Assembly: GCA_003244055.1 (NCBI GenBank)
Contig: QHBZ01000032.1
Location: forward strand, 1-59,571
Length of the DNA stretch: 59,571 nucleotides
Direction: 5' to 3'
From: Pseudonocardiales bacterium
GTDB lineage: Bacteria; Actinomycetota; Actinomycetes; Mycobacteriales; Pseudonocardiaceae
Shown piece after piece: positions 1-59,571 of this stretch. The notes below the pieces were generated by a model that was not told the DNA's origin, searched no databases, and worked only from the letters and a program-made list of their open reading frames with translations. The position numbers and the translations under genes are program-made. Each line of letters begins with the position of its first letter. Positions within the stretch are counted from its first letter, which is position 1.

Positions 1-2
1 TC

Positions 3-674
3 GGCGCCGTCTACGGGGGCCTGGGTGTGTCGGTGGCCATCCAGTCGGCGTTGAATCGGGTCTGGGCCGTGCCCCGCTATGCCCGCCCCGACCCAGTGGT
101 ATCCCGGCTACGTGGCCTGGTGCTGTTCCTCCTGATCGGGGCAGTCGTTCTGATCACCACCGCGCTGGCCGCGATCGGCCCGGTGGCCGCCGGCTACGGC
201 TACGGCGTTGGCGTACGTATCGCGGCGATCGCAATCGCCGCGATGGTCAATGTGGGTGCGTTCCTTATCGGGTTTCGGGTGTTGACCGCCCGGGACGTTC
301 CGCTGGCTGACCTGATGCCTGGGGCGATCGGCGCCGGGGTCGCGGTTGAGGTGCTGCAGGTCGTGGGTGCGTTGTTCGTCAGTTATGAACTCAACGGTGC
401 ATCGCAGATCTACGGCGTCTTCGGGCTGGTTCTCGGGTTGCTGGCCTGGCTGTACCTGCAGGCGGTCATCGTGGTGTTCTGCGCGGAGATAAACGTGGTG
501 CGGGCACGCCGGCTATGGCCGCGCAATATGCTCACCCCCTTCGTCGACGACGTCACGCTCACTCGCGCCGACCGGGCGTCCTACCGTTCGTATGTGAACT
601 CAGAGCGCTTTACACCATCCCAACAGGTGGAGACCACGTTCGACCCACAGCCCTCGGCGAACGACAAATCCTGA
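3..674 (+). CDS. YihY/BrkB-family inner-membrane protein, C-terminal part
   Basis: The reading frame is open from the left edge, so the N-terminus lies outside the window; about 223 residues are visible. Several hydrophobic helices are clear (for example LVLFLLIGAVVLITTALA and a GLVLGLLAWLYLQAVIVVF segment), followed by the short polar 'CAEINVVRARRLWPR' cytoplasmic tail typical of the YihY/UPF0761 (BrkB) family. These are multi-span membrane proteins of unclear function, once mis-assigned as ribonuclease BN. The stop lies 8 nt before fbiA, so it may be co-transcribed with the F420 genes. The first in-frame GTG at 27 is not the true start because family homology continues upstream of it. Confidence 0.85.
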   Translation, partial: GAVYGGLGVSVAIQSALNRVWAVPRYARPDPVVSRLRGLVLFLLIGAVVLITTALAAIGPVAAGYGYGVGVRIAAIAIAAMVNVGAFLIGFRVLTARDVPLADLMPGAIGAGVAVEVLQVVGALFVSYELNGASQIYGVFGLVLGLLAWLYLQAVIVVFCAEINVVRARRLWPRNMLTPFVDDVTLTRADRASYRSYVNSERFTPSQQVETTFDPQPSANDKS

Positions 675-682
675 TCACCGCC

Positions 683-1684
683 GTGAAGGTCGTGGTGCTG
701 GTCGGCGGCGTCGGGGGCGCCCGGTTCCTGCTCGGGCTCAAGGCCGCGCTCGGCCTCGGCGACCATGACACCGAGATCCAGGACACCGGCACCCATGACA
801 TCACCGCAGTCGTCAACACCGGCGACGACATCTGGCTGCACGGATTGCGGATCTGCCCAGATCTGGACACCTGCATGTACACCCTCGGTGGCGGGATCGA
901 TGCCGAACGCGGCTGGGGACGCGCCGGCGAGACCTGGGTCGTCAAAGCGGAACTGGCGCGTTATGGCGCTGATCCGGACTGGTTCGGGCTGGGCGATCTG
1001 GACCTGGCCACCCACCTGGTCCGCACCCGGATGCTGCAAGCCGGCTACCCGCTGTCCGCGGTGACTGCGGCACTGTGCGATCGGTGGCGCCCCGGGGTGC
1101 GGCTGCTGCCGGCCACCGATGATCGCTGCGAGACCCACGTCGTGGTCGCTGAGGCCCGCAGTGGTCACCAACCCCAGGCCCGGCGCGCGATGCACTTCCA
1201 GGAGTGGTGGATCCGCCACCACGCGCAACTGCCGGCCATCGAGTTCGTGCCGGTCGGCGCGGACACCGCCGAGCCGGCCGCTGGGGTGCTCGACGCAATC
1301 GCCGGGGCGGACGCCGTGCTGCTCGCGCCGTCGAATCCTGTCGTGTCGATCGGCGCCGTGCTGGCTGTACCGGGGATCCGCCACGCGTTGCGAAGCGCGG
1401 GCGCCCAGGTGGTCGGGCTGTCCCCGATCATCGGTGGCCGCGCGGTGCGCGGGATGGCTGAGGCCTGCCTGGCCGCCATCGGGGTGCCGTGCGAAGCGGG
1501 CGCGGTGGCTGCGCACTACGGGGCGCGCAGCGCGGGTGGGATCCTGGACGGGTGGCTGGTGCACACCGGGGATCAAGCGACAGTGCCTGGTATCGAAGTC
1601 CGGGAAGTCCCGCTGCTGATGACCGACCTAGCGGCGACCGCGGCGATGGCACGTTCAGCCCTGGAACTCGCCCTGCCACGGTGA
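683..1684 (+). CDS. fbiA: 2-phospho-L-lactate transferase-type enzyme of F420 biosynthesis (CofD/FbiA)
   Basis: A 333-residue protein starting at GTG 683 with the CofD nucleotide-binding start '[19 protein letters not shown]'. Further CofD features are '[20 protein letters not shown]', '[14 protein letters not shown]' and '[12 protein letters not shown]'. The family transfers a phospholactyl or, in actinobacteria, a phosphoenolpyruvyl group from the GTP-activated donor to Fo, giving (dehydro-)F420-0. I chose the GTG at 683 because the family begins exactly at the KVVVLVGG strand; longer starts run into the upstream gene. Its stop overlaps the fbiB start in a GTGA (1681-1684), indicating translational coupling. 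The length matches the family (about 310-335). Confidence 0.95.
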
Positions 1685-3033
1685 TCGATCACGCGGCCCC
1701 GGGTGAGATCCGCATCCTGCCGGTCCGCGGCCTGCCCGAGTTCCGGCCCGGGGACGATCTGATCGGCGCACTGGTCACCGCCGCGCCGTGGCTCGTTGAC
1801 GGCGATGTCGTCGTCGTCACCAGCAAGGTTGTGTCGAAGGTGGAAGGGCGGCTGATCACGGTGCCGGCGGATCCGCCGGCCCGGGACGCCGCGCGCCGCG
1901 AGCTGGTCGCCACCGAGGCCCGGCGGGTGATCGCCCGTCGCGGCCGCACGCTGATCACAGAGAACTCGTTGGGCCTGGTGCAGGCCGCGTCGGGGGTGGA
2001 CTCCTCGAATGTCGCGCTTGACGAGGTCGCCCTGCTGCCGCTGGACCCGGATGCCAGCGCCGCGCGGCTACGTCGCGGACTCGCTGCGCGGCTGGGCGTC
2101 GATGTCGCAGTGGTGATCACCGACACGATGGGTCGGGCGTGGCGGATCGGGCAGACCGACACGGCGATCGGGGCCGCCGGGTTGCGCGTGCTGCACCGCT
2201 ACCTGGGCACCGTCGACCGGCACGGCAACGAGCTGGCGGTCACCGAGGTGGCCGTGGCTGACGAGGTTGCCGCCGCCGCCGACCTGGTCAAGGGCAAGCT
2301 GGCGCAGCTGCCGGTGGCGGTGCTGCGCGGGTTGGCCTACGACGACGATGGCAGCACCGCGGCCGACCTGATCCGACCGGTGGCCGATGATCTGTTCTCG
2401 CTAGGCACCGAAGAGGCGATCGACCGGGGACGGGCTGCCGGCCGCGCGGATGCGGTGCTGCTGCGCCGATCAGTGCGGTCGTTCCGGCGCGATCCAGTGG
2501 ATCCGGAGACGTTGCGCCGCGCGGTCGGGGTCGCGCTGCGCGCGCCGGCGCCGCACCACACCCGTCCCGTGCGATTCGTGTGGCTGGCCGAACGGCAGGT
2601 CCGTCGCCGGTTGCTCGAGGCGATGAGGCAGGCGTGGCGGGCCGACCTGCACAGCGACGGCCTGGCCGACGACCGCATCGAGCTGCGGGTACAGCGGGGC
2701 GACCTGCTCTACGACGCGCCGGAGGTACTGGTACCGGTCGCGGTGCCCGACGGCGCACACGCCTACCCCGACAGCCGCCGGCAAGCCGCCGAGGAGGCGA
2801 TGTTCACCGTCGCCGCCGGTGCCGCCGTGCAGGCACTGCTGGTGGCGCTGGCCGTTGAGGGTCTGGGCTCCTGCTGGGTCGGCTCGACGCTGTTCTGCCC
2901 GGACCTGGTTCGCGCCGAGCTCACGTTACCGCCGGACTGGCGGCCGCTGGGGGCGATCGCCGTCGGTCACCCGACGCAACCGCTGCAGCCGCGCCCACCA
3001 GGTGACCCGGATGATGGGCTCGTGCTGCGATAA
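1681..3033 (+). CDS. fbiB: Bifunctional F420:gamma-glutamyl ligase / dehydro-F420-0 reductase
   Basis: A 450-residue two-domain FbiB. Residues about 1-245 are a CofE ligase domain ('[16 protein letters not shown]', '[19 protein letters not shown]'), which adds glutamates to F420-0. Residues about 255-450 are an FMN-binding nitroreductase-fold domain ('[21 protein letters not shown]', '[21 protein letters not shown]') that reduces dehydro-F420-0. The start is the GTG at 1681, overlapping the fbiA stop by 4 nt. The length is close to the 448-residue M. tuberculosis FbiB. Linkage to fbiA makes the F420 assignment secure. Confidence 0.95.
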
Positions 3034-3042
3034 TCCACCACG

Positions 3043-3690
3043 ATGATCACTGCACCGAAGGTCACCGCGCCGGATGCCCCAGCACCTCAAGCCCCAGCAC
3101 CCAATGCCGCTGTGCACGCGGACGCGGTGCAGACCCTGTCCCGTTGGCAACCCGGCGACCCTGCCCAGCGGGCCCTGCTCCAGGCCTTCCTCGGATTCCT
3201 GGCCGCGTGCCCGGACGCCTGCGCCCGGTCCTGCGTGCCCGGCCACTTGACGGCGTCGGCGGTGGTCCTCTCGCACGACCGGACGCAGGTGCTGCTGACC
3301 CTGCATCCGCGGGTCGGGCGCTGGCTCCAGCTCGGCGGGCACTGCGAGGAGGGTGACGCCGGGCTCGCCGCGGCGGCGTTGCGGGAGGCGACCGAGGAAT
3401 CCGGCATCAGTGATCTGGCGATCGACCCGCAGCCGCTGCACCTCGACGTGCACCCGATCACCTGCTCGCTGGGCCTGCCCACCCGGCACTTCGACGTGCG
3501 GTTCCTGCTGCGCGCCCCAGCCGACGCCAGACCCGTCCGTAGTTCGGAGTCCCTGGACCTGGCCTGGTGGCCGGTTGACGCACCACCTCCCGACGTCGCA
3601 CCCGCGCTGGCAGCACGCGAGCCTTCCCGACGTGCGGTGCGGTATGTTGGATACCGCACCGCACCGGAGGGGTCAGATGAACCGACTTGA
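3043..3690 (+). CDS. Nudix hydrolase
   Basis: A 215-residue protein starting 9 nt after fbiB. It has an Ala/Pro-rich N-terminus and a Nudix box at residues 98-122 (LGGHCEEGD...LREATEESGI). The REATEESGI half is canonical; the GGHCEEGD half carries one extra residue compared with the textbook spacing, a form I recall from actinobacterial relatives. The family cleaves nucleoside diphosphates linked to another moiety; the substrate cannot be told from sequence. It is probably the last gene of the fbi operon. Its 3' end overlaps the next small reading frame (ATG 3677). Confidence 0.85.
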   Translation: MITAPKVTAPDAPAPQAPAPNAAVHADAVQTLSRWQPGDPAQRALLQAFLGFLAACPDACARSCVPGHLTASAVVLSHDRTQVLLTLHPRVGRWLQLGGHCEEGDAGLAAAALREATEESGISDLAIDPQPLHLDVHPITCSLGLPTRHFDVRFLLRAPADARPVRSSESLDLAWWPVDAPPPDVAPALAAREPSRRAVRYVGYRTAPEGSDEPT

Positions 3691-3980
3691 CGATCTGTTC
3701 GCAGCGCTGGCAGATCTGGCGGATACAGGCTCTCGCCTCCCACTTCACCCGATTTCCGGATGATCGGCCTCGGCTGGCAGCGGTGACGCTGCGCCGCGTG
3801 GCCGGCACCGGCCATCCGGCGCAGCGTCACCCCGACGTCGTCGAAGCGGTCGCCGAGTGGGTGGAGGGCCGCGAACCGGATTGGATGATCGTCAGCGTGG
3901 ACGAGACGGTTGACCAGGTGTTATCTCATGTGGAGATGATCGCCGCAGGGGTCGGCGTTCGGCCACCGCATGTCGCCTGA
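3677..3980 (+). pseudogene. Probable antitoxin gene of the PIN toxin, reading frame disrupted
   Basis: A strong ribosome binding site (GGAGG) precedes ATG 3677, which opens 'MNRLDDLFAALADLADTGS', but that frame stops at 3763. A different frame then stays open to 3980 and ends with TGATG overlapping the PIN toxin start. It reads 'DVVEAVAEWVEGREPDWMIV...' and has a possible GTG start at 3783. The simplest reading is a VapB-like antitoxin gene split by a frameshift; alternatively only the 3783-3980 part (65 residues) is translated. The break lies next to a 50-bp palindrome at 3782-3831 that contributes coding sequence. No named antitoxin fold is recognisable. Confidence 0.4.
3782..3831. repeat. 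50-bp near-perfect palindrome
   Basis: Two 15-nt arms (GGTGACGCTGCGCCG at 3782-3796 and its exact complement at 3817-3831) flank two inner 7-nt arms (TGGCCGG 3799-3805, CCGGCCA 3808-3814). They are separated by a single 2-nt mismatch step and a 2-nt loop. It lies inside the putative antitoxin reading frame rather than between genes. Confidence 0.85.
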
Positions 3981-4408
3981 TGGCACCCGAACTCGTTCGC
4001 CATCTGGTCCTCGATAACGAAGCCGCCCAGGCGTTGTCATCCAGACGGGCACGCGATCGTCGGCGCGCCTCGGTCGTAGCGGCCATTATGGCCGCCAACG
4101 GCAGGGTTGTGGTCCCGACCGCAGTCCGGGTGGAGGCCGGTTGGCGCCGTCGCGAGGCTGCGGAAGCGGAAGCGAACCGCCTGGTCAGTAGTGACGTCCC
4201 GCTGGACTCAGCCGGTGCGGATCGAGCCGTCCAGTTACGACGCCTGGTGCCCACCGCTTCTGTGGTCGACGCAACGGTGGCAGTAGCCGCGGAGCGGGTA
4301 GCCGCCGACTATTCCTGCACCCTCGTCGAGGTACTGACCTCCGATGCCACCGACATCTCAGCCTTGGCCGCCCACGTCGAGGTGCGCATCACCGTGATGT
4401 CGCTGTAG
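3980..4408 (+). CDS. PIN-domain protein, VapC-like toxin
   Basis: A 142-residue protein with PIN-domain landmarks. An early acidic pair sits in '[11 protein letters not shown]', a conserved Glu in '[13 protein letters not shown]', and a later Asp in '[13 protein letters not shown]', the spacing expected for the acidic metal site. PIN toxins of type II toxin-antitoxin pairs are Mg-dependent RNases that cut tRNA or rRNA. The start overlaps the upstream frame by TGATG, the arrangement expected of an antitoxin-toxin pair. Loss of the antitoxin frame would imply that the toxin is inactive or regulated in another way. Confidence 0.7.
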
Positions 4409-4443
4409 AGCTTCCGCGGGCTCGCCAGTTACCGTCGGCGATC

Positions 4444-4776
4444 ATGAACATCGTCCGATCTCTACTGCTGTTCGTTCTCGCCTCACTCGCCGAGATCGGC
4501 GGCGCGTGGCTGATCTGGCAGGGCTGGCGAGAACACCGCGGCCTGGAATGGATTGCCGCCGGAATCTTCGCGCTGAGCATCTACGGGTTCGTTGCCACCT
4601 TCCAGCCCGACCCGCACTTCGGCCGGATTCTCGCCGCCTATGGCGGGATCTTCGTGGCCGGCTCGCTGACCTGGGGCATGATCGTAGATAGGTTCCACCC
4701 CGATCGGTGGGACTACCTCGGGGCGGCGACCTGCCTGCTCGGCGTAGCCGTGATCATGTACGCGCCCCGAAGTTGA
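4444..4776 (+). CDS. YnfA family (UPF0060) small membrane protein
   Basis: A 110-residue protein with four hydrophobic helices and the family hallmarks '[21 protein letters not shown]', '[17 protein letters not shown]' and 'PDRWDYLGA' near the end. The length matches UPF0060/YnfA (about 108). The family resembles small multidrug-resistance exporters; no substrate can be inferred. It is preceded by a short gap after the PIN gene and followed by decayed sequence on the other strand. Confidence 0.92.
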
Positions 4777-4787
4777 TCCCGTGTCGA

Positions 4788-5435
4788 TCAATCCAGCGCG
4801 TTCGGGACCGCCTCGACGAGGCTGACCATGCCGGTACTCGGCACGACGCGGTCAACCGAAGGCCGGCCCGGGCCAGCAACGTGCGGTCCTCAGCCTCGGT
4901 ACGCTGGCGACCGCCAGCGGTCATGACCAGCATCTCCAGATCCGCAAATTTCCCCATGCATCGACGGCACTGGACCATCCGGTAGCACGACCTCGGCGAG
5001 CAGTATGCTGGCGCTATCGGCCATCGCCGCTCGGCAGGTGCGGAGGATTTGCACCGCCTGGTCGTCATCCCAGGCAGGGATAATTGCGCTCAGCAGGTAG
5101 GCATCGGCGCCGTCGGGTACCGAATCGAAGAAGTCCCCACTCACGACCTCGCAGCGGCCGGCGACCTCGGCGCCGGATAGTTCCTCGTCGGCACCGGCTG
5201 CCACCGTCGGTACGTCGAACAGCACGCCTTGCAGGTGCGGGTGGCCGGCAAGGATCGTGGCAAGCATGCCGCCCCGGCCGCCGCCGACGTCCACTATGGT
5301 GTTGAACCGGCCGAAATCGTACGCCCCCGCGATGCTGACGCTTTCATTCGTGGATACCGAGGTCATGACCGCGGCATCCTCGGGATGCTCCGCCAAGTAG
5401 TCGTCGATTCGGATCTCGCGGTCCTCGCGCAGTGC
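4788..5435 (-). pseudogene. SAM-dependent O-methyltransferase remnant
   Basis: On the minus strand the sequence encodes the SAM-binding half of a family 2 O-methyltransferase: '[15 protein letters not shown]', then '[19 protein letters not shown]' (motif I), '[13 protein letters not shown]' and '[19 protein letters not shown]'. After 'VPSMHGE' the frame is lost. A second frame continues with '[18 protein letters not shown]', and a third finishes with 'MVSLVEAVPNALD' and a stop at 4788-4790. The N-terminal dimerisation domain is missing and the gene abuts an ABC-F remnant. At least two frameshifts plus truncation make it a pseudogene, perhaps from a lost secondary-metabolite locus. Confidence 0.85.
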
Positions 5436-5479
5436 CTGCTCACGGTGACTGAGCCGCTGTTTGGCTTCGTCGACTTTGT

Positions 5480-6123
5480 CGATCTGCATGGTGCGGTGCT
5501 ACCTGGACCTGCCGTTTGCGTTCGGCCATGACGACCTTCGGCTCGCGCTTGGTGTCCCACATTTTCTGGCCGTAGCGCTGCCTGCGGTCCAGCTTGGTCG
5601 CCGATCTGGTCGACCAGTTCCAGCAGCTGCCGGTCGTGGGTGACCACGATCAACGTGCCGCGCCAGCCGCGGACGGCGTCGTAAAGCCGAACTGCGTCGC
5701 CAGACACAGCAACATCGACTCCCCACCGGACAGCTGTCCGATGCTGCGGTCGAGTCCGACGTCGACCAGACCGAGACGGTCGAGGGTGGCACCGGCCCGT
5801 TCCTCGACGTCCCAGTCGTCACCGACAGCGGCGAAGTGGTCCGGGCGGGTGTCACCGGCCTCGATGGCACGCAGTGCCGCGCGGACCCCGGCGATGCCGA
5901 GCGTCTGCTCCACCGTGACGTCGGTGGCCAGGGCGACGTCCTGGGGGACGTACCCGAGCTCGCTGGGTACAGTGATCGATCCCCGGGCCGGGCGGAGCAC
6001 GCCCGCGATCAGTCGCAGCAGCGTGGACTTTCCCGACCCGTTCACGCCGATCAGCCGGTGCCAAAGGTCGTGGTGAAGTTGGTGAATAGACTGCTCGACA
6101 ATGTCAAGACCCTGCCGCGACAA
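5480..6123 (-). pseudogene. ABC-F ATPase (ribosome-protection type) remnant
   Basis: Pieces of an ABC-F protein lie in three frames. There is a Walker A region ('LIGVNGSGKSTLLRLIAG'), a Q-loop region ('LGYVPQDVAL') and an ABC signature ('IGQLSGGESMLLCLA'). After a break come the H-switch segment 'GTLIVVTHDRQLLEL' and then 'RRQRYGQKMWDTKREPKVV' of the inter-domain linker. The second ATPase domain is absent. Intact family members protect ribosomes from antibiotics or act as translation factors. The break-up and fusion to the methyltransferase remnant show decay. Confidence 0.8.
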
Positions 6124-6272
6124 TCAGCGTCCAGCCGGCAGCCGCCAGCCCGGTGGGGCTGCAAGTCACCTCAGAAGAGCAACGTCCTCATCCTTCCGCC
6201 GGAAATGTCGACAACCTACGCTACCAGCGACGGAACCGTTGTCATCCGAATTTCCCTCACTCCCCCACGAAA

Positions 6273-7268
6273 TCATCGAGGCGGCAAGCCCCTGACCGAC
6301 CGCTGGGACTTTTGCGGGCCGGGCCCATCGTCCTGGATCGCCGCTCCTACCTGCGTTGGCGGCAAAGCGGCGAGGTCCGGCGGGCGGCCCGCGCCACGCC
6401 GCACCAGGCCGACGCCGGCGAGCACCACGGCCATGCCGCCAAGCACCCGCAGGCTCAAGGACTCGCCCAGTAAGGCAACGCCGAACAGGAGGGCGACCAC
6501 CGGGATCAGATAGGTGACGGTGGAGGCCACGGTCGGGCCATCGTCGGTGATAAGCCGGTAGTTCAGGATGTAGGCGACGCCGGTGCCGAGCAGCCCGAGC
6601 ACAGCGACGCTGCCGACGGCGTCCGGGCGCAGGTGCGGGGCCTGCCAGCCGACCGGCAGCACGAGCGCCGACAGGACGGTGGCCGCGGTGAGCTGGCCAG
6701 CGGACAGAACCGTCGGGGCCAGGTCCCGGCCGGTGAGGAACCGGCCCACGTAAACGAACAACACCCCGTACAGAGCGGCGGCCGTGAGGCAGGCTGCGGC
6801 CCCGCTCACGGTGCCGGTGCCGCCGGACCGCCACGGGGCGAAGATCACCAGAGTGCCGGCGAAGCCCAGCAGGAGGCCGGCGGCACGGGGCGCCGGCATC
6901 ACGCGCTCGGTCCGCGCGAGCAACGCCACCACGACCGTCCACAGCGGAGTCGTCGCGTTGAGGATGCCGGCCAGCCCCGAGTCGACACTTCGCTCGCCGA
7001 CGCCGAACAGGAAGAACGGCACCACGTTGCCGACGATCGCGGCCACCGCGAAGTGCACCCACACAATCGGCTCGCGGGGTAGCCGCAACCCGCGGATCCA
7101 GCAGATCAGCAGCAGGAGACCGGCAGCCAGCGACACCCGAAGAAACACCACCTGCATCGGCGTGAACCCGCGCAGCCCGACCTTGATCCACATGAAGCTA
7201 GATCCCCAGAGCACTGCAAGTAGCGCAAGGCGTACAACGCTGCCCCGCCGGACCGTCAGACTTCCCAT
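6273..7268 (-). CDS. EamA/DMT-superfamily permease
   Basis: A 331-residue protein with about ten hydrophobic helices in two EamA repeats. The first begins 'LALLAVLWGSSFMWIKVGLRGFTPMQVVFLR', a textbook EamA start, and the second contains 'NYRLITDDGPTVASTVTYLIPVVALLFGVALLGE'. The last ~40 residues are a Pro/Arg-rich cytoplasmic tail. The family exports metabolites such as amino acids or purines; the substrate is unknown. It is a stand-alone gene with the ATG at 7268, transcribed away from the glycosylase/manB pair. Confidence 0.9.
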   Translation of the reverse strand: MGSLTVRRGSVVRLALLAVLWGSSFMWIKVGLRGFTPMQVVFLRVSLAAGLLLLICWIRGLRLPREPIVWVHFAVAAIVGNVVPFFLFGVGERSVDSGLAGILNATTPLWTVVVALLARTERVMPAPRAAGLLLGFAGTLVIFAPWRSGGTGTVSGAAACLTAAALYGVLFVYVGRFLTGRDLAPTVLSAGQLTAATVLSALVLPVGWQAPHLRPDAVGSVAVLGLLGTGVAYILNYRLITDDGPTVASTVTYLIPVVALLFGVALLGESLSLRVLGGMAVVLAGVGLVRRGAGRPPDLAALPPTQVGAAIQDDGPGPQKSQRSVRGLPPR

Positions 7269-7313
7269 CTGTCCAGCCTGACCGATCTCATCAGGCCCTG
7301 GCTAAGCCTTTAG

Positions 7314-8255
7314 TCACATCGCGCGGTAGTTCCGGGGGCTGAACCGGGGTCCGAAGCGGGGCCGGCGGACCCCAGAGGCCTCGATGTAACGCACCGCCCG
7401 GTGCCGCTGCGGCGCATACGGCGCGAGGACTTCGAGCATGCCGGCATCATCCAACGGCCTGCCCACCAGCGCGTAGCCGACGACGGAGGGAATGTGGAAG
7501 TCGCCGACGCTCACCGCATCGGCATCCGCCCAGGCCCGCTGGGCCACCTCGGCGGCCGTCCAGACCCCGATCCCCGGGACCTTGCAGAGCAGGTCCCGTC
7601 CGGCCTTCCCGGCCAACGCCACCGCACCCTCCAGCCGGTGCGCAACCGCGGCCGCCGCCAGCAGCGCCCGACGCCGGGAGCGGTCCACCCCGGCGCGGTG
7701 CCACTCCCAGTCCGGGATCGCGCGCACCACTGCCGGAGACGGCGGGACCCGCAGCTGCGCAGGACCCGGCGCGGGTTCCCCGAAGCGCCAGCACAGCTCC
7801 CGCCAGGACCGTCGAGCCTCAACGCCGGTGACCTTCTGCTCCAGCACGGCGGGAACCAGCACATCCCACACCCGGCGGGTGGCACCAAGGCGCAGGCCGG
7901 GCATCCGGTGCCGGGCCTGCGCGATCAGCGGGTGGTGCGGTACGAAAGCGCTGTCGTCGTCGTCTGCGCCGAGCAGAGCGGGCAATCCAGCCAACGCCCA
8001 GGCCGCGCCCGGGCCCCATCCGATGGCGTGCACCGTGCCGGCGTGGTCGCCGCGTAGGGCCAGGGTGGCAGCACCGGCCGGGGTGGTACCCGCGCGCCAG
8101 ACGGTGCCCTCGGCATCCACCCGCATCGTCGGGTCACCCCGGCCGCGCCGCAGCGGAGCCAGCACCGCACGCAGATCCAGCGCACCCCGCGGCGTCCAGC
8201 ATCGGCAGCAGGTCTCAGGGCCGTTGCTTCGACCCTGCGAGCAGGTCTCAGACAT
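7314..8255 (-). CDS. HhH-GPD DNA glycosylase, AlkA/3-methyladenine type
   Basis: A 313-residue protein. The C-terminal half carries the helix-hairpin-helix and catalytic segment 'LLCKVPGIGVWTAAEVAQRA...DAVSVGDFHIPS', with Asp in GDFH as the expected catalytic residue. 'WDVLVPAVLEQKVTGVEA' is typical of this actinobacterial glycosylase group. It would excise alkylated bases in base-excision repair. I chose ATG 8255, which overlaps the manB stop (ATGTCTGA), suggesting coupling. Longer starts would read through the end of manB in another frame. Confidence 0.85.
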   Translation of the reverse strand: MSETCSQGRSNGPETCCRCWTPRGALDLRAVLAPLRRGRGDPTMRVDAEGTVWRAGTTPAGAATLALRGDHAGTVHAIGWGPGAAWALAGLPALLGADDDDSAFVPHHPLIAQARHRMPGLRLGATRRVWDVLVPAVLEQKVTGVEARRSWRELCWRFGEPAPGPAQLRVPPSPAVVRAIPDWEWHRAGVDRSRRRALLAAAAVAHRLEGAVALAGKAGRDLLCKVPGIGVWTAAEVAQRAWADADAVSVGDFHIPSVVGYALVGRPLDDAGMLEVLAPYAPQRHRAVRYIEASGVRRPRFGPRFSPRNYRAM

Positions 8256-9354
8256 CGGCTGAGAAGCGCACGCCGTTGTCGGGCAGCACGACCCCTGGCC
8301 AGACCCGAAGTCCTTCCCGCAACTCGCAGCGTGCGCCCACCACCGCACCGTCACCGACCACCGCGTCGTGCAGCACGGCCCCCGCACCTACCCGCGCGCC
8401 GATGCCCAGCACGCTGCGTTGCACGTCTGCGCCTGGACCGACCTGAGCACGGTCCATCAGCACTGAGCCGAACACTTGCGCGCCGCCCTGGACCACGGCG
8501 TCCGCACCTACTACCGATCCACCACCGACTCGCGCGTCCGGGTGCACGGAGGCGCCGGGTAACAACAGCGCCTCCCCCACCGGCCCGGGCAGCGCAGGCG
8601 ACGGCACCAGGCCGCGCACCAGGTCGGCGGAGCCCTGCACATAGGCGGCCGGGGTGCCCAGATCCAGCCAGTAGGAGGCGTCCACGTGGGCCTGTAAGTG
8701 GGCGCCTGCCGCGAGCAACCCGGGAAACGTCTCGCGCTCCACCGACACTGCACGTCCAACCGGGATCGAGTCGATCACCTCGCGGCGAAACACGTAGCAG
8801 CCGGCGTTGATCAGATCGGTCGGGGGATCGTCGGTCTTCTCCAGGAACCCGAGCACCTGGCCGTCCGGAGTGGTCGGTACACAGCCGAAGGCCCGTGGAT
8901 CGGGTACCCGCACGAGATGCAGTGTCACGTCCGCTCCCGCCTTGCGGTGGGTCTGAATCACCTCGGCTGGGTCCAGGCCGGACAGCACGTCACCGTTGAA
9001 CACCAGAACGTCGGGCTCGGTCAGCGCGGACACGACATTGCGGATCCCACCCGCCGTACCCAGCGGTTGCTCCTCGACGACGTATTCCAGCTCCAGACCC
9101 AGGGCAGTCCCGTCACCGAAGTGGGTCGCAAACACCTCGGCACGATACGACGTGCCTAACACCACGTGCCGCACCCCGGCGGCCCGGATCCGACCCAGCA
9201 GGTGGGTTAATAACGGCACCCCAGCGGTGGGCAGCATCGGCTTGGGCGCGGACAAGGTCAGCGGCCGCATCCGGGTACCCAATCCCCCAACCAACACCAC
9301 TGCCTCAACACCCGGCAGCGACTCAGCCGGTCCGACGCCAGGACACGAATCCAT
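8248..9354 (-). CDS. manB: GDP-mannose pyrophosphorylase (mannose-1-phosphate guanylyltransferase)
   Basis: A 368-residue protein with the nucleotidyltransferase signature 'VLVGGLGTRMRPLTLSAPKPML', the sugar-binding 'FLEKTDDPPTDLINAGCYVF', and a C-terminal left-handed beta-helix of hexapeptide repeats ('VHPDARVGGGSVVGADAVVQGGAQVFGS'). It makes GDP-mannose for mannolipids and lipoglycans. The start at 9354 follows a clear GAGGAGG site. The position relative to fbiB and wbbL matches M. tuberculosis Rv3264c, called manB there. It overlaps the downstream glycosylase gene by 8 nt. Confidence 0.93.
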   Translation of the reverse strand: MDSCPGVGPAESLPGVEAVVLVGGLGTRMRPLTLSAPKPMLPTAGVPLLTHLLGRIRAAGVRHVVLGTSYRAEVFATHFGDGTALGLELEYVVEEQPLGTAGGIRNVVSALTEPDVLVFNGDVLSGLDPAEVIQTHRKAGADVTLHLVRVPDPRAFGCVPTTPDGQVLGFLEKTDDPPTDLINAGCYVFRREVIDSIPVGRAVSVERETFPGLLAAGAHLQAHVDASYWLDLGTPAAYVQGSADLVRGLVPSPALPGPVGEALLLPGASVHPDARVGGGSVVGADAVVQGGAQVFGSVLMDRAQVGPGADVQRSVLGIGARVGAGAVLHDAVVGDGAVVGARCELREGLRVWPGVVLPDNGVRFSADV

Positions 9355-9559
9355 GGCACCCCTCCTCGAAGGTTTATCGCCTGATCGTGGGTGGCGCCCA
9401 GTCTGTCGCTGCACGCCGCGAACCGGTACAGCGGGACACCGTCGCTGCGCACCGCTGTCGACGGCGCCGCACAGCGACTCTGGACAGCCATGAACGCAAC
9501 GACTCGGTCTGATCGTCACCGACCGGGGTGATTCTGTCTGCGCCGGCGCGTGAGCAGTC

Positions 9560-9784
9560 AGAAGCTCGCCTTTGGCACGCCCTGGCCGGGAGGCCCGGGT
9601 GCACGATGCCGGTGAACGACACGCCGGGCACGTGCCGGGACGTGGCCGTGCCGCCGCTGAGGTCCCAGCCCTGACCGGCCAGCGGCCCGGAGTCCTCCTG
9701 CGGGATGGGCCCGACGTCGAGGATGTCGACGATCAGCAGGTCGCCCCGCTGCGCACCCTCGACGGCAGCCACGCGAGATGCCAC
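9560..9784 (-). pseudogene. Acetamidase/formamidase (FmdA) fragment
   Basis: A minus-strand segment encodes 'GDLLIVDILDVGPIPQEDSGPLAGQGW' followed at once by 'ATSRHVPGVSFTGIVHPG'. In intact FmdA/AmdA these two blocks are separated by tens of residues, so an internal deletion is present. No start is recognisable and the sequence then drifts into unrelated frame. The whole 9355-9977 interval otherwise holds no intact gene; a further minus-strand scrap at about 9785-9840 ('YPVLRVNAAGILAKFLDG' then a stop) may be another remnant. Confidence 0.7.
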
Positions 9785-9977
9785 TACCCGTCCAGGAACT
9801 TGGCGAGGATTCCAGCGGCATTCACCCGCAACACCGGATAGTCGCCGTCATCTACCCACGGTCACAGGTGACCCACGGTGTCACGATCAGCCAGGGTGGC
9901 ATCACCAGGTCAGTGCCGTGCGTGGTCTCCGACCAGCTGTCAGACCTACCATATCCGACGTGGGTGAGACTGTCGGG

Positions 9978-10550
9978 GTGCCAAGCAAGGACAGTCGCCC
10001 CGGGCCGACTCGCTGGATCATCCACGGTGAGCAGGTGATCGATGACACGCGGCGGTTGCGGTTGAGCATCGCGCAGGTGGAATTGCCCGACGGGGTGCAC
10101 TTCGAGCAGTACGTGTTGCGGATGCCGAAGGCGGCGATGACGGTAGTGCTCGACGAGGCACGGGAGCGGGTGCTGATGATCTGGCGGCATCGGTTCGTGC
10201 CGGACTGCTGGACCTGGGAGCTGCCCGGAGGATACGTCGATTCCGACGAGGACCCCGCGATCACGGCTGCACGTGAGGTGCAGGAAGAGACCGGCTGGCG
10301 CCCCCGCAGCATGACGCTATTGACCCGGTTTCAACCGCTGGCCGGCAGCGCCGACTTCGAGAACCTGCTTTTCCTCGGCGAAGATGCCGAGGACACCGGG
10401 ACGCCCGCCGATATTAACGAGACTGCCCGAGTCGAGTGGATCGCCCTAGACTCGGTCCACGACCGCATCGCCCGGGGCGAGATCATCGGTGCCGGTACCC
10501 AGATCGGGCTCCTGCACATCCTCGCATTTCATGCTCCCCGGTCTCGCTGA
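9978..10550 (+). CDS. Nudix hydrolase, ADP-ribose pyrophosphatase-like
   Basis: About 190 residues from GTG 9978, the first good start before the conserved 'RWIIHGEQVIDDTRRLRLS' segment. It carries a canonical Nudix box, 'GGYVDSDED...AAREVQEETGW'. The order 'VLMIWRHRFVPDCWTWELPGG' before the box is typical of ADP-ribose or nucleotide-sugar pyrophosphatases. It converges on and overlaps the 3' end of the HTH/TPR regulator by 22 bp. It could belong to the RiPP locus or be a housekeeping gene; no evidence decides this. Confidence 0.85.
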   Translation: MPSKDSRPGPTRWIIHGEQVIDDTRRLRLSIAQVELPDGVHFEQYVLRMPKAAMTVVLDEARERVLMIWRHRFVPDCWTWELPGGYVDSDEDPAITAAREVQEETGWRPRSMTLLTRFQPLAGSADFENLLFLGEDAEDTGTPADINETARVEWIALDSVHDRIARGEIIGAGTQIGLLHILAFHAPRSR

Positions 10551-12043
10551 ACCAACAGGCCGATCTGCTCTTCGAGCATCCGTACCACCGGTTCAGCCCG
10601 GAACGGAGCGAGCCGATGTGACAGGTCGATGAGGTATGTGACCTTGCGGACTGACCGGACATCGGCGGCAAGATGCAGCGCCGCCAAGCCGGTCTCACAG
10701 GCTTCTTCGACCTTGCGCTGGTCTGCCAAACTCGAGGCCAGCAGCGCCAGGTTGAATAGCCGACCCCGGTCGTAACCGTCGATCATGTCCAGCGAGCGTC
10801 GCGCGAACCGTTCGGCTTCGGCCGGACGCCTCAGTTCACGGAAGCAGTGCCCGAACTTCGCGGCCAAGTAGGCACCGTCGAAGTAGGCAAGCCACTCCGG
10901 CCGGTCACGATCCTCCGCAACCGCGAAGGCCTGTTCAGACTCGCGAAGGGCGGCTACACAGCCGTGCGCATCGTTCGCCAGGGCAAGTCCATGTGCTTCC
11001 ATGACGGCCGATTCAGATACCAGCGCTGGCACTCCAGCTCGCTTAGCGTTGTCCTTGGCGGCTCGCGCCAGGTCTGTGGCCAGAGCGGCGGAGCGGAGGA
11101 ACGCGGCCTGTTGGCTCATTCCTGCGAGCATCTCGCCGGCTAGTGCGTCATCACCGACGTCTTGACAAAGGTGCATCGCGTTTCGGAGATGCCGACGTCC
11201 GGAATCGACGTCGCCCACGTCGTAGGCCATCCACCCTGCCAACTGATTGAGCTCGGCGACCGCGGCAGACAACTCCCGGCGCACGCTCTCGCGGTACCGG
11301 CCCTCGCGCAGCAGGGGGAGTACGTCGGAAGCCACGTAGTTGGTGACGGCTGAGCGAGCGTGCCCGCCGCCGAATCGGTTGTCCAGTCGGCGGAAGGTCT
11401 GGGTCATCTCCCGGATGGTCTGCACCTCCGTCATACCCACCGCACGCGTGCTTGACCCCGATGCAGGCTGCGTGATGAACCAGCCGAAAGCCGAGCAGCC
11501 AACGGATGCTGCGCCTGCGGCCACAGCTCGTAGCAATCGACGTCGTTGCACGTCCTCGCTTCCTGTCTCGGACTCGTCTTCGACGCTATGGGCATCACGT
11601 AGCCGTACGTATGCGTGTGCTGGTTGTTCCGATAACTGGAACCAGAGGTACCGCTCAGGGATATACAAAGCACGAGCCCACTGGTCAAGTTTGTTCAAGT
11701 CATGAGTTGCTTGTGCGGTTCGCTCCAAACGGCTGACCTGACCCTGCGTCAATCCAAGCCAGCGGCCGACCTTCGCCTGGGTCAGCACCGGCCGATGCTC
11801 ATAGCGGTAGGCGTTGAGCACCTGGCCGAAGTGCCGGGACTCCAGCGCGTCTCGGAGCGCCGCTCGCTGCCAGAAGTAGTCCTGCTTAATGGGGGCGCGA
11901 GACCCTTGAACCTCGTGACGGGAACACGGGCTGCACAGTTGGGAGCGGTTGTCCCGTGCCAGCCGTGTCCCGCACCCTTGGCAGCACCGCTCTTGGCCCT
12001 CCAACCTCGCCACTACTGATCCTCCGTGTCTGTCGGGCCGCAT
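10529..12043 (-). CDS. Zn-ribbon / HTH / TPR transcriptional regulator
   Basis: A 504-residue protein. Residues about 18-42 hold two cysteine pairs (CQGCG and CSPCS) resembling a zinc ribbon. A helix-turn-helix follows ('TQAKVGRWLGLTQGQVSRLER'), then a hydrophobic 'LLRAVAAGAASVGCSAFGWF' stretch and a long alpha-helical TPR-like C-terminal half ('ALATDLARAAKDNAKRAG', 'AERFARRSLDMIDGYDRGRLFNLALLASSLADQRKVEEACETG'). This layout is common in actinobacterial cytoplasmic regulators beside specialised-metabolite loci. It is divergent from the small-gene/RiPP operon, with about 120 bp between them, so it is the likely regulator of that operon (inference). Confidence 0.85.
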   Translation of the reverse strand: MRPDRHGGSVVARLEGQERCCQGCGTRLARDNRSQLCSPCSRHEVQGSRAPIKQDYFWQRAALRDALESRHFGQVLNAYRYEHRPVLTQAKVGRWLGLTQGQVSRLERTAQATHDLNKLDQWARALYIPERYLWFQLSEQPAHAYVRLRDAHSVEDESETGSEDVQRRRLLRAVAAGAASVGCSAFGWFITQPASGSSTRAVGMTEVQTIREMTQTFRRLDNRFGGGHARSAVTNYVASDVLPLLREGRYRESVRRELSAAVAELNQLAGWMAYDVGDVDSGRRHLRNAMHLCQDVGDDALAGEMLAGMSQQAAFLRSAALATDLARAAKDNAKRAGVPALVSESAVMEAHGLALANDAHGCVAALRESEQAFAVAEDRDRPEWLAYFDGAYLAAKFGHCFRELRRPAEAERFARRSLDMIDGYDRGRLFNLALLASSLADQRKVEEACETGLAALHLAADVRSVRKVTYLIDLSHRLAPFRAEPVVRMLEEQIGLLVQRDRGA

Positions 12044-12165
12044 CCTATCCGCGTGCAGGTCGGTGACGTGCGTTTATGCATGATCTGGATATTTCAATCA
12101 GTTATGTCGTTTGCCAGTCGCGTCCTCTTTGGAATCGTAATCGCCCGGACACTGATGGAGGCAAC
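12044..12165. promoter_or_regulatory. Divergent intergenic promoter region
   Basis: This 122-bp gap separates the regulator gene start (minus) from the first small gene (plus). It contains the most AT-rich stretch of the locus (around 12070-12115, for example TTTATGCATGATCTGGATATTTC), as expected for divergent promoters and an operator. No individual -35/-10 pair or operator palindrome can be assigned with confidence. Confidence 0.4.
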
Positions 12166-12306
12166 GTGATCAACCAGAGACCCAACCGGTTGGCGGTGTG
12201 GCTTACCGCCCCAGTGGTACGAGCGACAATCCCGGGTGTGTGCCGGCTGCTGGCGGCGAGCCTGACTGAGCGGGGGTGTGGTCGGTGTCCGGGGTGCGCG
12301 TCGTGA
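12166..12306 (+). CDS. Small protein of unknown function (46 aa) upstream of RiPP genes
   Basis: GTG 12166 is preceded by GGAGG (12157-12161) and opens a 46-residue frame ('VINQRPNRLAVWLTAPVVRA...') ending in a Cys-containing tail, CGRCPGC. Its stop overlaps the next gene's GTG in a GTGA at 12303-12306, which supports translation. I recognise no family. The ATG at 12076 is an alternative start but lies in the AT-rich promoter region. Confidence 0.5.
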   Translation: MINQRPNRLAVWLTAPVVRATIPGVCRLLAASLTERGCGRCPGCAS

Positions 12307-12488
12307 GTGATCTTCAGGTCGAGATCGAGGCCGTCTGCGAAGTGCACCGAGGCTCGGGGCGTCTGGTGGTGCGGCGTGAGGGTGATCGGGTGGTGCTGGA
12401 TGCGCGTGCCGATGAGTGCTGCGTGATCGCCATGGAGGGCGCGGCGGTGACGGTGTTGTTCGACGTTCTCGGGGAGTGGCTGGGGTGA
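12303..12488 (+). CDS. Small conserved-looking protein (61 aa), unknown function
   Basis: A 61-residue frame from GTG 12303 ('SDLQVEIEAVCEVHRGSG...LDVLGEWLG' style), coupled at both ends by GTGA overlaps. The composition suggests short beta strands ('RLVVRREGDRVVLDARADECCVIAMEG') followed by a C-terminal helix. The high GC at third positions and the tight coupling argue that it is real. The function is unknown; its place in the run between regulator and RiPP precursor suggests a role in the same operon. Confidence 0.6.
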   Translation: MSDLQVEIEAVCEVHRGSGRLVVRREGDRVVLDARADECCVIAMEGAAVTVLFDVLGEWLG

Positions 12489-12694
12489 GCCGTCCCCGAA
12501 CGCCGCCGGGCGGCGCCATGATGGTCGACGCCTCTCCCGCGGCGCCGCCTCCTCTTACGCCTGGGGAAGCGCTGGCCAAGCTGTTCCTGGACAACGCGGA
12601 CCGTGGTTGCAACGCGGAAAACGATGTCTTCGTCGAAGAACTGCTGACACGACGGCGGGCCATCCAGGCACTAGCCAACCCCAGCGGCGAATGA
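12485..12694 (+). CDS. Small protein of unknown function (69 aa)
   Basis: GTG 12485 overlaps the preceding stop by 4 nt. The 69-residue product has a Pro/Ala-rich start, then an amphipathic helical part ('LTPGEALAKLFLDNADRGCNAENDVFVEELLTRRRAIQALANPSGE'). No family is recognised. The last gene in the small-gene run starts 30 nt after its stop. Confidence 0.55.
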   Translation: MSRPRTPPGGAMMVDASPAAPPPLTPGEALAKLFLDNADRGCNAENDVFVEELLTRRRAIQALANPSGE

Positions 12695-12724
12695 CGATCA
12701 CCCGGTGGGAGGAACGGGCAGGCG

Positions 12725-12940
12725 ATGACCGCAGAACCTTCACACCGGTTCGCCCTAACCGGTCACGATCCCGAGGGCCGCAACCGCACGATCATTTTGT
12801 GGCAGGAGGCCGATCTGGTGGACGGCGTCGTCGCGCGCCGGGTGGTGGTGACGTTGGACGCCACGATGAACACCGCGACGGTGCTCACGCGTGCCGAAGC
12901 CGTCGAGGTGGCCGACGCGTTGCGGGCGGCTGCCCAATGA
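12725..12940 (+). CDS. Small protein of unknown function (71 aa)
   Basis: ATG 12725 begins a 71-residue frame, 'MTAEPSHRFALTGHDPEGR', continuing with two strand-rich blocks ('TIILWQEADLVDG', 'RRVVVTLDATMNTATVL') and a final helix ('TRAEAVEVADALRAAAQ'). The nearest good Shine-Dalgarno (GGGAGG) is about 13 nt upstream. It is not recognised. It is followed by a 156-bp gap before the RiPP precursor that could hold an internal promoter, although none is clear. Confidence 0.55.
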   Translation: MTAEPSHRFALTGHDPEGRNRTIILWQEADLVDGVVARRVVVTLDATMNTATVLTRAEAVEVADALRAAAQ

Positions 12941-13096
12941 AGAGTGCGCGGCTACGGCGGTGCCCCTTGATCCCCGGTCGGCCGCCGGTTTGAGCCCGGC
13001 CCCCGTCAGTTGCTCCCGGCGGCCGGCCGGTTCCACCACCCGAACGTGAGACCGCGCGCGCACGGTATGAACAGATGAGAAAGGAAGGAACCTCAC

Positions 13097-13375
13097 ATGG
13101 ACTCGAACCCGTTGTCGTCAGCGGCCTTGCGGCTGGAGTTCCCCGCCGGGAGATCCGTTGAGTCGGCCTCACTGGCGCGACCTTTCGTGCTGCGTTTCGC
13201 TCAGCGAATCACCCCATCGCAGCGCCCCGAATGCAGGTACTCACCCGAGCTGCAGATCGCGCTGGACCTGAGTGGTCGCCCGCTGGTCGAGACGATGGAC
13301 AAGGACGTGCAGACGAAACGGCACAGTGATGGGGATGAGGGAGTCGAAGAGGAATACGACTGGGAAGAACTGTGA
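13097..13375 (+). CDS. Putative ATP-grasp-modified RiPP precursor (graspetide/imiditide type)
   Basis: A 92-residue peptide with GGAAGGAA upstream of ATG 13097. The N-terminal two thirds look like a leader, including 'YSPELQIALDLSGRPLVE' (residues 49-65) just before the core. The C-terminal core (about 66-92) holds candidate ester/amide donors T66, K69, T73, K74 and S77, then an Asp-Gly (78-79), then a dense acidic stretch (D80, E81, E84-E86, D88, E90, E91). ATP-grasp ligases of graspetides join Ser/Thr/Lys side chains to Glu/Asp. The PIMT-like enzyme downstream could turn D78 (before Gly) into an aspartimide. It overlaps the ligase gene by 4 nt. Family assignment rests mainly on this context. 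Confidence 0.8.
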   Translation: MDSNPLSSAALRLEFPAGRSVESASLARPFVLRFAQRITPSQRPECRYSPELQIALDLSGRPLVETMDKDVQTKRHSDGDEGVEEEYDWEEL

Positions 13376-14337
13376 CCGTCGTTATCTTCGCCCAGGAGTG
13401 CGACGCGTCGGTGGATGAGGTGATCGGGCAGCTCACCGATCGGGAGGTTTCGGTGTTCCGGGCGGACACGTCATGGTTTCCCCAGCGTTTGACCATCCAG
13501 GCGCGACTGGAAGGCGACCGATGGATGGGCTGTCTGTCGACCGCGCATCATCGGGTGGACCTCGGCGACATTCGCTCGATTTGGTATCGGGATCCGACCG
13601 CGTTTGACTTCCCGGCGAATCTCTCACAACCTGAGCGTCGGTTCGCGTTCCGTGAGGCACGTCTCGGGTTCGGTGGTGTGCTGGCATCGTTGGACACGTT
13701 GTGGGTGAACCACCCCAACCGGGCCAGCGATGCGATCTACAAACCGTTGCAGCTCACCACCGCGGCGCGTTGCGGCCTTGCCGTGCCGCTCACGCTGGTC
13801 ACGAACGATGCGACTGAGGTGCGGCGCTTCCACGCCGAATCCGGGTCCGGGTTGATCTGTAAGGTCTTCGGTTCCAACGCGATCACCGAACACGGAACCA
13901 CCAAGGTGGCCTACACCCACCGACTTGACGACGGCGACCTGGCTGACTTGGGAAACGTGGGAAGCACCGCTCACCAGTTCCAGGACTGGGTGCACGACAA
14001 GCACCACGAAGCCCGCGTGGTCGTGGTCGGTGACCGGCTATTCCCGGTCCTCATCCATGCCGATTCTGCGGCGGCGCGGATAGATTGGCGTACCGACTAC
14101 CGCGCGTTGCGGTATGAGCTTGCCGAACTTCCGGTTTCGGTGGAGGACGGTGTCCGGTGTTACATGGCGGCGTTCGGGTTGGTTTACGCGGCGTTCGACT
14201 TCGCTATCGACGCCACCGGACAATGGTTCTTCCTCGAAGCCAACACCGCAGGCCAGTACGGTTTCCTGGAAACGAATACCGGTGCGGCCATCAGTGATGC
14301 GCTTGCGGATCTTCTCGCCGGGGCAGCTCGTGACTGA
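13372..14337 (+). CDS. ATP-grasp ribosomal peptide maturase (graspetide ligase, MvdD-like)
   Basis: A 321-residue protein from GTG 13372, overlapping the precursor stop. It has an N-terminal pre-ATP-grasp domain with the 'SIWYRDP' motif, the central ATP-grasp Lys region ('SGLICKVFGSNAI') and the Mg-binding C-terminal signature 'WFFLEANTAGQYGFLE', as in graspetide ligases. The enzyme would phosphorylate an acidic side chain of the precursor core and form omega-ester or omega-amide rings. Its stop overlaps the methyltransferase start by 8 nt, so precursor, ligase and methyltransferase are co-translated. Confidence 0.9.
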   Translation: MTVVIFAQECDASVDEVIGQLTDREVSVFRADTSWFPQRLTIQARLEGDRWMGCLSTAHHRVDLGDIRSIWYRDPTAFDFPANLSQPERRFAFREARLGFGGVLASLDTLWVNHPNRASDAIYKPLQLTTAARCGLAVPLTLVTNDATEVRRFHAESGSGLICKVFGSNAITEHGTTKVAYTHRLDDGDLADLGNVGSTAHQFQDWVHDKHHEARVVVVGDRLFPVLIHADSAAARIDWRTDYRALRYELAELPVSVEDGVRCYMAAFGLVYAAFDFAIDATGQWFFLEANTAGQYGFLETNTGAAISDALADLLAGAARD

Positions 14338-15463
14338 CTGGACGGTTCACGCCGTGCGGATGGCCGACGACCTCACCACGGCGGGAAAACTGTGGTCGGC
14401 GCCATGGCAAGCTGCGGTACGTGCGGTGCCACGCCACGAACTCGTCCCAGTGCACTACCAACGAGTCCCCGGCACCGAACAATGGACCCGCGCCGAAACG
14501 ACCCTGGACTTGGCCTACTCGAACACGGCGCTATTCGTGTTGCCCGACGGATTGTCCTCGACCAGCATGCCATCGTTGATGACCCGCATGCTGGAGGCTC
14601 TCGATGTCCACGACAGGCACAATGTGCTCGAAATCGGCGCCGGCACCGGCTACAACGCGGCCCTACTATGCCACCGGCTCGGCGATCAGCACGTGTTCGC
14701 CATCGACCTCGAACCCACGCTGGTGCAGCTGGCGCGGCAACGTCTCGCCCGGATCGGCTACCACCCCACTCTGGTCACCGCCGACGCTGTGAACGGCCTC
14801 CCGGAACACGCGCCCTACGACCGTGTCATCGCCACCTGCTCCGTTCCCGCTGTGCCCTGGTCGTGGGTCGAACAAACCCGCGAAGGAGGCTTGATCCTCG
14901 CCGACATCAAACTAGCTGCCTTAACCGGGAATCTCGTGCTACTACACCGGACCGCCGATGGCGCGCAAGGCCGATTCGACCGCACCTACGGCGGGTTCAT
15001 GGCGATGCGCAGCAGCGGCGAAACCTACAGCTCATCCCGGCCACGCCGCATCCACCGGGACCGCAGCAGCACCCGGATCCGCACCAGCACCCTCGACGTC
15101 AGTCACCCGTGGGAACATTCAGTGCTGTGGTTCCTCGCCCACCTCCACCTACCGCCCGGTATCTCATTCGGACTGTGCGGCAAGGACACCAGCACACCAC
15201 CCACTACAGCGTTCCTGTCCGCAGCGGACGGCTCCTGGTGCGAGATCGATGAACCATCCCCCGACGGCACACGCCACGTCCGGGAAGCCGGACCCCACCA
15301 ACTGTGGCGCATCATCGAAGAAACTCACGCCACCTGGCTCAGGATGGACCAACCCGGGTGGGAACGATTCGGGCTCACCGTCACCACCAACAGGCAAGCG
15401 GTCTGGCTGGACGAACCTCGCAACGTCCTACGGCAACTCACCGAGACCCACTCATCCCGCTAA
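14330..15463 (+). CDS. PIMT-like O-methyltransferase of an ATP-grasp RiPP system
   Basis: A 377-residue protein from GTG 14330. The N-terminal part carries the protein-L-isoaspartate methyltransferase pattern ('TTLDLAYSNTALFVLPDG' substrate loop, 'HNVLEIGAGTGYNAALLCHRLG' SAM motif I, 'HVFAIDLEPTLVQLAR'). It is followed by a ~150-residue C-terminal extension not found in housekeeping PIMT. Such enzymes pair with ATP-grasp peptide maturases. In characterised cases of this type (fuscimiditide) the methyl ester of a core Asp cyclises to an aspartimide. A 156-bp gap follows before wbbL; it holds only a weak 27-residue frame (15471-15554). Confidence 0.88.
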   Translation: MTDWTVHAVRMADDLTTAGKLWSAPWQAAVRAVPRHELVPVHYQRVPGTEQWTRAETTLDLAYSNTALFVLPDGLSSTSMPSLMTRMLEALDVHDRHNVLEIGAGTGYNAALLCHRLGDQHVFAIDLEPTLVQLARQRLARIGYHPTLVTADAVNGLPEHAPYDRVIATCSVPAVPWSWVEQTREGGLILADIKLAALTGNLVLLHRTADGAQGRFDRTYGGFMAMRSSGETYSSSRPRRIHRDRSSTRIRTSTLDVSHPWEHSVLWFLAHLHLPPGISFGLCGKDTSTPPTTAFLSAADGSWCEIDEPSPDGTRHVREAGPHQLWRIIEETHATWLRMDQPGWERFGLTVTTNRQAVWLDEPRNVLRQLTETHSSR

Positions 15464-15617
15464 ACGACAAATGCCGACAGGTGTCGAACGACTCACGGTG
15501 GTGACCGTGTGCGCGAAGCACCGCCGAGCTCACTACCAGCAGGAACCGCTGTGAGGATCAGCCGGTGGTAGGGGATGTTGTGGTTGCACCGCCGCCGGCT
15601 CTCGCTCGAACCGTCCG

Positions 15618-16490
15618 CTACCCACCCCGGGCAGTGCGCCCCACCAGGTGCAAGCGGCCCGCCAGCCCAGCTCGCAGCGCTAGGCGCAGCGGAGCATGGA
15701 GCGGGCCAGGGTGGCGGTCAGCGAGGTAGCGGTAGGTGCTGCGATGGTGTTCGGCGAGCATCTCGTCGGCGACCCGCTTCGTGGAGTGCCCACCGAGGTG
15801 GGTGACTTCCGCGCTGGGAACGTAGACGTTGAGCCACCCGGCGCGACCCAGCCGGTCGCCGAGGTCGACGTCCTCGAAGTACATGAAGTAGCGGGAGTCA
15901 AACCCACCGACGGCCTCGAATGCGGTCCGGCGTAGCAGCAGGCACGACCCGGACAACCACTGGGCAGTGCGCTCACCGAGGGCGGTTTCGGACTGCCGGT
16001 AAGCCGTGGTCCACGGGTTACCCGACCAGATCGGCCCGAGTAGTGCATGCCCGATGCCGCGGCCCAGCGCGGGCAGCAGCCGCGCCGACGGGTACACCGT
16101 CGCGTCCGGTTGCCGGATCAGCGGCCCCAACGCCCCCGCTCTGGGCCACCGCCGCGAGGCCTCGAGCAGCTCGTCGAGGCTGCCCGGGTGCCACTCGATG
16201 TCCGGGTTGGCCACCGCCACCCAGCCCACCTCGGGTCCCCACTCGACGACGCCCCGGTTGGCCGCACTGCCGTATCCGACGTTCTCCCCGATACGCAGCA
16301 ACTGCACGCCATCACGGCGGACTGCGCGCTCCGGAGCTCCGTCGGTGGACCCGTTGTCGACCAGCAGGACCCGCAGCGGCCGGCTGGTGGCCTTGACGAC
16401 CGAGTCCAGGAATGTGTCCAGCGTGGTACCGGGCGAGTAGGTCACCGTGACGACTGCCAGTTCCTGGCCATAGGCGTTGCTGGAGGGCAC
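15618..16490 (-). CDS. wbbL: Rhamnosyltransferase WbbL-like (GT2) of arabinogalactan linker synthesis
   Basis: A 290-residue GT2 from GTG 16490. It has 'VVTVTYSPGTTLDTFLDSVV', 'VLLVDNGSTDGAPERAV', the DxD-like 'VAVANPDIEWHPGSL' and the acceptor-site 'YFMYFEDVDLGDRLGRAGW'. The length and order match mycobacterial WbbL1 (about 301 aa), which moves rhamnose from dTDP-rhamnose to decaprenyl-PP-GlcNAc to build the linker between peptidoglycan and arabinogalactan. It is the last gene of a minus-strand run of three glycosyltransferases. rmlB and rmlD, which supply dTDP-rhamnose, are encoded 9 kb away in the same region. Confidence 0.85.
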   Translation of the reverse strand: MPSSNAYGQELAVVTVTYSPGTTLDTFLDSVVKATSRPLRVLLVDNGSTDGAPERAVRRDGVQLLRIGENVGYGSAANRGVVEWGPEVGWVAVANPDIEWHPGSLDELLEASRRWPRAGALGPLIRQPDATVYPSARLLPALGRGIGHALLGPIWSGNPWTTAYRQSETALGERTAQWLSGSCLLLRRTAFEAVGGFDSRYFMYFEDVDLGDRLGRAGWLNVYVPSAEVTHLGGHSTKRVADEMLAEHHRSTYRYLADRHPGPLHAPLRLALRAGLAGRLHLVGRTARGG

Positions 16491-16526
16491 GGCGTTGGAT
16501 TCTGCACCCCAGCGCGCGCGGCGGGC

Positions 16527-16587
16527 CTAGCGGGACCGCCCGGTGCGCCACCGCAGAGGACTAGCGGGACCGCCGGTGCGCCACCGC
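16527..16587. repeat. Short tandem duplication of a gene 3' end
   Basis: A 28-nt sequence (CTAGCGGGACCGCC(C)GGTGCG...) at 16527-16554 recurs at 16561-16587 with one base missing, 34 bp apart. The second copy includes the stop codon and last codons of the GT4 gene on the minus strand; the first copy lies in the 70-bp gap before wbbL. Confidence 0.8.
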
Positions 16588-17730
16588 GGCGTGGCTATAC
16601 GCCTCCCGGTGCAACATCGCGCTCGCCGCCCAGGAGAAGTCCTTGGCGCGCCGCTGCGCGGCAGCCGACAGCTCCGCCCGGCGAGCGGGATCATCGAGCA
16701 GTTCGACAAGACCGGCGGCGATGTCGGTGGCGTCGATGCCGCAGTAGGCCACCGCATCCCCGCCGACCTCGGGCAAGGACAGACGCCGGGTAGTCAGCAC
16801 AGCGGCCCCAGCCGCCATCGCCTCCAGCACCGGCAACCCGAACCCCTCCCCCAGCGACGGGTATGCCACCACGGCCGCGCCACCGAGGAACCCGGACAGC
16901 TCCTCTAGTGGGAGATAGCCGGCCCGGATCACCCGGACCCGGTGCGGCACGGCCTGCAGGTCTTGCTCAACCTGGCTGTCCCAGCCTGGCTGCCCAGCCA
17001 GTACCAGAGCGGTCGGGTCGGACGCGCTCGAGCGGATCTGGCTTGCCCGGGCGAACCCACGGATCAACGCCGGCACGTTCTTGCGCGGCTCGAGCGCCCC
17101 GAGAAAAGCCACATAGGGGCTGTTGTCCAGGCGCAGCCGGAGCCGGACCACGGTTTTCTCCTCCGGCGACGGAGGGTGGAAGCGGTCGGCATCCACCCCG
17201 TGGTGCACCACGCGCAGGCTGTCGACGTTCCGGGCCACGCCGGCGCCGACAACGCGGCGCAGCTCGCGGGCCGTTGAGGCACTGGGCACCACGCACACGT
17301 CGGCCCTGCGCAGCGAGGTCCGAGTCCAGGCTCGAAAGAAGCGAGCCTTCACCGGCGAGTGCACCCTGGGATCGGTGAAGAACGTCGCGTCGTGCAAGGT
17401 GACCACCGTGGCCACCGGGCTGGCCAGCGGCATCGTGTAGTGCGGGCAGTGCAGCACGTCGACCCGCGCCCGCCGGATCAGCCAGGGCAGGGTGGTCTGC
17501 TCCCAGGTCAGTCGCGCGGTCCGGGCCACCAGGCGCTCCACGGCAGGCAACACGTCGGCGTGCGGGGCCAGCGAGGCATAGAGTTCGGCGTCGCGCGGTT
17601 GGCACACCACCATCGGTGCCGCGCCATCCGCGTCCAGCGCCGTGACCAGGCAATCCACGTAGCGACCGACGCCACCACGGTCGGCTGGGACCGCCGTCGC
17701 GTCGATGAGCACCCGTGGCTCGGTGAACAC
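16561..17730 (-). CDS. Glycosyltransferase family 4
   Basis: A 389-residue GT-B protein. The N-terminal domain starts 'RVLIDATAVPADRGGVGRYV' and has 'DVLHCPHYTMPLASPVATVVTLHD'. The C-terminal donor domain has 'VAFLGALEPRKNVPALIRGF' and the family E-x7-E region 'SLGEGFGLPVLEAMAAG'. It uses an activated sugar, often GDP-mannose, which manB could supply. It starts 9 nt downstream of the other GT4 stop, so the two are co-transcribed with wbbL. Acceptor and linkage are unknown. Confidence 0.88.
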   Translation of the reverse strand: MFTEPRVLIDATAVPADRGGVGRYVDCLVTALDADGAAPMVVCQPRDAELYASLAPHADVLPAVERLVARTARLTWEQTTLPWLIRRARVDVLHCPHYTMPLASPVATVVTLHDATFFTDPRVHSPVKARFFRAWTRTSLRRADVCVVPSASTARELRRVVGAGVARNVDSLRVVHHGVDADRFHPPSPEEKTVVRLRLRLDNSPYVAFLGALEPRKNVPALIRGFARASQIRSSASDPTALVLAGQPGWDSQVEQDLQAVPHRVRVIRAGYLPLEELSGFLGGAAVVAYPSLGEGFGLPVLEAMAAGAAVLTTRRLSLPEVGGDAVAYCGIDATDIAAGLVELLDDPARRAELSAAAQRRAKDFSWAASAMLHREAYSHAAVAHRRSR

Positions 17731-17739
17731 GCAGGGAGC

Positions 17740-18873
17740 CTACGAGATAACGCAGTGTGCTCGTCTCTGGTATAGCTCCAGGTGCACCGACCACACCAGG
17801 CCCGCGGTGCGCTCCCAACTGAACTGCTCCGCCCGGCGCCGACCCGCGGCGCGCATAGCCTGCATCTTGCCAGCGTCGGACAACACCGCGCGCAGGGCGC
17901 TGGCCAGCGCGACGGGATCGCGGCGTCCGACGACCACGCCAGCGCCCTCGGCGACCTCGAGCAATGCGGGGGCATCGGAATGCACTACCGGCACACCGGC
18001 CGCCATCGCCTCCAGCACCGGCAGGCCGAAACCCTCAGCCAGGCTCGGTGCCGCGAGCACCGCGGCGCCGTGCAACACGACGGCCAGCTCAGCGTCGGTG
18101 ATCCGGCCCAACACATGCACCCGGGCTGGATCCAACCCGCACTGCCGGGCCAGCGCAGCCGGGTCGACCTGCCCCCACCCCGGTTGGCCGACCAGCACCA
18201 CCGGTAGATCCGGGGCATGCGGCGCGGCCAGCGCGGCGAGCAGCGTGTCGATCCCCTTGCGCGGTTCGATGGTGCCGATCGTGAGCACGTAACGCGGTGG
18301 CAGCCGCAGCCGCGTGGCGATGGCGGCAGCATCGTTCGGCAGGAGCGTCACGGCTGCGGTGACCCCCTCCCCGGCCACGTAGACCGGAGCCTGGCAGGAC
18401 ACCTGCCGCGCCAGGTCGTCGGCAACTGCGGCGGTGGGAACCACGAGGGCATCGGCCCTGCTAGCCGCACGCCGGATGTTGCGGCGGTGCCAGCGGGCCC
18501 CGCGCCGAGTCAACCCGTCGGGATGGGTCCAGGCCACCGTGTCGTGCACCGTGACCACCAGTTGACCGCCACGGCGTGGCCTCGGTGGTGCCAGCGGGGT
18601 CGGGGCATGCACGGTATCGCCGCCCGGCCACAGCGGGACACCGCAGTCCCACGCGGCGACCAACGCGCGCCGGGGCAGTGGCAGCAGGTGCGGTCCCTGC
18701 ACTCCGGGGATGGTCGCCGGGGTGCAGTCGGCGTGCCTGGCCACCGCGCTGCCCACCGTCCAGCCGGCCGGCGCGGTCGTGGCCAGGGCCGCCGCGAGCT
18801 CACGGGAGTACCGCCCGGTACCGCCGGGTACCGGCGCGAGCAACTGCTCCAACAGCACCACCAGCTTGGGCAC
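17740..18873 (-). CDS. Glycosyltransferase family 4
   Basis: A 377-residue GT-B retaining transferase and first gene of the minus-strand glycosyltransferase run. Key segments are 'LAPVPGGTGRYSRELAAAL' (acceptor domain), 'QLVVTVHDTVAWTHPDG', 'YVLTIGTIEPRKGIDTLLAAL' and 'SLAEGFGLPVLEAMAAGVPVV' (donor domain). It is a close paralogue in layout of the next gene downstream. It is divergent from the GT2 gene at 18925, with only about 50 bp between starts, so the promoters must be compact. Confidence 0.88.
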   Translation of the reverse strand: MPKLVVLLEQLLAPVPGGTGRYSRELAAALATTAPAGWTVGSAVARHADCTPATIPGVQGPHLLPLPRRALVAAWDCGVPLWPGGDTVHAPTPLAPPRPRRGGQLVVTVHDTVAWTHPDGLTRRGARWHRRNIRRAASRADALVVPTAAVADDLARQVSCQAPVYVAGEGVTAAVTLLPNDAAAIATRLRLPPRYVLTIGTIEPRKGIDTLLAALAAPHAPDLPVVLVGQPGWGQVDPAALARQCGLDPARVHVLGRITDAELAVVLHGAAVLAAPSLAEGFGLPVLEAMAAGVPVVHSDAPALLEVAEGAGVVVGRRDPVALASALRAVLSDAGKMQAMRAAGRRRAEQFSWERTAGLVWSVHLELYQRRAHCVIS

Positions 18874-18924
18874 GCCGGGAGTCTGGCACGGGCGCCGCTG
18901 GCCTGACGCGTACCGTCGCGCCCC

Positions 18925-19875
18925 GTGCCAGCAGGTGTCCGAACCACGGTGGTCGTGGTCACCTGGCGAGGTCGCGGTCTGATCGGGCCCTGCCTGGACG
19001 CGCTAGCCGCCCAGACCCGTCCACACCGGGTACTGGTGGTCGACAACGCCTCCACCGATGGAACCGCGCAGGAGATCGCTGGACACTTAGTGGAGCCCCA
19101 GGTCCTGCGGCTGGCCCGCAACGCCGGCTACGCCGGGGCATTGGCCGCCGCGTTGCCGCAGATCAGCACGCCGTTCATGGCGTGGCTCAACGACGACGCA
19201 CAGCCAGAGCCCGGCTGGCTCGCAGCGCTGGAGCAGGCCCTGGACAACGATGACAGTGCCGCCGCCGCGGCGTCGGTGTTGCACACCGGGGTCGGCACCG
19301 TGACCTCTATCGGCGTGGCACTCACCGCCATCGGGTACGGCCGGGACACCACCAGCGCTGCGCCGTTCGGCTTCTGCGGGGGGGCCGCGTTGCTGCACAC
19401 AGGCGCGCTACGCGCCGCCGGTGGCGTCCCCGCCTCGTTGTTCTGCTACTACGAGGACACCGACACATCGTGGCGATTGCGGCTGGCGGGCTATCAGGTA
19501 CTCGCCGTGCCGGGTGCCCGCGTCCGGCACATCGGCGGAGCCTCCGCGCGCCATGGCACGCCGGCCTTCCACCGCTGGAACGAGCGCAACCGGCTACTGG
19601 TGCTACTGCGCTGCGCACCTGCCTCGGTAGCCGCCCGGGAGCTGGCCCGCTTCGCCGCGCTGACCTTGCTGCTGCCCTGGCGCCGGCACCATCCTGGTAC
19701 CCCCAATTTCACGCTGCCGCTACGCCTGCGGGTCCTCACGGACGTGGCAGCTCGCCTGCCCACAACGCTGATCGCGCGGCACCGAATCGGCCGCCGCGCC
19801 ACCGTCCCCCGCGCAGCGGTGTGGTCCACCTGGGCCGGCAACCCCGACCCCCACTTCCTTCGCGAGGTGCGCTGA
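18925..19875 (+). CDS. Glycosyltransferase family 2
   Basis: A 316-residue GT2 from GTG 18925. It has 'TTVVVVTWRGRGLIGPCLDAL', 'HRVLVVDNASTDGTAQEIA', the DxD region 'AWLNDDAQPEPGWL' and 'LFCYYEDTDTSWRLRLAGYQ'. The length and motif order resemble rhamnosyl- or galactofuranosyl-type GT2 enzymes. The C-terminal quarter has a hydrophobic patch ('LARFAALTLLLPW') that may bind membrane. A hairpin (19878-19941) begins 2 nt after the stop. Confidence 0.87.
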   Translation: MPAGVRTTVVVVTWRGRGLIGPCLDALAAQTRPHRVLVVDNASTDGTAQEIAGHLVEPQVLRLARNAGYAGALAAALPQISTPFMAWLNDDAQPEPGWLAALEQALDNDDSAAAAASVLHTGVGTVTSIGVALTAIGYGRDTTSAAPFGFCGGAALLHTGALRAAGGVPASLFCYYEDTDTSWRLRLAGYQVLAVPGARVRHIGGASARHGTPAFHRWNERNRLLVLLRCAPASVAARELARFAALTLLLPWRRHHPGTPNFTLPLRLRVLTDVAARLPTTLIARHRIGRRATVPRAAVWSTWAGNPDPHFLREVR

Positions 19876-19877
19876 CC

Positions 19878-19941
19878 CTCCCGAACTCAACAGCGGTGCT
19901 GTTCGTTCGCACCAAAGGAGCGCTGGTGTTGAGCTCGGGAG
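19878..19941. terminator. Inverted repeat after GT2 gene; member of a repeat shared with 37701-37762
   Basis: The left arm starts CTCCCGAACTCAACAGC at 19878 and the right arm ends ...TGTTGAGCTCGGGAG at 19941, with about 17 of 21 positions pairing and a loop of about 20 nt. It has no T-tract. Its arm sequence is almost the same as that of the perfect hairpin at 37701-37762, so it is a repeat element that may also act as a terminator. Confidence 0.7.
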
Positions 19942-20035
19942 ATGCAGCGCCGTTGAAAGTTCGGCAGGTACCCCTGCTGGAACGAGCGCATCGGGATGGG
20001 GCACCCTAGGCAGCCGCCGAAGGAGGACGCCGGAC

Positions 20036-22549
20036 GTGGGTGAGCGCGCGCTGCCGAAGGTGTCGGTGATCGTGGTCAACTACCGCGGCGCCGAACACAG
20101 CGTGACCTGCCTGCGTGCGCTGCGCGACGAGCTGGACTGGCCCGCCGAGGCGCTCGAGCTGATCTGCGTGGACAACGCCTCAGGCGACGGCAGCGCGCAG
20201 CGGATCGCCGCCGCCGTTCCGCAGGCCCGGCTGATCCGCTCGGCCACCAACACGGGGTTCGCCGGTGGCTGCAACCTCGGGGTCGCCCACGCCACCGGCG
20301 AGATCGTCGCCTTCCTCAACAGCGACGCGCGGCCGCACCGCGACTGGGTACGCGCCGCGGTCAATGTGCTGCAAGCGGAGCCAGACGTTGCGGCAGTGGC
20401 CAGCAAGGTGCTGGACTGGGACGGCGAGCGGATCGACTACGTCGACGGCGGGCTGACCTGGTACGGCATGGGGTACAAGCCGCATATCGGCAAGCTCGAC
20501 GACGGCGCTCACGACACCGCCCGCGACGTGCTGTTCGGCACCGGCGCCGCGCTGCTGGCCCGGCGCGAGGTATTCGAGCGAGTCGGCGGGTTCGACGAGC
20601 GGTTCTTCATGTTCTGCGAGGACGTCGACCTGGGCTGGCGCCTGAACCTGCGCGGGTACCGGGTGCGCTACGAGCCGGCCTCGATCGCATACCACCGCCA
20701 CCACGCCTCGCTGCACGGCGCCGACCCGGCGCGCGAAACCTACCTGCTGGAACGCAACGCGCTCGCCGCGCTGTACAAGAACGTCTCCGATGAGACCCTG
20801 GCCACCGTGCTGCCCGCCGCGCTCGCGCTGGCCGTGCGGCGAGCCACCGCCCGTGGGGACTGCGACCCGACCGAGCTGGAGATGACCCGCCGCGAACCCG
20901 CAGCGGAGACCCCCGGCCCGATGGCCGTGCCCCGGGTGACCATGGCCGGGATCTACGCCATCGACCGCTTCGTCGAGATGCTGCCCGCGCTGGCCACGTC
21001 CCGGCGGGTCGAGCAGGCCGCCCGGGTCCGCACCGACGCCGACCTGCTCCCGCTGATGCGCAACGCCCTGGAGCGCACCTCCCCGGAGGTCCCCTACCTG
21101 CTCGCACACGACTCGATCGTCGAAGCGCTGGGCGTGACGCAGGTGTACGGGGCCCGCCGGCGGATCCTCATCATCACTGCGGACGCCGTGTCGCAGCGGA
21201 TGGCCGGGCCCGCGATCCGAGCGTGGAACATGGCCGAGTTGCTGTCCGGCGAGCACGACGTGCGCCTGATCAGCCTCAACGACCACTCCGACGTGTCTTG
21301 CGGCGGCCGCGACCCGGCCGACTTCGACGTGCGCCAGGTAGCGCCCCGGTCGATGGGCCCCGAGCTGGCCTGGGCCCAGTTGGTAGTCCTTCAAGGCCAC
21401 GTACTTGAGCACATCCCGTCTTTAAAGACCTCCAACCACCTCGTCATCGCCGACATCTACGACCCGATGCACCTCGAGCAACTCGAGCAGGGTCGCGATC
21501 TGGGTGACGATCAGCGTGCCCAGGTCGTCGAGGCGGTCACCGCGGTGCTGTCGACCCAGCTGCGCCGCGGCGACTTCTTCCTGTGCGCCTCGCAGCGGCA
21601 GCGGCATTTCTGGCTCGGACATCTGGCCGCGATCGGGCGGCTGTCCCCCACCGTGTACGACGCTGACCCGACGACTCGCTCGCTGCTGGCGGTGGCCCCG
21701 TTCGGGCTGCCCGGCAAGCCACCGCAGCGCACCGGTCCCGGGTTGCGCGACACGCTGGGGTTCGGGCCGCGGGAGAAGGTCGTGCTCTGGGCTGGCGGTG
21801 TCTACTCCTGGTTCGACCCGCTGACCCTGCTGCACGCCGTGCACGCTTTGCGCACCGAACACCCTGATCTGCGGCTGGTGTTCCTCGGGATGCGCCACCC
21901 GAACCCCGATGTGCCCGAGATGGGCATGGCCGGGCAGGCCCGCCGGCTCGCGGACAGCCTCGGGCTCACCGGCGAGCAGGTGTACTTCAACGAAACCTGG
22001 GTGCCCTACGCCGACCGGCAGAACTGGTTGCTCGACGCCGACGCCGGCGTCACCACACACTTCGAGCACGTCGAGACCACCTTCGCCTTCCGTACCCGCG
22101 TGCTGGACTACCTCTGGGCGGGGTTGCCCATCGTCACCACCGACGGCGACGCCTTTGCCGAGCTGGTCGCCGCCGAGGAGCTCGGCGTCGTGGTGCCCGC
22201 GCAAGATCCGGCGGCACTGGCCGCCGCGCTGCAACGGGTCCTCTACGACGACGACTTCTCCGCCGGCTGCCGGGACCGGATCGCGGCAGTGGCGCAGCGC
22301 TTCACCTGGGAGACGGTGCTGGCACCGCTGGTCGAGTTCTGCCGGCACCCGCGGCCCGCGCCGGACCGGTTGCGCCCCGCCCCGCTGACCGCGCCCGACC
22401 GCCGGACCGGCGTGGCCGGCACGCTGCGCCGCGACGCCGCACTGGCCCGCTCCTACCTCGCCGCAGGCGGCCCCACCGAGGTGGCTCGCCGAGCCGCCGG
22501 CCGACTACGGAGGCTGTGGATAAGCCGTGAGTGGCGAACCGACCTATAA
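20036..22549 (+). CDS. Two-domain glycosyltransferase (GT2 plus GT4)
   Basis: An 837-residue protein from GTG 20036, with AAGGAGGA upstream. Residues about 1-270 are a GT2 domain ('VSVIVVNYRGAEHSVTCL', 'LICVDNASGDGSAQRI', 'FLNSDARPHRDWV', 'FFMFCEDVDLGWRLNLRGY'). A ~100-residue helical linker follows. From about 380 a GT4-type GT-B domain follows ('ILIITADAVSQRMAGPAIRAWN', 'VVLWAGGVYSWFDPLTLLHAV', 'RVLDYLWAGLPIVTTDGDAFAELV'). It may add two different sugars in sequence. Its end overlaps the following GT4 gene by 23 nt. Confidence 0.87.
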   Translation: MGERALPKVSVIVVNYRGAEHSVTCLRALRDELDWPAEALELICVDNASGDGSAQRIAAAVPQARLIRSATNTGFAGGCNLGVAHATGEIVAFLNSDARPHRDWVRAAVNVLQAEPDVAAVASKVLDWDGERIDYVDGGLTWYGMGYKPHIGKLDDGAHDTARDVLFGTGAALLARREVFERVGGFDERFFMFCEDVDLGWRLNLRGYRVRYEPASIAYHRHHASLHGADPARETYLLERNALAALYKNVSDETLATVLPAALALAVRRATARGDCDPTELEMTRREPAAETPGPMAVPRVTMAGIYAIDRFVEMLPALATSRRVEQAARVRTDADLLPLMRNALERTSPEVPYLLAHDSIVEALGVTQVYGARRRILIITADAVSQRMAGPAIRAWNMAELLSGEHDVRLISLNDHSDVSCGGRDPADFDVRQVAPRSMGPELAWAQLVVLQGHVLEHIPSLKTSNHLVIADIYDPMHLEQLEQGRDLGDDQRAQVVEAVTAVLSTQLRRGDFFLCASQRQRHFWLGHLAAIGRLSPTVYDADPTTRSLLAVAPFGLPGKPPQRTGPGLRDTLGFGPREKVVLWAGGVYSWFDPLTLLHAVHALRTEHPDLRLVFLGMRHPNPDVPEMGMAGQARRLADSLGLTGEQVYFNETWVPYADRQNWLLDADAGVTTHFEHVETTFAFRTRVLDYLWAGLPIVTTDGDAFAELVAAEELGVVVPAQDPAALAAALQRVLYDDDFSAGCRDRIAAVAQRFTWETVLAPLVEFCRHPRPAPDRLRPAPLTAPDRRTGVAGTLRRDAALARSYLAAGGPTEVARRAAGRLRRLWISREWRTDL

Positions 22550-22568
22550 CTCGCATCGCCACTCACGG
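22525..22568. repeat. 13-bp perfect inverted repeat across a gene junction
   Basis: CCGTGAGTGGCGA at 22525-22537 and its exact complement at 22556-22568 with an 18-nt spacer. The left arm contains the GTG start of the next glycosyltransferase (22527), and the spacer holds the stop of the previous gene (22547-22549). The hairpin would sequester the downstream start. Confidence 0.8.
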
Positions 22569-23693
22569 GACGCGTTACGCGTCCTGATCGATGGCACGCC
22601 GCTGCTCGGGCAGCGCACCGGGATCGGTCGCTACACCGCGGCGTTGCTGCGGGAGCTGGCCACCCGGTCCGACGTGGAGGTCACAGTCACCGCGTTCACT
22701 GCTCGCGGCCAGGTCAAGCTGCGCGGCGCGGTGCCCAGTGGGCTGGCGGTGCGCGGCGGGCCCGTGCCGGCCAGGGCGCTGCGGGCGTTGTGGAGAAGTG
22801 TGGATTGGCCCTGCACCGAGCTGCTCGCCGGCGGCGCCGACGTGCTGCACGCCACCAATTTCGTACTGCCGCCGTCGAAACGCGCCCGCGGTGTCGTCAC
22901 AGTGCACGACCTGGCGTTCCTGGACTACCCGGAATTCCTGAACCCGGCGCAACGCGACCTGCCCACTCTGGTCGAGCGCTCGGTGGACCGAGCGGCGATC
23001 GTCTGCACCCCGAGTGATGCGGTGGCACAGCAGGTGACCCGCGGTCTCGGCGTCCCCGAAGAGCGGGTCGTGGTGACCCCGCTGGGGGTGGACCGCTCAT
23101 GGTCAACCGCCGTGGCGCCCACCGAAGCGCTGCGCGCCGCGCTGGGTCTCCCGCAGCGGTATCTGCTGTTCGTCGGTGCGGCGCAGCCGCGAAAGGGCCT
23201 CGACGTGCTGCTCGAGGCACACCGCAGCCAACCTGATCTCGCGCCACTGGTAGTCGCGGGACCGGCCGGCTGGGGTCCGGCGCCGACGACCTCGTCCCGG
23301 GTGCATACCGTGGGCTACCTCGACGAGGCTGACCTGCGCTGCGTGGTCGCCGGCGCGACAACGGTGGTGCTGCCGTCGCGCGACGAGGGTTTCGGCTTGC
23401 CGGTACTGGAAGCGATGGCGGCCGGGATACCGGTGGTGTGCTCTGATCTGCCGGCGCTGCGAGAGGTCGCCGGGGGGCTCGCGACCCTGGTCCCACCGGT
23501 GGATCCCGCCGCCCTGGCCACTGCGCTGGCCTGCGCGGACGACGCTGCCCGCGATCCTGCCGGGGCGGCCGCTCGACGTGCGCATGCGGCCCGCTACACC
23601 TGGCAAGCCTGCGCGCAGGCGACGGTCGGCGCGTACCGGAAAGCCCGCGACCCTGACCCGGGTCGGCGTGAAAATCTCACGGGACACCGGTGA
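22527..23693 (+). CDS. Glycosyltransferase family 4
   Basis: A 388-residue GT-B enzyme. It has 'LRVLIDGTPLLGQRTGIGRYTAALL', 'DVLHATNFVLPPSKRARGVVTVHDLAFL', 'YLLFVGAAQPRKGLDVLLEAH' and 'SRDEGFGLPVLEAMAAGIPVV'. The start may be GTG 22527, which overlaps the upstream gene and lies in an inverted repeat, or an internal start closer to the 'LRVLIDG' strand at about residue 17, so the N-terminus is uncertain. It closes the plus-strand glycosyltransferase trio. Confidence 0.85.
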   Translation: MSGEPTYNSHRHSRDALRVLIDGTPLLGQRTGIGRYTAALLRELATRSDVEVTVTAFTARGQVKLRGAVPSGLAVRGGPVPARALRALWRSVDWPCTELLAGGADVLHATNFVLPPSKRARGVVTVHDLAFLDYPEFLNPAQRDLPTLVERSVDRAAIVCTPSDAVAQQVTRGLGVPEERVVVTPLGVDRSWSTAVAPTEALRAALGLPQRYLLFVGAAQPRKGLDVLLEAHRSQPDLAPLVVAGPAGWGPAPTTSSRVHTVGYLDEADLRCVVAGATTVVLPSRDEGFGLPVLEAMAAGIPVVCSDLPALREVAGGLATLVPPVDPAALATALACADDAARDPAGAAARRAHAARYTWQACAQATVGAYRKARDPDPGRRENLTGHR

Positions 23694-23932
23694 CGGACAC
23701 AGCGGCCACCCATGATGGGCACACCGAGATGGGTTTCACCCACGGGGAGTAGCGAAGCAGCGTTACCAAGCCGTTATAGTAGGTCGTAGGGTCGCACACA
23801 GCTACGGGAAGACGCCAAGGAAAGGCCGCTCACCCCCATTCGAGTGTCGGGGGCCATCGCATTCAGCTACGTCAAACGCGGGCACACGACTGCGCCCGCG
23901 CGATGGCGCGCGCGTTCCACAGGAGGGGGAGG
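23694..23932 (+). promoter_or_regulatory. Long 239-nt leader of the GH183-type gene, structured but unassigned
   Basis: No gene is visible between the GT4 stop and the DUF4185 start. The stretch has G-rich purine blocks (ACGGGGAG, GTAGGG, AAGGAAAGG) and two pairing possibilities: CCCCC/GGGGG around 23834-23858 and CGCGGGC/GCCCGCG at about 23878-23901, just before the ribosome site. It could be a 5' UTR with a regulatory RNA. Resemblance to the c-di-AMP (ydaO) riboswitch was considered but not established. Confidence 0.35.
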
Positions 23933-25072
23933 ATGATGTTCACTCGCCGAACTCCGATCGGGGCCGCCCTGGCGGCTCTGAGCGCGGCAACTGTAGCAGT
24001 CACGGTCACCGCAGCTGCGCCTGGGGTCGCGCAGACGGCGCCGTTGGGCGAGGCGAACCCGGTCGCCGTGTTGACCGGCGCCCAGTCGATCAACGCAACC
24101 GAGGCGAGGTACCAGGTCAAGGGCACCGACCTCGGGATCATGTGGACCGACGAGAGAGGTCAGATCCTGGCCGCCTTCGGCGACACCTTTGGTCCCGGAT
24201 GGCCCGGCATCACCAGCGGATTCGCAAAGCCCGCCACGATCGATTGGCGCTCGAACACACTAGCCCGCAGTACGGACCGCAACCCGTCCAACGGCATGAC
24301 GTTCAACAATTACGTCACCGACCGTCCGGGCCACGCCAAGGAGCTGCTGCCGTCGCTGAAGAAGGACGGCGTCGAGATGACCAAGATCCCGACCGGCGGC
24401 GTCAACGTCGACGGCCGCGACTACCTGGCTTATATGTCCATTCGCAGCTTCACCAAACCCGGGCACTGGATCACCAACCACGCTGGCATCGCTTACTCTG
24501 ATGACGGCGGTCAGACCTGGAAGGACGCCTCCAGCGCACGCCGGCCGAACACTAAGGGCTTCGACGATCAATTTCAGATGATCGCCTTCGCCCGCCGGGA
24601 CGGCTTCGTCTATGCGTTCGGCACGCCCAACGGCCGATTCGGTGACGCCCATATCGCCCGAGTACCCGAACAGCAACTGCTCGACCAATCCGCTTACGAG
24701 TACTGGACCGGCAAAGACTGGCAGCGGGGCGATAGTTCGATCGCCACCCCGATCGTGGACGGGCCCGTGGGCGAGCTGTCGGTCCGCTACGACCAGACTC
24801 TCAAGAGCTGGGAGATGATGTATCTCGACGAGTCGCGTAAGGAGATCGTGGTCCGGCTGGCACCGCAGCCGACTGGTCCGTGGAGCGCGGAGATACCGGT
24901 CGCCACATCACGCGAGTACCCGAACCTCTACGGCGGATTCCTGGACCCGGACTCCAAGGGCACGGACCTTTACTTCACGATGACCCAGTACGACAGCTAC
25001 AACGTGATGATGATGCACGCCAAACTGCCGGACAGCGCGGTGCGCAGCGCGCTGAAATGCCCCTGCAATTGA
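23933..25072 (+). CDS. Secreted DUF4185 protein (GH183-type, candidate endo-D-arabinanase)
   Basis: A 379-residue protein from ATG 23933 (ATG 23936 is equally possible) after AGGAGGGGGAGG. An N-terminal signal peptide ('FTRRTPIGAALAALSAATVAV...PGVAQTA') directs export. The body has the DUF4185 beta-propeller-like pattern: 'GIMWTDERGQILAAFGDTF', 'RSFTKPGHWITNHAGIAYSDDGGQTW', 'YEYWTGKDWQ', 'YPNLYGGFLDP' and 'YFTMTQYDSYNVMMM'. DUF4185 members were recently classed as GH183 endo-D-arabinanases, so this enzyme may cut arabinan of the cell wall. The neighbouring genes make the arabinogalactan linker, which supports that role. Activity is inferred. Confidence 0.82.
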   Translation: MMFTRRTPIGAALAALSAATVAVTVTAAAPGVAQTAPLGEANPVAVLTGAQSINATEARYQVKGTDLGIMWTDERGQILAAFGDTFGPGWPGITSGFAKPATIDWRSNTLARSTDRNPSNGMTFNNYVTDRPGHAKELLPSLKKDGVEMTKIPTGGVNVDGRDYLAYMSIRSFTKPGHWITNHAGIAYSDDGGQTWKDASSARRPNTKGFDDQFQMIAFARRDGFVYAFGTPNGRFGDAHIARVPEQQLLDQSAYEYWTGKDWQRGDSSIATPIVDGPVGELSVRYDQTLKSWEMMYLDESRKEIVVRLAPQPTGPWSAEIPVATSREYPNLYGGFLDPDSKGTDLYFTMTQYDSYNVMMMHAKLPDSAVRSALKCPCN

Positions 25073-25077
25073 TCCCG

Positions 25078-25962
25078 TCAGCCGGCCAGCGCGCCGGCGG
25101 CACTGGCGGCGTGCAGTGCCGCCCGCCAGTGCCGCAGCTCGGGTAGCCCCGCGCCGGCCCATCCGGCGGTGTCCAGCACCGAGTTCGCCGGGCGCGGCGC
25201 GGGCCGGGGGAACTCGGCGGTGCGGCACGGCCGCACCCTGCCCGGATCCGCACCGACCTCAGCGAACACCGCCCTAGCCAGCCCGAACCAGGTCGTGGCG
25301 CCGGTGTTGACACAGTGCAGCACGCCAGCCGGCACCCGGTTCACGGCCAGTGCAAGCGCGATCAGGCCATCGGCGAGGTCCGCCGTCCAGGTCGGGTTGC
25401 CGTTCTGGTCGTCGACCACCCGGACGGGGTCAGGCCCGCGCGCCATCCGCGCCATGGTGCGGACGAAGTTGCTGCCATGAGCGCCGTAGAGCCACGCGGT
25501 CCGCACCACGTGGACCGACGCTCCCGAGGACAGCACCGCCAGTTCCCCCGCCAGTTTGCTTCGCCCGTATACGGTCCGCGGCACCGTTGGATCGTGCGCC
25601 CGGTTGGGTTCGACGCCGTCGCCCGCGAAGACATAGTCAGTGGAAACCTGCACCAGATGCGCCCGATGGTCGGCGCAGGCCCGGGCCAGGTTCGCGGGAC
25701 CCTGCGCATTGACCGCATGGGCCCGCGCAGCCCCCCTGCGCTCGGCGGCGTCCACCGCCGTGTAGGCCGCCGCGTTGATCACTACCAGCCTGGTACCCCG
25801 GCCGGCCCACGAGATCGCGCCAGACACTGCGGCGGAATCGGTGACGTCGAGTTCGACCGAGCCCGGTGCGTGGATTCGGGTGATCCCGGCACGGGCCGCC
25901 GCAGCCACTAGATCCCGACCGAGCTGACCATTGGCACCGGTCACCAGTAGAGACGGATTCAT
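25078..25962 (-). CDS. rmlD: dTDP-4-dehydrorhamnose reductase
   Basis: A 294-residue short-chain dehydrogenase/reductase. It has the NADPH motif 'LLVTGANGQLGRDLVAAA', 'VVINAAAYTAVDAAER', 'VQVSTDYVFAGDG', catalytic Tyr/Lys in 'VYGRSKLAGE' and 'VVRTAWLYGAHGSNFVRTM'. It catalyses the last step of dTDP-L-rhamnose synthesis. ATG 25962 overlaps the rmlB stop (ATGA), so rmlB and rmlD form a coupled pair. The product feeds WbbL. Confidence 0.93.
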   Translation of the reverse strand: MNPSLLVTGANGQLGRDLVAAAARAGITRIHAPGSVELDVTDSAAVSGAISWAGRGTRLVVINAAAYTAVDAAERRGAARAHAVNAQGPANLARACADHRAHLVQVSTDYVFAGDGVEPNRAHDPTVPRTVYGRSKLAGELAVLSSGASVHVVRTAWLYGAHGSNFVRTMARMARGPDPVRVVDDQNGNPTWTADLADGLIALALAVNRVPAGVLHCVNTGATTWFGLARAVFAEVGADPGRVRPCRTAEFPRPAPRPANSVLDTAGWAGAGLPELRHWRAALHAASAAGALAG

Positions 25963-26933
25963 GCCGCCTTCAATGGCTCCCACCAGTCCCGATGCTCGGC
26001 GTACCAGCGCACCGTCTCGGCCAGCCCCTGGACGAAGTCGGCCTGGGGGGCGTAGCCGAGCTGGGTGCGGATCTTCGTCCAGTCCACCGAGTACCGGCGG
26101 TCATGGGCCTTACGATCGACCACCGGCTGGACCTGCGACCAGTCCGCGCCCAGGGCATCCAGGAGCAGGCCGGTGAGCTCGGTGTTGGTCAGCTCGGTGC
26201 CACCGCCGATGTTGTAGATCTCCCCCGCCCGACCGCTCTGGAGCACCAGTGCGATGCCCCGGCAGTGGTCGTCGACGTGCAGCCAGTCCCGCACGTTGAG
26301 CCCATCGCCGTACAGCGGCACCGCCAGCCCGTCGAGCAGGTTGGTGACGAACAACGGGATGACCTTCTCCGGGTACTGGTAGGGCCCGTAGTTGTTCGAG
26401 CAGCGGGTGATCCGGACGTCCATGCCGTGGGTGCGGGCGTAAGCTCGGGCGAGCAGATCGCCACCCGCCTTGGACGCCGAATAGGGCGAATTCGGCTCCA
26501 GCGGGTGATTCTCGGACCACGAGCCCGACTCGATTGACCCATAGACCTCATCGGTGGAAATGTGCACGAACCGCGGCACACCGGCCACCAGCGCGGCCTG
26601 CAGCAGGATCTGGGTACCCACCACATTGGTCAGCACGAACGGGTCGGCACCCAGGATCGAGCGGTCCACATGTGACTCCGCGGCGAAGTGTACGACCGCA
26701 TCGATACCGACCATCAGATCGGCGACCAGCGGCCCTTCGGTAATGTCGCCCTTGACGAAGTGCAGCGCCGGATTGGTCGCGACCGGCGCAAGGTTCGCCT
26801 CATTACCGGCGTAGGTCAGTTTATCCAGCACGACCACCTCCGCGCCGACCAGTGTCGGTTCAGCACCTTGGAGCACCCGACGCACGAACGTCGACCCGAT
26901 GAACCCGGCACCGCCGGTGACCAGCAACCGCAT
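25959..26933 (-). CDS. rmlB: dTDP-glucose 4,6-dehydratase
   Basis: A 324-residue SDR. It has 'RLLVTGGAGFIGSTFVRRVL' (NAD site), 'VVVLDKLTYAGNEANL', 'VVHFAAESHVDRSI', 'HISTDEVYGSIE' (Thr-Asp-Glu of the active site), 'YSASKAGGDLLARAY' (Tyr-x3-Lys) and 'TRCSNNYGPYQYPEKVIPLF', all diagnostic of RmlB. ATG 26933 has GGAGG upstream. It makes dTDP-4-keto-6-deoxyglucose. In M. tuberculosis, as I recall, rmlB is not next to rmlD; here they are adjacent. Confidence 0.94.
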   Translation of the reverse strand: MRLLVTGGAGFIGSTFVRRVLQGAEPTLVGAEVVVLDKLTYAGNEANLAPVATNPALHFVKGDITEGPLVADLMVGIDAVVHFAAESHVDRSILGADPFVLTNVVGTQILLQAALVAGVPRFVHISTDEVYGSIESGSWSENHPLEPNSPYSASKAGGDLLARAYARTHGMDVRITRCSNNYGPYQYPEKVIPLFVTNLLDGLAVPLYGDGLNVRDWLHVDDHCRGIALVLQSGRAGEIYNIGGGTELTNTELTGLLLDALGADWSQVQPVVDRKAHDRRYSVDWTKIRTQLGYAPQADFVQGLAETVRWYAEHRDWWEPLKAA

Positions 26934-27088
26934 CCGCGCACCCTCCACTTCTGGTCGGCAGTGGCCGCCCAATGGCGGTCGAGTGTGCCACGGCAACCCG
27001 GCCCGGGGTTCACACGTCTGGACTAGCACATCGTCTGAACTGGAAAGTACTGCCGCCACACCAGTCGCAGGACGCAGGAGGGGCATCG

Positions 27089-28720
27089 GTGGACGACAGG
27101 CCAACTCGGTCGGGGGGCTCCGGCCGGTCGGGTCGGCGGCGCAGGCGGGACGGCGGCCCGCCGTCTCCCAGCGGCCCGCCGTCCGATCGACGTGCCCGGC
27201 GACGCCGCAACTACGGCGTGCAGCTCGCCCAGCTGGCGATCGCGATGGTTTCAGTGCTGGTGCTCGGCCTCACCGGATACGGGTGGGCGACCTTCCAGAC
27301 CCTCCACGAGGGCTTGAGCACCACGAACGTGATCGGCTGGGCCGTCCCGGACAAAGCCACCGACATCCTGCTGGTCGGCCTGGACAGCCGGACCGACGCC
27401 CACGACAACCCGCTGGCCAAGGACATGCTGGCCCGGCTGCGCGCCGGTGACAACGAGGATGAGCTCACCGACACCATGATCTTGGTGCGGATCCCGAATG
27501 ACGGTCAGCACGCGGTTGCGATCTCGTTGCCCCGGGACCTGTACGTGGAGCTGCCCGACGGCTACGGCAAGCACAAGCTCAACTCCGCCTTCGCCCGCGC
27601 GCGCAACGCCACCGCGGAGCGGCTCGTCGCCCAAGGCGTCGACCCGGCGACGGTGCGTACCGAATCCATCGCCGCTGGTCGAAAGGTTCTGCTGCAGGCG
27701 GTCAAGGACCTGACCGGTATCGGCATCGACCACTACGCGGAGATCAACCTGCTCGGCTTCTCACTGCTCACCGATGCCGTCGGTGGAGTCCCGGTATGCC
27801 TGAAAGCGCCGGTTCACGACAGGTTCTCCGGGGCGAACTTTCCGGCAGGGCAGCAGCTGATCTCGGGCCCGGACGCGTTGGCGTTCGTCCGGCAACGGCA
27901 CGGATTGCCTCGCGGTGACCTTGACCGCATTGTGCGCCAGCAGGCGTACCTGGCCTCGCTGGCCCACAAGGTGCTCACCGCGGGCACGCTGGCCAACCCC
28001 AGCCGGATCAATCAGCTGATCAATGCGACGCAGCAGTCGCTGGTGCTCGACGAGGGCTTCGATGTGCTCGACTTCGCCACTCGGATTCAGGGTCTCGCCG
28101 CCGGCAACGTGGTTTTCGAGACCGTTCCGGTATTGGGCGACGGCACCAGCGAGTCCGACGGCGCGGTGCTCAACGTCGATCCGGATGCGGTGCACGCCTT
28201 CGTCGGGCAGGCGATCACCCCCTCCACGACCGACCCCAAGCCCGACTCCGCGGCCAAGCCGCCGCTGACGTTCGACGTATTCAATGCCTCGACCGTGCGT
28301 GGGCTCGCCAAATCGGTCTCTGATCAGCTGGCCGGGCAGGGATTCATGCCGGAAACGGTCGGCACCAGCCCCACCCGACCCACCAGCGTGGTGCGCTACC
28401 CCACCGGCGGGCAGGACGCCGCCCGCACAGTGGCCGCCGCGTTGGGTGGCATGCCGGTCGAGGAGGACTCCCAGTTGGTCACCGGCACCGTGCAGATCTA
28501 CCTCGGCAAGGACTACGCGGGGCCGGGCAGATCGCGAGTCGCGGGTGCGTTGGCGCGGCGGGTGCAGACCCCAGCCGAGAGCGACGTCGCGCGGCCGGTC
28601 GCTGAGGCTACAGACGCCGATTCCACCACGATCGCGGCGTCGCCGACCTCGACGCCGCCAGCTCCAGCGCCGCCGCCGCGACCGTCGATGGTGGGCGGCA
28701 AGGCACCGTGCGTCTCCTGA
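27089..28720 (+). CDS. LytR-CpsA-Psr (LCP) family cell-wall polymer ligase
   Basis: A 543-residue protein from GTG 27089 (GCAGGAGGGG upstream). An Arg-rich cytoplasmic tail (residues 1-41) is followed by a transmembrane helix (about 44-64). The LCP domain has 'DILLVGLDSRTDAHDN', 'DTMILVRIPNDGQHAVAISLPRDLYVELP', 'INLLGFSLLTDAVGGV' and 'DALAFVRQRHGLPRGDLDRIVRQQ'. A C-terminal LytR_C-type domain ('FDVFNASTVRGLAKSVSDQLAGQGF') and a Pro-rich tail follow. LCP proteins attach lipid-linked polymers such as arabinogalactan to peptidoglycan. It matches the Rv3267 position and is divergent from rmlB. Confidence 0.92.
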   Translation: MDDRPTRSGGSGRSGRRRRRDGGPPSPSGPPSDRRARRRRNYGVQLAQLAIAMVSVLVLGLTGYGWATFQTLHEGLSTTNVIGWAVPDKATDILLVGLDSRTDAHDNPLAKDMLARLRAGDNEDELTDTMILVRIPNDGQHAVAISLPRDLYVELPDGYGKHKLNSAFARARNATAERLVAQGVDPATVRTESIAAGRKVLLQAVKDLTGIGIDHYAEINLLGFSLLTDAVGGVPVCLKAPVHDRFSGANFPAGQQLISGPDALAFVRQRHGLPRGDLDRIVRQQAYLASLAHKVLTAGTLANPSRINQLINATQQSLVLDEGFDVLDFATRIQGLAAGNVVFETVPVLGDGTSESDGAVLNVDPDAVHAFVGQAITPSTTDPKPDSAAKPPLTFDVFNASTVRGLAKSVSDQLAGQGFMPETVGTSPTRPTSVVRYPTGGQDAARTVAAALGGMPVEEDSQLVTGTVQIYLGKDYAGPGRSRVAGALARRVQTPAESDVARPVAEATDADSTTIAASPTSTPPAPAPPPRPSMVGGKAPCVS

Positions 28721-28783
28721 GCCACCACCCGACACGCAGGTCGGCTCCGAAGTTCGAGTTACCGAGTTTAAGCTACCGAACTG

Positions 28784-29464
28784 ATGACCATCACCGACCA
28801 GGTGCTCGGCCCGCTGCTGCGCGCGGACCCGGCCAGACCGCGCATCACCCACTACGACGACGCCGCCGGCAGCCGGATCGAGCTGTCCGGCGCCACGCTG
28901 GCCAACTGGGCGGCAAAAACAGCGAACTGGTTACGCGACGAACTTGACGTCCAACCCGGCGACGCCGTCGCGGTATTGCTACCCCCGCACTGGCAGACCG
29001 CCGGTGTGCTGCTGGGTGCCTGGTGGTGCGGCGCGACGGTCACCGCGACGCCCGGTAAAGCGCAGGTAGCACTATGCGGGCTTGATCGAATCGGCGACGC
29101 CGGCGGCGCCGACGAACTGGCAGCGGTCGGCCTGGACGCATTGGGCGCGGGAATCGCGGAGCTGCCACCCGGGATCCGGGACTACTCCAGTGAGGTCCGG
29201 GTACACGGCGACACTTTCTCCTCCGGCGCACCGGGACCTGACGCCGAGGCGCTGATCGCCGTGGCCCGAGCCCGAGCCACGGTACTGGGCCTGGCCGCTG
29301 GTGACCGCTTGCTGTGCACCACGAGCTGGGACCTGACGGTGCCGGGTGAGGTGCTCCTGGCGGTGCTCGCCGCCGACGCTTCCCTGGTGCAGTGCACCAA
29401 TGCCGACCCCGCCAAGCTAACGGATCGGCGCACCGCCGAGCGGATCACCACCATCCTCAGTTAA
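28784..29464 (+). CDS. TIGR03089-family protein (AMP-binding-like N-terminal fold)
   Basis: A 226-residue protein resembling the N-terminal part of acyl-CoA synthetases ('ITHYDDAAGSRIELSGATLANWAAKTANWL', 'GDAVAVLLPPHWQTAGVLLGAWWCGATV', 'DRLLCTTSWDLTVPGEVLLAVLA') but lacking the C-terminal half. This is the TIGR03089 family, found beside rmlD/LCP genes in mycobacteria (Rv3268 type). The function is unknown. No convincing Shine-Dalgarno sits before ATG 28784, which may be translated in continuity with the LCP gene 63 nt upstream. Confidence 0.85.
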   Translation: MTITDQVLGPLLRADPARPRITHYDDAAGSRIELSGATLANWAAKTANWLRDELDVQPGDAVAVLLPPHWQTAGVLLGAWWCGATVTATPGKAQVALCGLDRIGDAGGADELAAVGLDALGAGIAELPPGIRDYSSEVRVHGDTFSSGAPGPDAEALIAVARARATVLGLAAGDRLLCTTSWDLTVPGEVLLAVLAADASLVQCTNADPAKLTDRRTAERITTILS

Positions 29465-29553
29465 CCGAAGCGACACCGGCAATTCGGCGCGGCCCACCCG
29501 GTGTCCCGCGATACCCTGTGCGGGGCAGCGATCGGGAAGATTCGGCGGGAACC

Positions 29554-30711
29554 ATGCGGCGTGTGTTGATGTTGCTTATTGTGGCTTTTTTGCTTGCCGG
29601 ATGCTCGGGTAACTCCGCGGGACCGTCCGGCCCAGGGGTTGCGCCACGCCCGCAGGCGCGGGTCAGCACCCTGCCGGGCGACAAAGCCTCGAACGTCAGC
29701 CCGACGCTGCCGGTCTCCGTGCGAGTCATGGGCGGCGTCCTGAATCAGGTGGCGTTGGCCAACTCTGATGGCAAAGCGGTCGCCGGCACCCTGAGCCCAG
29801 ACGGGCACAGCTGGACCAGCTCGGAGGCCCTGGGCTACGGCAAGACATACACCTGGAGCGGCAGCGCGGCCGGCCCTGACCGGCTGTCCGTGCCCGTGGC
29901 CGGCGCGTTCACCACCGTCAAGCCGAAGCGGCAACTCCACGCCACCCTGAACATCGGCGACGGCGACACCGTCGGCGTCGCCGCCCCGATCATCCTGCAG
30001 TTCGACCATCACGTGTCGGACAAGGCCGCCGCGGAGCGAGCGCTGCAGGTACAGGCTTCCGTGCCCACCGAGGGATCGTGGGCTTGGCTGCCCGACGACA
30101 ATGGCGGCTCCCGGGCGCACTACCGGCCCAAGGACTACTGGCAGCCCGACACCAAGGTCAGCGTCGCCGCCAAGCTCTACGGCGTCGCTCTGGGCGACGG
30201 CTCCTATGGCAAGGAAGACATCAGCTCGAGGTTCATGATCGGTCGATCCCAGATCGTGCGGGCCGACGTCAACAGCCACCACATGGTTGTGATCCGAGAC
30301 GGCCAGGAGGTGATGAACTTCCCGGCCAGCTACGGGCTGAGCTCCGACCCGAATCGCAACACCACCAGCGGCATCCACGTGGTGATGAACAAGGCCCAGA
30401 CCGTGCTGATGTCCAACCGGGCCTACGGATACGTCAACGTGCCCGAGCACTGGGCGGTGCGTATTTCCAATAACGGCGAGTTCATCCACGCCAATCCGGA
30501 GACCACCGGCGTGCAGGGGTCCTCCAACGTCACCCACGGCTGCGTCAACCTGTCCACCGCGAACGCCCAGGAGTACTTCGGCACCGCGATCTTCGGCGAT
30601 CCGGTCGAGGTCACCAACAGCCCGACCCCGCTGACCGGGGCCGACGGTGACATCTACGACTGGACCGTGCCGTGGGACAGCTGGCTGGCGATGTCCGCTC
30701 TGCACTCCTGA
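29554..30711 (+). CDS. L,D-transpeptidase lipoprotein (LdtMt-like)
   Basis: A 385-residue lipoprotein with lipobox LLAGC (Cys17). Two Ig-like regions follow (about 40-145 and 150-245; 'TLNIGDGDTVGVAAPIILQFD', 'WLPDDNGGSRAHYRPKDYW'). The YkuD catalytic domain has 'GIHVVMNKAQTVLM', 'GEFIHANPETTG' and the active-site signature 'THGCVNLST', with Cys330 as nucleophile and His328 next to it. It forms 3-3 peptidoglycan cross-links resistant to most beta-lactams. The ATG at 29554 gives the signal peptide directly. The architecture matches LdtMt2. Confidence 0.93.
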   Translation: MRRVLMLLIVAFLLAGCSGNSAGPSGPGVAPRPQARVSTLPGDKASNVSPTLPVSVRVMGGVLNQVALANSDGKAVAGTLSPDGHSWTSSEALGYGKTYTWSGSAAGPDRLSVPVAGAFTTVKPKRQLHATLNIGDGDTVGVAAPIILQFDHHVSDKAAAERALQVQASVPTEGSWAWLPDDNGGSRAHYRPKDYWQPDTKVSVAAKLYGVALGDGSYGKEDISSRFMIGRSQIVRADVNSHHMVVIRDGQEVMNFPASYGLSSDPNRNTTSGIHVVMNKAQTVLMSNRAYGYVNVPEHWAVRISNNGEFIHANPETTGVQGSSNVTHGCVNLSTANAQEYFGTAIFGDPVEVTNSPTPLTGADGDIYDWTVPWDSWLAMSALHS

Positions 30712-31068
30712 CTCTGGACTCCTGACCCCGGTATGCCTGACCTCGATGGCGACGCCTACCGAACTACGCAAACAGCGCAAAAAACGTCAGATTGAATCCG
30801 CTACGCGTACGAACCATAACTCACAGCTCTCGATAGCGGGATGCGTAACGCGACCTTGGTGGGATGCGATGAACCTAAACAAGGACCGCGCCAAGGGGTG
30901 GATCATGAGCGGCAAGAACAGGTTGACTTCCCGAACTGCGGGCGCAACATACCAGAAAAACCAGTCGGCGAGTGCAGTGACAATCAGTGTCCGTCCGGTC
31001 ACTCAGACACATCACAATTGAACAGTCGATAGACCCGGGCGTGCTCGAACAACAAGACGGAGGCCGAG
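30712..31068. other. 357-bp gap before the ubiquitin-like island
   Basis: Apart from the possible small gene at 30841-31032, nothing definite is visible. The stretch is less GC-rich than its flanks (AACAGCGCAAAAAACGTCAG at about 30770) and marks the left edge of the inserted island. A promoter for the island should lie here, but no -35/-10 pair is clear enough to mark. Confidence 0.4.
30841..31032 (+). CDS. Possible 63-aa Cys-rich (zinc-ribbon-like) protein
   Basis: ATG 30841 opens a 63-residue frame whose second half reads 'VDFPNCGRNIPEKPVGECSDNQ...CPSGH', giving four Cys/His positions compatible with a small zinc knuckle. It ends 36 nt before the ubiquitin-like gene. A competing frame of similar length exists on the same strand (from ATG 30869), and no strong ribosome site is present, so translation is uncertain. 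Confidence 0.3.
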   Translation: MRNATLVGCDEPKQGPRQGVDHERQEQVDFPNCGRNIPEKPVGECSDNQCPSGHSDTSQLNSR

Positions 31069-31278
31069 ATGGGTAACTACATAGTTAACGGTGAGGTTAT
31101 CGACGTGCGTGGGGAGCGGCCGACTGCAGCCGACCTCAAACGCCAAGCCAACAGCGTGCTGTCTGATTGGGTGATGGCAAGCATGCCCAATGGACAGATC
31201 GTCAAGCTAGAAGACAATAAACCGCTGCCGACCAATGCCGTCGACTACTCAGTGGTGACGCCGTTCACTTACGGCTGA
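31069..31278 (+). CDS. Ubiquitin-like (beta-grasp) protein
   Basis: A 69-residue protein with GGAGG before ATG 31069. The predicted layout is beta-hairpin ('NYIVNGEVIDVRGE'), helix ('TAADLKRQANSVLSDW'), strands ('VMASMPNGQIVKLEDNKPLP', 'VDYSVVTPFTYG'). It ends exactly in Gly, as mature ubiquitin-like modifiers do, so no C-terminal processing would be needed. Sequence alone is too divergent for certain assignment, but the E2-like gene and the JAMM-E1 fusion directly downstream make a conjugated modifier the best explanation. It resembles the single-unit members of prokaryotic (multi-)ubiquitin families. Confidence 0.75.
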   Translation: MGNYIVNGEVIDVRGERPTAADLKRQANSVLSDWVMASMPNGQIVKLEDNKPLPTNAVDYSVVTPFTYG

Positions 31279-31323
31279 TAGCGAGGTCGGGGCAATGACG
31301 TCGATAATGAACGGCCGTCGATA

Positions 31324-31782
31324 ATGGAAGATCTCGAAACGCGGCGCAGGCTCAGCCGGCTCAAAACCGAGGCGCTATTGCTCTCGCGACGGTTCGGTGA
31401 TGCCCGCTTCGACACTGAGAGCGGTACCTGGTTCTATGTAGAACGCTTTCCGATCGCTCCGGGCTGGAATAAGCCGCATATCGAGGTCCTCATCGACATC
31501 CCGGATGGTACGCCCGGCTATCCCTCGGTACCGCCAGAATGGTTCTGGACGGACCACGATCTCCGGACGAACGAAGGACAGTCACTCAACCACTTCTTCA
31601 CCCGCGGCCCGAGTACCGATAGGGAACACGTCGACCATGGGTGGGGACACTTCTGCGTGCACCTTATCGGATGGCGGCCGGCTGGTGGCGCCGACCTGCT
31701 TCGTGGGCATAGCCTGATGACGTACCTCGATCTGATCGCAGCAATTTTCCGCGATCGGCGCACTTTGAGCGGAGCCAAATAA
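31324..31782 (+). CDS. E2/UBC-like protein (prokaryotic E2 family)
   Basis: A 152-residue protein. It has an N-terminal helix, then strands ('TWFYVERFPIAPGWNKPHIEVLIDIPDG'), a UBC-like 'YPSVPPEWFWTD' turn and the conserved C-terminal 'DHGWGHFCVHLIGWRP'. Cys111 in that motif is the only cysteine in the protein and is the candidate thioester residue, with His109 two residues before it. C-terminal helices follow ('GHSLMTYLDLIAAIFRDRR'). The layout fits Pfam Prok-E2_E. It would take the modifier from the E1 encoded next. Its stop overlaps the E1 gene start (AATG). Confidence 0.8.
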   Translation: MEDLETRRRLSRLKTEALLLSRRFGDARFDTESGTWFYVERFPIAPGWNKPHIEVLIDIPDGTPGYPSVPPEWFWTDHDLRTNEGQSLNHFFTRGPSTDREHVDHGWGHFCVHLIGWRPAGGADLLRGHSLMTYLDLIAAIFRDRRTLSGAK

Positions 31783-33263
31783 TGGCGCGTGAGGTGGATG
31801 ACATCGTACTCAGTTCCACCCTGTGGTCTGAGCTCCGCAGCCATCTTCTGTCTACTAATGGAAAGCCGGGACGCGGGGCCGGCAATGAGCAGATGGCGTT
31901 CATCCTCGCCGCGCCCAACGTGTCGGCGAGCAGGATACGATTGGTGGGTCATGAGCTGCTCCGGGCGCAGCCAACGGATCTAGATCATCAGTCGCCCTCG
32001 GCGATAAGCCCGAACGGCCAGTTCGTCGCCACCGCCCTGACCCGGTGCCGACGAGAGGGCTGGAGCCTCATCGAGGTCCACTCCCACCCCTTTGACTCGG
32101 CTTCGCAAACAACATTCAGCGGCGTTGACTGGTCCAACGACCGGTCTAAAATGCCCCGGCTCGCGTCAATGCTACCCGAGCCCTTCTACCACGCCACGAT
32201 GGTCGTCGGGCAGAACAGCCTGGACGCCCATTACTACCAGCGCATCACCTCGGCGATTCGGCCGGTGAAGCAAGTGACTATCGTGGGTAGCTTCTCCGAC
32301 GATTCACCAGTCTTACACTACTTCCCGGCGTCCAGTTCCGCAGCTGCGTCGGTGCTCCCGCCAGACGAACGTCATAGCCGCCAGCTGCCCCTACTCGGCG
32401 TGGCCACCCAGGAGGCCCTCTCAAAAGCACGAGTGGCTGTCGTCGGCCTTGGCGGTCTTGGTTCGTTCGTTGCCTTAGAACTCGCCTACCTCGGCGTCGG
32501 CCACCTGATTCTCATTGATCCTGACCGTATCGAGCTGAGCAATCTCAACCGCCTCATCGGCGCTGGACCGGACGACGTCGGACGCTACAAGGTCGACGTC
32601 GTCCATGAGCTCATCGGGCGCCTGACGCCGGGTGTCACGGTAACAGCTGTGGCAGCGCCACTTCTGGACAACGGAGCGCTGCACCACGCCAAAGCGGCAG
32701 ACCTGCTTCTCGGCTGCGTCGATACGCACGGGGCCCGTCTCTCGTTGAACCATTTGTCTATTCGTTACCTCATACCGCTCATCGACGCAGGTACCGGCGC
32801 CAGACTCGGGACCAACAGTCTCGACGCGAAACTCGGGGGTCAGGTCCAGGTCGTTGCGCCGGGAGTCGGTTGTCTCGAGTGCCGTGGCTTCATTCACCCG
32901 CAACGGGCGGCATATGACCTAGCGCCGCCGGAGATGCAGGAGTACGAACGAGACCACGGTTACGGCACCGAGCAGGCCATGCCCTCGGTTATATTCTTGA
33001 ATGGTGTCGTGGCGTCAATGCAGGTTGCGGAAACCGCGCGGACCTTCACCGCCGCGTCAGCCCCGAAAGACGTCGTACCGAAACTGATCATCTACGACGC
33101 GCGAACCCAGCGGACGTTCCCAGCAGCGGTTCACTACTCGCCTGAGTGCGCGACCTGCGGCACTCACGGGGTCACCGGGCTCGCTGACCTGGCACCTTTA
33201 CAAGCTGCTTTTCAGGCTGCGCCGACAGCACAGCCTGCTTTCGCAAGAGCGTCACTGAGCTAG
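31782..33263 (+). CDS. JAMM peptidase - E1 (ThiF/UBA) fusion protein
   Basis: A 493-residue protein. The N-terminal JAB/JAMM domain has Glu36 and the metal motif H100-S-H102 ... S113-G-V-D116 (HxHx10SxxD), all intact, predicting an active deubiquitinase-like metallopeptidase. The E1 domain has the Rossmann GLGGLG at 222-227, D246 and 'ELSNLNR' for ATP binding, and 'GCVDTHGARLSLN' (Cys312). A zinc site is formed by C364/C367 and C456/C459. It would adenylate the 69-aa modifier and pass it on, and may also trim or remove it. The fusion of both activities is known from prokaryotic ubiquitin-like operons. Confidence 0.9.
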   Translation: MAREVDDIVLSSTLWSELRSHLLSTNGKPGRGAGNEQMAFILAAPNVSASRIRLVGHELLRAQPTDLDHQSPSAISPNGQFVATALTRCRREGWSLIEVHSHPFDSASQTTFSGVDWSNDRSKMPRLASMLPEPFYHATMVVGQNSLDAHYYQRITSAIRPVKQVTIVGSFSDDSPVLHYFPASSSAAASVLPPDERHSRQLPLLGVATQEALSKARVAVVGLGGLGSFVALELAYLGVGHLILIDPDRIELSNLNRLIGAGPDDVGRYKVDVVHELIGRLTPGVTVTAVAAPLLDNGALHHAKAADLLLGCVDTHGARLSLNHLSIRYLIPLIDAGTGARLGTNSLDAKLGGQVQVVAPGVGCLECRGFIHPQRAAYDLAPPEMQEYERDHGYGTEQAMPSVIFLNGVVASMQVAETARTFTAASAPKDVVPKLIIYDARTQRTFPAAVHYSPECATCGTHGVTGLADLAPLQAAFQAAPTAQPAFARASLS

Positions 33264-33275
33264 CCGGAGCGCACT

Positions 33276-34607
33276 ATGCCGGATCCAATTCCGAGAAACA
33301 GAAGCGCGCATGGACGCCGGCTACGCCGGCCGGCGACGCAAGGGTTTTGGCGAGGTCGCCCACGCCGGGGAGCACGGGGGAACACGGACCAGCCCGGGCC
33401 AGCCGTGCCGCAGCAGTGCCAGCCCGAGATGCCAGAAGGTTTCCCGAGCCAACCGCTTCGACGACCCCGGCACGACGTCGCGCAGCCCGGACCTGCACCT
33501 CGGCCTGAGCCCGCGCCTCCGCTTGCGTCCGTGCCCGTGCCTCCCCCTGTGCCTCCCCCTGTGCCTCGGTCTGCACCTGCGGTCGTGCCTCCGCCTGTGC
33601 CTCGGTCTGCACCTGTGTCTGTGCATCGGCCGTTGCCTGTGCCTCCACCTGCACCTGCACCTGCGCCTCGGCCTGTGCCCGCCGCGCAAGAGATTGGTCC
33701 AGCCCAACCACTCAGGTGGGCCCCGAACAGCCCCAGCCAGCTCGAACCAGCACCGCCGCCACCGCGCGCCCGCGACAGGCAGGCGGTCGGCCCAAGACAA
33801 GCACTTCGGCGCACCCGGCGAAACGTTAGGCGTGTTGGGCATCCCCCGTCGCCACATCGGACTGATGTGGTGGTCGGTGTATTAGTTTCCGCGGCTGCAC
33901 TTATCGTAGGAATCGTCGCGTTCCCGCTCCTCCCAACGGGTACCTCGACGGCGCCTCCACCCGCGAATGACCACGCTGGTGCTGCGGTCGTAGATAGCGG
34001 TGCTCCGGGCCCGGTCGGTGGCCAACTCGCGGTCCAGCCGGGTGTGTCACCAGAGCCCGCTCGCGCCCCCACACATCAGGGTGTGGCCCTGCTCAGTGAT
34101 CAGACACCGGTGCAGCGTGCGTCCGTAGTCCCGGTGGCTGCACAGCCGGCCCCAGCGCCACAGGTCGCCGTGCCAAGCGTGCCCAACCGGATTAGCGACG
34201 GAGGGTTCCAGCCAGCCACTCCGCTGCCGGTCCGCCGTGCCCGCAGCGTTGCGCCGACCTACGGGGATTCCGGCAGCGGTGGCCAGTTAGGCGACAGCAC
34301 TCCACCAGTCAAGCCCCCACCAAGCGGTCCCCCACCAGTCAAGCCCCCACCAAGCGGTCCCCCACCAGTCGACCCCCCGCCAAACGGTCCCCCAACGGGT
34401 GGCGGCACAGCACTAGGCGGCGGTACTCAACCAGGCGGCGGCCATACAGGTGGGCACTCAGACGGCGGCGGATATAACGGCGGCTTGGGTCGTGGTGACG
34501 GCGGCGGCTTCGGCGGCGGCTCAGGTGGGCGCTCAAGTGGTGGCAGCTCAAGTGGTGGCAGCTCAAGTAGCAGCAGCTCAAGTGGTCGCAGCTCAAGCAC
34601 TAAGTGA
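33276..34607 (+). CDS. Pro-rich, single-pass membrane protein in the ubiquitin-like operon
   Basis: A 443-residue protein starting 12 nt after the E1 gene, with GGAG upstream. Residues 1-197 are Pro/Arg-rich and contain no lysine; residues about 198-219 form one transmembrane helix ('DVVVGVLVSAAALIVGIVAF'). The outer part is Pro/Ala-rich, with a 10-residue repeat (PPVKPPPSGP type, three copies) and a Gly/Ser-rich tail ending in a poly-Ser run. With Arg-rich sequence before the helix, the N-terminus should be cytoplasmic. No enzymatic domain is seen. Its place in the operon suggests a membrane anchor, target or effector, but this is speculative. The low complexity makes the exact N-terminus uncertain. 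Confidence 0.7.
   Translation: MPDPIPRNRSAHGRRLRRPATQGFWRGRPRRGARGNTDQPGPAVPQQCQPEMPEGFPSQPLRRPRHDVAQPGPAPRPEPAPPLASVPVPPPVPPPVPRSAPAVVPPPVPRSAPVSVHRPLPVPPPAPAPAPRPVPAAQEIGPAQPLRWAPNSPSQLEPAPPPPRARDRQAVGPRQALRRTRRNVRRVGHPPSPHRTDVVVGVLVSAAALIVGIVAFPLLPTGTSTAPPPANDHAGAAVVDSGAPGPVGGQLAVQPGVSPEPARAPTHQGVALLSDQTPVQRASVVPVAAQPAPAPQVAVPSVPNRISDGGFQPATPLPVRRARSVAPTYGDSGSGGQLGDSTPPVKPPPSGPPPVKPPPSGPPPVDPPPNGPPTGGGTALGGGTQPGGGHTGGHSDGGGYNGGLGRGDGGGFGGGSGGRSSGGSSSGGSSSSSSSSGRSSSTK
34302..34391. repeat. Three 30-bp direct repeats
   Basis: Units at 34302-34331, 34332-34361 (identical) and 34362-34391 (several changes) encode the PPVKPPPSGP-type repeat in the outer part of the Pro-rich membrane protein. 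Copy number is likely variable between strains. Confidence 0.9.
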
Positions 34608-34692
34608 AACCAGTGAGGAGGCAGGGCGCGTCGGCAAGTCCTGACTCCTCATGGTCACGTCGCACGGATTGGCGGTCAGGCTATCGGGCGAG

Positions 34693-35847
34693 CTAGCCGC
34701 TGAGCAGGGCGCGGGCCATTACGATGCGTTGGATCTGGTTGGTTCCCTCGTAGATCTGGGTGATCTTCGCGTCGCGCATCATCCGCTCGACCGGGAAGTC
34801 CCGGGTGTAGCCGTAGCCACCGAAAAGCTGCACCGCGTCGGTCGTCACCTCCATTGCCACGTCCGAGGCGAAGCATTTCGACGCTGAGGAGATGAACCCG
34901 AGGTTTCCCACACCGCGCTCGGCGCGTGCCGCGGCAACGTAGACAAGCTGCCGGGCTGCCTCGGTCTTCATCGCCATGTCAGCCAGCATGAATTGGACAC
35001 CCTGAAAATCAGCGATCGGCTTGCCGAACTGCTTGCGTTGCTTGACATAGTCGATCGAGGCGTCCACCGCACCCTGCGCGATTCCAACGGCCTGCGCTCC
35101 GATCGTCGGGCGCGTCTGGTCCAGGGTCTGCAGGGCTGTCTTGAACCCGGTGCCGGTCTCGCCGATGATCCGGTCGGCCGGGATTGTGCAATCCTCGAAG
35201 TAGATCTCCCGGGTCGGGCTACCTCTGATTCCCAGCTTGCGCTCCTTGGGCCCGACCGAGAAACCCGGGTCGTCTTTGTGAACGACGAAGGCGCTGATCC
35301 CACCTGCTCCTTTGGCCGGGTCGGTTACCGCTATCACGGTGTACCAGGTCGATTCGCCGGCGTTGGTGATCCAGCACTTGGTGCCGTTGAGCACCCAGTG
35401 GTCGCCATCACGCTGGGCCCGGGTCCGCATCGCTGCGGCATCACTTCCCGCCTCCCGCTCGGACAGCGCGTAGGACGCCATCGACCCCGCGGCCAGCGAC
35501 GGCAGCACCTGCTCGTGCAACTGCTTCGAGCCGGCCAGCAGCAGACCCATCGTGCCCAGCTTGTTCACCGTAGGGATCAGCGAGGACGACGCGCAGACCC
35601 GCGCCACCTCTTCGATCACGATGCAGGTCGCGACCGAGTCGGCGCCCTGGCCGCCGTAGGCCTCGGGGACGTGCACTGCGTGCAACCCCGCGCGCACCAG
35701 CGCGGCCTGGGCCTCCCGCGGATACCGCTCGAGCTCGTCGACCTCTGCGGCGTACGGGGCGATCTCCTTGTCGGCCAGCGCCCGCACCGTCTCCCGCAGC
35801 GCCTCGTGCTCCACCCCCAGCTGATACATGCCGAACTCAGGATTCAC
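34693..35847 (-). CDS. Acyl-CoA dehydrogenase (FadE25-like)
   Basis: A 384-residue flavoenzyme. It has '[21 protein letters not shown]', '[19 protein letters not shown]', '[17 protein letters not shown]' (FAD site), '[18 protein letters not shown]' and '[36 protein letters not shown]', including the catalytic Glu in YEGTNQ. It oxidises acyl-CoA to enoyl-CoA and passes electrons to ETF. The position next to purE/purK matches M. tuberculosis fadE25 (Rv3274c). It is separated from purE by a 21-bp-arm hairpin. Confidence 0.94.
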
Positions 35848-35866
35848 CGGCTCCTCCTCCCTCCAG

Positions 35867-35930
35867 CGCGTTCTGGATGCAGACTGCGCTAAATGGGCAC
35901 CGAATTACAGCAGTCTGCATCCAGAACGCG
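35867..35930. repeat. Perfect 21-bp inverted repeat between purE and fadE
   Basis: The left arm is 35867-35887 (starting CGCGTTCTGGATGCAGAC) and the right arm is its exact complement at 35910-35930, with a 22-nt loop. It begins 6 nt after the purE stop and lies 19 nt before the fadE start on the minus strand. It has no T-tract, so it is either a terminator/attenuator or a dispersed repeat. Confidence 0.9.
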
Positions 35931-35936
35931 GTGAAG

Positions 35937-36428
35937 TCAGTCAAGCTCGGCGCGGAGAGCGGCGTCGGAATCGAGCACGCGTTGGGCCAACTCCTGTTGG
36001 AAGGTTGCTATGCGGAGGGCCAGCGCCGGGTCTGAGGCGGCCAGGATGCGGGTCGCGAGCAGTCCGGCGTTGCGCGCGCCGCCGATCGACACGGTGGCGA
36101 CCGGCACCCCTGCGGGCATCTGCACGATGGACAGCAGCGAGTCCAGCCCGTCGAGGTGCGCCAGCGGTACCGGCACCCCGATCACCGGAAGCACCGTCGC
36201 CGAGGCCACCATCCCGGGCAGGTGCGCCGCCCCGCCGGCCCCCGCGATGATCACCTTCAGCCCCCGGTCCGCCGCATTGCGGGCGTAGTCAAGCATCCGG
36301 GCGGGGGTACGGTGCGCGGAGACCACCGACACCTCGTGGGCCACCCCGAACTCGTCGAGGGCCTGCGCGGCAGCGCGCATCACCGGCCAGTCCGAGTCAC
36401 TGCCCATGATCACACCGACCAGACTCAC
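35937..36428 (-). CDS. purE: N5-carboxyaminoimidazole ribonucleotide mutase
   Basis: A 163-residue class I PurE. It has '[14 protein letters not shown]', '[18 protein letters not shown]', '[18 protein letters not shown]', '[32 protein letters not shown]' and '[12 protein letters not shown]'. It rearranges N5-CAIR to CAIR in purine synthesis. The start overlaps the purK stop by 4 nt (36425-36428), so purK and purE are translationally coupled. Confidence 0.97.
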
Positions 36429-37648
36429 GCCGTCTCCCGTCCCTGCCCGTGCACCGGGTGCCCATGAACCGTGTACCCGTCCGGCCAGGTCCCGGTGGAG
36501 AGAAAGGCTGCCGAAGCGATCGCCACGTCGCGCACCGGCACCGGCGCGGCACCGAGAACCGTGACGTGCCCGACCTTGCGCCGGGGTCGCTCCGGCTTCG
36601 CATACAGGTGCACCTTCGCCTGCGGGTAGCGAGCCATCAGGTGGTGCAGTCGTTCATCCATACCCATCATCGGCGGGACATCGGCGCCCAGCACGTTGGC
36701 CATCGCACAGGCCGGTGCGCGCAGTGCGGTGGACCCCAGCGGGTAGTCCAGCACCGCCCGCAGGTGCTGCTCGAACTGCGATGTCGCGGCGCCCTCGATG
36801 GTCCAGTGGCCGCTGTTGTGCGGTCGCATCGCCAGTTCGTTGACCAGTAACTGTCCAGTAGGCATCTCGAACAGCTCGACGGCTAGCACGCCGACCACGT
36901 CCAGCGTCGCCGCCAACCGCAGCGCCAACTGCTGGCCGGCCTGCGCGAGTTCGGCGTCCAAGCCTGGTGCTGGGGCGAGCACCTCCACACAGATTCCCTG
37001 CCGCTGCACCGTCTGCACCACCGGCCACACTGCACCCTGCCCGAACGGTGAGCGGGCCACCAGCACGGCCAGCTCCCTGTGCATCGCCACGCGTTGCTCG
37101 ACCAGCAACGGCGTACCCGCGGCAAGCAACTCGGCCACCACGCGCCGCGCGCCAGTGGGAGTGTTGAGCATCCACAGACCGCGCCCGTCATACCCCCCGC
37201 GGACCGCCTTCAGCACGCACGGCCAGCCGTGCTCGGCACCGAAAGACACCGCGTCCTGCGGCCGGGACACTTCGCAAAACGGTGGGACCGGCACACCCAG
37301 CCCCGCCAGCGTCCGGCGCATGAGCAGCTTGTCCTGAGCATGGCGCAGGGCCTCCGGCCCCGGGTACACCCGCACCCCCTCGGCGACCAACGCCCGCAGG
37401 TGCTCGGTGGGGACGTGCTCATGGTCGAAGGTGAGCACGTCGCAGCCCACAGCGAACCGGCGCAGCGAAGCCAACTCGTCGTGCCGGCCAAGGACCACGT
37501 CAGCGGCCACCAGAGCCGCTGGCTCGTCCGGGCCGGCAGCCAGCACCCGCAGGGACTGACCAAGCGCCACCGCGGCCTGGTGGGTCATCCGGGCCAGCTG
37601 CCCAGCGCCCACCATGCCGACGACCGGCAAACCGGTACGGAGGTCCAC
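36425..37648 (-). CDS. purK: N5-carboxyaminoimidazole ribonucleotide synthase
   Basis: A 407-residue ATP-grasp enzyme. It has '[18 protein letters not shown]', '[19 protein letters not shown]', '[17 protein letters not shown]' (ATP loop), '[33 protein letters not shown]' (metal and substrate binding) and '[16 protein letters not shown]'. It carboxylates AIR using ATP and bicarbonate. It is first in the purK-purE pair and divergent from gtrA, with a 188-bp gap containing a hairpin and a small palindrome. Confidence 0.96.
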
Positions 37649-37700
37649 GAGCTGGTGATCTTATCTCCATATCTGCTGCGTGCACGACCAGCCCTCCTGT

Positions 37701-37762
37701 TCCCGAACTCAACAGCAGCGCTGCGCGGGGCGCTGAGAACAGCGCTGCTGTTGAGTTCGGGA
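37701..37762. repeat. Perfect 22-bp inverted repeat in the purK-gtrA gap; same element as at 19878
   Basis: The left arm at 37701-37722 (TCCCGAACTCAACAGCAG...) and its exact complement at 37741-37762 are separated by 18 nt. The arm sequence recurs in the imperfect hairpin at 19878-19941. This gap lies between divergent genes, so a terminator role is unlikely; a mobile-type repeat or regulatory cruciform is more plausible. Confidence 0.88.
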
Positions 37763-37814
37763 GCCTGAGCGCTGCCTAGAGCTCGGGGATGCTCCTGGGT
37801 GCATGAGCTGGTGC

Positions 37815-37827
37815 GTACGGTCCGTAC
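37815..37827. promoter_or_regulatory. 13-bp palindrome upstream of gtrA, operator-like
   Basis: GTACGG-T-CCGTAC at 37815-37827, 9 nt before the GTG start at 37837. A perfect dyad this close to the start could be an operator or part of the ribosome-binding region. No regulator can be named. Confidence 0.35.
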
Positions 37828-37836
37828 ACTGCGCCG

Positions 37837-38346
37837 GTGTCCATGGTCGACGCCGTGCTCATCCGGATCCCGCAGCCTTACCGCGACATCGCTGTGCAGC
37901 ATCGCGAGCTGGTGAAGTTCGCTGTCGTAGGTGGGATCACCTACATCCTGGACATCACGCTGTTCACACTGCTCAAGACGACGGTCCTGGAGCCGAAGCC
38001 GGTCACTGCCAAGATCGTGGCGGTGCTGGTGGCGACGATCGCGTCCTACCTACTCAACCGGGAGTGGTCCTTCCGCACCCGGGGCGGCCGGGAACGGCGG
38101 CACGAGGCCTCGTTGTTCTTCATGGTCTGCGGCATCGGACTTGTGATCAACGCTGCGCCACTGTGGATCTCACGATATGTACTGGAACTCCAGGTGCCGC
38201 AAGTAAGCCTGCTCGCTCAGGAGGCCGCCGACTTCGCCAGCGCCAACGTGATCGGGACGTTGCTGGCGATGGTCTTCCGGTGGTGGGCCTTCCGCAGGTA
38301 CGTCTTCCCCGACCAGAACGTCCGCCGCCAGGTGCCGGTCGGCTAA
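37837..38346 (+). CDS. GtrA-family membrane protein
   Basis: A 169-residue protein (GTG 37837 or ATG 37843) with four hydrophobic helices. It has the GtrA hallmarks 'LVKFAVVGGITYILDITLFTLL', 'AKIVAVLVATIASYLLNREWSF' and 'NVIGTLLAMVFRWWAFRRYVF'. GtrA-like proteins are thought to flip or handle lipid-linked sugars across the membrane, for instance in arabinogalactan or lipoglycan assembly. It matches the Rv3277 position next to purK. A start just after the operator-like palindrome suggests a very short leader. Confidence 0.9.
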   Translation: MSMVDAVLIRIPQPYRDIAVQHRELVKFAVVGGITYILDITLFTLLKTTVLEPKPVTAKIVAVLVATIASYLLNREWSFRTRGGRERRHEASLFFMVCGIGLVINAAPLWISRYVLELQVPQVSLLAQEAADFASANVIGTLLAMVFRWWAFRRYVFPDQNVRRQVPVG

Positions 38347-38347
38347 G

Positions 38348-39634
38348 TCAACGCACCACGCTGGTACTCGGCCGGGCGGGCCCGGGTAGCTCCTCGCCGC
38401 GCGGTACCCGCAGGTAGACCGCGAATCTGGCGGGCCGCGCCGAGCTGAGCTCGAGGCGCCCGCCGTCGGCCTCGACCAGCGCCCTGGCCAGCGCCAGGCC
38501 GACGCCGGTGGAGGACGCACCCGAGATCCCCCGGTCGAAGACGTGCGCGGCCAAGTCCTCGGGCACGCCCTCGCCCCCGTCAGTGACCTCCACCACGACC
38601 ATCCGGTCCGGTCCGACCCCGGTCCACCGGGCGGACAGCGTCACCACGCCGGCGCCGTGCCGCAGCGCGTTGTCGATCAGCACGCCGAGCGCCTCGCGCA
38701 GCCGGCCAGGCGTGACCCGGGCGACCAGCTCGTCGGCTACCCGCAGCCGCAACGGCCGCCGGTCCGCGTCGGCCTGCGGCTTCCAGTCGGCGACCACCTC
38801 GCCGAGCAGTTCGCCCAGCTCCACCGGCTCGGCGGTAGCGGCTCGGGCCTCCTCGGTGGCCCGCAGCAGGTCGTCGAGTACCGCGCCGAGCCGCTCGGCT
38901 TGCTCCAGCGCCGCCTCGGCCTCCGCGGCGGTATCCGGATCAGGGTGGGTGGCCAGCTCGTCCAGTCGTAGCAGCAGCGCGGTCAGCCGGCTGCGCAACT
39001 GATGAGACACGTCGCCGACGAGGTCGCGCTCCCGGGCGATGAGCTCGGCCAGCGCGGCCGCCGAGGCGTCCAGCAGCTCCGCGACCCGATCGAGCTCCGG
39101 GATGCCGTGCCTGGCCGGCGCAGGGCGGAAGTCGCCCATCCCCAGCCGGGTGGCCCGGTCGGCGAGGTCCTCCAGCGGCCCCGCCAGCCGCCACGCGGTG
39201 ACGGTGGCGATGGCTGCCCCGATCCCCACCGACAACCCCACGAGCAGGGCGACCAGCGCGACCGTCTGCAGCTGATCGCCCCACGTCCCGCCCGGTACCG
39301 CCAACCGGACGGTGCCGCCCTGCCCAAGCGCCAGCGACTCCGCCACCGCACCGGGCCCCGGATCGGGACCGATCACCGAGCGACCGGTCAAGGGTGAGTC
39401 CACCACCAACCGCCCACCGGGGGGGAGCACTCGGGCGATCGAACCCAGACCGGCCGACGGATCCAGCGACCTCTGATCGTCCAGCCGGACCACCACCTGC
39501 GCCAACCGGGCCAGCAGGTCGGCGCGAGTGGTGTGTTCCGCCAGCCGCCAGTAAGCGAACGCCAGCGGGGCGCCCAGCACAAGTCCGGTGATCGCCACCG
39601 CGATCATCGTGGACTGCAGGATCCTCCACCGCAC
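38348..39634 (-). CDS. Two-component sensor histidine kinase (OmpR-partner type)
   Basis: A 428-residue kinase. An N-terminal transmembrane helix ('MIAVAITGLVLGAPLAFAYW') is followed by a ~100-residue extracytoplasmic sensor part and a second helix ('VALVALLVGLSVGIGAAIATV'). Then come HAMP-like sequence and the H box 'DLVGDVSHQLRSRLTALLLRL' with the phospho-His. The catalytic domain has 'LREALGVLIDNALRHG' (N box), 'VEVTDGGEGVP' (G1) and 'STGVGLALARALVEADGG' (G2). It is encoded 31 nt downstream of its response regulator. The signal is unknown. Confidence 0.93.
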   Translation of the reverse strand: MRWRILQSTMIAVAITGLVLGAPLAFAYWRLAEHTTRADLLARLAQVVVRLDDQRSLDPSAGLGSIARVLPPGGRLVVDSPLTGRSVIGPDPGPGAVAESLALGQGGTVRLAVPGGTWGDQLQTVALVALLVGLSVGIGAAIATVTAWRLAGPLEDLADRATRLGMGDFRPAPARHGIPELDRVAELLDASAAALAELIARERDLVGDVSHQLRSRLTALLLRLDELATHPDPDTAAEAEAALEQAERLGAVLDDLLRATEEARAATAEPVELGELLGEVVADWKPQADADRRPLRLRVADELVARVTPGRLREALGVLIDNALRHGAGVVTLSARWTGVGPDRMVVVEVTDGGEGVPEDLAAHVFDRGISGASSTGVGLALARALVEADGGRLELSSARPARFAVYLRVPRGEELPGPARPSTSVVR

Positions 39635-39665
39635 GGCGGCACGCTACGCCGGTTACCGGGCACTT

Positions 39666-40319
39666 CTACAGAGCGTCAAATCGGAACCCGACTCCCCGGA
39701 CAGTGGCGATCCGACTGCTACCGATCTTGCGGCGTAGCCATGACATGTGCATATCCAGCGTCTTGGTGTTCTTGAGCTCCAGTCCCTTCCACACCTCACG
39801 CAGGATCTCCTCCCGGCTGACCACCTGGCCCGACCGGGACAGCAATACCCGCAGCAGCTCGAACTCCTTGTTCGCCAAGCCGACCTCAGTGCCGTCGATG
39901 AGCACCCGGCGCCCGGCCACGTCCATCCGCACCCCACCCACCTCCAGCGCGTCGGGCACGCTCCGGCGCAGCAGCGCACGCACCCTGGCGAGCAGCTCAG
40001 CCAACCGGAACGGCTTGGCGACGTAGTCGTCGGCGCCAGCGTCGAGCCCGACGACGAAGTCGACCTCGTCGGTTCGGGCGGTGAGCATCAGAACCGGGAC
40101 GTCCGGGCGCACCCGACGTAGCCGGCGGCAGACGTCCAGCCCATCCATCCCCGGCAGCCCGAGGTCGAGCACCAGTAGGTCGACCTCCTCGTCGTCAGCG
40201 CGGGCCAGCGCGGTGTGGCCGTCACCGACTACCACCACCTCGTGGCCCTCCCGCTGCAAGGCGCGAGACAGCGGCACGGCGATGCTGGTGTCATCCTCGA
40301 CAAGCAGCACGGTGGCCAC
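39666..40319 (-). CDS. OmpR/PhoB-type response regulator
   Basis: A 217-residue protein. The receiver domain has 'VLLVEDDTSIAVPL', phospho-acceptor Asp52 in 'LLVLDLGLPGMDG' and the conserved Lys in 'DYVAKPFRLAEL'. The winged-helix output domain has 'LANKEFELLRVLLSRSGQVVSREEILREVW', 'KTLDMHMSWLRRKIG' and 'IATVRGVGFRFD'. It is first in the pair with the downstream kinase. Targets are unknown. Confidence 0.95.
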   Translation of the reverse strand: MATVLLVEDDTSIAVPLSRALQREGHEVVVVGDGHTALARADDEEVDLLVLDLGLPGMDGLDVCRRLRRVRPDVPVLMLTARTDEVDFVVGLDAGADDYVAKPFRLAELLARVRALLRRSVPDALEVGGVRMDVAGRRVLIDGTEVGLANKEFELLRVLLSRSGQVVSREEILREVWKGLELKNTKTLDMHMSWLRRKIGSSRIATVRGVGFRFDAL

Positions 40320-40356
40320 CCCATCAGACTAGAGGGACCTGGCAGCCTGTCCAGCT

Positions 40357-41145
40357 ATGAACGAACCCACCGGCGATCTCGCCCTAGCCCTGACGATAGC
40401 CGATACCGCCGACCGGATCACGATGCTGCGGGCGGGCGCGGCTGACCTGCGGGTCGAAGCCAAACCCGACCGGACCCCCGTCAGCGACGCCGACCTGGCC
40501 GTCGAGGACGCGATACGCGCGGTGCTGGCGGCCCGGCGGCCGCAGGACGCGGTGATCGGTGAGGAGCGCGGCGGCGACCCGTCTGCTGATGCCGGCCGGG
40601 CCTGGCTGCTGGACCCGATCGACGGGACGAAGAACTTCCTGCGCGGCGTGCCGGTCTGGGCCACCCTCATCGCGCTCGTCGAAGAAGGCGAGCCGGCGAT
40701 CGGGGTGATCAGCGCACCGGCGCTGCGGCGTCGCTGGTGGGCCGCCACCGGGGTGGGTGCCCACACCCGGGACCCGGACGGGACCAGCCGGGCCATCACG
40801 GTGTCCGGGGTCTCTAACCTCGCCGACGCCTACCTCTCCACCACCGATCTGGGCAGTTGGACGAAGTACCGCAGCCGGAAATCCTACCTCTCGTTGGTGG
40901 ATGCAACCTGGGAGAGCCGGGCCTTCGGCGACTTCTGGCAGCACTGCCTCGTCGCCGAGGGGGCGATCGACCTCGCTGCCGAACCGATCATCAACCCCTG
41001 GGATGTGGCCGCCATCCAGGTATTGGTGCAGCAGGCCGGCGGCCGGTTCACCGACCTCGATGGGGTCGCTCGATATGACGGCGGTACAGCCCTGTCATCC
41101 AACGGGTTGTTACACGACGCCGCATTGGCACTGTTGCAGCCCTGA
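40357..41145 (+). CDS. Inositol-monophosphatase-family phosphatase, histidinol-phosphatase (HisN)-like
   Basis: A 262-residue Mg-dependent phosphatase. It has metal site 1 'IGEERGG', the signature 'WLLDPIDGTKNFLRGVPVWATLIAL' and the C-terminal 'INPWDVAAIQVLVQQAGGRFTD'. The length and the 'RTPVSDADLAVEDAIRAVL' segment fit actinobacterial HisN, the phosphatase step of histidine synthesis. It could also act on inositol phosphates; no pathway neighbour decides. It is divergent from the response regulator gene. Confidence 0.82.
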   Translation: MNEPTGDLALALTIADTADRITMLRAGAADLRVEAKPDRTPVSDADLAVEDAIRAVLAARRPQDAVIGEERGGDPSADAGRAWLLDPIDGTKNFLRGVPVWATLIALVEEGEPAIGVISAPALRRRWWAATGVGAHTRDPDGTSRAITVSGVSNLADAYLSTTDLGSWTKYRSRKSYLSLVDATWESRAFGDFWQHCLVAEGAIDLAAEPIINPWDVAAIQVLVQQAGGRFTDLDGVARYDGGTALSSNGLLHDAALALLQP

Positions 41146-41148
41146 CCG

Positions 41149-42387
41149 CTACGGGACGTTCTTCAACTCTTTGGACGGATCTAGCACGGTGTCATCCGAT
41201 TTTTCGCCAGGACGCTTAAATCGCCTATATCCTTCGATGGCACCGAGGATGGTGACCAGTGCACCGACCAGCGTCGCCCAATTGTTCGACAACCATACCC
41301 GAAGAGAATAACCAGGGTTGATCGCGACATCAATTTTTCGTTCAAACACCTTCTCTTCAATCGGGTTCGAGTACTTCGCGTAGAGGACCGAGACCGTGAG
41401 GAACAGAGAATGAGTCCCCGAAGTAGTCGGCGTCACATCCCACCGCCACTCCCGGTACCCGGTAGAAGGCAACTCCTGAACGTCTGAGCCAACCGGACCG
41501 ATGTCGAATTCCTTGCCCTCCAGCTTCGCCCTCATGGTCGTGCCGACGCGCAATGTATCAATGCTGGGACCAGCTTTGCCCTGTAGCCCTTTGGCGAGCT
41601 GATCGGACAATTTCCGGGTGATCCGCACCTCGATGCGATTAGAGACGCCTACGCGCATTCGATCAGGGGGGTTGTAAAGAATCACCCCAGATTGGACCTC
41701 GCGTTTGACGATGTCCTCGTACTGCGCCAGCGTACTGGCGGTGTCGCTATCCGGGGCACCCCCGGACGTCGGAGATTCCGCCGGTGCCGCAGTTCCCGCC
41801 GGCGCCGGGGGCGCTGGCGCGGATGCTCCGGGTGACGCCTGCCCGGTTTCCGCCGGTGCCGGGGGTGCCGTTGCCGATGCTCCGGGTGACGCCTGCCCGG
41901 TTTCCGTCGGCGGCGGGGGCGCCATTGACGACGGCGGCGGCGGCACTGTTGACGGGGGCGGGGACGCCGGCGGGGCCGTCGATGTCGGCATGGGGTTGAC
42001 GACCGCAAAGCTCACCCTCGTGCCGCCGCAGTCGCTGGTGCTGGTCACCGTGTGCTCCCCGAGTGCGGCGTCCCCGGGCACCGTGAACGTGAGCGAGACG
42101 TTGCCGCGGTCATCCGGATAGCCCGACGTGACCGGTAGATTGTCATCCCAGCGCAGCAGGACCGATCCGCAGTAGCCCGTGCCGCTCGCGGTCACCGTCG
42201 AGCCAGAGCGTCCTTCGGACGGCGCGAGCGACAGTGTTGCGGCGGCATCCCGGGCTGACTCACCGGTGGCCGCTGACTCACCGGTGGCCTGGGCGATACT
42301 TCCAGCCCCTGGAGCGAGCAGCGCGACCAGCGCGACCAGCACGATATGCCCGCGCGCCAAGGCCGAGCGAGCCCCCCCAAACCCCAT
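41149..42387 (-). CDS. Exported, C-terminally anchored protein with Ig-like domain and Pro-rich linker
   Basis: 412 residues. A signal peptide ('HIVLVALVALLAPGAGSIAQA') is followed by an Ig/IPT-like domain (about 50-135; 'LAPSEGRSGSTVTASGTGYCGS', 'GNVSLTFTVPGDAALGEHTVTST'). A Pro/Ala linker contains two copies of an 'ETGQASPGASA.APPAPA' repeat. A second beta-rich domain follows (about 230-360), then a transmembrane helix ('WATLVGALVTILGAIEGY') and a short charged cytoplasmic tail. I recognise no family for the second domain. The layout suggests a cell-surface protein held in the membrane. It has its own short gap from hisN (convergent). Confidence 0.75.
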   Translation of the reverse strand: MGFGGARSALARGHIVLVALVALLAPGAGSIAQATGESAATGESARDAAATLSLAPSEGRSGSTVTASGTGYCGSVLLRWDDNLPVTSGYPDDRGNVSLTFTVPGDAALGEHTVTSTSDCGGTRVSFAVVNPMPTSTAPPASPPPSTVPPPPSSMAPPPPTETGQASPGASATAPPAPAETGQASPGASAPAPPAPAGTAAPAESPTSGGAPDSDTASTLAQYEDIVKREVQSGVILYNPPDRMRVGVSNRIEVRITRKLSDQLAKGLQGKAGPSIDTLRVGTTMRAKLEGKEFDIGPVGSDVQELPSTGYREWRWDVTPTTSGTHSLFLTVSVLYAKYSNPIEEKVFERKIDVAINPGYSLRVWLSNNWATLVGALVTILGAIEGYRRFKRPGEKSDDTVLDPSKELKNVP

Positions 42388-42675
42388 CCGATGATCATAA
42401 CGGCAGCGCTTTCCACTGATGTGACCGCCGCGCGGGCATCACGCTGCTGGATGTGCCGTGACTTGAGCCATAGCCCCACCGGCTCTTGCCCGCCCGGCAA
42501 CCGGCAGGTAAGGATATGTGCATGCGGCGTGCTGTCCTCGAGCAGTTCTGGCCGAGCCGGCGCATGCACGCTTTCGACCAGTTCTGAAGGTAGGCCGCGC
42601 GTCGGCGCATGGCCTTCCCGCCCCGCGCGGCCGATCCCCGGTGCCTACATTCCTCCACGCATACCAGGAGAATCT

Positions 42676-43164
42676 GTGTCCGTTACCGACGACCTGCTCG
42701 CCAACAACGCCCGCTACGCCGGGTCCTTCTCCGGCCCGCTGCCCATGCCGCCCGGCAAGCACGTCGCCGTGGTGGCCTGCATGGACGCCCGCCTGGACGT
42801 CTACCGCATCCTGGGCCTCAACGAGGGCGAGGCGCACGTCATTCGCAACGCCGGAGGCGTGATCACCGACGACGAGATCCGCTCGCTGGCGATCAGCCAG
42901 CGGCTGCTCGGCACTCAGGAGATCATCCTCATCCACCACACCGACTGCGGGATGCTCACCTTCACCGACGACCAGTTCAAGAAGTCGATTCAGGATGAGA
43001 CCGGGATCAAGCCGCCATGGGCCGCCGAGGCCTTCCCGAACCTTGAGGAGGACGTCCAGCAGTCCATCGCCCGGATCAAGGCCAGCCCGTTCGTGCCGAA
43101 CAAGAGCTCCATCCGCGGGTTCGTCTTCGACGTCGCAACAGGCAAGCTCAACGAGGTCGTGTGA
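42676..43164 (+). CDS. Beta-class carbonic anhydrase
   Basis: A 162-residue protein from GTG 42676 (AGGAGAATCT upstream). Zinc ligands and the catalytic dyad are visible: Cys35 with Asp37 in 'VACMDARLD', and His88/Cys91 in 'LIHHTDCGML'. 'VIRNAGGVITDDEIRSLAIS' is typical. It matches the short actinobacterial type (M. tuberculosis Rv1284/CanA). It interconverts CO2 and bicarbonate, the latter a substrate for PurK and acyl-CoA carboxylases encoded nearby. The ~290-bp gap upstream holds only a GTGCATGCG inverted repeat and no gene. Confidence 0.92.
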   Translation: MSVTDDLLANNARYAGSFSGPLPMPPGKHVAVVACMDARLDVYRILGLNEGEAHVIRNAGGVITDDEIRSLAISQRLLGTQEIILIHHTDCGMLTFTDDQFKKSIQDETGIKPPWAAEAFPNLEEDVQQSIARIKASPFVPNKSSIRGFVFDVATGKLNEVV

Positions 43165-43208
43165 TCGGCTAGCCTTCAAGTACCACCAACCCCGGTCCCG
43201 GGAGTCTC

Positions 43209-43257
43209 TAACGACGGCCAACCTCTGCTGGAATCCCAGCAGGGTTGGCCGTCGTTA
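43209..43257. terminator. Strong bidirectional hairpin terminator between convergent genes
   Basis: TAACGACGGCCAACC at 43209-43223 pairs with its complement at 43243-43257; an inner CTGCTGG/CCAGCAG stem (with a T and a G bulge) closes a 3-nt loop. It lies 45 nt after the carbonic anhydrase stop, and its right end is the stop codon of the lyase gene on the other strand. It lacks a T-run, as is common in high-GC actinobacteria. Confidence 0.85.
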
Positions 43258-44232
43258 TGAGCGGTGTCCTTGGGGGTTGGCAGTCTTTGAAGGGCCACCA
43301 AGGGCGGTGACCACTCGGGATGGTGAGGGTCGGCCGAGCTGGTCGGCCATCCAGAGGCTGGTCTGCACCAGGGCGTCGAGGTCGACGCCGTGCTCGATAC
43401 CCAGCCCGTCGAGCATCCACACCAGGTCCTCGGTGGCCAGGTTGCCGGTGGCCGACTCCGCGTAGGGGCAACCACCCAGACCACCGGCCGAGGCGTCCAC
43501 GCAGCTCACCCCGGCGCGCAGGGCGGCCAGCGTATTGGCCAGCGCCTGGCCGTAGGTGTCGTGGAAGTGCACCGCGAGAACGTCGATCCCGACGCCGGCG
43601 CGCCCGAAACCGTCGAGCAATGCGGTGACGTGACCGGGGGTGGCCACCCCGATGGTGTCGCCCAGGGAGAGCTGATCGCAGCCCAGGTCGAGCAGCCTGC
43701 GCCCGACATCGACAACCTGGTCGACGACTACGGCGCCCTCCCAGGGGTCGCCGAAGCACATCGAGACGTACCCCCGCACTCTGAGGCCCTCGGCCAAAGC
43801 CCGGCGCACCACCGGCAAGAACATCGCGAACTGCGCGTCGAGGTCACGGTTGAGGTTGCGGCGCGCAAAGCTGTCGGTGGCCGAGGCGAAGATCGCGATG
43901 TCGGTGACGCCTACCGCCAGCGCCCGATCCAGGCCCCGCTCGTTGGGCACCAGCACGGGGTAGCGCACACCGGGGCGCGGCACCAGCAGCTCGAGCAGCT
44001 CCGAGGCGTCGGCCAGCTGCGGCACCCACTGTGGGTGAGCGAAGCCGGTCGCCTCCACAACTCGCAACCCCGCCCCGGCCAGCCGGTCCAGGAACTCGGC
44101 CTTGACCGCGACGGGAACCACCGCCGGCTCGTTCTGTAGGCCGTCGCGCGCCCCGACTTCCCAGATCGTCACCCGCTCTGGCAACCCGGCCGCCGGGTGC
44201 CGGTCGGGTAGGCCGACCTCCCTAGCGGTCAT
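43255..44232 (-). CDS. Hydroxymethylglutaryl-CoA lyase family enzyme
   Basis: A 325-residue TIM-barrel enzyme of the HMGL-like family. It has 'VTIWEVGARDGLQNEPAVVPV', 'VVEATGFAHPQWVPQLADASEL', 'IAIFASATDSFARRNLN', 'GYVSMCFGDPWEG', 'LSLGDTIGVATPGHV', 'VHFHDTYGQALANTLAAL' and the Cys-loop 'GLGGCPYAESATGNLATEDLVWML'. It cleaves HMG-CoA to acetoacetate and acetyl-CoA (leucine breakdown). ATG 44232 overlaps the PH-domain gene stop (ATGA), so the two are coupled. Confidence 0.93.
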   Translation of the reverse strand: MTAREVGLPDRHPAAGLPERVTIWEVGARDGLQNEPAVVPVAVKAEFLDRLAGAGLRVVEATGFAHPQWVPQLADASELLELLVPRPGVRYPVLVPNERGLDRALAVGVTDIAIFASATDSFARRNLNRDLDAQFAMFLPVVRRALAEGLRVRGYVSMCFGDPWEGAVVVDQVVDVGRRLLDLGCDQLSLGDTIGVATPGHVTALLDGFGRAGVGIDVLAVHFHDTYGQALANTLAALRAGVSCVDASAGGLGGCPYAESATGNLATEDLVWMLDGLGIEHGVDLDALVQTSLWMADQLGRPSPSRVVTALGGPSKTANPQGHRS

Positions 44233-44723
44233 GTCGCGGAAGGTCCCGGGTTCACCTCGTAGTCCAACAGTGAGTGCACCCGTTCGACCTGCGGAATGTC
44301 GTCGAACTCCAACGGCTCGTCGGAGGCCGACTCGACGATCAGCGTGCCGCAGCCCAGGATCCGGTCGATGAAGGAATGCCGGAACTGGACCGTGTTTATC
44401 CGGTTGATCGGGATGTCGATCCCGCTGCGGGACAGCACCCCCTCCCGGACCATCAGCCGTCGGGTGGTGAGCACGAAATGGGTGGTACGCCAGCGCAGCA
44501 GCGGCGCCACGGTCAGCCACAGCACAGCGATACCACCGAGCACCGCCAGCCCGATCCACCCGTACAGCTGCCAGGAATTCCCGGCGATCAACGCGGCGAC
44601 GTACGAACCGAGCCCGACGATGATCAGCAAGGCGATCACCGGCAGCACCAGCATCTTCCAGTGTGGATGCTCGTGGACCACCACCCGCTCGTCGCCCCGC
44701 AGCAGGTCTTCTGGGTAGGGCAA
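44229..44723 (-). CDS. PH (bPH2)-domain membrane protein
   Basis: A 164-residue protein. There are two hydrophobic helices near the N-terminus ('MLVLPVIALLIIVGLGSYVAAL', 'WIGLAVLGGIAVLWLTVAPLL') and then a bacterial PH domain ('TTHFVLTTRRLMVREGVLSRSGIDIPINRINTVQF'). It matches the Rv3278c type located next to birA/accD in mycobacteria. The start is most likely TTG 44723, 5 nt after GAGGAG; no ATG or GTG fits the conserved N-terminus 'PYPEDLLRGDERVVVHEHPHWK'. The function is unknown. Confidence 0.9.
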   Translation of the reverse strand: MPYPEDLLRGDERVVVHEHPHWKMLVLPVIALLIIVGLGSYVAALIAGNSWQLYGWIGLAVLGGIAVLWLTVAPLLRWRTTHFVLTTRRLMVREGVLSRSGIDIPINRINTVQFRHSFIDRILGCGTLIVESASDEPLEFDDIPQVERVHSLLDYEVNPGPSAT

Positions 44724-44961
44724 GACTCCTCCTCGTCGCCACTGATCACGGTACCGCTGCGGAGGCGACCGAGCTGGCCGGTACAGTCCCCGGCGCGCAG
44801 GTTTCAGGATGGCCGCAGGCTCTTCGTCTTCGCCGCTTCCTCGGAACTAGGCGCGAGCAGTTGTTGCAACGGCGGCACCGGCGCGTCGCGCTAGCCAGAG
44901 AGCAGCGCGCGAAACTGTAGCTGCGGGAAATTCTACAGAACGTCGGAGAAAGTTGGGATCA

Positions 44962-45441
44962 ATGATGCACAACCCGAGTCCCGACTTCGCCGGGATGGAT
45001 CCGGGCCAGGCAGGCCGGGGCCTGAGCGAGTGGGCCGAGCAGCTCCAACGAAAGGCCGAGACATACCGCGGCCTGCAGCGCGAGTTGTCCAAGCTGGCGG
45101 TGACCGAGACGTCGGCCGACGGCATGGTTCGGGTGAGCGTGGACGCCCAGGGCGCGCCAACCGAGCTGACCCTCACCGACCGGGCCCGGGCGGGGGACCC
45201 CGCCCGGTTGTCCGCAGAGCTGATGACCTGCCTGCGCCGCGCCCACAGCACGCTGGCTGCGCAGGTACAGGACCTCGTGACCGCGTCGGTCCCGGACAGC
45301 GGCGACGATGCCGCCGCGCGGATCGTGGCGAGCTACCGCGACCGCTTCCCGGACATCCCCGAGGGACCGGCCGCTGCGCGTGATAGCCGTAGGCGGCCGC
45401 CGGATGACGACGATCTGAGCCAGTCCTCCCACCTCCGCTGA
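44962..45441 (+). CDS. YbaB/EbfC-family protein
   Basis: A 159-residue protein from ATG 44962 (GGAGAAAG upstream; TTG 44953 is possible). It has the YbaB pattern 'LQRKAETYRGLQRELSKLAVTETSADGMVRVSVDAQGAPTELTLTD' followed by helical 'LSAELMTCLRRAHSTLAAQVQDLV', and an acidic/Arg tail. YbaB proteins are small nucleoid-associated DNA-binding dimers; in actinobacteria diverged copies sit near ESX/type VII secretion genes. A possible EspC-like remnant just downstream fits that pattern. Confidence 0.8.
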   Translation: MMHNPSPDFAGMDPGQAGRGLSEWAEQLQRKAETYRGLQRELSKLAVTETSADGMVRVSVDAQGAPTELTLTDRARAGDPARLSAELMTCLRRAHSTLAAQVQDLVTASVPDSGDDAAARIVASYRDRFPDIPEGPAAARDSRRRPPDDDDLSQSSHLR

Positions 45442-45540
45442 TCAGGAGATCCGACGCCCATGGGCCACAGTTTTCACGTCGATGCCGACCAACTCCGACC
45501 TCAGCGCCCTGGCCGAAAGCAAGCGCGCCGAGGTCGCGTC

Positions 45541-46071
45541 GTGAGGCCCGGTGCGGCAGCGGCGACCCTCGCGGGAGTGCTCGCCGCTGGCTGCGGTGCC
45601 CAGACGCCCGCGCCGGCGCCCGCGCCCCCAGCGCCACCTGCGGTGGCCAATGCCAACGGGGTCGATATGTGCACGATCCTGAGTGGACCCGAGCTGACTG
45701 CATTGGGGGTGCAGCTGGATACCGGAAAGCAGTTCAGCCAGGGCGGTGTGGTCGGTTGCCGGTGGCGGGGGCAGTCCTTCACGCTGAGCCTGGAGCGGGA
45801 CAACGCCACCCTGGCCGGGTATCAAGCTCACCGGCAGGATCCGAAGTTCTTCAACTTCATGGATAACAACGTGAACGGTCGAGCCGGCGCCCATTTCGGG
45901 GTTGTGCCCAACGGCTCGCAGTGCGCACAGCTGATAGATGGCGGATCGGTATCACTGTCGGTGAGTGTGGTGGCGCCGGCAAACGCCACTGCGCAGCCGA
46001 TCGAGCCGTGCGCCGAGGCGTTGCGGATCGCTCAGATGATCGAGCCTCGGTTACCGAAAGCGGCGAAATAA
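45541..46071 (+). CDS. DUF3558 lipoprotein
   Basis: A 176-residue lipoprotein. GTG 45541 gives a short signal peptide ending in lipobox LAAGC, then a Pro/Ala linker and the DUF3558 domain ('MCTILSGPELTALGVQLDTGKQFSQGGVVGCRW', 'GSQCAQLIDGGSVSLSVSV'), with paired cysteines. A longer reading from 45460 would add 'MGHSFHVDADQLR', which looks like the start of an EspC-type ESX protein, not a signal peptide. A separate 20-codon frame (45482-45544) ends with GTGA at the lipoprotein start, so the upstream stretch is probably a degraded EspC-like gene. The function of DUF3558 is unknown. Confidence 0.82.
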   Translation: MRPGAAAATLAGVLAAGCGAQTPAPAPAPPAPPAVANANGVDMCTILSGPELTALGVQLDTGKQFSQGGVVGCRWRGQSFTLSLERDNATLAGYQAHRQDPKFFNFMDNNVNGRAGAHFGVVPNGSQCAQLIDGGSVSLSVSVVAPANATAQPIEPCAEALRIAQMIEPRLPKAAK

Positions 46072-46156
46072 CCGCGTGACGCTCGGGCGGGCCCGCGCAG
46101 GATAACCTGACGGCCGGACCCTGACCTGCCGGCGGAGTCGCGAACAGGAGAGCTCC

Positions 46157-47551
46157 ATGACCCGACTCAGCCAGTCTGTTGACCATGTCACTGCCCTGCT
46201 CACGCGCGAGGACCTGGCGACCGACGCCGCCGTGCGTGAGCTGCTGGAGTTGACCACGCAGCGGCGCGGCCTGGACCTGTCCGACCTGTCCCCGACCGAG
46301 CAGGCCGCGTTGATCGCCGACCGTTCCCAGGAGCTTCAGCCGTCAGCTGACGCCCTGGCACAGCGGATAGCGCAGGCCGAGGCGAAGTCGCGGCCGTTCG
46401 TCGCGAAGTTCGGCATCGATCCGACCGGCCACGAGGTTCACCTCGGACACGCGGTGCCGATGCTCATTCTGAGCCGGTTCCAGCGCATGGGTCATCAGGT
46501 GGTGTTCATCGTCGGTGATGTCACGGCCAAGATCGGCGATCCGTCCGGTCGCTCCGACGACCGCCCGGCGCTCACCGACGCCGACATCGCCCGCAACCTC
46601 ACCACCTACCGTCAGCAGGTCACCCCGTTCTTCGACTTCAACCGAGCCCAGTTCCGGCACAACGGCGACTGGCTGCGGGAGATCAAGCTTCCCCGGCTGA
46701 TCGAGATCACCGCGCAGATCCCGGCCTCGATGCCGCTGCAACGCGAAGACTTCCGCAAGCGGTTGGACACCGGTCAGGGTCTGTCACTGGCGGAGTTACT
46801 GTACTCGGTGGTGATGGCGCTGGACTCGGTCGAGATCAACACCGACCTGGAGGTCGGCGGGATCGATCAGTTCCTCAACATGCAGATGTGTCGCAAGGTC
46901 ATGGACGTGTGCGGCCAGATCCCGGAACTGGTGGTCGCGACCTCGCTCATCGAGGGCACGGACGGGACCGGGGCGAAGATGTCGAAGTCCAAGGGCAACT
47001 ACGTTGCCTTGACCGCCCCTGCGGGCGAGATCTTCGGTAAGATCATGTCGGTACCCGATCGACTGGTCGAGCCGTACTTCCGGGCGCTGAGCGAGTGGCG
47101 TGGCGCCGAACTCGCCGTCACCAGCGAGCGGCAGGTGACCGGATCGCTGCATCCGATGGACCTGAAGAAGATCCTGGCGGGCGAGGTCACGGCCGCGATC
47201 CACGGCGTGAACGCGGCTATGAAAGCGCGCGACGAGTTCGTCGCCCGGTTCTCCAAGCGCACCTTCGCCGATGTCGAAGATCTTCCCTCGATCGCCGATC
47301 TCGGCCAGACCGTCAACGACATCGTCAAAGCGCTGGACTTCGCCAAGAGCAACGGCGAGGTCCGCCGCGTCGCCGAACAGAACGGCCTGCGCATCGTCGT
47401 CGAGTCCGACGCTGGTCAGGACCAGATCACATTGACCGCCGACGAGGCTCGCGAACCGCTGGCGTCGGTGCTCAAAAACAAGGTCGATGGACGATCCGGG
47501 GACTATTTCCTGAAGGTCGGCCGCAAACTTGCCCGCATCAATGCCTCTTGA
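46157..47551 (+). CDS. tyrS: Tyrosyl-tRNA synthetase
   Basis: A 464-residue class Ic synthetase. An unusual ~75-residue helical N-terminal extension precedes the catalytic start 'FVAKFGIDPTGHEVHLGHAVPML' (HIGH-type HLGH at 95-98). The KMSKS loop is intact ('GTGAKMSKSKGNYVAL'), and an S4-like tail is present ('VLKNKVDGRSGDYFLKVGRKLARI'). It charges tRNA-Tyr. ATG 46157 has AGGAG upstream. The gene is not at the usual mycobacterial tyrS position, so it may be a second copy. No T-box leader is seen in the 85-bp gap. Confidence 0.88.
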   Translation: MTRLSQSVDHVTALLTREDLATDAAVRELLELTTQRRGLDLSDLSPTEQAALIADRSQELQPSADALAQRIAQAEAKSRPFVAKFGIDPTGHEVHLGHAVPMLILSRFQRMGHQVVFIVGDVTAKIGDPSGRSDDRPALTDADIARNLTTYRQQVTPFFDFNRAQFRHNGDWLREIKLPRLIEITAQIPASMPLQREDFRKRLDTGQGLSLAELLYSVVMALDSVEINTDLEVGGIDQFLNMQMCRKVMDVCGQIPELVVATSLIEGTDGTGAKMSKSKGNYVALTAPAGEIFGKIMSVPDRLVEPYFRALSEWRGAELAVTSERQVTGSLHPMDLKKILAGEVTAAIHGVNAAMKARDEFVARFSKRTFADVEDLPSIADLGQTVNDIVKALDFAKSNGEVRRVAEQNGLRIVVESDAGQDQITLTADEAREPLASVLKNKVDGRSGDYFLKVGRKLARINAS

Positions 47552-47552
47552 G

Positions 47553-48158
47553 CTATAACCAGCCACGGTCCTCGGCGATACGCACCGCCTCAGCGCGGGT
47601 TCGCGCGCCGGTCTTGCCGATCGCCGCGGACAGGTGGTTGCGCACGGTGCCAGCGGAAAGGTGCAGGCGCCGGGACAGATCCGCGACCGTGCCCCCGTCT
47701 GCGGCGGCCACGAGGACCTCGTGCTCCCGGCCGGTCAGCGGGCTGGTGCCGCTGGTCAGCGACTCCGCGGCCAGGGTCGGGTCGACCACCCGCAGCCCTG
47801 CGTGCACCCGGCGCACCGCGTCTACCAGTTGCTCGGGCGGCGCGTCCTTGACGATGAACCCGGCGGCACCTGAAGCCATGGCGCGGGCCAGGTATCCGGG
47901 ACGGCCAAAGGTGGTGCAGATGAGCACCCGGCAGGTGGGCAGCTCGGCGCGCAGCGCCGCCGCGGCGGCCAGACCGTCGCCGCCGGGCATCTGTACGTCG
48001 ATCAGGGCGACGTCGGGGCGGGTGCGGCGGGCTACCGGGACCACCTCGTCGCCGCTGCCCACCTCGGCGACGACCGCGATGTCGGATTCGAGCCCGAGCA
48101 TCGTGGCCAGCGCGCCGCGGACCAGCGCCTGGTCGTCGGCCACCAGCACTTTGATCAT
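47553..48158 (-). CDS. NarL/LuxR-type response regulator
   Basis: A 201-residue protein. The receiver has 'KVLVADDQALVRGALATML' and phospho-acceptor Asp54 in 'VALIDVQMPGGDG', with Lys in 'GFIVKDAPPEQLVDAV'. The LuxR helix-turn-helix is 'LTGREHEVLVAAADGGTVADLSRRLHLSAGTVRNHLSAAIGKTGARTRAEAV'. It overlaps the kinase stop by 4 nt. DesR/YdfI-like pairs usually control an adjacent ABC exporter, here deleted (see 49275-49929). Confidence 0.94.
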   Translation of the reverse strand: MIKVLVADDQALVRGALATMLGLESDIAVVAEVGSGDEVVPVARRTRPDVALIDVQMPGGDGLAAAAALRAELPTCRVLICTTFGRPGYLARAMASGAAGFIVKDAPPEQLVDAVRRVHAGLRVVDPTLAAESLTSGTSPLTGREHEVLVAAADGGTVADLSRRLHLSAGTVRNHLSAAIGKTGARTRAEAVRIAEDRGWL

Positions 48159-49273
48159 GCGCTGGCTCGCAGCCGGAACCCACCGCCGGGCAGCCGACCG
48201 GCCTCCAGGGTGCCCCCCAGCGGTGCCAGCCGTTCCCGCAGGCCGGCCAGGCCGCTGCCGGACCCGTTGGGCTCCCCGCCGCTGCCGTCGTCTCGCACCT
48301 CCAGCCAGGACGGCCCCAACCGCACCTCGCAGCGGCGGGCGTCGCTGTGCCGCACCACGTTGGTGATCGCCTCACGCAGCACGTAGGCAAACGGTTCGTG
48401 GTACTGCGGCGCGAGGTTGTCCACCGCTTGGGGCAGGTCCGCGGTGATGCCGGCGGCGGCCAGTACCGCGCGAGCGCTAGCCAGCTCAGCCGGCAGCGAG
48501 GCCTCGCGCCGCGCAGAGACGGTGGCCCGTACCTCGGAGAGCACCTGCCTGCTCAGCCGCTCGACGTCGCTGACCTCGGTGATCGCTCGCTCGGTATCGC
48601 CGGCCTCGAGGAGCCGGCGAGCCAGCCCGGCCTTGACGGTGATGGTGGTCAGGCCGTGCCCAAGGACGTCGTGCAGGTCACGGGTCACCCGCGCCCGCTC
48701 CTCGGCCACCGCCAGCTCGGCGACCCGCTCCCGAGCCTGGCGCAGCTGGGCGATCGCCCGGACCAGGCCAAACATCATGATCATCATCCAGGTGATCGAC
48801 CCGAAGACGATCACCTCGCCGTATTGCGGCCCCTGCGAGCTCAGCGCGGTGGCTCCCAGCATGCCGGCCAGCAGCACCACGCTCACCCCGACCGCCCACC
48901 CGGTGGGCAGCGCGACCGCGCCCGCGATCAGGGCGAACATCAGCACGCCGATCTCGCGGGAGCCGAGCAGGGCGACGCAGGCCAGTCCTAGGGCCAGGAC
49001 GCCGACGTAAGCCACCAACCTGGGTCGCAGTGCCGAACGCCAGGGCAGCATCCCGATGTAGGCCGCCACGTAGCCGGCGAGCAGCACGCAGATCAGCACC
49101 CGCAGCCAGGTCGGACGGTCAGAGTGCCAGGCGTCCAGCGCGGTGGGCACCAGCCACAGGGTGAACAATCCGGCGCACGGGCGCCAGATCCAGCTCCGGC
49201 GGGCGAACCAGGGCGCAGCGTCGGGGATTCCCGACGCTGCGGTCCCGGCCGCTCGCTCGACCATGCTGCTCAC
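48155..49273 (-). CDS. NarL-family sensor histidine kinase (DesK-like)
   Basis: A 372-residue protein from GTG 49273. About five or six membrane helices fill the first 170 residues. HisKA_3 follows ('RVTRDLHDVLGHGLTTITVKAGLARRLLE', phospho-His in DLHDVLGHG), then the HATPase ('FAYVLREAITNVVRHSDARRCEVRLG', 'GSGSGLAGLRERLAPLGGTLEAGRLPGGGFRL'). It senses membrane or envelope signals in relatives. It is coupled to the response regulator. It was probably expressed with the upstream ABC exporter genes before their deletion. Confidence 0.93.
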   Translation of the reverse strand: MSSMVERAAGTAASGIPDAAPWFARRSWIWRPCAGLFTLWLVPTALDAWHSDRPTWLRVLICVLLAGYVAAYIGMLPWRSALRPRLVAYVGVLALGLACVALLGSREIGVLMFALIAGAVALPTGWAVGVSVVLLAGMLGATALSSQGPQYGEVIVFGSITWMMIMMFGLVRAIAQLRQARERVAELAVAEERARVTRDLHDVLGHGLTTITVKAGLARRLLEAGDTERAITEVSDVERLSRQVLSEVRATVSARREASLPAELASARAVLAAAGITADLPQAVDNLAPQYHEPFAYVLREAITNVVRHSDARRCEVRLGPSWLEVRDDGSGGEPNGSGSGLAGLRERLAPLGGTLEAGRLPGGGFRLRASA

Positions 49274-49274
49274 G

Positions 49275-49929
49275 TTAGGCCCGGGCCAGGCTGGCCCGGT
49301 AGCGCCGCGCCCCGACGAGGGCGAGCAGCGCGGACCAGATGGCCAGTACGAGTACCGCGTTGCCGATCGCGGTGCTGTGCACCAGCGCCGCGTCGCCGAT
49401 CTGGCCCAGCCAGTATGTCGGGAAGACTTCCATCACCGACTGGAAGCCGGCCGGCACGATGTTGGCCGGGATCCACAACCCGCCGATCATGCCGAGCACC
49501 AGCATCACCACGCTGGTGACGGGCTGCATGCTGTCCTTGGTGGTGACCAGCCCGATCAGCAGCCCGAGCAAGACGATCGGGATGATCCCCAGCCACACCC
49601 CGAGCAGGATCTGCATCCACTGGCCCGCCGAGAGCCGGACGTGCTCGACGAGTATCCCGACGAGCGACACCAGGCAGGATCGTCGGCAGCGCGACGAGCA
49701 TGTTCACCGCCGCCGTGCGGCCCGTGTCGGAGAACTCCTGCCCCTCGTCCGGACGGGTGAGCCCGAGCAGCATGTCCACCGTGGTCGATTTGCCCGCGCC
49801 GTTGGGCCCGAGCAGCGCCACCACCTCGCCGGGCGTCATCAGCAGGTCCACCCCGTCCACCGCCTGCACCGGCCCGTAGCGCTTGCGCAGGCCGGTCAGC
49901 CGGACCGCGCCGTGCTCGTTCATCGTCAT
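49275..49929 (-). pseudogene. ABC exporter remnant (ATPase N-terminus fused to permease C-terminus)
   Basis: From ATG 49929 the frame encodes the first ~62 residues of an ABC ATPase ('VRLTGLRKRYGPVQAVDGVDLL', Walker A 'LLGPNGAGKSTTVDMLLGL'). It then jumps at once to permease-like sequence ('FSDTGRTAAVNMLVALPTIL') and shifts frame. The final ~131 residues are a clear ABC-2 permease C-terminus ('ILLGVWLGIIPIVLLGLLIGLVTT', 'VVMLVLGMIGGLWIPANIVP', 'FPTYWLGQIGDAALV'). A deletion of most of the ATPase and of the permease N-terminus explains this. The adjoining two-component genes remain intact. Confidence 0.88.
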
Positions 49930-50035
49930 GGCTCCAGCCTCCGTCCCGGTAGAGGTGGTGGCGCAGGGCGCGTGTCACCGACCCGTCATGACATCCGTCA
50001 GGTGCCGGTCGCCGACACCCGCTGGCCTGACGCGA

Positions 50036-50878
50036 TCACACCCCGCTGGCTGCCCGAACGTGCGTCACGTCACCGACCGACAGCGCCCGGCGCTGCTCAC
50101 CTGACAGGACCACCAGCCGGCCTTCGGCGTCGACGTCCACCGCGGTTCCGGTGAGCTCGGGCTGGCCCGGCAGCTCCACCCGGACGGGCTCGCCGAGGGT
50201 CGCGCAGCGTTGCTGGTAGGCCTCCCGCAGGCCGGAGGTGATCGGGTCGCCGCTGTGCTGGCACCACCGCCGTAGCTCGCTGTCCAAGGCGCGCAGCAGA
50301 GCTCGTAGCAGCGGGTCGCGGTCGGTGCAGGCGGCCTGCTCGATGGCCAACGAGGTCGCGTCGGGCACTGGCAGCTCATCGGGGCGCAGCGTCACGTTGA
50401 GCCCGATGCCCACGACAACCGCGGCGCTGCCGTTCGACGATGGGGGCACAACCTCAGCCAGGATCCCCGCTGCTTTGCGCAGGTGGGCGCCGAGCAGCAG
50501 ATCATTGGGCCATTTCAGGGCCACGGGGATCTCGCCCAGCGTGCTCACTGTCCGGCACAACACCACACCCACCAGCAACGGGAGCCAACTCCACCGGGCC
50601 TGCGGCACCTCGGCAGGCCGTAGCAGCACCGACAGCGCCAGTCCCGACCGAGCTGGTGCCACCCAGCTGCGGGCGGCCCGGCCACGCCCGGCGCTCTGGT
50701 GTTCGGCGACCAGCACGGTGCGATCCAGCGCTCCAGCGCGGGCCGCGGCGGCCAGTGCGGTATTCGTCGACGCCACAGTGTCAACGACGTCTAGCGCTGC
50801 ATAAGGTCCGGCCGGCGCCAGGAGAGCTCGCCGCAGCGCGTCCGCCCGCAGCGGCGGTCGCTCAAGATCGGTCCACAC
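50036..50878 (-). CDS. birA: Biotin-[acetyl-CoA-carboxylase] ligase
   Basis: A 280-residue BirA lacking a DNA-binding domain. It has '[19 protein letters not shown]', the adenylate-binding '[29 protein letters not shown]', '[12 protein letters not shown]' and '[17 protein letters not shown]', and an SH3-like C-terminal part ('[28 protein letters not shown]'). It attaches biotin to carboxylase carrier subunits. It is divergent from accD with a 32-bp gap, as in mycobacteria. Confidence 0.95.
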
Positions 50879-50910
50879 GTGCGCAGACGCTACCTCTAGG
50901 GTCGGCCGTC

Positions 50911-52503
50911 ATGGACCCGGACATCCACACCACCGCGGGCAAGCTCGCCGATCTGCTGCGCCGCAACGAGGATGCGGTGCACGCCGGATCCGCCCGCGCC
51001 GCGGCGCGCCAGCATGCCAAAGGCCGCAAGACCGCCCGGGAGCGAATCGACCTGCTGCTCGACGCTGGGTCCTTCATCGAGCTCGACGAGCTGGCTCGGC
51101 ACCGCAGCACCAACTTCGGCCAGCAGGCCAACCGGCCCTACGGTGACGGCGTCATCACCGGCTACGGCACCATCGACAACCGGCCGGCGTGCGTGTTCAG
51201 CCAGGACGCGGCCATCTTCGGCGGCAGCCTCGGCGAGGTATACGGCGAGAAGATCGTCAAGGTGATGGACCTGGCGATGCGGACCGGCTGCCCGATCATC
51301 GGGATCAACGAGGGCGGCGGCGCCCGGATCCAGGAGGGCGTGGTCTCGCTGGCCCTCTACGGCGAGATCTTCCTGCGCAACACCCACGCCTCCGGGGTGA
51401 TCCCGCAGATCTCGCTGATCATGGGTTCGTGCGCGGGCGGGCACGTCTACTCCCCCGCGCTGACCGACTTCACGGTGATGGTCGACCAGACCTCCGCCAT
51501 GTTCATCACCGGACCGGATGTGATCAGGACGGTGACCGGTGAGCAGGTCGGCTTCGAGGAGCTCGGCGGCGGGCGCACGCACAACACGAAGTCGGGCAAC
51601 GCGCACTACCTCGGCACCGACGAGGAAGACGCGCTGTCCTACGTCAAAGAGCTGCTGTCGTTCCTGCCGTCGAACAACCTGTCTGAGCCGCCGCGCTTCG
51701 ATGCACCCGACCTGTCCCACGGCGCGGTGGCAGACACGCTCACGGACTCCGACCGGGAGCTGGACACGCTGATCCCGGACTCGGCGAAGGCGCCCTACGA
51801 CATCCACGAGGTGATCACCCGCGTCGTCGACGAGGGCGAGTTCCTGGAGGTACACGAGCTGTTCGCGCCGAATATCGTCGTCGGTTTCGGTCGGGTGGAA
51901 GGCCGTAGCGTTGGGATCGTGGCCAATCAGCCCACAGCGTTGGCCGGCTGTCTGGACATCGACGCGTCGGAGAAGGCCGCCCGGTTCGTGCGCACCTGCG
52001 ACGCCTTCAACGTCCCCGTGCTCACCTTCGTCGACGTGCCCGGCTTTCTGCCCGGCACCGACCAGGAGTGGAACGGCATCATCCGCCGCGGCGCGAAACT
52101 GATCTACGCCTACGCCGAGGCGACCGTTCCCAAGGTCACGGTGATCACCCGCAAGGCCTACGGCGGCGCCTACGACGTGATGGGCTCCAAGCACCTCGGA
52201 GCGGACCTCAACCTCGCCTGGCCGACTGCACAGATCGCAGTGATGGGCGCCTCCGGCGCGGCGAACATCCTGCACCGCAAGGAATTCGCCACCACAACCG
52301 CGAATGTCGAAGCACTACGAGCGCAGCGGCAGCAAGAGTACGAGGACGCGCTGCTCAACCCGTACGTCGCGGCCGACCGCGGCTACATCGACTCGGTGAT
52401 CCCGCCCAGCCACACCCGCGCCCACGTAGCCCGCTCCCTACGGATGCTCCAAGACAAGCGCCAGACCCTGCCCCCCAAGAAACATGGGAACATCCCCTTG
52501 TGA
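50911..52503 (+). CDS. accD5: Acyl-CoA carboxylase beta subunit (carboxyltransferase, AccD5-like)
   Basis: A 530-residue carboxyltransferase of the biotin-dependent acyl-CoA carboxylase. It has '[29 protein letters not shown]', the oxyanion/CoA site '[14 protein letters not shown]'-type sequence and '[24 protein letters not shown]'. The second crotonase half has '[65 protein letters not shown]'. ATG 50911 fits the family start. AccD5 makes methylmalonyl-CoA from propionyl-CoA. Its usual partner accE lies 2.6 kb away. Confidence 0.95.
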
Positions 52504-52544
52504 GCGAAAACAGTGCACTCAGAGCCTAGGGAGAGACGGCAACG

Positions 52545-53450
52545 GTGAGAAACGATTCGGTCTTCGAGCCGGAAATCAGGGAAGCGGTCCGTAAGATAGG
52601 CGCACGGACCTTTTCCTTCGATCGCCAGATCGCTGTGATGGCCATCGTCAACCGTACGCCTGACTCCTTCCATGACCGGGGCGCGACCTTCGGGCTGGCT
52701 GCGGCCGTTACGGCTGTTCGAGCAGCCGTTGATGAGGGCGCAGATTGGGTCGATATCGGCGGAGTGCCTTTCGGTATCCACGCTGGGCCGGTCAGCGCGG
52801 AGGAAGAACTAGACCGCGTGGTGGCCCTCGTTGCAGCAGCACGCAAGGTCTCCGATGTCGTTGTCTCGGTCGATACGTACCGTCCGGAGGTGGCTCGGCA
52901 GGCAATCGATGCGGGAGCCGACGTCATCAACGACACGTCAGGTCTGTATGACGCCCGGCTCGCTGACCTGGTCGCCGCAACCGGCGTATCCCTCGTCATC
53001 ACGCACAGTTTGGCGGCACCACCTCGCACGCCGGTACTACGTCCGTCGTACAACGATGTTGTGGGCGATGTCGCAGAATTCTTGCGGCACAGAGTCGAAC
53101 TGGCCATCAGCCGAGGAGTTTTGGCCCGACAGATCATCATCGATCCCGGACACGACCTCAACAAGAACACCTTCCACTCGTTGGAACTCACTCGACGGTT
53201 GAACGAGATCACCTCGATGGGCTTCCCTACGCTTGTCGCAACGTCCAACAAGGACTTCATCGGGGAGACACTCGACGTTCCGCAGCACGACCGCGTCGAG
53301 GCGACAATCGCGACCCTCGTCATCTGCATTCTTCAAGGCGCACGCATCGTCCGCGTGCATGACGTGAAAGCCGCTGTCGCAGCCGTCCGGATCACTGAGG
53401 CGGTACTCGGCTGGCGCAAGCCGGCAGTAGCTCGCCACAATATCATCTAA
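52545..53450 (+). CDS. Dihydropteroate-synthase-like protein (FolP2 type)
   Basis: A 301-residue TIM-barrel protein from GTG 52545 (GGGAGAGA upstream). It has DHPS landmarks in the FolP2 form: 'VMAIVNRTPDSFHDRGATFG' (classic DHPS has NVTPDSFSDGG), 'VDTYRPEVARQAIDAGADVINDTSGL', 'IIDPGHDLNKNTFHSLELTRRL' and 'VATSNKDFIGETLDVP'. The substitutions in the pABA/pterin loops match FolP2-like paralogues, reported to lack normal DHPS activity, so the product may act on another pterin or sugar. It converges on the RibD-like reductase with a 4-bp overlap. It lies in DNA inserted between accD and accE. Confidence 0.85.
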   Translation: MRNDSVFEPEIREAVRKIGARTFSFDRQIAVMAIVNRTPDSFHDRGATFGLAAAVTAVRAAVDEGADWVDIGGVPFGIHAGPVSAEEELDRVVALVAAARKVSDVVVSVDTYRPEVARQAIDAGADVINDTSGLYDARLADLVAATGVSLVITHSLAAPPRTPVLRPSYNDVVGDVAEFLRHRVELAISRGVLARQIIIDPGHDLNKNTFHSLELTRRLNEITSMGFPTLVATSNKDFIGETLDVPQHDRVEATIATLVICILQGARIVRVHDVKAAVAAVRITEAVLGWRKPAVARHNII

Positions 53451-54208
53451 CGGCGCCTGGCGTACCGAAGCAACAACTCGTCACCTGCGGCGAGCACATG
53501 CACTAGCATCATCTCTCGCGGTGGTGACAGTTCACCTGCAATAATACGGCCGCCGCCAGCGCCCGCCAGTTTTGGAGACACCGTCAGGCACATCTCGTCC
53601 ACGACATCAGCCGCAGTGAGGGCGCCGAGCACGTGCGGCCCACCTTCGCTAAGCACGTGTCGTAAACCGCGCCGCGCCAACGTGTCCATGGCCACCCGGA
53701 AATCGATACGACTTTCTCCACATACGATCACCTCAGTGACGGTCGACAGTAATTTCCGCTGCCGCTCTGACGAGCCCCCATGAGTCAAGACAATGGGACG
53801 GACAGGGGCGTTGGCGAGCATCCGGTGATGTGGATCCAGGTCGAGTCGACCGGACACCACTACAAGTGTCGGATTGTCCGCCAACCCGTTCCGCTTTCGT
53901 AGGTCGCGGTGGTCGTCCGGTAGCCGGAGCGCGCCGTAGCCCTCGTGTCGAAGGGTCCCGGCGCCGACCATCAGGCCATCACACCACACCCGAAGAAGGT
54001 CAAATACCCGCTTGTCGCTTGGACCGCCAAGACCGGCCGAGTAACCCTTGATGGTTACCGCGCCGTCGATGCTGGTCACGAAGTTCACGCGCACCACCGG
54101 GCGACCCCTCGGCACAGAGTACGCGTCGAGCAGCTCCTCATCCGAGAGGGGCGCTAGGCCCCCAGCCGGCCAGACGCGAACAACCTCAGCAGCCGTGGAG
54201 GCAGTCAT
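53447..54208 (-). CDS. RibD C-terminal-type (DHFR-fold) reductase
   Basis: A 253-residue protein. It has 'RPVVRVNFVTSIDGAVTIKGYSAGLGGPSDKRVFDLLRVW', 'GLMVGAGTLRHEGYGALRLPD', 'NPTLVVVSGRLDLDP' and 'GLRHVLSEGGPHVLGALTAADVVDEMCLTVSPKLAGAGGG', which are standard for pyrimidine-deaminase/reductase C-terminal domains. The fold is that of dihydrofolate reductase; stand-alone copies in actinobacteria can reduce pyrimidines or, in one M. tuberculosis case, dihydrofolate. It is convergent with the FolP2-like gene, suggesting a shared pterin/folate theme. Confidence 0.88.
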   Translation of the reverse strand: MTASTAAEVVRVWPAGGLAPLSDEELLDAYSVPRGRPVVRVNFVTSIDGAVTIKGYSAGLGGPSDKRVFDLLRVWCDGLMVGAGTLRHEGYGALRLPDDHRDLRKRNGLADNPTLVVVSGRLDLDPHHRMLANAPVRPIVLTHGGSSERQRKLLSTVTEVIVCGESRIDFRVAMDTLARRGLRHVLSEGGPHVLGALTAADVVDEMCLTVSPKLAGAGGGRIIAGELSPPREMMLVHVLAAGDELLLRYARRR

Positions 54209-54288
54209 GCAGACAATCTGTCGACTGAGCTATGGTGCCACGACCGGCATGCATTGATGTTCGCGCGCCGGGCCCCGCTGTGCCCGCG

Positions 54289-54486
54289 TCAGCCGAACTC
54301 GCTGTTGCGGACTCCTGCGGTGAACACTGCCCACTCGGTAGTGCTGCAGATCAGCGCTGGGCCAGCCGGATTCTTGCTGTCCCGGACGGCGTGGTGGCCG
54401 CCGTCCAGATCGGCGACCTCGACGCAGTTGCCGCCCGAGCCGTTGCTGCGGCTGGACTTGCGCCAGGTGGCGCCGGTGACGTCCAT
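54289..54486 (-). CDS. DUF397 small protein
   Basis: 65 residues with the DUF397 pattern 'WRKSSRSNGSGGNCVEVADLDGG', 'AVRDSKNPAGPALI' and 'EWAVFTAGVR'. DUF397 proteins pair with XRE regulators carrying DUF5753, in actinobacterial regulatory or toxin-antitoxin-like couples. The gene lies 7 nt downstream of a truncated DUF5753 gene, so the pair here is incomplete. Confidence 0.92.
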   Translation of the reverse strand: MDVTGATWRKSSRSNGSGGNCVEVADLDGGHHAVRDSKNPAGPALICSTTEWAVFTAGVRNSEFG

Positions 54487-54493
54487 GGTGCAC

Positions 54494-55063
54494 CTACTCT
54501 CGTTCGCCCGTTTCGGGACTCATGCTAGCAAGAAACTTCCTGGTCTCGTCGCTGGTGAAGGCTGCAACAGCGAGCTGACTGAAGATCGTCTGATATCGCT
54601 CGACGTCGACCGGGCGCTCCAGGTACAGCGCGCCGCGGTCGTTCTCCAGGTAGACGAAGTCCAGCCCGGCCTCGTCACCGGGGAACCGCAACATCGTGAA
54701 GGTTTGGCCCATGGCCGCGTGTGGTCCAGCCGAGAATGGCAGCAGCTGCAGGTCGATATGTGGTAACCGGGCCATCTCGATCAGGTAGTCGAGTTGCCTG
54801 GTGAACGCCTCGGGGGTGCCGACGGGGCGCCGGAGTACCGCCTCGTTGAGTACGAAGTGCAGTCGCGGCGGGGCGTGGCCGACCAGTCGTTCCTGACGTT
54901 CGCGGCGGAAGGTGACTACGCGGGTCAGCTCAGCCTGCGTGGCGTTCGGGCGCGCGGCCATGATGACTGCCTCGGCGTACTCGGCCACTCTGATCATCAC
55001 CCGGCAAGGCCTCGGGCGCGAGGCGCGGGTGTGGCTGACGATGCACGGTTCCATCCGCGCCAC
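54494..55063 (-). pseudogene. DUF5753 regulator lacking its HTH N-terminus
   Basis: The frame encodes a DUF5753 domain ('AEYAEAVIMAARPNATQAELTRVVTFRRERQERL', 'LHFVLNEAVLRRPVGTPEAFTRQLDYL', 'DFVYLENDRGALYLERPVDVERYQTIFSQL'). The XRE helix-turn-helix and the first part of the domain are missing; upstream sequence is unrelated and runs into the accE region on the other strand. The visible start ('MARMEPCIVSHTRASR') is out of family. It is therefore a 5'-truncated gene, although DUF397 next to it is intact. Confidence 0.8.
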
Positions 55064-55156
55064 CGCGGTGCTGGACGATCAGCAGGTGAGCCAACTGACA
55101 AGCAAGCTGCGTACCGAGCCTGGTACAGCTGAGTGAACGCCCGCCTGGAGGTGCAG

Positions 55157-55339
55157 ATGCTACGGATCGTGCGAGGCGAGCCGTCGGACGACGAACTCGC
55201 CGCATTGATCACGGTGCTCGCCGCGCTACCGAATGCCGCCGTCGAACCGCCCGCGCAGCGCAACGCCTGGGCCGACCCAGCGCACCGGCTGCGCAGTACC
55301 CCGACCCTTGGTCGCTGCCAGTGGCGCCACCCAAGGTGA
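55157..55339 (+). CDS. accE: Acyl-CoA carboxylase epsilon subunit
   Basis: 60 residues from ATG 55157 with GGAGGTGCAG before it. The pattern 'LRIVRGEPSDDELAALITVLAALPN' followed by 'NAWADPAHRLRS' is that of AccE subunits, which stabilise the AccA3/AccD5 complex. The last residues ('TPTLGRCQWRHPR') differ from the usual ending and may result from a frameshift near the 3' end. An overlapping upstream start (GTG 55133) is less likely. In mycobacteria accE5 directly follows accD5 and birA; here 2.6 kb is inserted between them. Confidence 0.82.
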   Translation: MLRIVRGEPSDDELAALITVLAALPNAAVEPPAQRNAWADPAHRLRSTPTLGRCQWRHPR

Positions 55340-55439
55340 TCGGGCCCCTGTGCCGCCGACGTTAGCCGCCGCCACTGCAGCACAGAACAGAGCGGCCCAT
55401 GACCAGGCAGGATCCAGCTCCCCGCGGCGAAGTCTGGGA

Positions 55440-55628
55440 CCCCTTCGCGTCGCCGCGACCGGCGTCCGCGAGTTGCACGCCGAGCTACAGGCCAAACAGT
55501 ACCCATCCCTCAACCCCGGCATCGGCGAGAGCCCAGGCGAAGACCACGGCGGAGCCTGCCTCACCCTCCTCGACCCCTTCGGAAACTGTCTGCGCATCGA
55601 CGAACGGGTCACGTCCCGGGTGGTTTAG
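55440..55628 (+). pseudogene. Glyoxalase/bleomycin-resistance family C-terminal fragment
   Basis: The plus-strand frame ending at 55628 reads 'LHAELQAKQYPSLNPGIGES' and 'CLTLLDPFGNCLRIDE', the C-terminal half of a bleomycin-resistance (VOC superfamily) protein. The N-terminal half and a start are missing; upstream sequence is non-homologous. The family binds drugs or performs metal-dependent isomerisation; this copy cannot function. Confidence 0.75.
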
Positions 55629-55648
55629 GCACACCGGCACGAGAATGC

Positions 55649-55975
55649 TCAGAACGTGACGTGACGCACCCAATGGTCGAACAAGGCGGCGTCGCCGAAG
55701 ACCGTTATCCGCTGGTCATTCACCGGGATGCGCCCGAGCAGTGTCAGCAGCAGGTCGACCGCCTGGCCGTGCACCGCCGCGTCGCCTTTTTGGTGGTCGT
55801 GTTCCCAGCTCACCGCGTCTGGTCCCCGGCGGATCAGCCACTCGCCGGACTCGCCGAGGCTCGGTGAGTCGGTTGCGTGCAGGTGCAGCGTCTGGCCGTC
55901 GCCGAGCAGTTCCTTGGCCAGTTCAGGGCGATAGGCCGTCGCACCCGGCGAGTTATGGACGCGCACCGACGCTGA
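55649..55975 (-). pseudogene. Maleylpyruvate-isomerase-family (TIGR03083) C-terminal fragment
   Basis: Minus-strand sequence 'TLHLHATDSPSLGESGEWLIRRG', 'VSWEHDHQKGDAAVHGQAVDLLLTLLGRIP' and 'ITVFGDAALFDHWVRHVTF' with a stop at 55649 is the C-terminal domain of mycothiol-dependent maleylpyruvate isomerase-type proteins. The DinB-like N-terminal domain is missing. The decay occurs next to the beta-lactamase remnant. Confidence 0.75.
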
Positions 55976-56019
55976 GGAGCCGACCCCGAACCAAGGCAGG
56001 ACTCGTGAATCAGATCGGC

Positions 56020-56411
56020 ATGTCAGACCCGAAGCGGCAGCCCGCGACACGCGTGCGAGTCTCTCGGCGCGCCCTTCTGATCGCCGCCGCAGGGCTGCCC
56101 CTGGCCGCCGCGTGCGGCCACAGCGCACCGCCCGCGACGACCCCATCCACCTCACTGGCTGGCTCGTGGCCAACACCACCGGCGGCCCGCGCATCCGCGC
56201 CGGACTCCCGCCCGGTTGGCGGGTCGGCGACAAAACCGGCGCCGGCTTCCAGGGCGAGGTCAACGATCTCGCGCTGACCTGGCCACCAGGCCGGGCACCT
56301 CTGATCATCTCGGTGTATACCGCGCCGGCCGATCCGAACGCCGCACCGAACAACAAGGTCCTCGCCGACACCGCCTCGATCGTCGTCAAGGCCCTTGCCC
56401 CGAATAACTGA
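56020..56411 (+). pseudogene. Class A beta-lactamase with large internal deletion
   Basis: ATG 56020 (or GTG 56005) begins an exported lipoprotein/Tat-like leader ('RVRVSRRALLIAAAGLPLAAACGHS', lipobox AAAC). After 'PSTSLAG...' the frame is lost. A second frame then gives the C-terminal part of a class A beta-lactamase: 'LTGWLVANTTGGPRIRAGLPPGWRVGDKTGAG', with the KTG motif, then 'LTWPPGRAPLIISVYT'. The segment containing SxxK, SDN and the omega loop is absent. It is inactive. Confidence 0.88.
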
Positions 56412-56458
56412 TCGGAGTCGATCGCGTCGCCACCGCCCCCTGGACGCTCGACAACCGC

Positions 56459-56796
56459 TCAGGGTCGGGCCTGGAAGTCCCGCGCCACGGTCTTGGGCGC
56501 CTTGCGTAGCCACGCCTCGGTGAGTAGCTCACGGAGCTGCTCGGGTGTCGCGGGAGCCAGGCGCACGACGACGCATGCCAGCCGCTTGCCCCAATAGACC
56601 TCTTCGCAGAATGTCGGGTTCTCGGTGACAGCGGCGTGGATCTCGGCTTCGTCGACCATGATCCTGATGTGCTCCTCATCGGGACGGTGGCGAAGATCCT
56701 TCCACGCACCCGGAACGAAATCATGCCGTGGTGGTCCTGCTCCGTCGTTTCCGGCAGGGCGAGCGCGAGTTCCCGTGCTTCTCCCAGGGCGCTCAT
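56459..56796 (-). pseudogene. MmcQ/YjbR-family protein with a single frameshift
   Basis: ATG 56796 opens 'SALGEARELALALPETTEQDHHGMISFRVRGRIFATVP', a standard YjbR/MmcQ start. Near 56690 the frame changes, and 'EEHIRIMVDEAEIHAAVTENPTFCEEVYWGK' and 'TPEQLRELLTEAWLRKAPKTVARDFQARP' follow in another frame to the stop at 56459. One missing base would explain it. The family has a DNA-binding-like double-wing fold of unknown function. It could be a sequencing error rather than a real lesion. Confidence 0.82.
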
Positions 56797-57271
56797 TCGC
56801 CGGACACTACCGCAGCTCAGCACCGGTAACGGCCCGTCCATCACCCCACCGAATCGCGGCGCAACGTTCGTATCCAGGTCGTATAGGCCTGTGGTGACTA
56901 CGCGACGACAGCCCGGGACGTCATCGACTAGTTGGTTTCGGTAACCAGGTCAGAGAGCGAGGCTGAACTGCCGCTGGGATCCGACAGCCCCTACTTCGCC
57001 GCCGCTTTCGACTACGCCTGTGAAGACAACTACGTCAACCAACAGCTCGGCTGATCCGGTCTGCCACGGTTGTGCCGAGGGTGTCGTGGTGGGTGCGCAG
57101 CGTGTATTCGGCGAACACGTGTGTGAGGGGACGGTAGGGCGTGTCCTGGCGGTATCCGGCCCCGGCAGTGACGGTGGCGAACCGCCCGGTGATCTCGGGC
57201 CGTCTCATTCACTGGAACAGGAACGCCGCAGGACGACGTCGACGGGCTGTCGGACTACTAGCCGCCCGCGA
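56797..57271. other. Non-coding or decayed stretch before lysE
   Basis: No intact gene is visible. Scraps of possible coding sequence occur (for instance 'LPLGSDSPYFAAAFDYACEDNYVN' on the plus strand at about 56969-57050, and 'GYRQDTPYRPLTHVFAEYTLRTHHDTLGTTVADRI' on the minus strand at about 57060-57175). I do not recognise their families. Confidence 0.5.
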
Positions 57272-57901
57272 TCAGTGCGCTTCGGCGACCAGTCGGACGC
57301 CGAAGCCGATCAGCACAACACCGGTTACTCGTTCCAGCCACCGCTGCACGCCGCGGCGGCTCAGCCAGCCCGCGCCCCGGCCCACCAACCAGACCAGCAC
57401 CGCCAGCCACACTCCGGTCTCGGCCACGAACAGGGCGCCGAGGAGCGCAGCGGTGGCCACGATGGGAGCACCCTCGGGGATGAACCCCGGCAGAAACGCC
57501 ACGAAGAAGACCCCGATCTTGGGGTTGAGCACGTTCGACACCACACCGCTGAGGTAGGCCCGGCCCAACCCGGGCCGGATCGTGTGCTCGGACGGCGAGT
57601 CGGTTTGCGGGATCACCGTGCCGCGAGAGCGCAGGCTCTGCACCCCAAGCCAGATCAGGTAGATCCCACCGGCGACGCGTAGCGCGTCATAGCCCACCCG
57701 GCTGGCCGCGAGCAGCGCCGAGAGGCCGAGGGCCGCGGCGACCGACCAGGCCGAAAGCCCGGTGAGCGTCCCCGCCGCGGTGCCAATGCCGCCGCGACGG
57801 CCGCCACGGAAGACGTTGCGGGCGACGAGCAGGCTGTCTGGGCCAGGCGCAACGATCAGCAGCGTCGCCGTCGCGATAAAGGTCAGGACGGCAGCCGTCA
57901 T
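57272..57901 (-). CDS. LysE/RhtB-family exporter
   Basis: 209 residues with five or six helices. It has the family start 'FIATATLLIVAPGPDSLLVARNVFRGGRRGGIGTAAG', 'YLIWLGVQSLRS', 'GVVSNVLNPKIGVFFVAFLPGFIPEG' and 'GVVLIGFGVRLVAE'. It exports amino acids or related metabolites. It is the only intact gene in a zone of remnants between 55.4 and 58.3 kb. Confidence 0.93.
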   Translation of the reverse strand: MTAAVLTFIATATLLIVAPGPDSLLVARNVFRGGRRGGIGTAAGTLTGLSAWSVAAALGLSALLAASRVGYDALRVAGGIYLIWLGVQSLRSRGTVIPQTDSPSEHTIRPGLGRAYLSGVVSNVLNPKIGVFFVAFLPGFIPEGAPIVATAALLGALFVAETGVWLAVLVWLVGRGAGWLSRRGVQRWLERVTGVVLIGFGVRLVAEAH

Positions 57902-57906
57902 GACGA

Positions 57907-58212
57907 GAGCGTGTCGCGATCCGGACCGCCGAGCAACTGCACCTCATCCCGCACTTCCGTCACGCCAGCCCGACCGTCCACACTGAGCTGCGCGAGTTCA
58001 TCACCGACCACGCGGGCTGGCACCCGATCACCGGCCTCGGCTGCTTCATCGACAGCCTCGGCTTCGCCGCGCTCGGAGCCCGCTACAACGCAGAGGGCAG
58101 TCGACGATGCCTGGTCCGGTGCGGCCGGCGTACCATTGTCGAACACGCCCCGTTCCCGGTTCACTGGGACGAGTCGAAACAGGTGAGAAAACTCGTCTCA
58201 CGGTGTCCGTGA
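57907..58212 (+). pseudogene. Unrecognised open frame fragment without a start
   Basis: An open plus-strand frame of about 100 codons ends at 58212 and reads 'RTAEQLHLIPHFRHASPTVHTELREFITDH', then 'WHPITGLGCFIDSLGFAALGARYNAEGSRRCLVRCG'. It has no start codon at its head and overlaps the first codons of lysE only by proximity on the opposite strand. The composition looks protein-like, so it is probably a 5'-truncated gene. I cannot name a family. Confidence 0.4.
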
Positions 58213-58232
58213 GGGCCTCTCCTCAAGTGTTC

Positions 58233-58293
58233 GGCGCTTTCAGCGCCTCTTACAAGCTCAATCGGCTCGGGAGCGAAAGCGAACTTTCGCTCC
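58233..58293 (-). terminator. Two hairpins downstream of the UvrA-like gene
   Basis: GGAGCGAAAG/CTTTCGCTCC (58270-58279 and 58284-58293, 4-nt loop) lies just after the stop of the UvrA-like gene, on the side expected for its terminator. A second small hairpin, GGCGCT/AGCGCC (58233-58238, 58242-58247), follows. Confidence 0.75.
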
Positions 58294-58300
58294 TCTCGCC

Positions 58301-59571
<1,271 letters not shown>

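Follow-up and report, generated by a model that had tools for sequence, protein, structure and literature searches.

What does a precursor gene make when it overlaps an ATP-grasp ligase gene, which in turn overlaps a methyltransferase gene, and do the small genes and the regulator beside these three belong to the same system? The window analysed here is a stretch of 59,571 nucleotides from a Pseudonocardiales bacterium (assembly GCA_003244055.1, contig QHBZ01000032.1), and all coordinates refer to it. The cluster is of a known type; judging from its sequence and that of its homologues, the rings of its core subgroup probably use Glu, and perhaps Lys, instead of the Thr-Asp pairs of the characterised members.

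The cassette and its class

The precursor gene (13097-13375, + strand) starts with an ATG, has AGGAAGGAA upstream of it, and encodes a TgmA-like peptide of 92 aa. It overlaps by 4 nt the gene for an ATP-grasp graspetide synthetase, TgmB (13372-14337, +; GTG start), which overlaps by 8 nt the gene for a PIMT-like O-methyltransferase with a RiPP-type C-terminal part, TgmC (14330-15463, +; GTG start). A first-pass annotation of this DNA had described both overlaps, which are present as it gave them, and had proposed a genome search for the same operon; the order precursor-ligase-methyltransferase was found in 17 of 17 related loci fetched outside the host genus. It had also remarked on the lack of an adjacent protease or transporter. 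Indeed, none adjoins the cassette in the window, and none is conserved across the related loci, only a few of which have an M14 or M16 peptidase nearby. A missing protease is normal here, because a native protease is known for no graspimiditide (PMC12291112). A promoter and terminator scan at the locus gave no signal over chance.

Group-13 graspetides, called graspimiditides, are defined by a precursor, one ATP-grasp enzyme and a PIMT homologue (PMC13001092). Over 1,300 of these clusters are on record, and the characterised products number four: fuscimiditide, amycolimiditide, albusimiditide and SsfA(BM) (PMC13001092, PMC10787088). The ligase in the window scores 387 bits against the NCBIfam model TIGR04187 (ATP-grasp ribosomal peptide maturase), above the cutoff of 350. 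Among solved structures its closest match by sequence is 9bou, which carries the annotation MvdD-like pre-ATP-grasp domain protein; next come the graspetide and microviridin ligases 5ig8, 5ig9, 7m4s (AMdnB) and 7mgv (CdnC). The methyltransferase contains the PCMT domain PF01135, and its closest solved homologues are protein isoaspartate methyltransferases (PIMTs). It matches TIGR04188 (ATP-grasp peptide maturase system methyltransferase) along almost the entire model, at residues 11-357 of 377 (E = 2e-97), with a score of 327 bits that is below the curated cutoff of 380. In the precursor, a leader recognition motif RPFV at residues 28-31 precedes a C-terminal core rich in donors and acceptors; its score against TIGR04186 (putative ATP-grasp-modified RiPP) is 20.1 bits, under the cutoff of 25. 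The leader motif reported for the class is RPFG (PMC13003496). The class also has an Asp, usually in Asp-Gly, in the loop between the two arms of the core, and here Asp78-Gly79 is present in the window precursor and in all of the homologues described below.

Family scores, gene order and homologues all support the earlier suggestion of a fuscimiditide-like RiPP made by ATP-grasp and PIMT-like enzymes, and it is very probable that the cluster is a graspimiditide cluster, predicted to make a cross-linked peptide that also carries an aspartimide. The name 'imiditide', which the first-pass annotation had included, is inapplicable, because imiditides lack an ATP-grasp enzyme and this cluster encodes one. 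Membership of the imiditides and type I pamtides is thereby ruled out; what they share with the cluster is a PIMT-type methyltransferase giving an aspartimide. Microviridins (group 1) are ruled out as well: they have MdnA with two separate ligases, MdnB and MdnC, no PIMT, and another leader and core motif, whereas the locus has a single ligase, whose scores against the MvdC and MvdD models are far under their cutoffs. Fuscimiditide (ThfA/ThfB/ThfM, Thermobifida fusca) comes from the same gene set and has an RPF-type leader motif, and amycolimiditide, albusimiditide and SsfA(BM) share gene order and class with the window cluster (PMC13001092, PMC10787088). These last three differ from the window product as predicted below in having Thr-Asp esters, with two to five rings, and for SsfA a link from a side chain to the C-terminus has been postulated.

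A conserved core subgroup

The core comprises approximately residues 64-92 of the precursor, VETMDKDVQTKRHSDGDEGVEEEYDWEEL. We searched 299 genomes of the host family (Pseudonocardiaceae) with an alignment of five precursors and found strong matches in about 20 of them; with added matching loci, these gave a set of 21 precursors from about ten genera of the family. All 21 read K-[DE]-x-x-[TS]...DG[DE]...E-x(1,2)-[WYF]-x-W-E-E, where the conservation of WEE, though not that of the Lys motif or DG or the single ligase clade, is partly by construction because the subgroup label was assigned from the C-terminal WEE of the core. The positions kept throughout are K69, [DE]70, [TS]73, DG78-79, an acidic residue at 80, one Glu, one aromatic residue, W89, E90 and E91, represented in the window by Lys69, Asp70, Thr73, Asp78-Gly79-Asp80, Glu85, Trp89, Glu90 and Glu91. 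Where the characterised Thr-Asp subtype has conserved Asp acceptors in the C-terminal arm, the 21 precursors have invariant Glu85, Glu90 and Glu91 and no conserved Asp.

The same sample held 32 other group-13-like cores. K[DE]xx[TS] precedes DG in none of these, and over the final ten residues they average 2.3 Asp and 1.1 Glu, compared with 0.5 Asp and 4.1 Glu in the 21. The first-pass annotation was right that the core 'differs in detail': it combines Lys69 with an arm of predicted Glu-acceptor type, unlike the characterised Thr-Asp cores. That annotation had named homologues losing the Thr/Ser and Asp/Glu pattern as the observation that would speak against it; the homologues instead keep Thr/Ser (plus Lys) together with the acidic residues. 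Such near constancy of the core in about ten genera suggests that it has a definite biological role, although we know of no graspimiditide for which one has been established. The core of a cultivable homologue is GKDWKTKSSTDGDEGPEENWGWEE.

In a tree of 54 ligases, a single branch separates the 21 that are paired with the K...WEE core type from the rest (support 93/94, present in 95% of bootstrap trees). They thus form one clade, so this core type has remained with its ligase lineage. When 395 genomes drawn from across the class were searched, the precursor matched at E<=1e-9 only in its own genome, from which the subgroup appears to be restricted to the host family, of which that draw contained few members. 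A phage collection gave distant ATP-grasp matches only, and among plasmids the closest tgmB match, from Streptomyces atratus, goes with a different core. No publication linking the DGDEG motif with ATP-grasp was found in a search of the literature, which covered work other than group-13 subgroup surveys. Because many of the genomes that carry it are well assembled, the subgroup may be present in published group-13 networks already without having drawn comment, and what would be new is the predicted cross-link chemistry, compared with that of characterised members, rather than the first sight of these sequences.

Predicted ring chemistry

In the reading that we favour, the leader would recruit the ATP-grasp enzyme through its RPFV motif, and the enzyme would activate the side chains of Glu85 and Glu90/91, the probable acceptors in the C-terminal arm, as acyl phosphates. 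Nucleophiles of the N-terminal arm would then capture these: Thr73, a probable donor, would form an ester and Lys69, also a probable donor, an amide; Ser77 or Lys74 could act as extra donors. The simplest nested arrangement would be a Thr73-Glu85 ester inside a Lys69-Glu90 or Lys69-Glu91 amide, so that the product would be a nested stem-loop. The methyltransferase would next methylate Asp78 of the loop Asp-Gly, the probable aspartimide site; closure would give the aspartimide, which may hydrolyse to isoAsp, and the leader would be removed by a protease encoded elsewhere. What the sequences themselves show is the gene families, their order, the constancy of the core from genus to genus and the one ligase clade that goes with it; the ring pairs, all of the chemistry, the protease and any activity of the product are inferred. 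Microviridins contain a Lys-Glu amide as well as Ser/Thr esters to acidic residues, a likeness that holds if Lys69 is a donor here. Since Lys-Glu amides occur in them, such chemistry is within reach of the ATP-grasp ligase fold; use of Glu by the ligase clade of the window would be an extrapolation from other graspetide groups.

The spacing of the core recalls fuscimiditide, where an Asp-Gly loop lies between two Thr with a spacing of four residues and the two Asp, spaced likewise, that pair with them (PMC12291112). The window core likewise has donor-side residues four apart, Lys69 and Thr73, with an Asp-Gly in the presumed loop and invariant Glu on the other arm. The residues themselves differ: the fuscimiditide stem is TMRVT...DVEKD, closed by Thr-Asp esters (PMC12291112), whereas here K-D-V-Q-T faces a Glu-rich arm ending in WEE. 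ThfB, the one group-13 ligase for which the papers cited here report a test of Glu acceptance, does not take Glu as a substitute for Asp (PMC12291112); the window clade must therefore choose its acceptors differently if rings are closed in the Glu arm at all. We give Glu/Lys ring chemistry in the window product an even chance or a little less. Also at less than even odds is the wider proposal that a family-restricted synthetase clade combines Lys-Glu amides with Thr/Ser-Glu esters in a single stem-loop, followed by an aspartimide, unlike the characterised Thr-Asp members of group 13.

The behaviour of ThfB speaks for a rival reading, in which the window encodes an ordinary graspimiditide with Thr/Ser esters only, Lys69 and the terminal Glu-Glu are recognition or cleavage elements, and the acceptors include Asp80 and Asp88. 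Thr-Asp esters form the rings in all four characterised members of the class (PMC13001092), the constancy of Lys69 could reflect a part in recognition or cleavage instead of cross-linking, and Asp88 of the window could be an acceptor. This possibility deserves weight, but on balance we find it doubtful: the position of Asp88 is Gly in 13 of the 21 homologues, whereas E85, E90 and E91 are invariant, and with one invariant hydroxyl position (K+4) few rings could be made without Lys or Ser77. Graspetide ligases are under development as macrocyclisation tools. The group-13 ligase known so far accepts only Asp; a natural, conserved clade using Glu, and perhaps Lys, would, if our preferred reading is true, widen this chemistry, and comparison of the clade with ThfB could reveal what sets acceptor choice.

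Neighbouring genes and the shared block

The nearest relative is found in the MAG nzgw100 (Pseudonocardiales; JAHEXI010000007.1), whose ligase is 92% identical. A 3.2-kb block, 12245-15456, which holds three small ORFs (S2, S3 and S4) followed by the precursor, ligase and methyltransferase genes, matches L033:4873-8085 of that genome at 94.8% DNA identity; the rpoB genes of the two genomes are 92.7% identical. Beyond the block the flanks are unrelated except for a piece of approximately 175 bp at 9763-9935 (-), the remnant of a different XRE-type regulator, 89.7% identical to part of L056:3148-3858 (-). That regulator adjoins the cassette in the relative. Because a fast-changing accessory block is closer than rpoB and has sharp edges, the comparison points to transfer or recombination of the block as a unit.

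The first-pass annotation had counted four coupled small genes. One of these, S1 (12166-12306, +; 46 aa), is probably not a gene: it overlaps S2 by 31 nt and is mostly outside the shared block, which begins within it. The other three, S2 (12276-12488, +; 70 aa), S3 (12485-12694, +; 69 aa, GTG start) and S4 (12725-12940, +; 71 aa), are all conserved in the relative; S2 overlaps S3 by 4 nt, and a Pfam search of the small proteins found no family. S2 belongs to a multicopy small-protein family whose link to graspetides is unproven; each of the 11 genomes of the host genus encodes S2-like proteins, as many as 33 in one of them, and none of 27 copies inspected had an ATP-grasp gene within 1.5 kb. 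S3 and S4 recur as a pair at three other loci without graspetide genes, some adjoining XRE regulators. We found none of S2, S3 and S4 at the 17 graspetide loci of the K...WEE type (A-type) in other genera. They look like a generic regulator-linked module sitting upstream by chance.

The alternative, that all six genes of the block are the functional unit and the small proteins are partners for biosynthesis or immunity, draws on the position of S2-S4 inside the shared block, on the presence of S2 and S3 before another cluster, on C66 of the same genome, and on the partner proteins known in other graspetide groups (PMC13097080). With S2-S4 absent from the 17 A-type loci and mostly found without graspetide genes, we consider it unlikely and reject the small genes as part of biosynthesis. 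Less probable still, to the point of being very unlikely, is that the cluster is decaying or inactive like several graspetide loci in the host genus, where many paralogues are broken, including that on C347 of the same genome; here all three frames are intact, the core is identical in the nearest relative, and pN/pS against that relative is approximately 0.35 for ligase and methyltransferase.

The regulator encoded divergently from the cassette (10529-12043, -) had been described as a dedicated Zn-ribbon/HTH/TPR protein. It is divergent, has an N-terminal Cys4 motif, and matches NF053720 (NsdA-family TPR-like regulators) with 320 bits against a cutoff of 75. A dedicated role is not supported, however, since the gene lies outside the conserved block and is absent from the nearest relative, where a different XRE regulator occupies that position. 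XRE regulators and DUF397-DUF5753 pairs have been reported beside group 11 and 13 graspetides (PMC13097080); the window protein resembles these in being an HTH regulator nearby and differs in its NsdA family and Cys4 motif. About 11 of the 17 related loci have an HTH regulator encoded divergently upstream, and of ten tested, four were over the NsdA-family cutoff while the others were of XRE/HTH types. As such regulators recur, and XRE neighbours had already been reported, control of the cluster by some HTH protein is likely.

Graspimiditide clusters in the window's genome and genus

The genome from which the window derives (G000) holds two graspimiditide clusters besides the window's own, on contigs C66 and C347. 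The cluster on C66 (loci L002 and L075) is intact, with an Asp-rich core unlike that of the window. In the one on C347 (L003 and L069) the start of the ligase is missing, a TGA occurs internally and the frame of the methyltransferase is split. Across the genus (loci L037 to L075), several MAGs are rich in graspetide ligase matches, with 20 in G005, 16 in G006 and 11 in G002 when fragments are counted, and some other MAGs have none; many of the matches are truncated or frameshifted. These uneven counts and frequent defects suggest that graspimiditide clusters are gained and lost rapidly in the genus. Two further genomes of the family have 13 and 14 matches.

Neighbours of the cassette

In two genomes, G165 and G119, the A-type cassette adjoins genes that score weakly against phage tail, holin-like or integrase families (L189:11064-14556 and L190:10463-11159). 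Because of these neighbours, some copies of the cassette may be carried by prophages or recombinase elements. A remnant of an XRE-type regulator lies at 9763-9935 in the window, where it overlaps the predicted start of a NUDIX-like ORF (9705-10550); in G008, the nearest relative, this regulator is intact and sits next to the cassette.

A multicopy small-protein family

The small ORF S2 (12276-12488) and its relatives (L087 to L115) form a multicopy family of proteins of 60-75 aa, for which a Pfam search returned no match. The family reaches up to 33 copies per genome, with a consensus near IPVTC-H-GPRGFANLVV...LDPHVTG-CVIILDEAAATALFDVLGEWLG.
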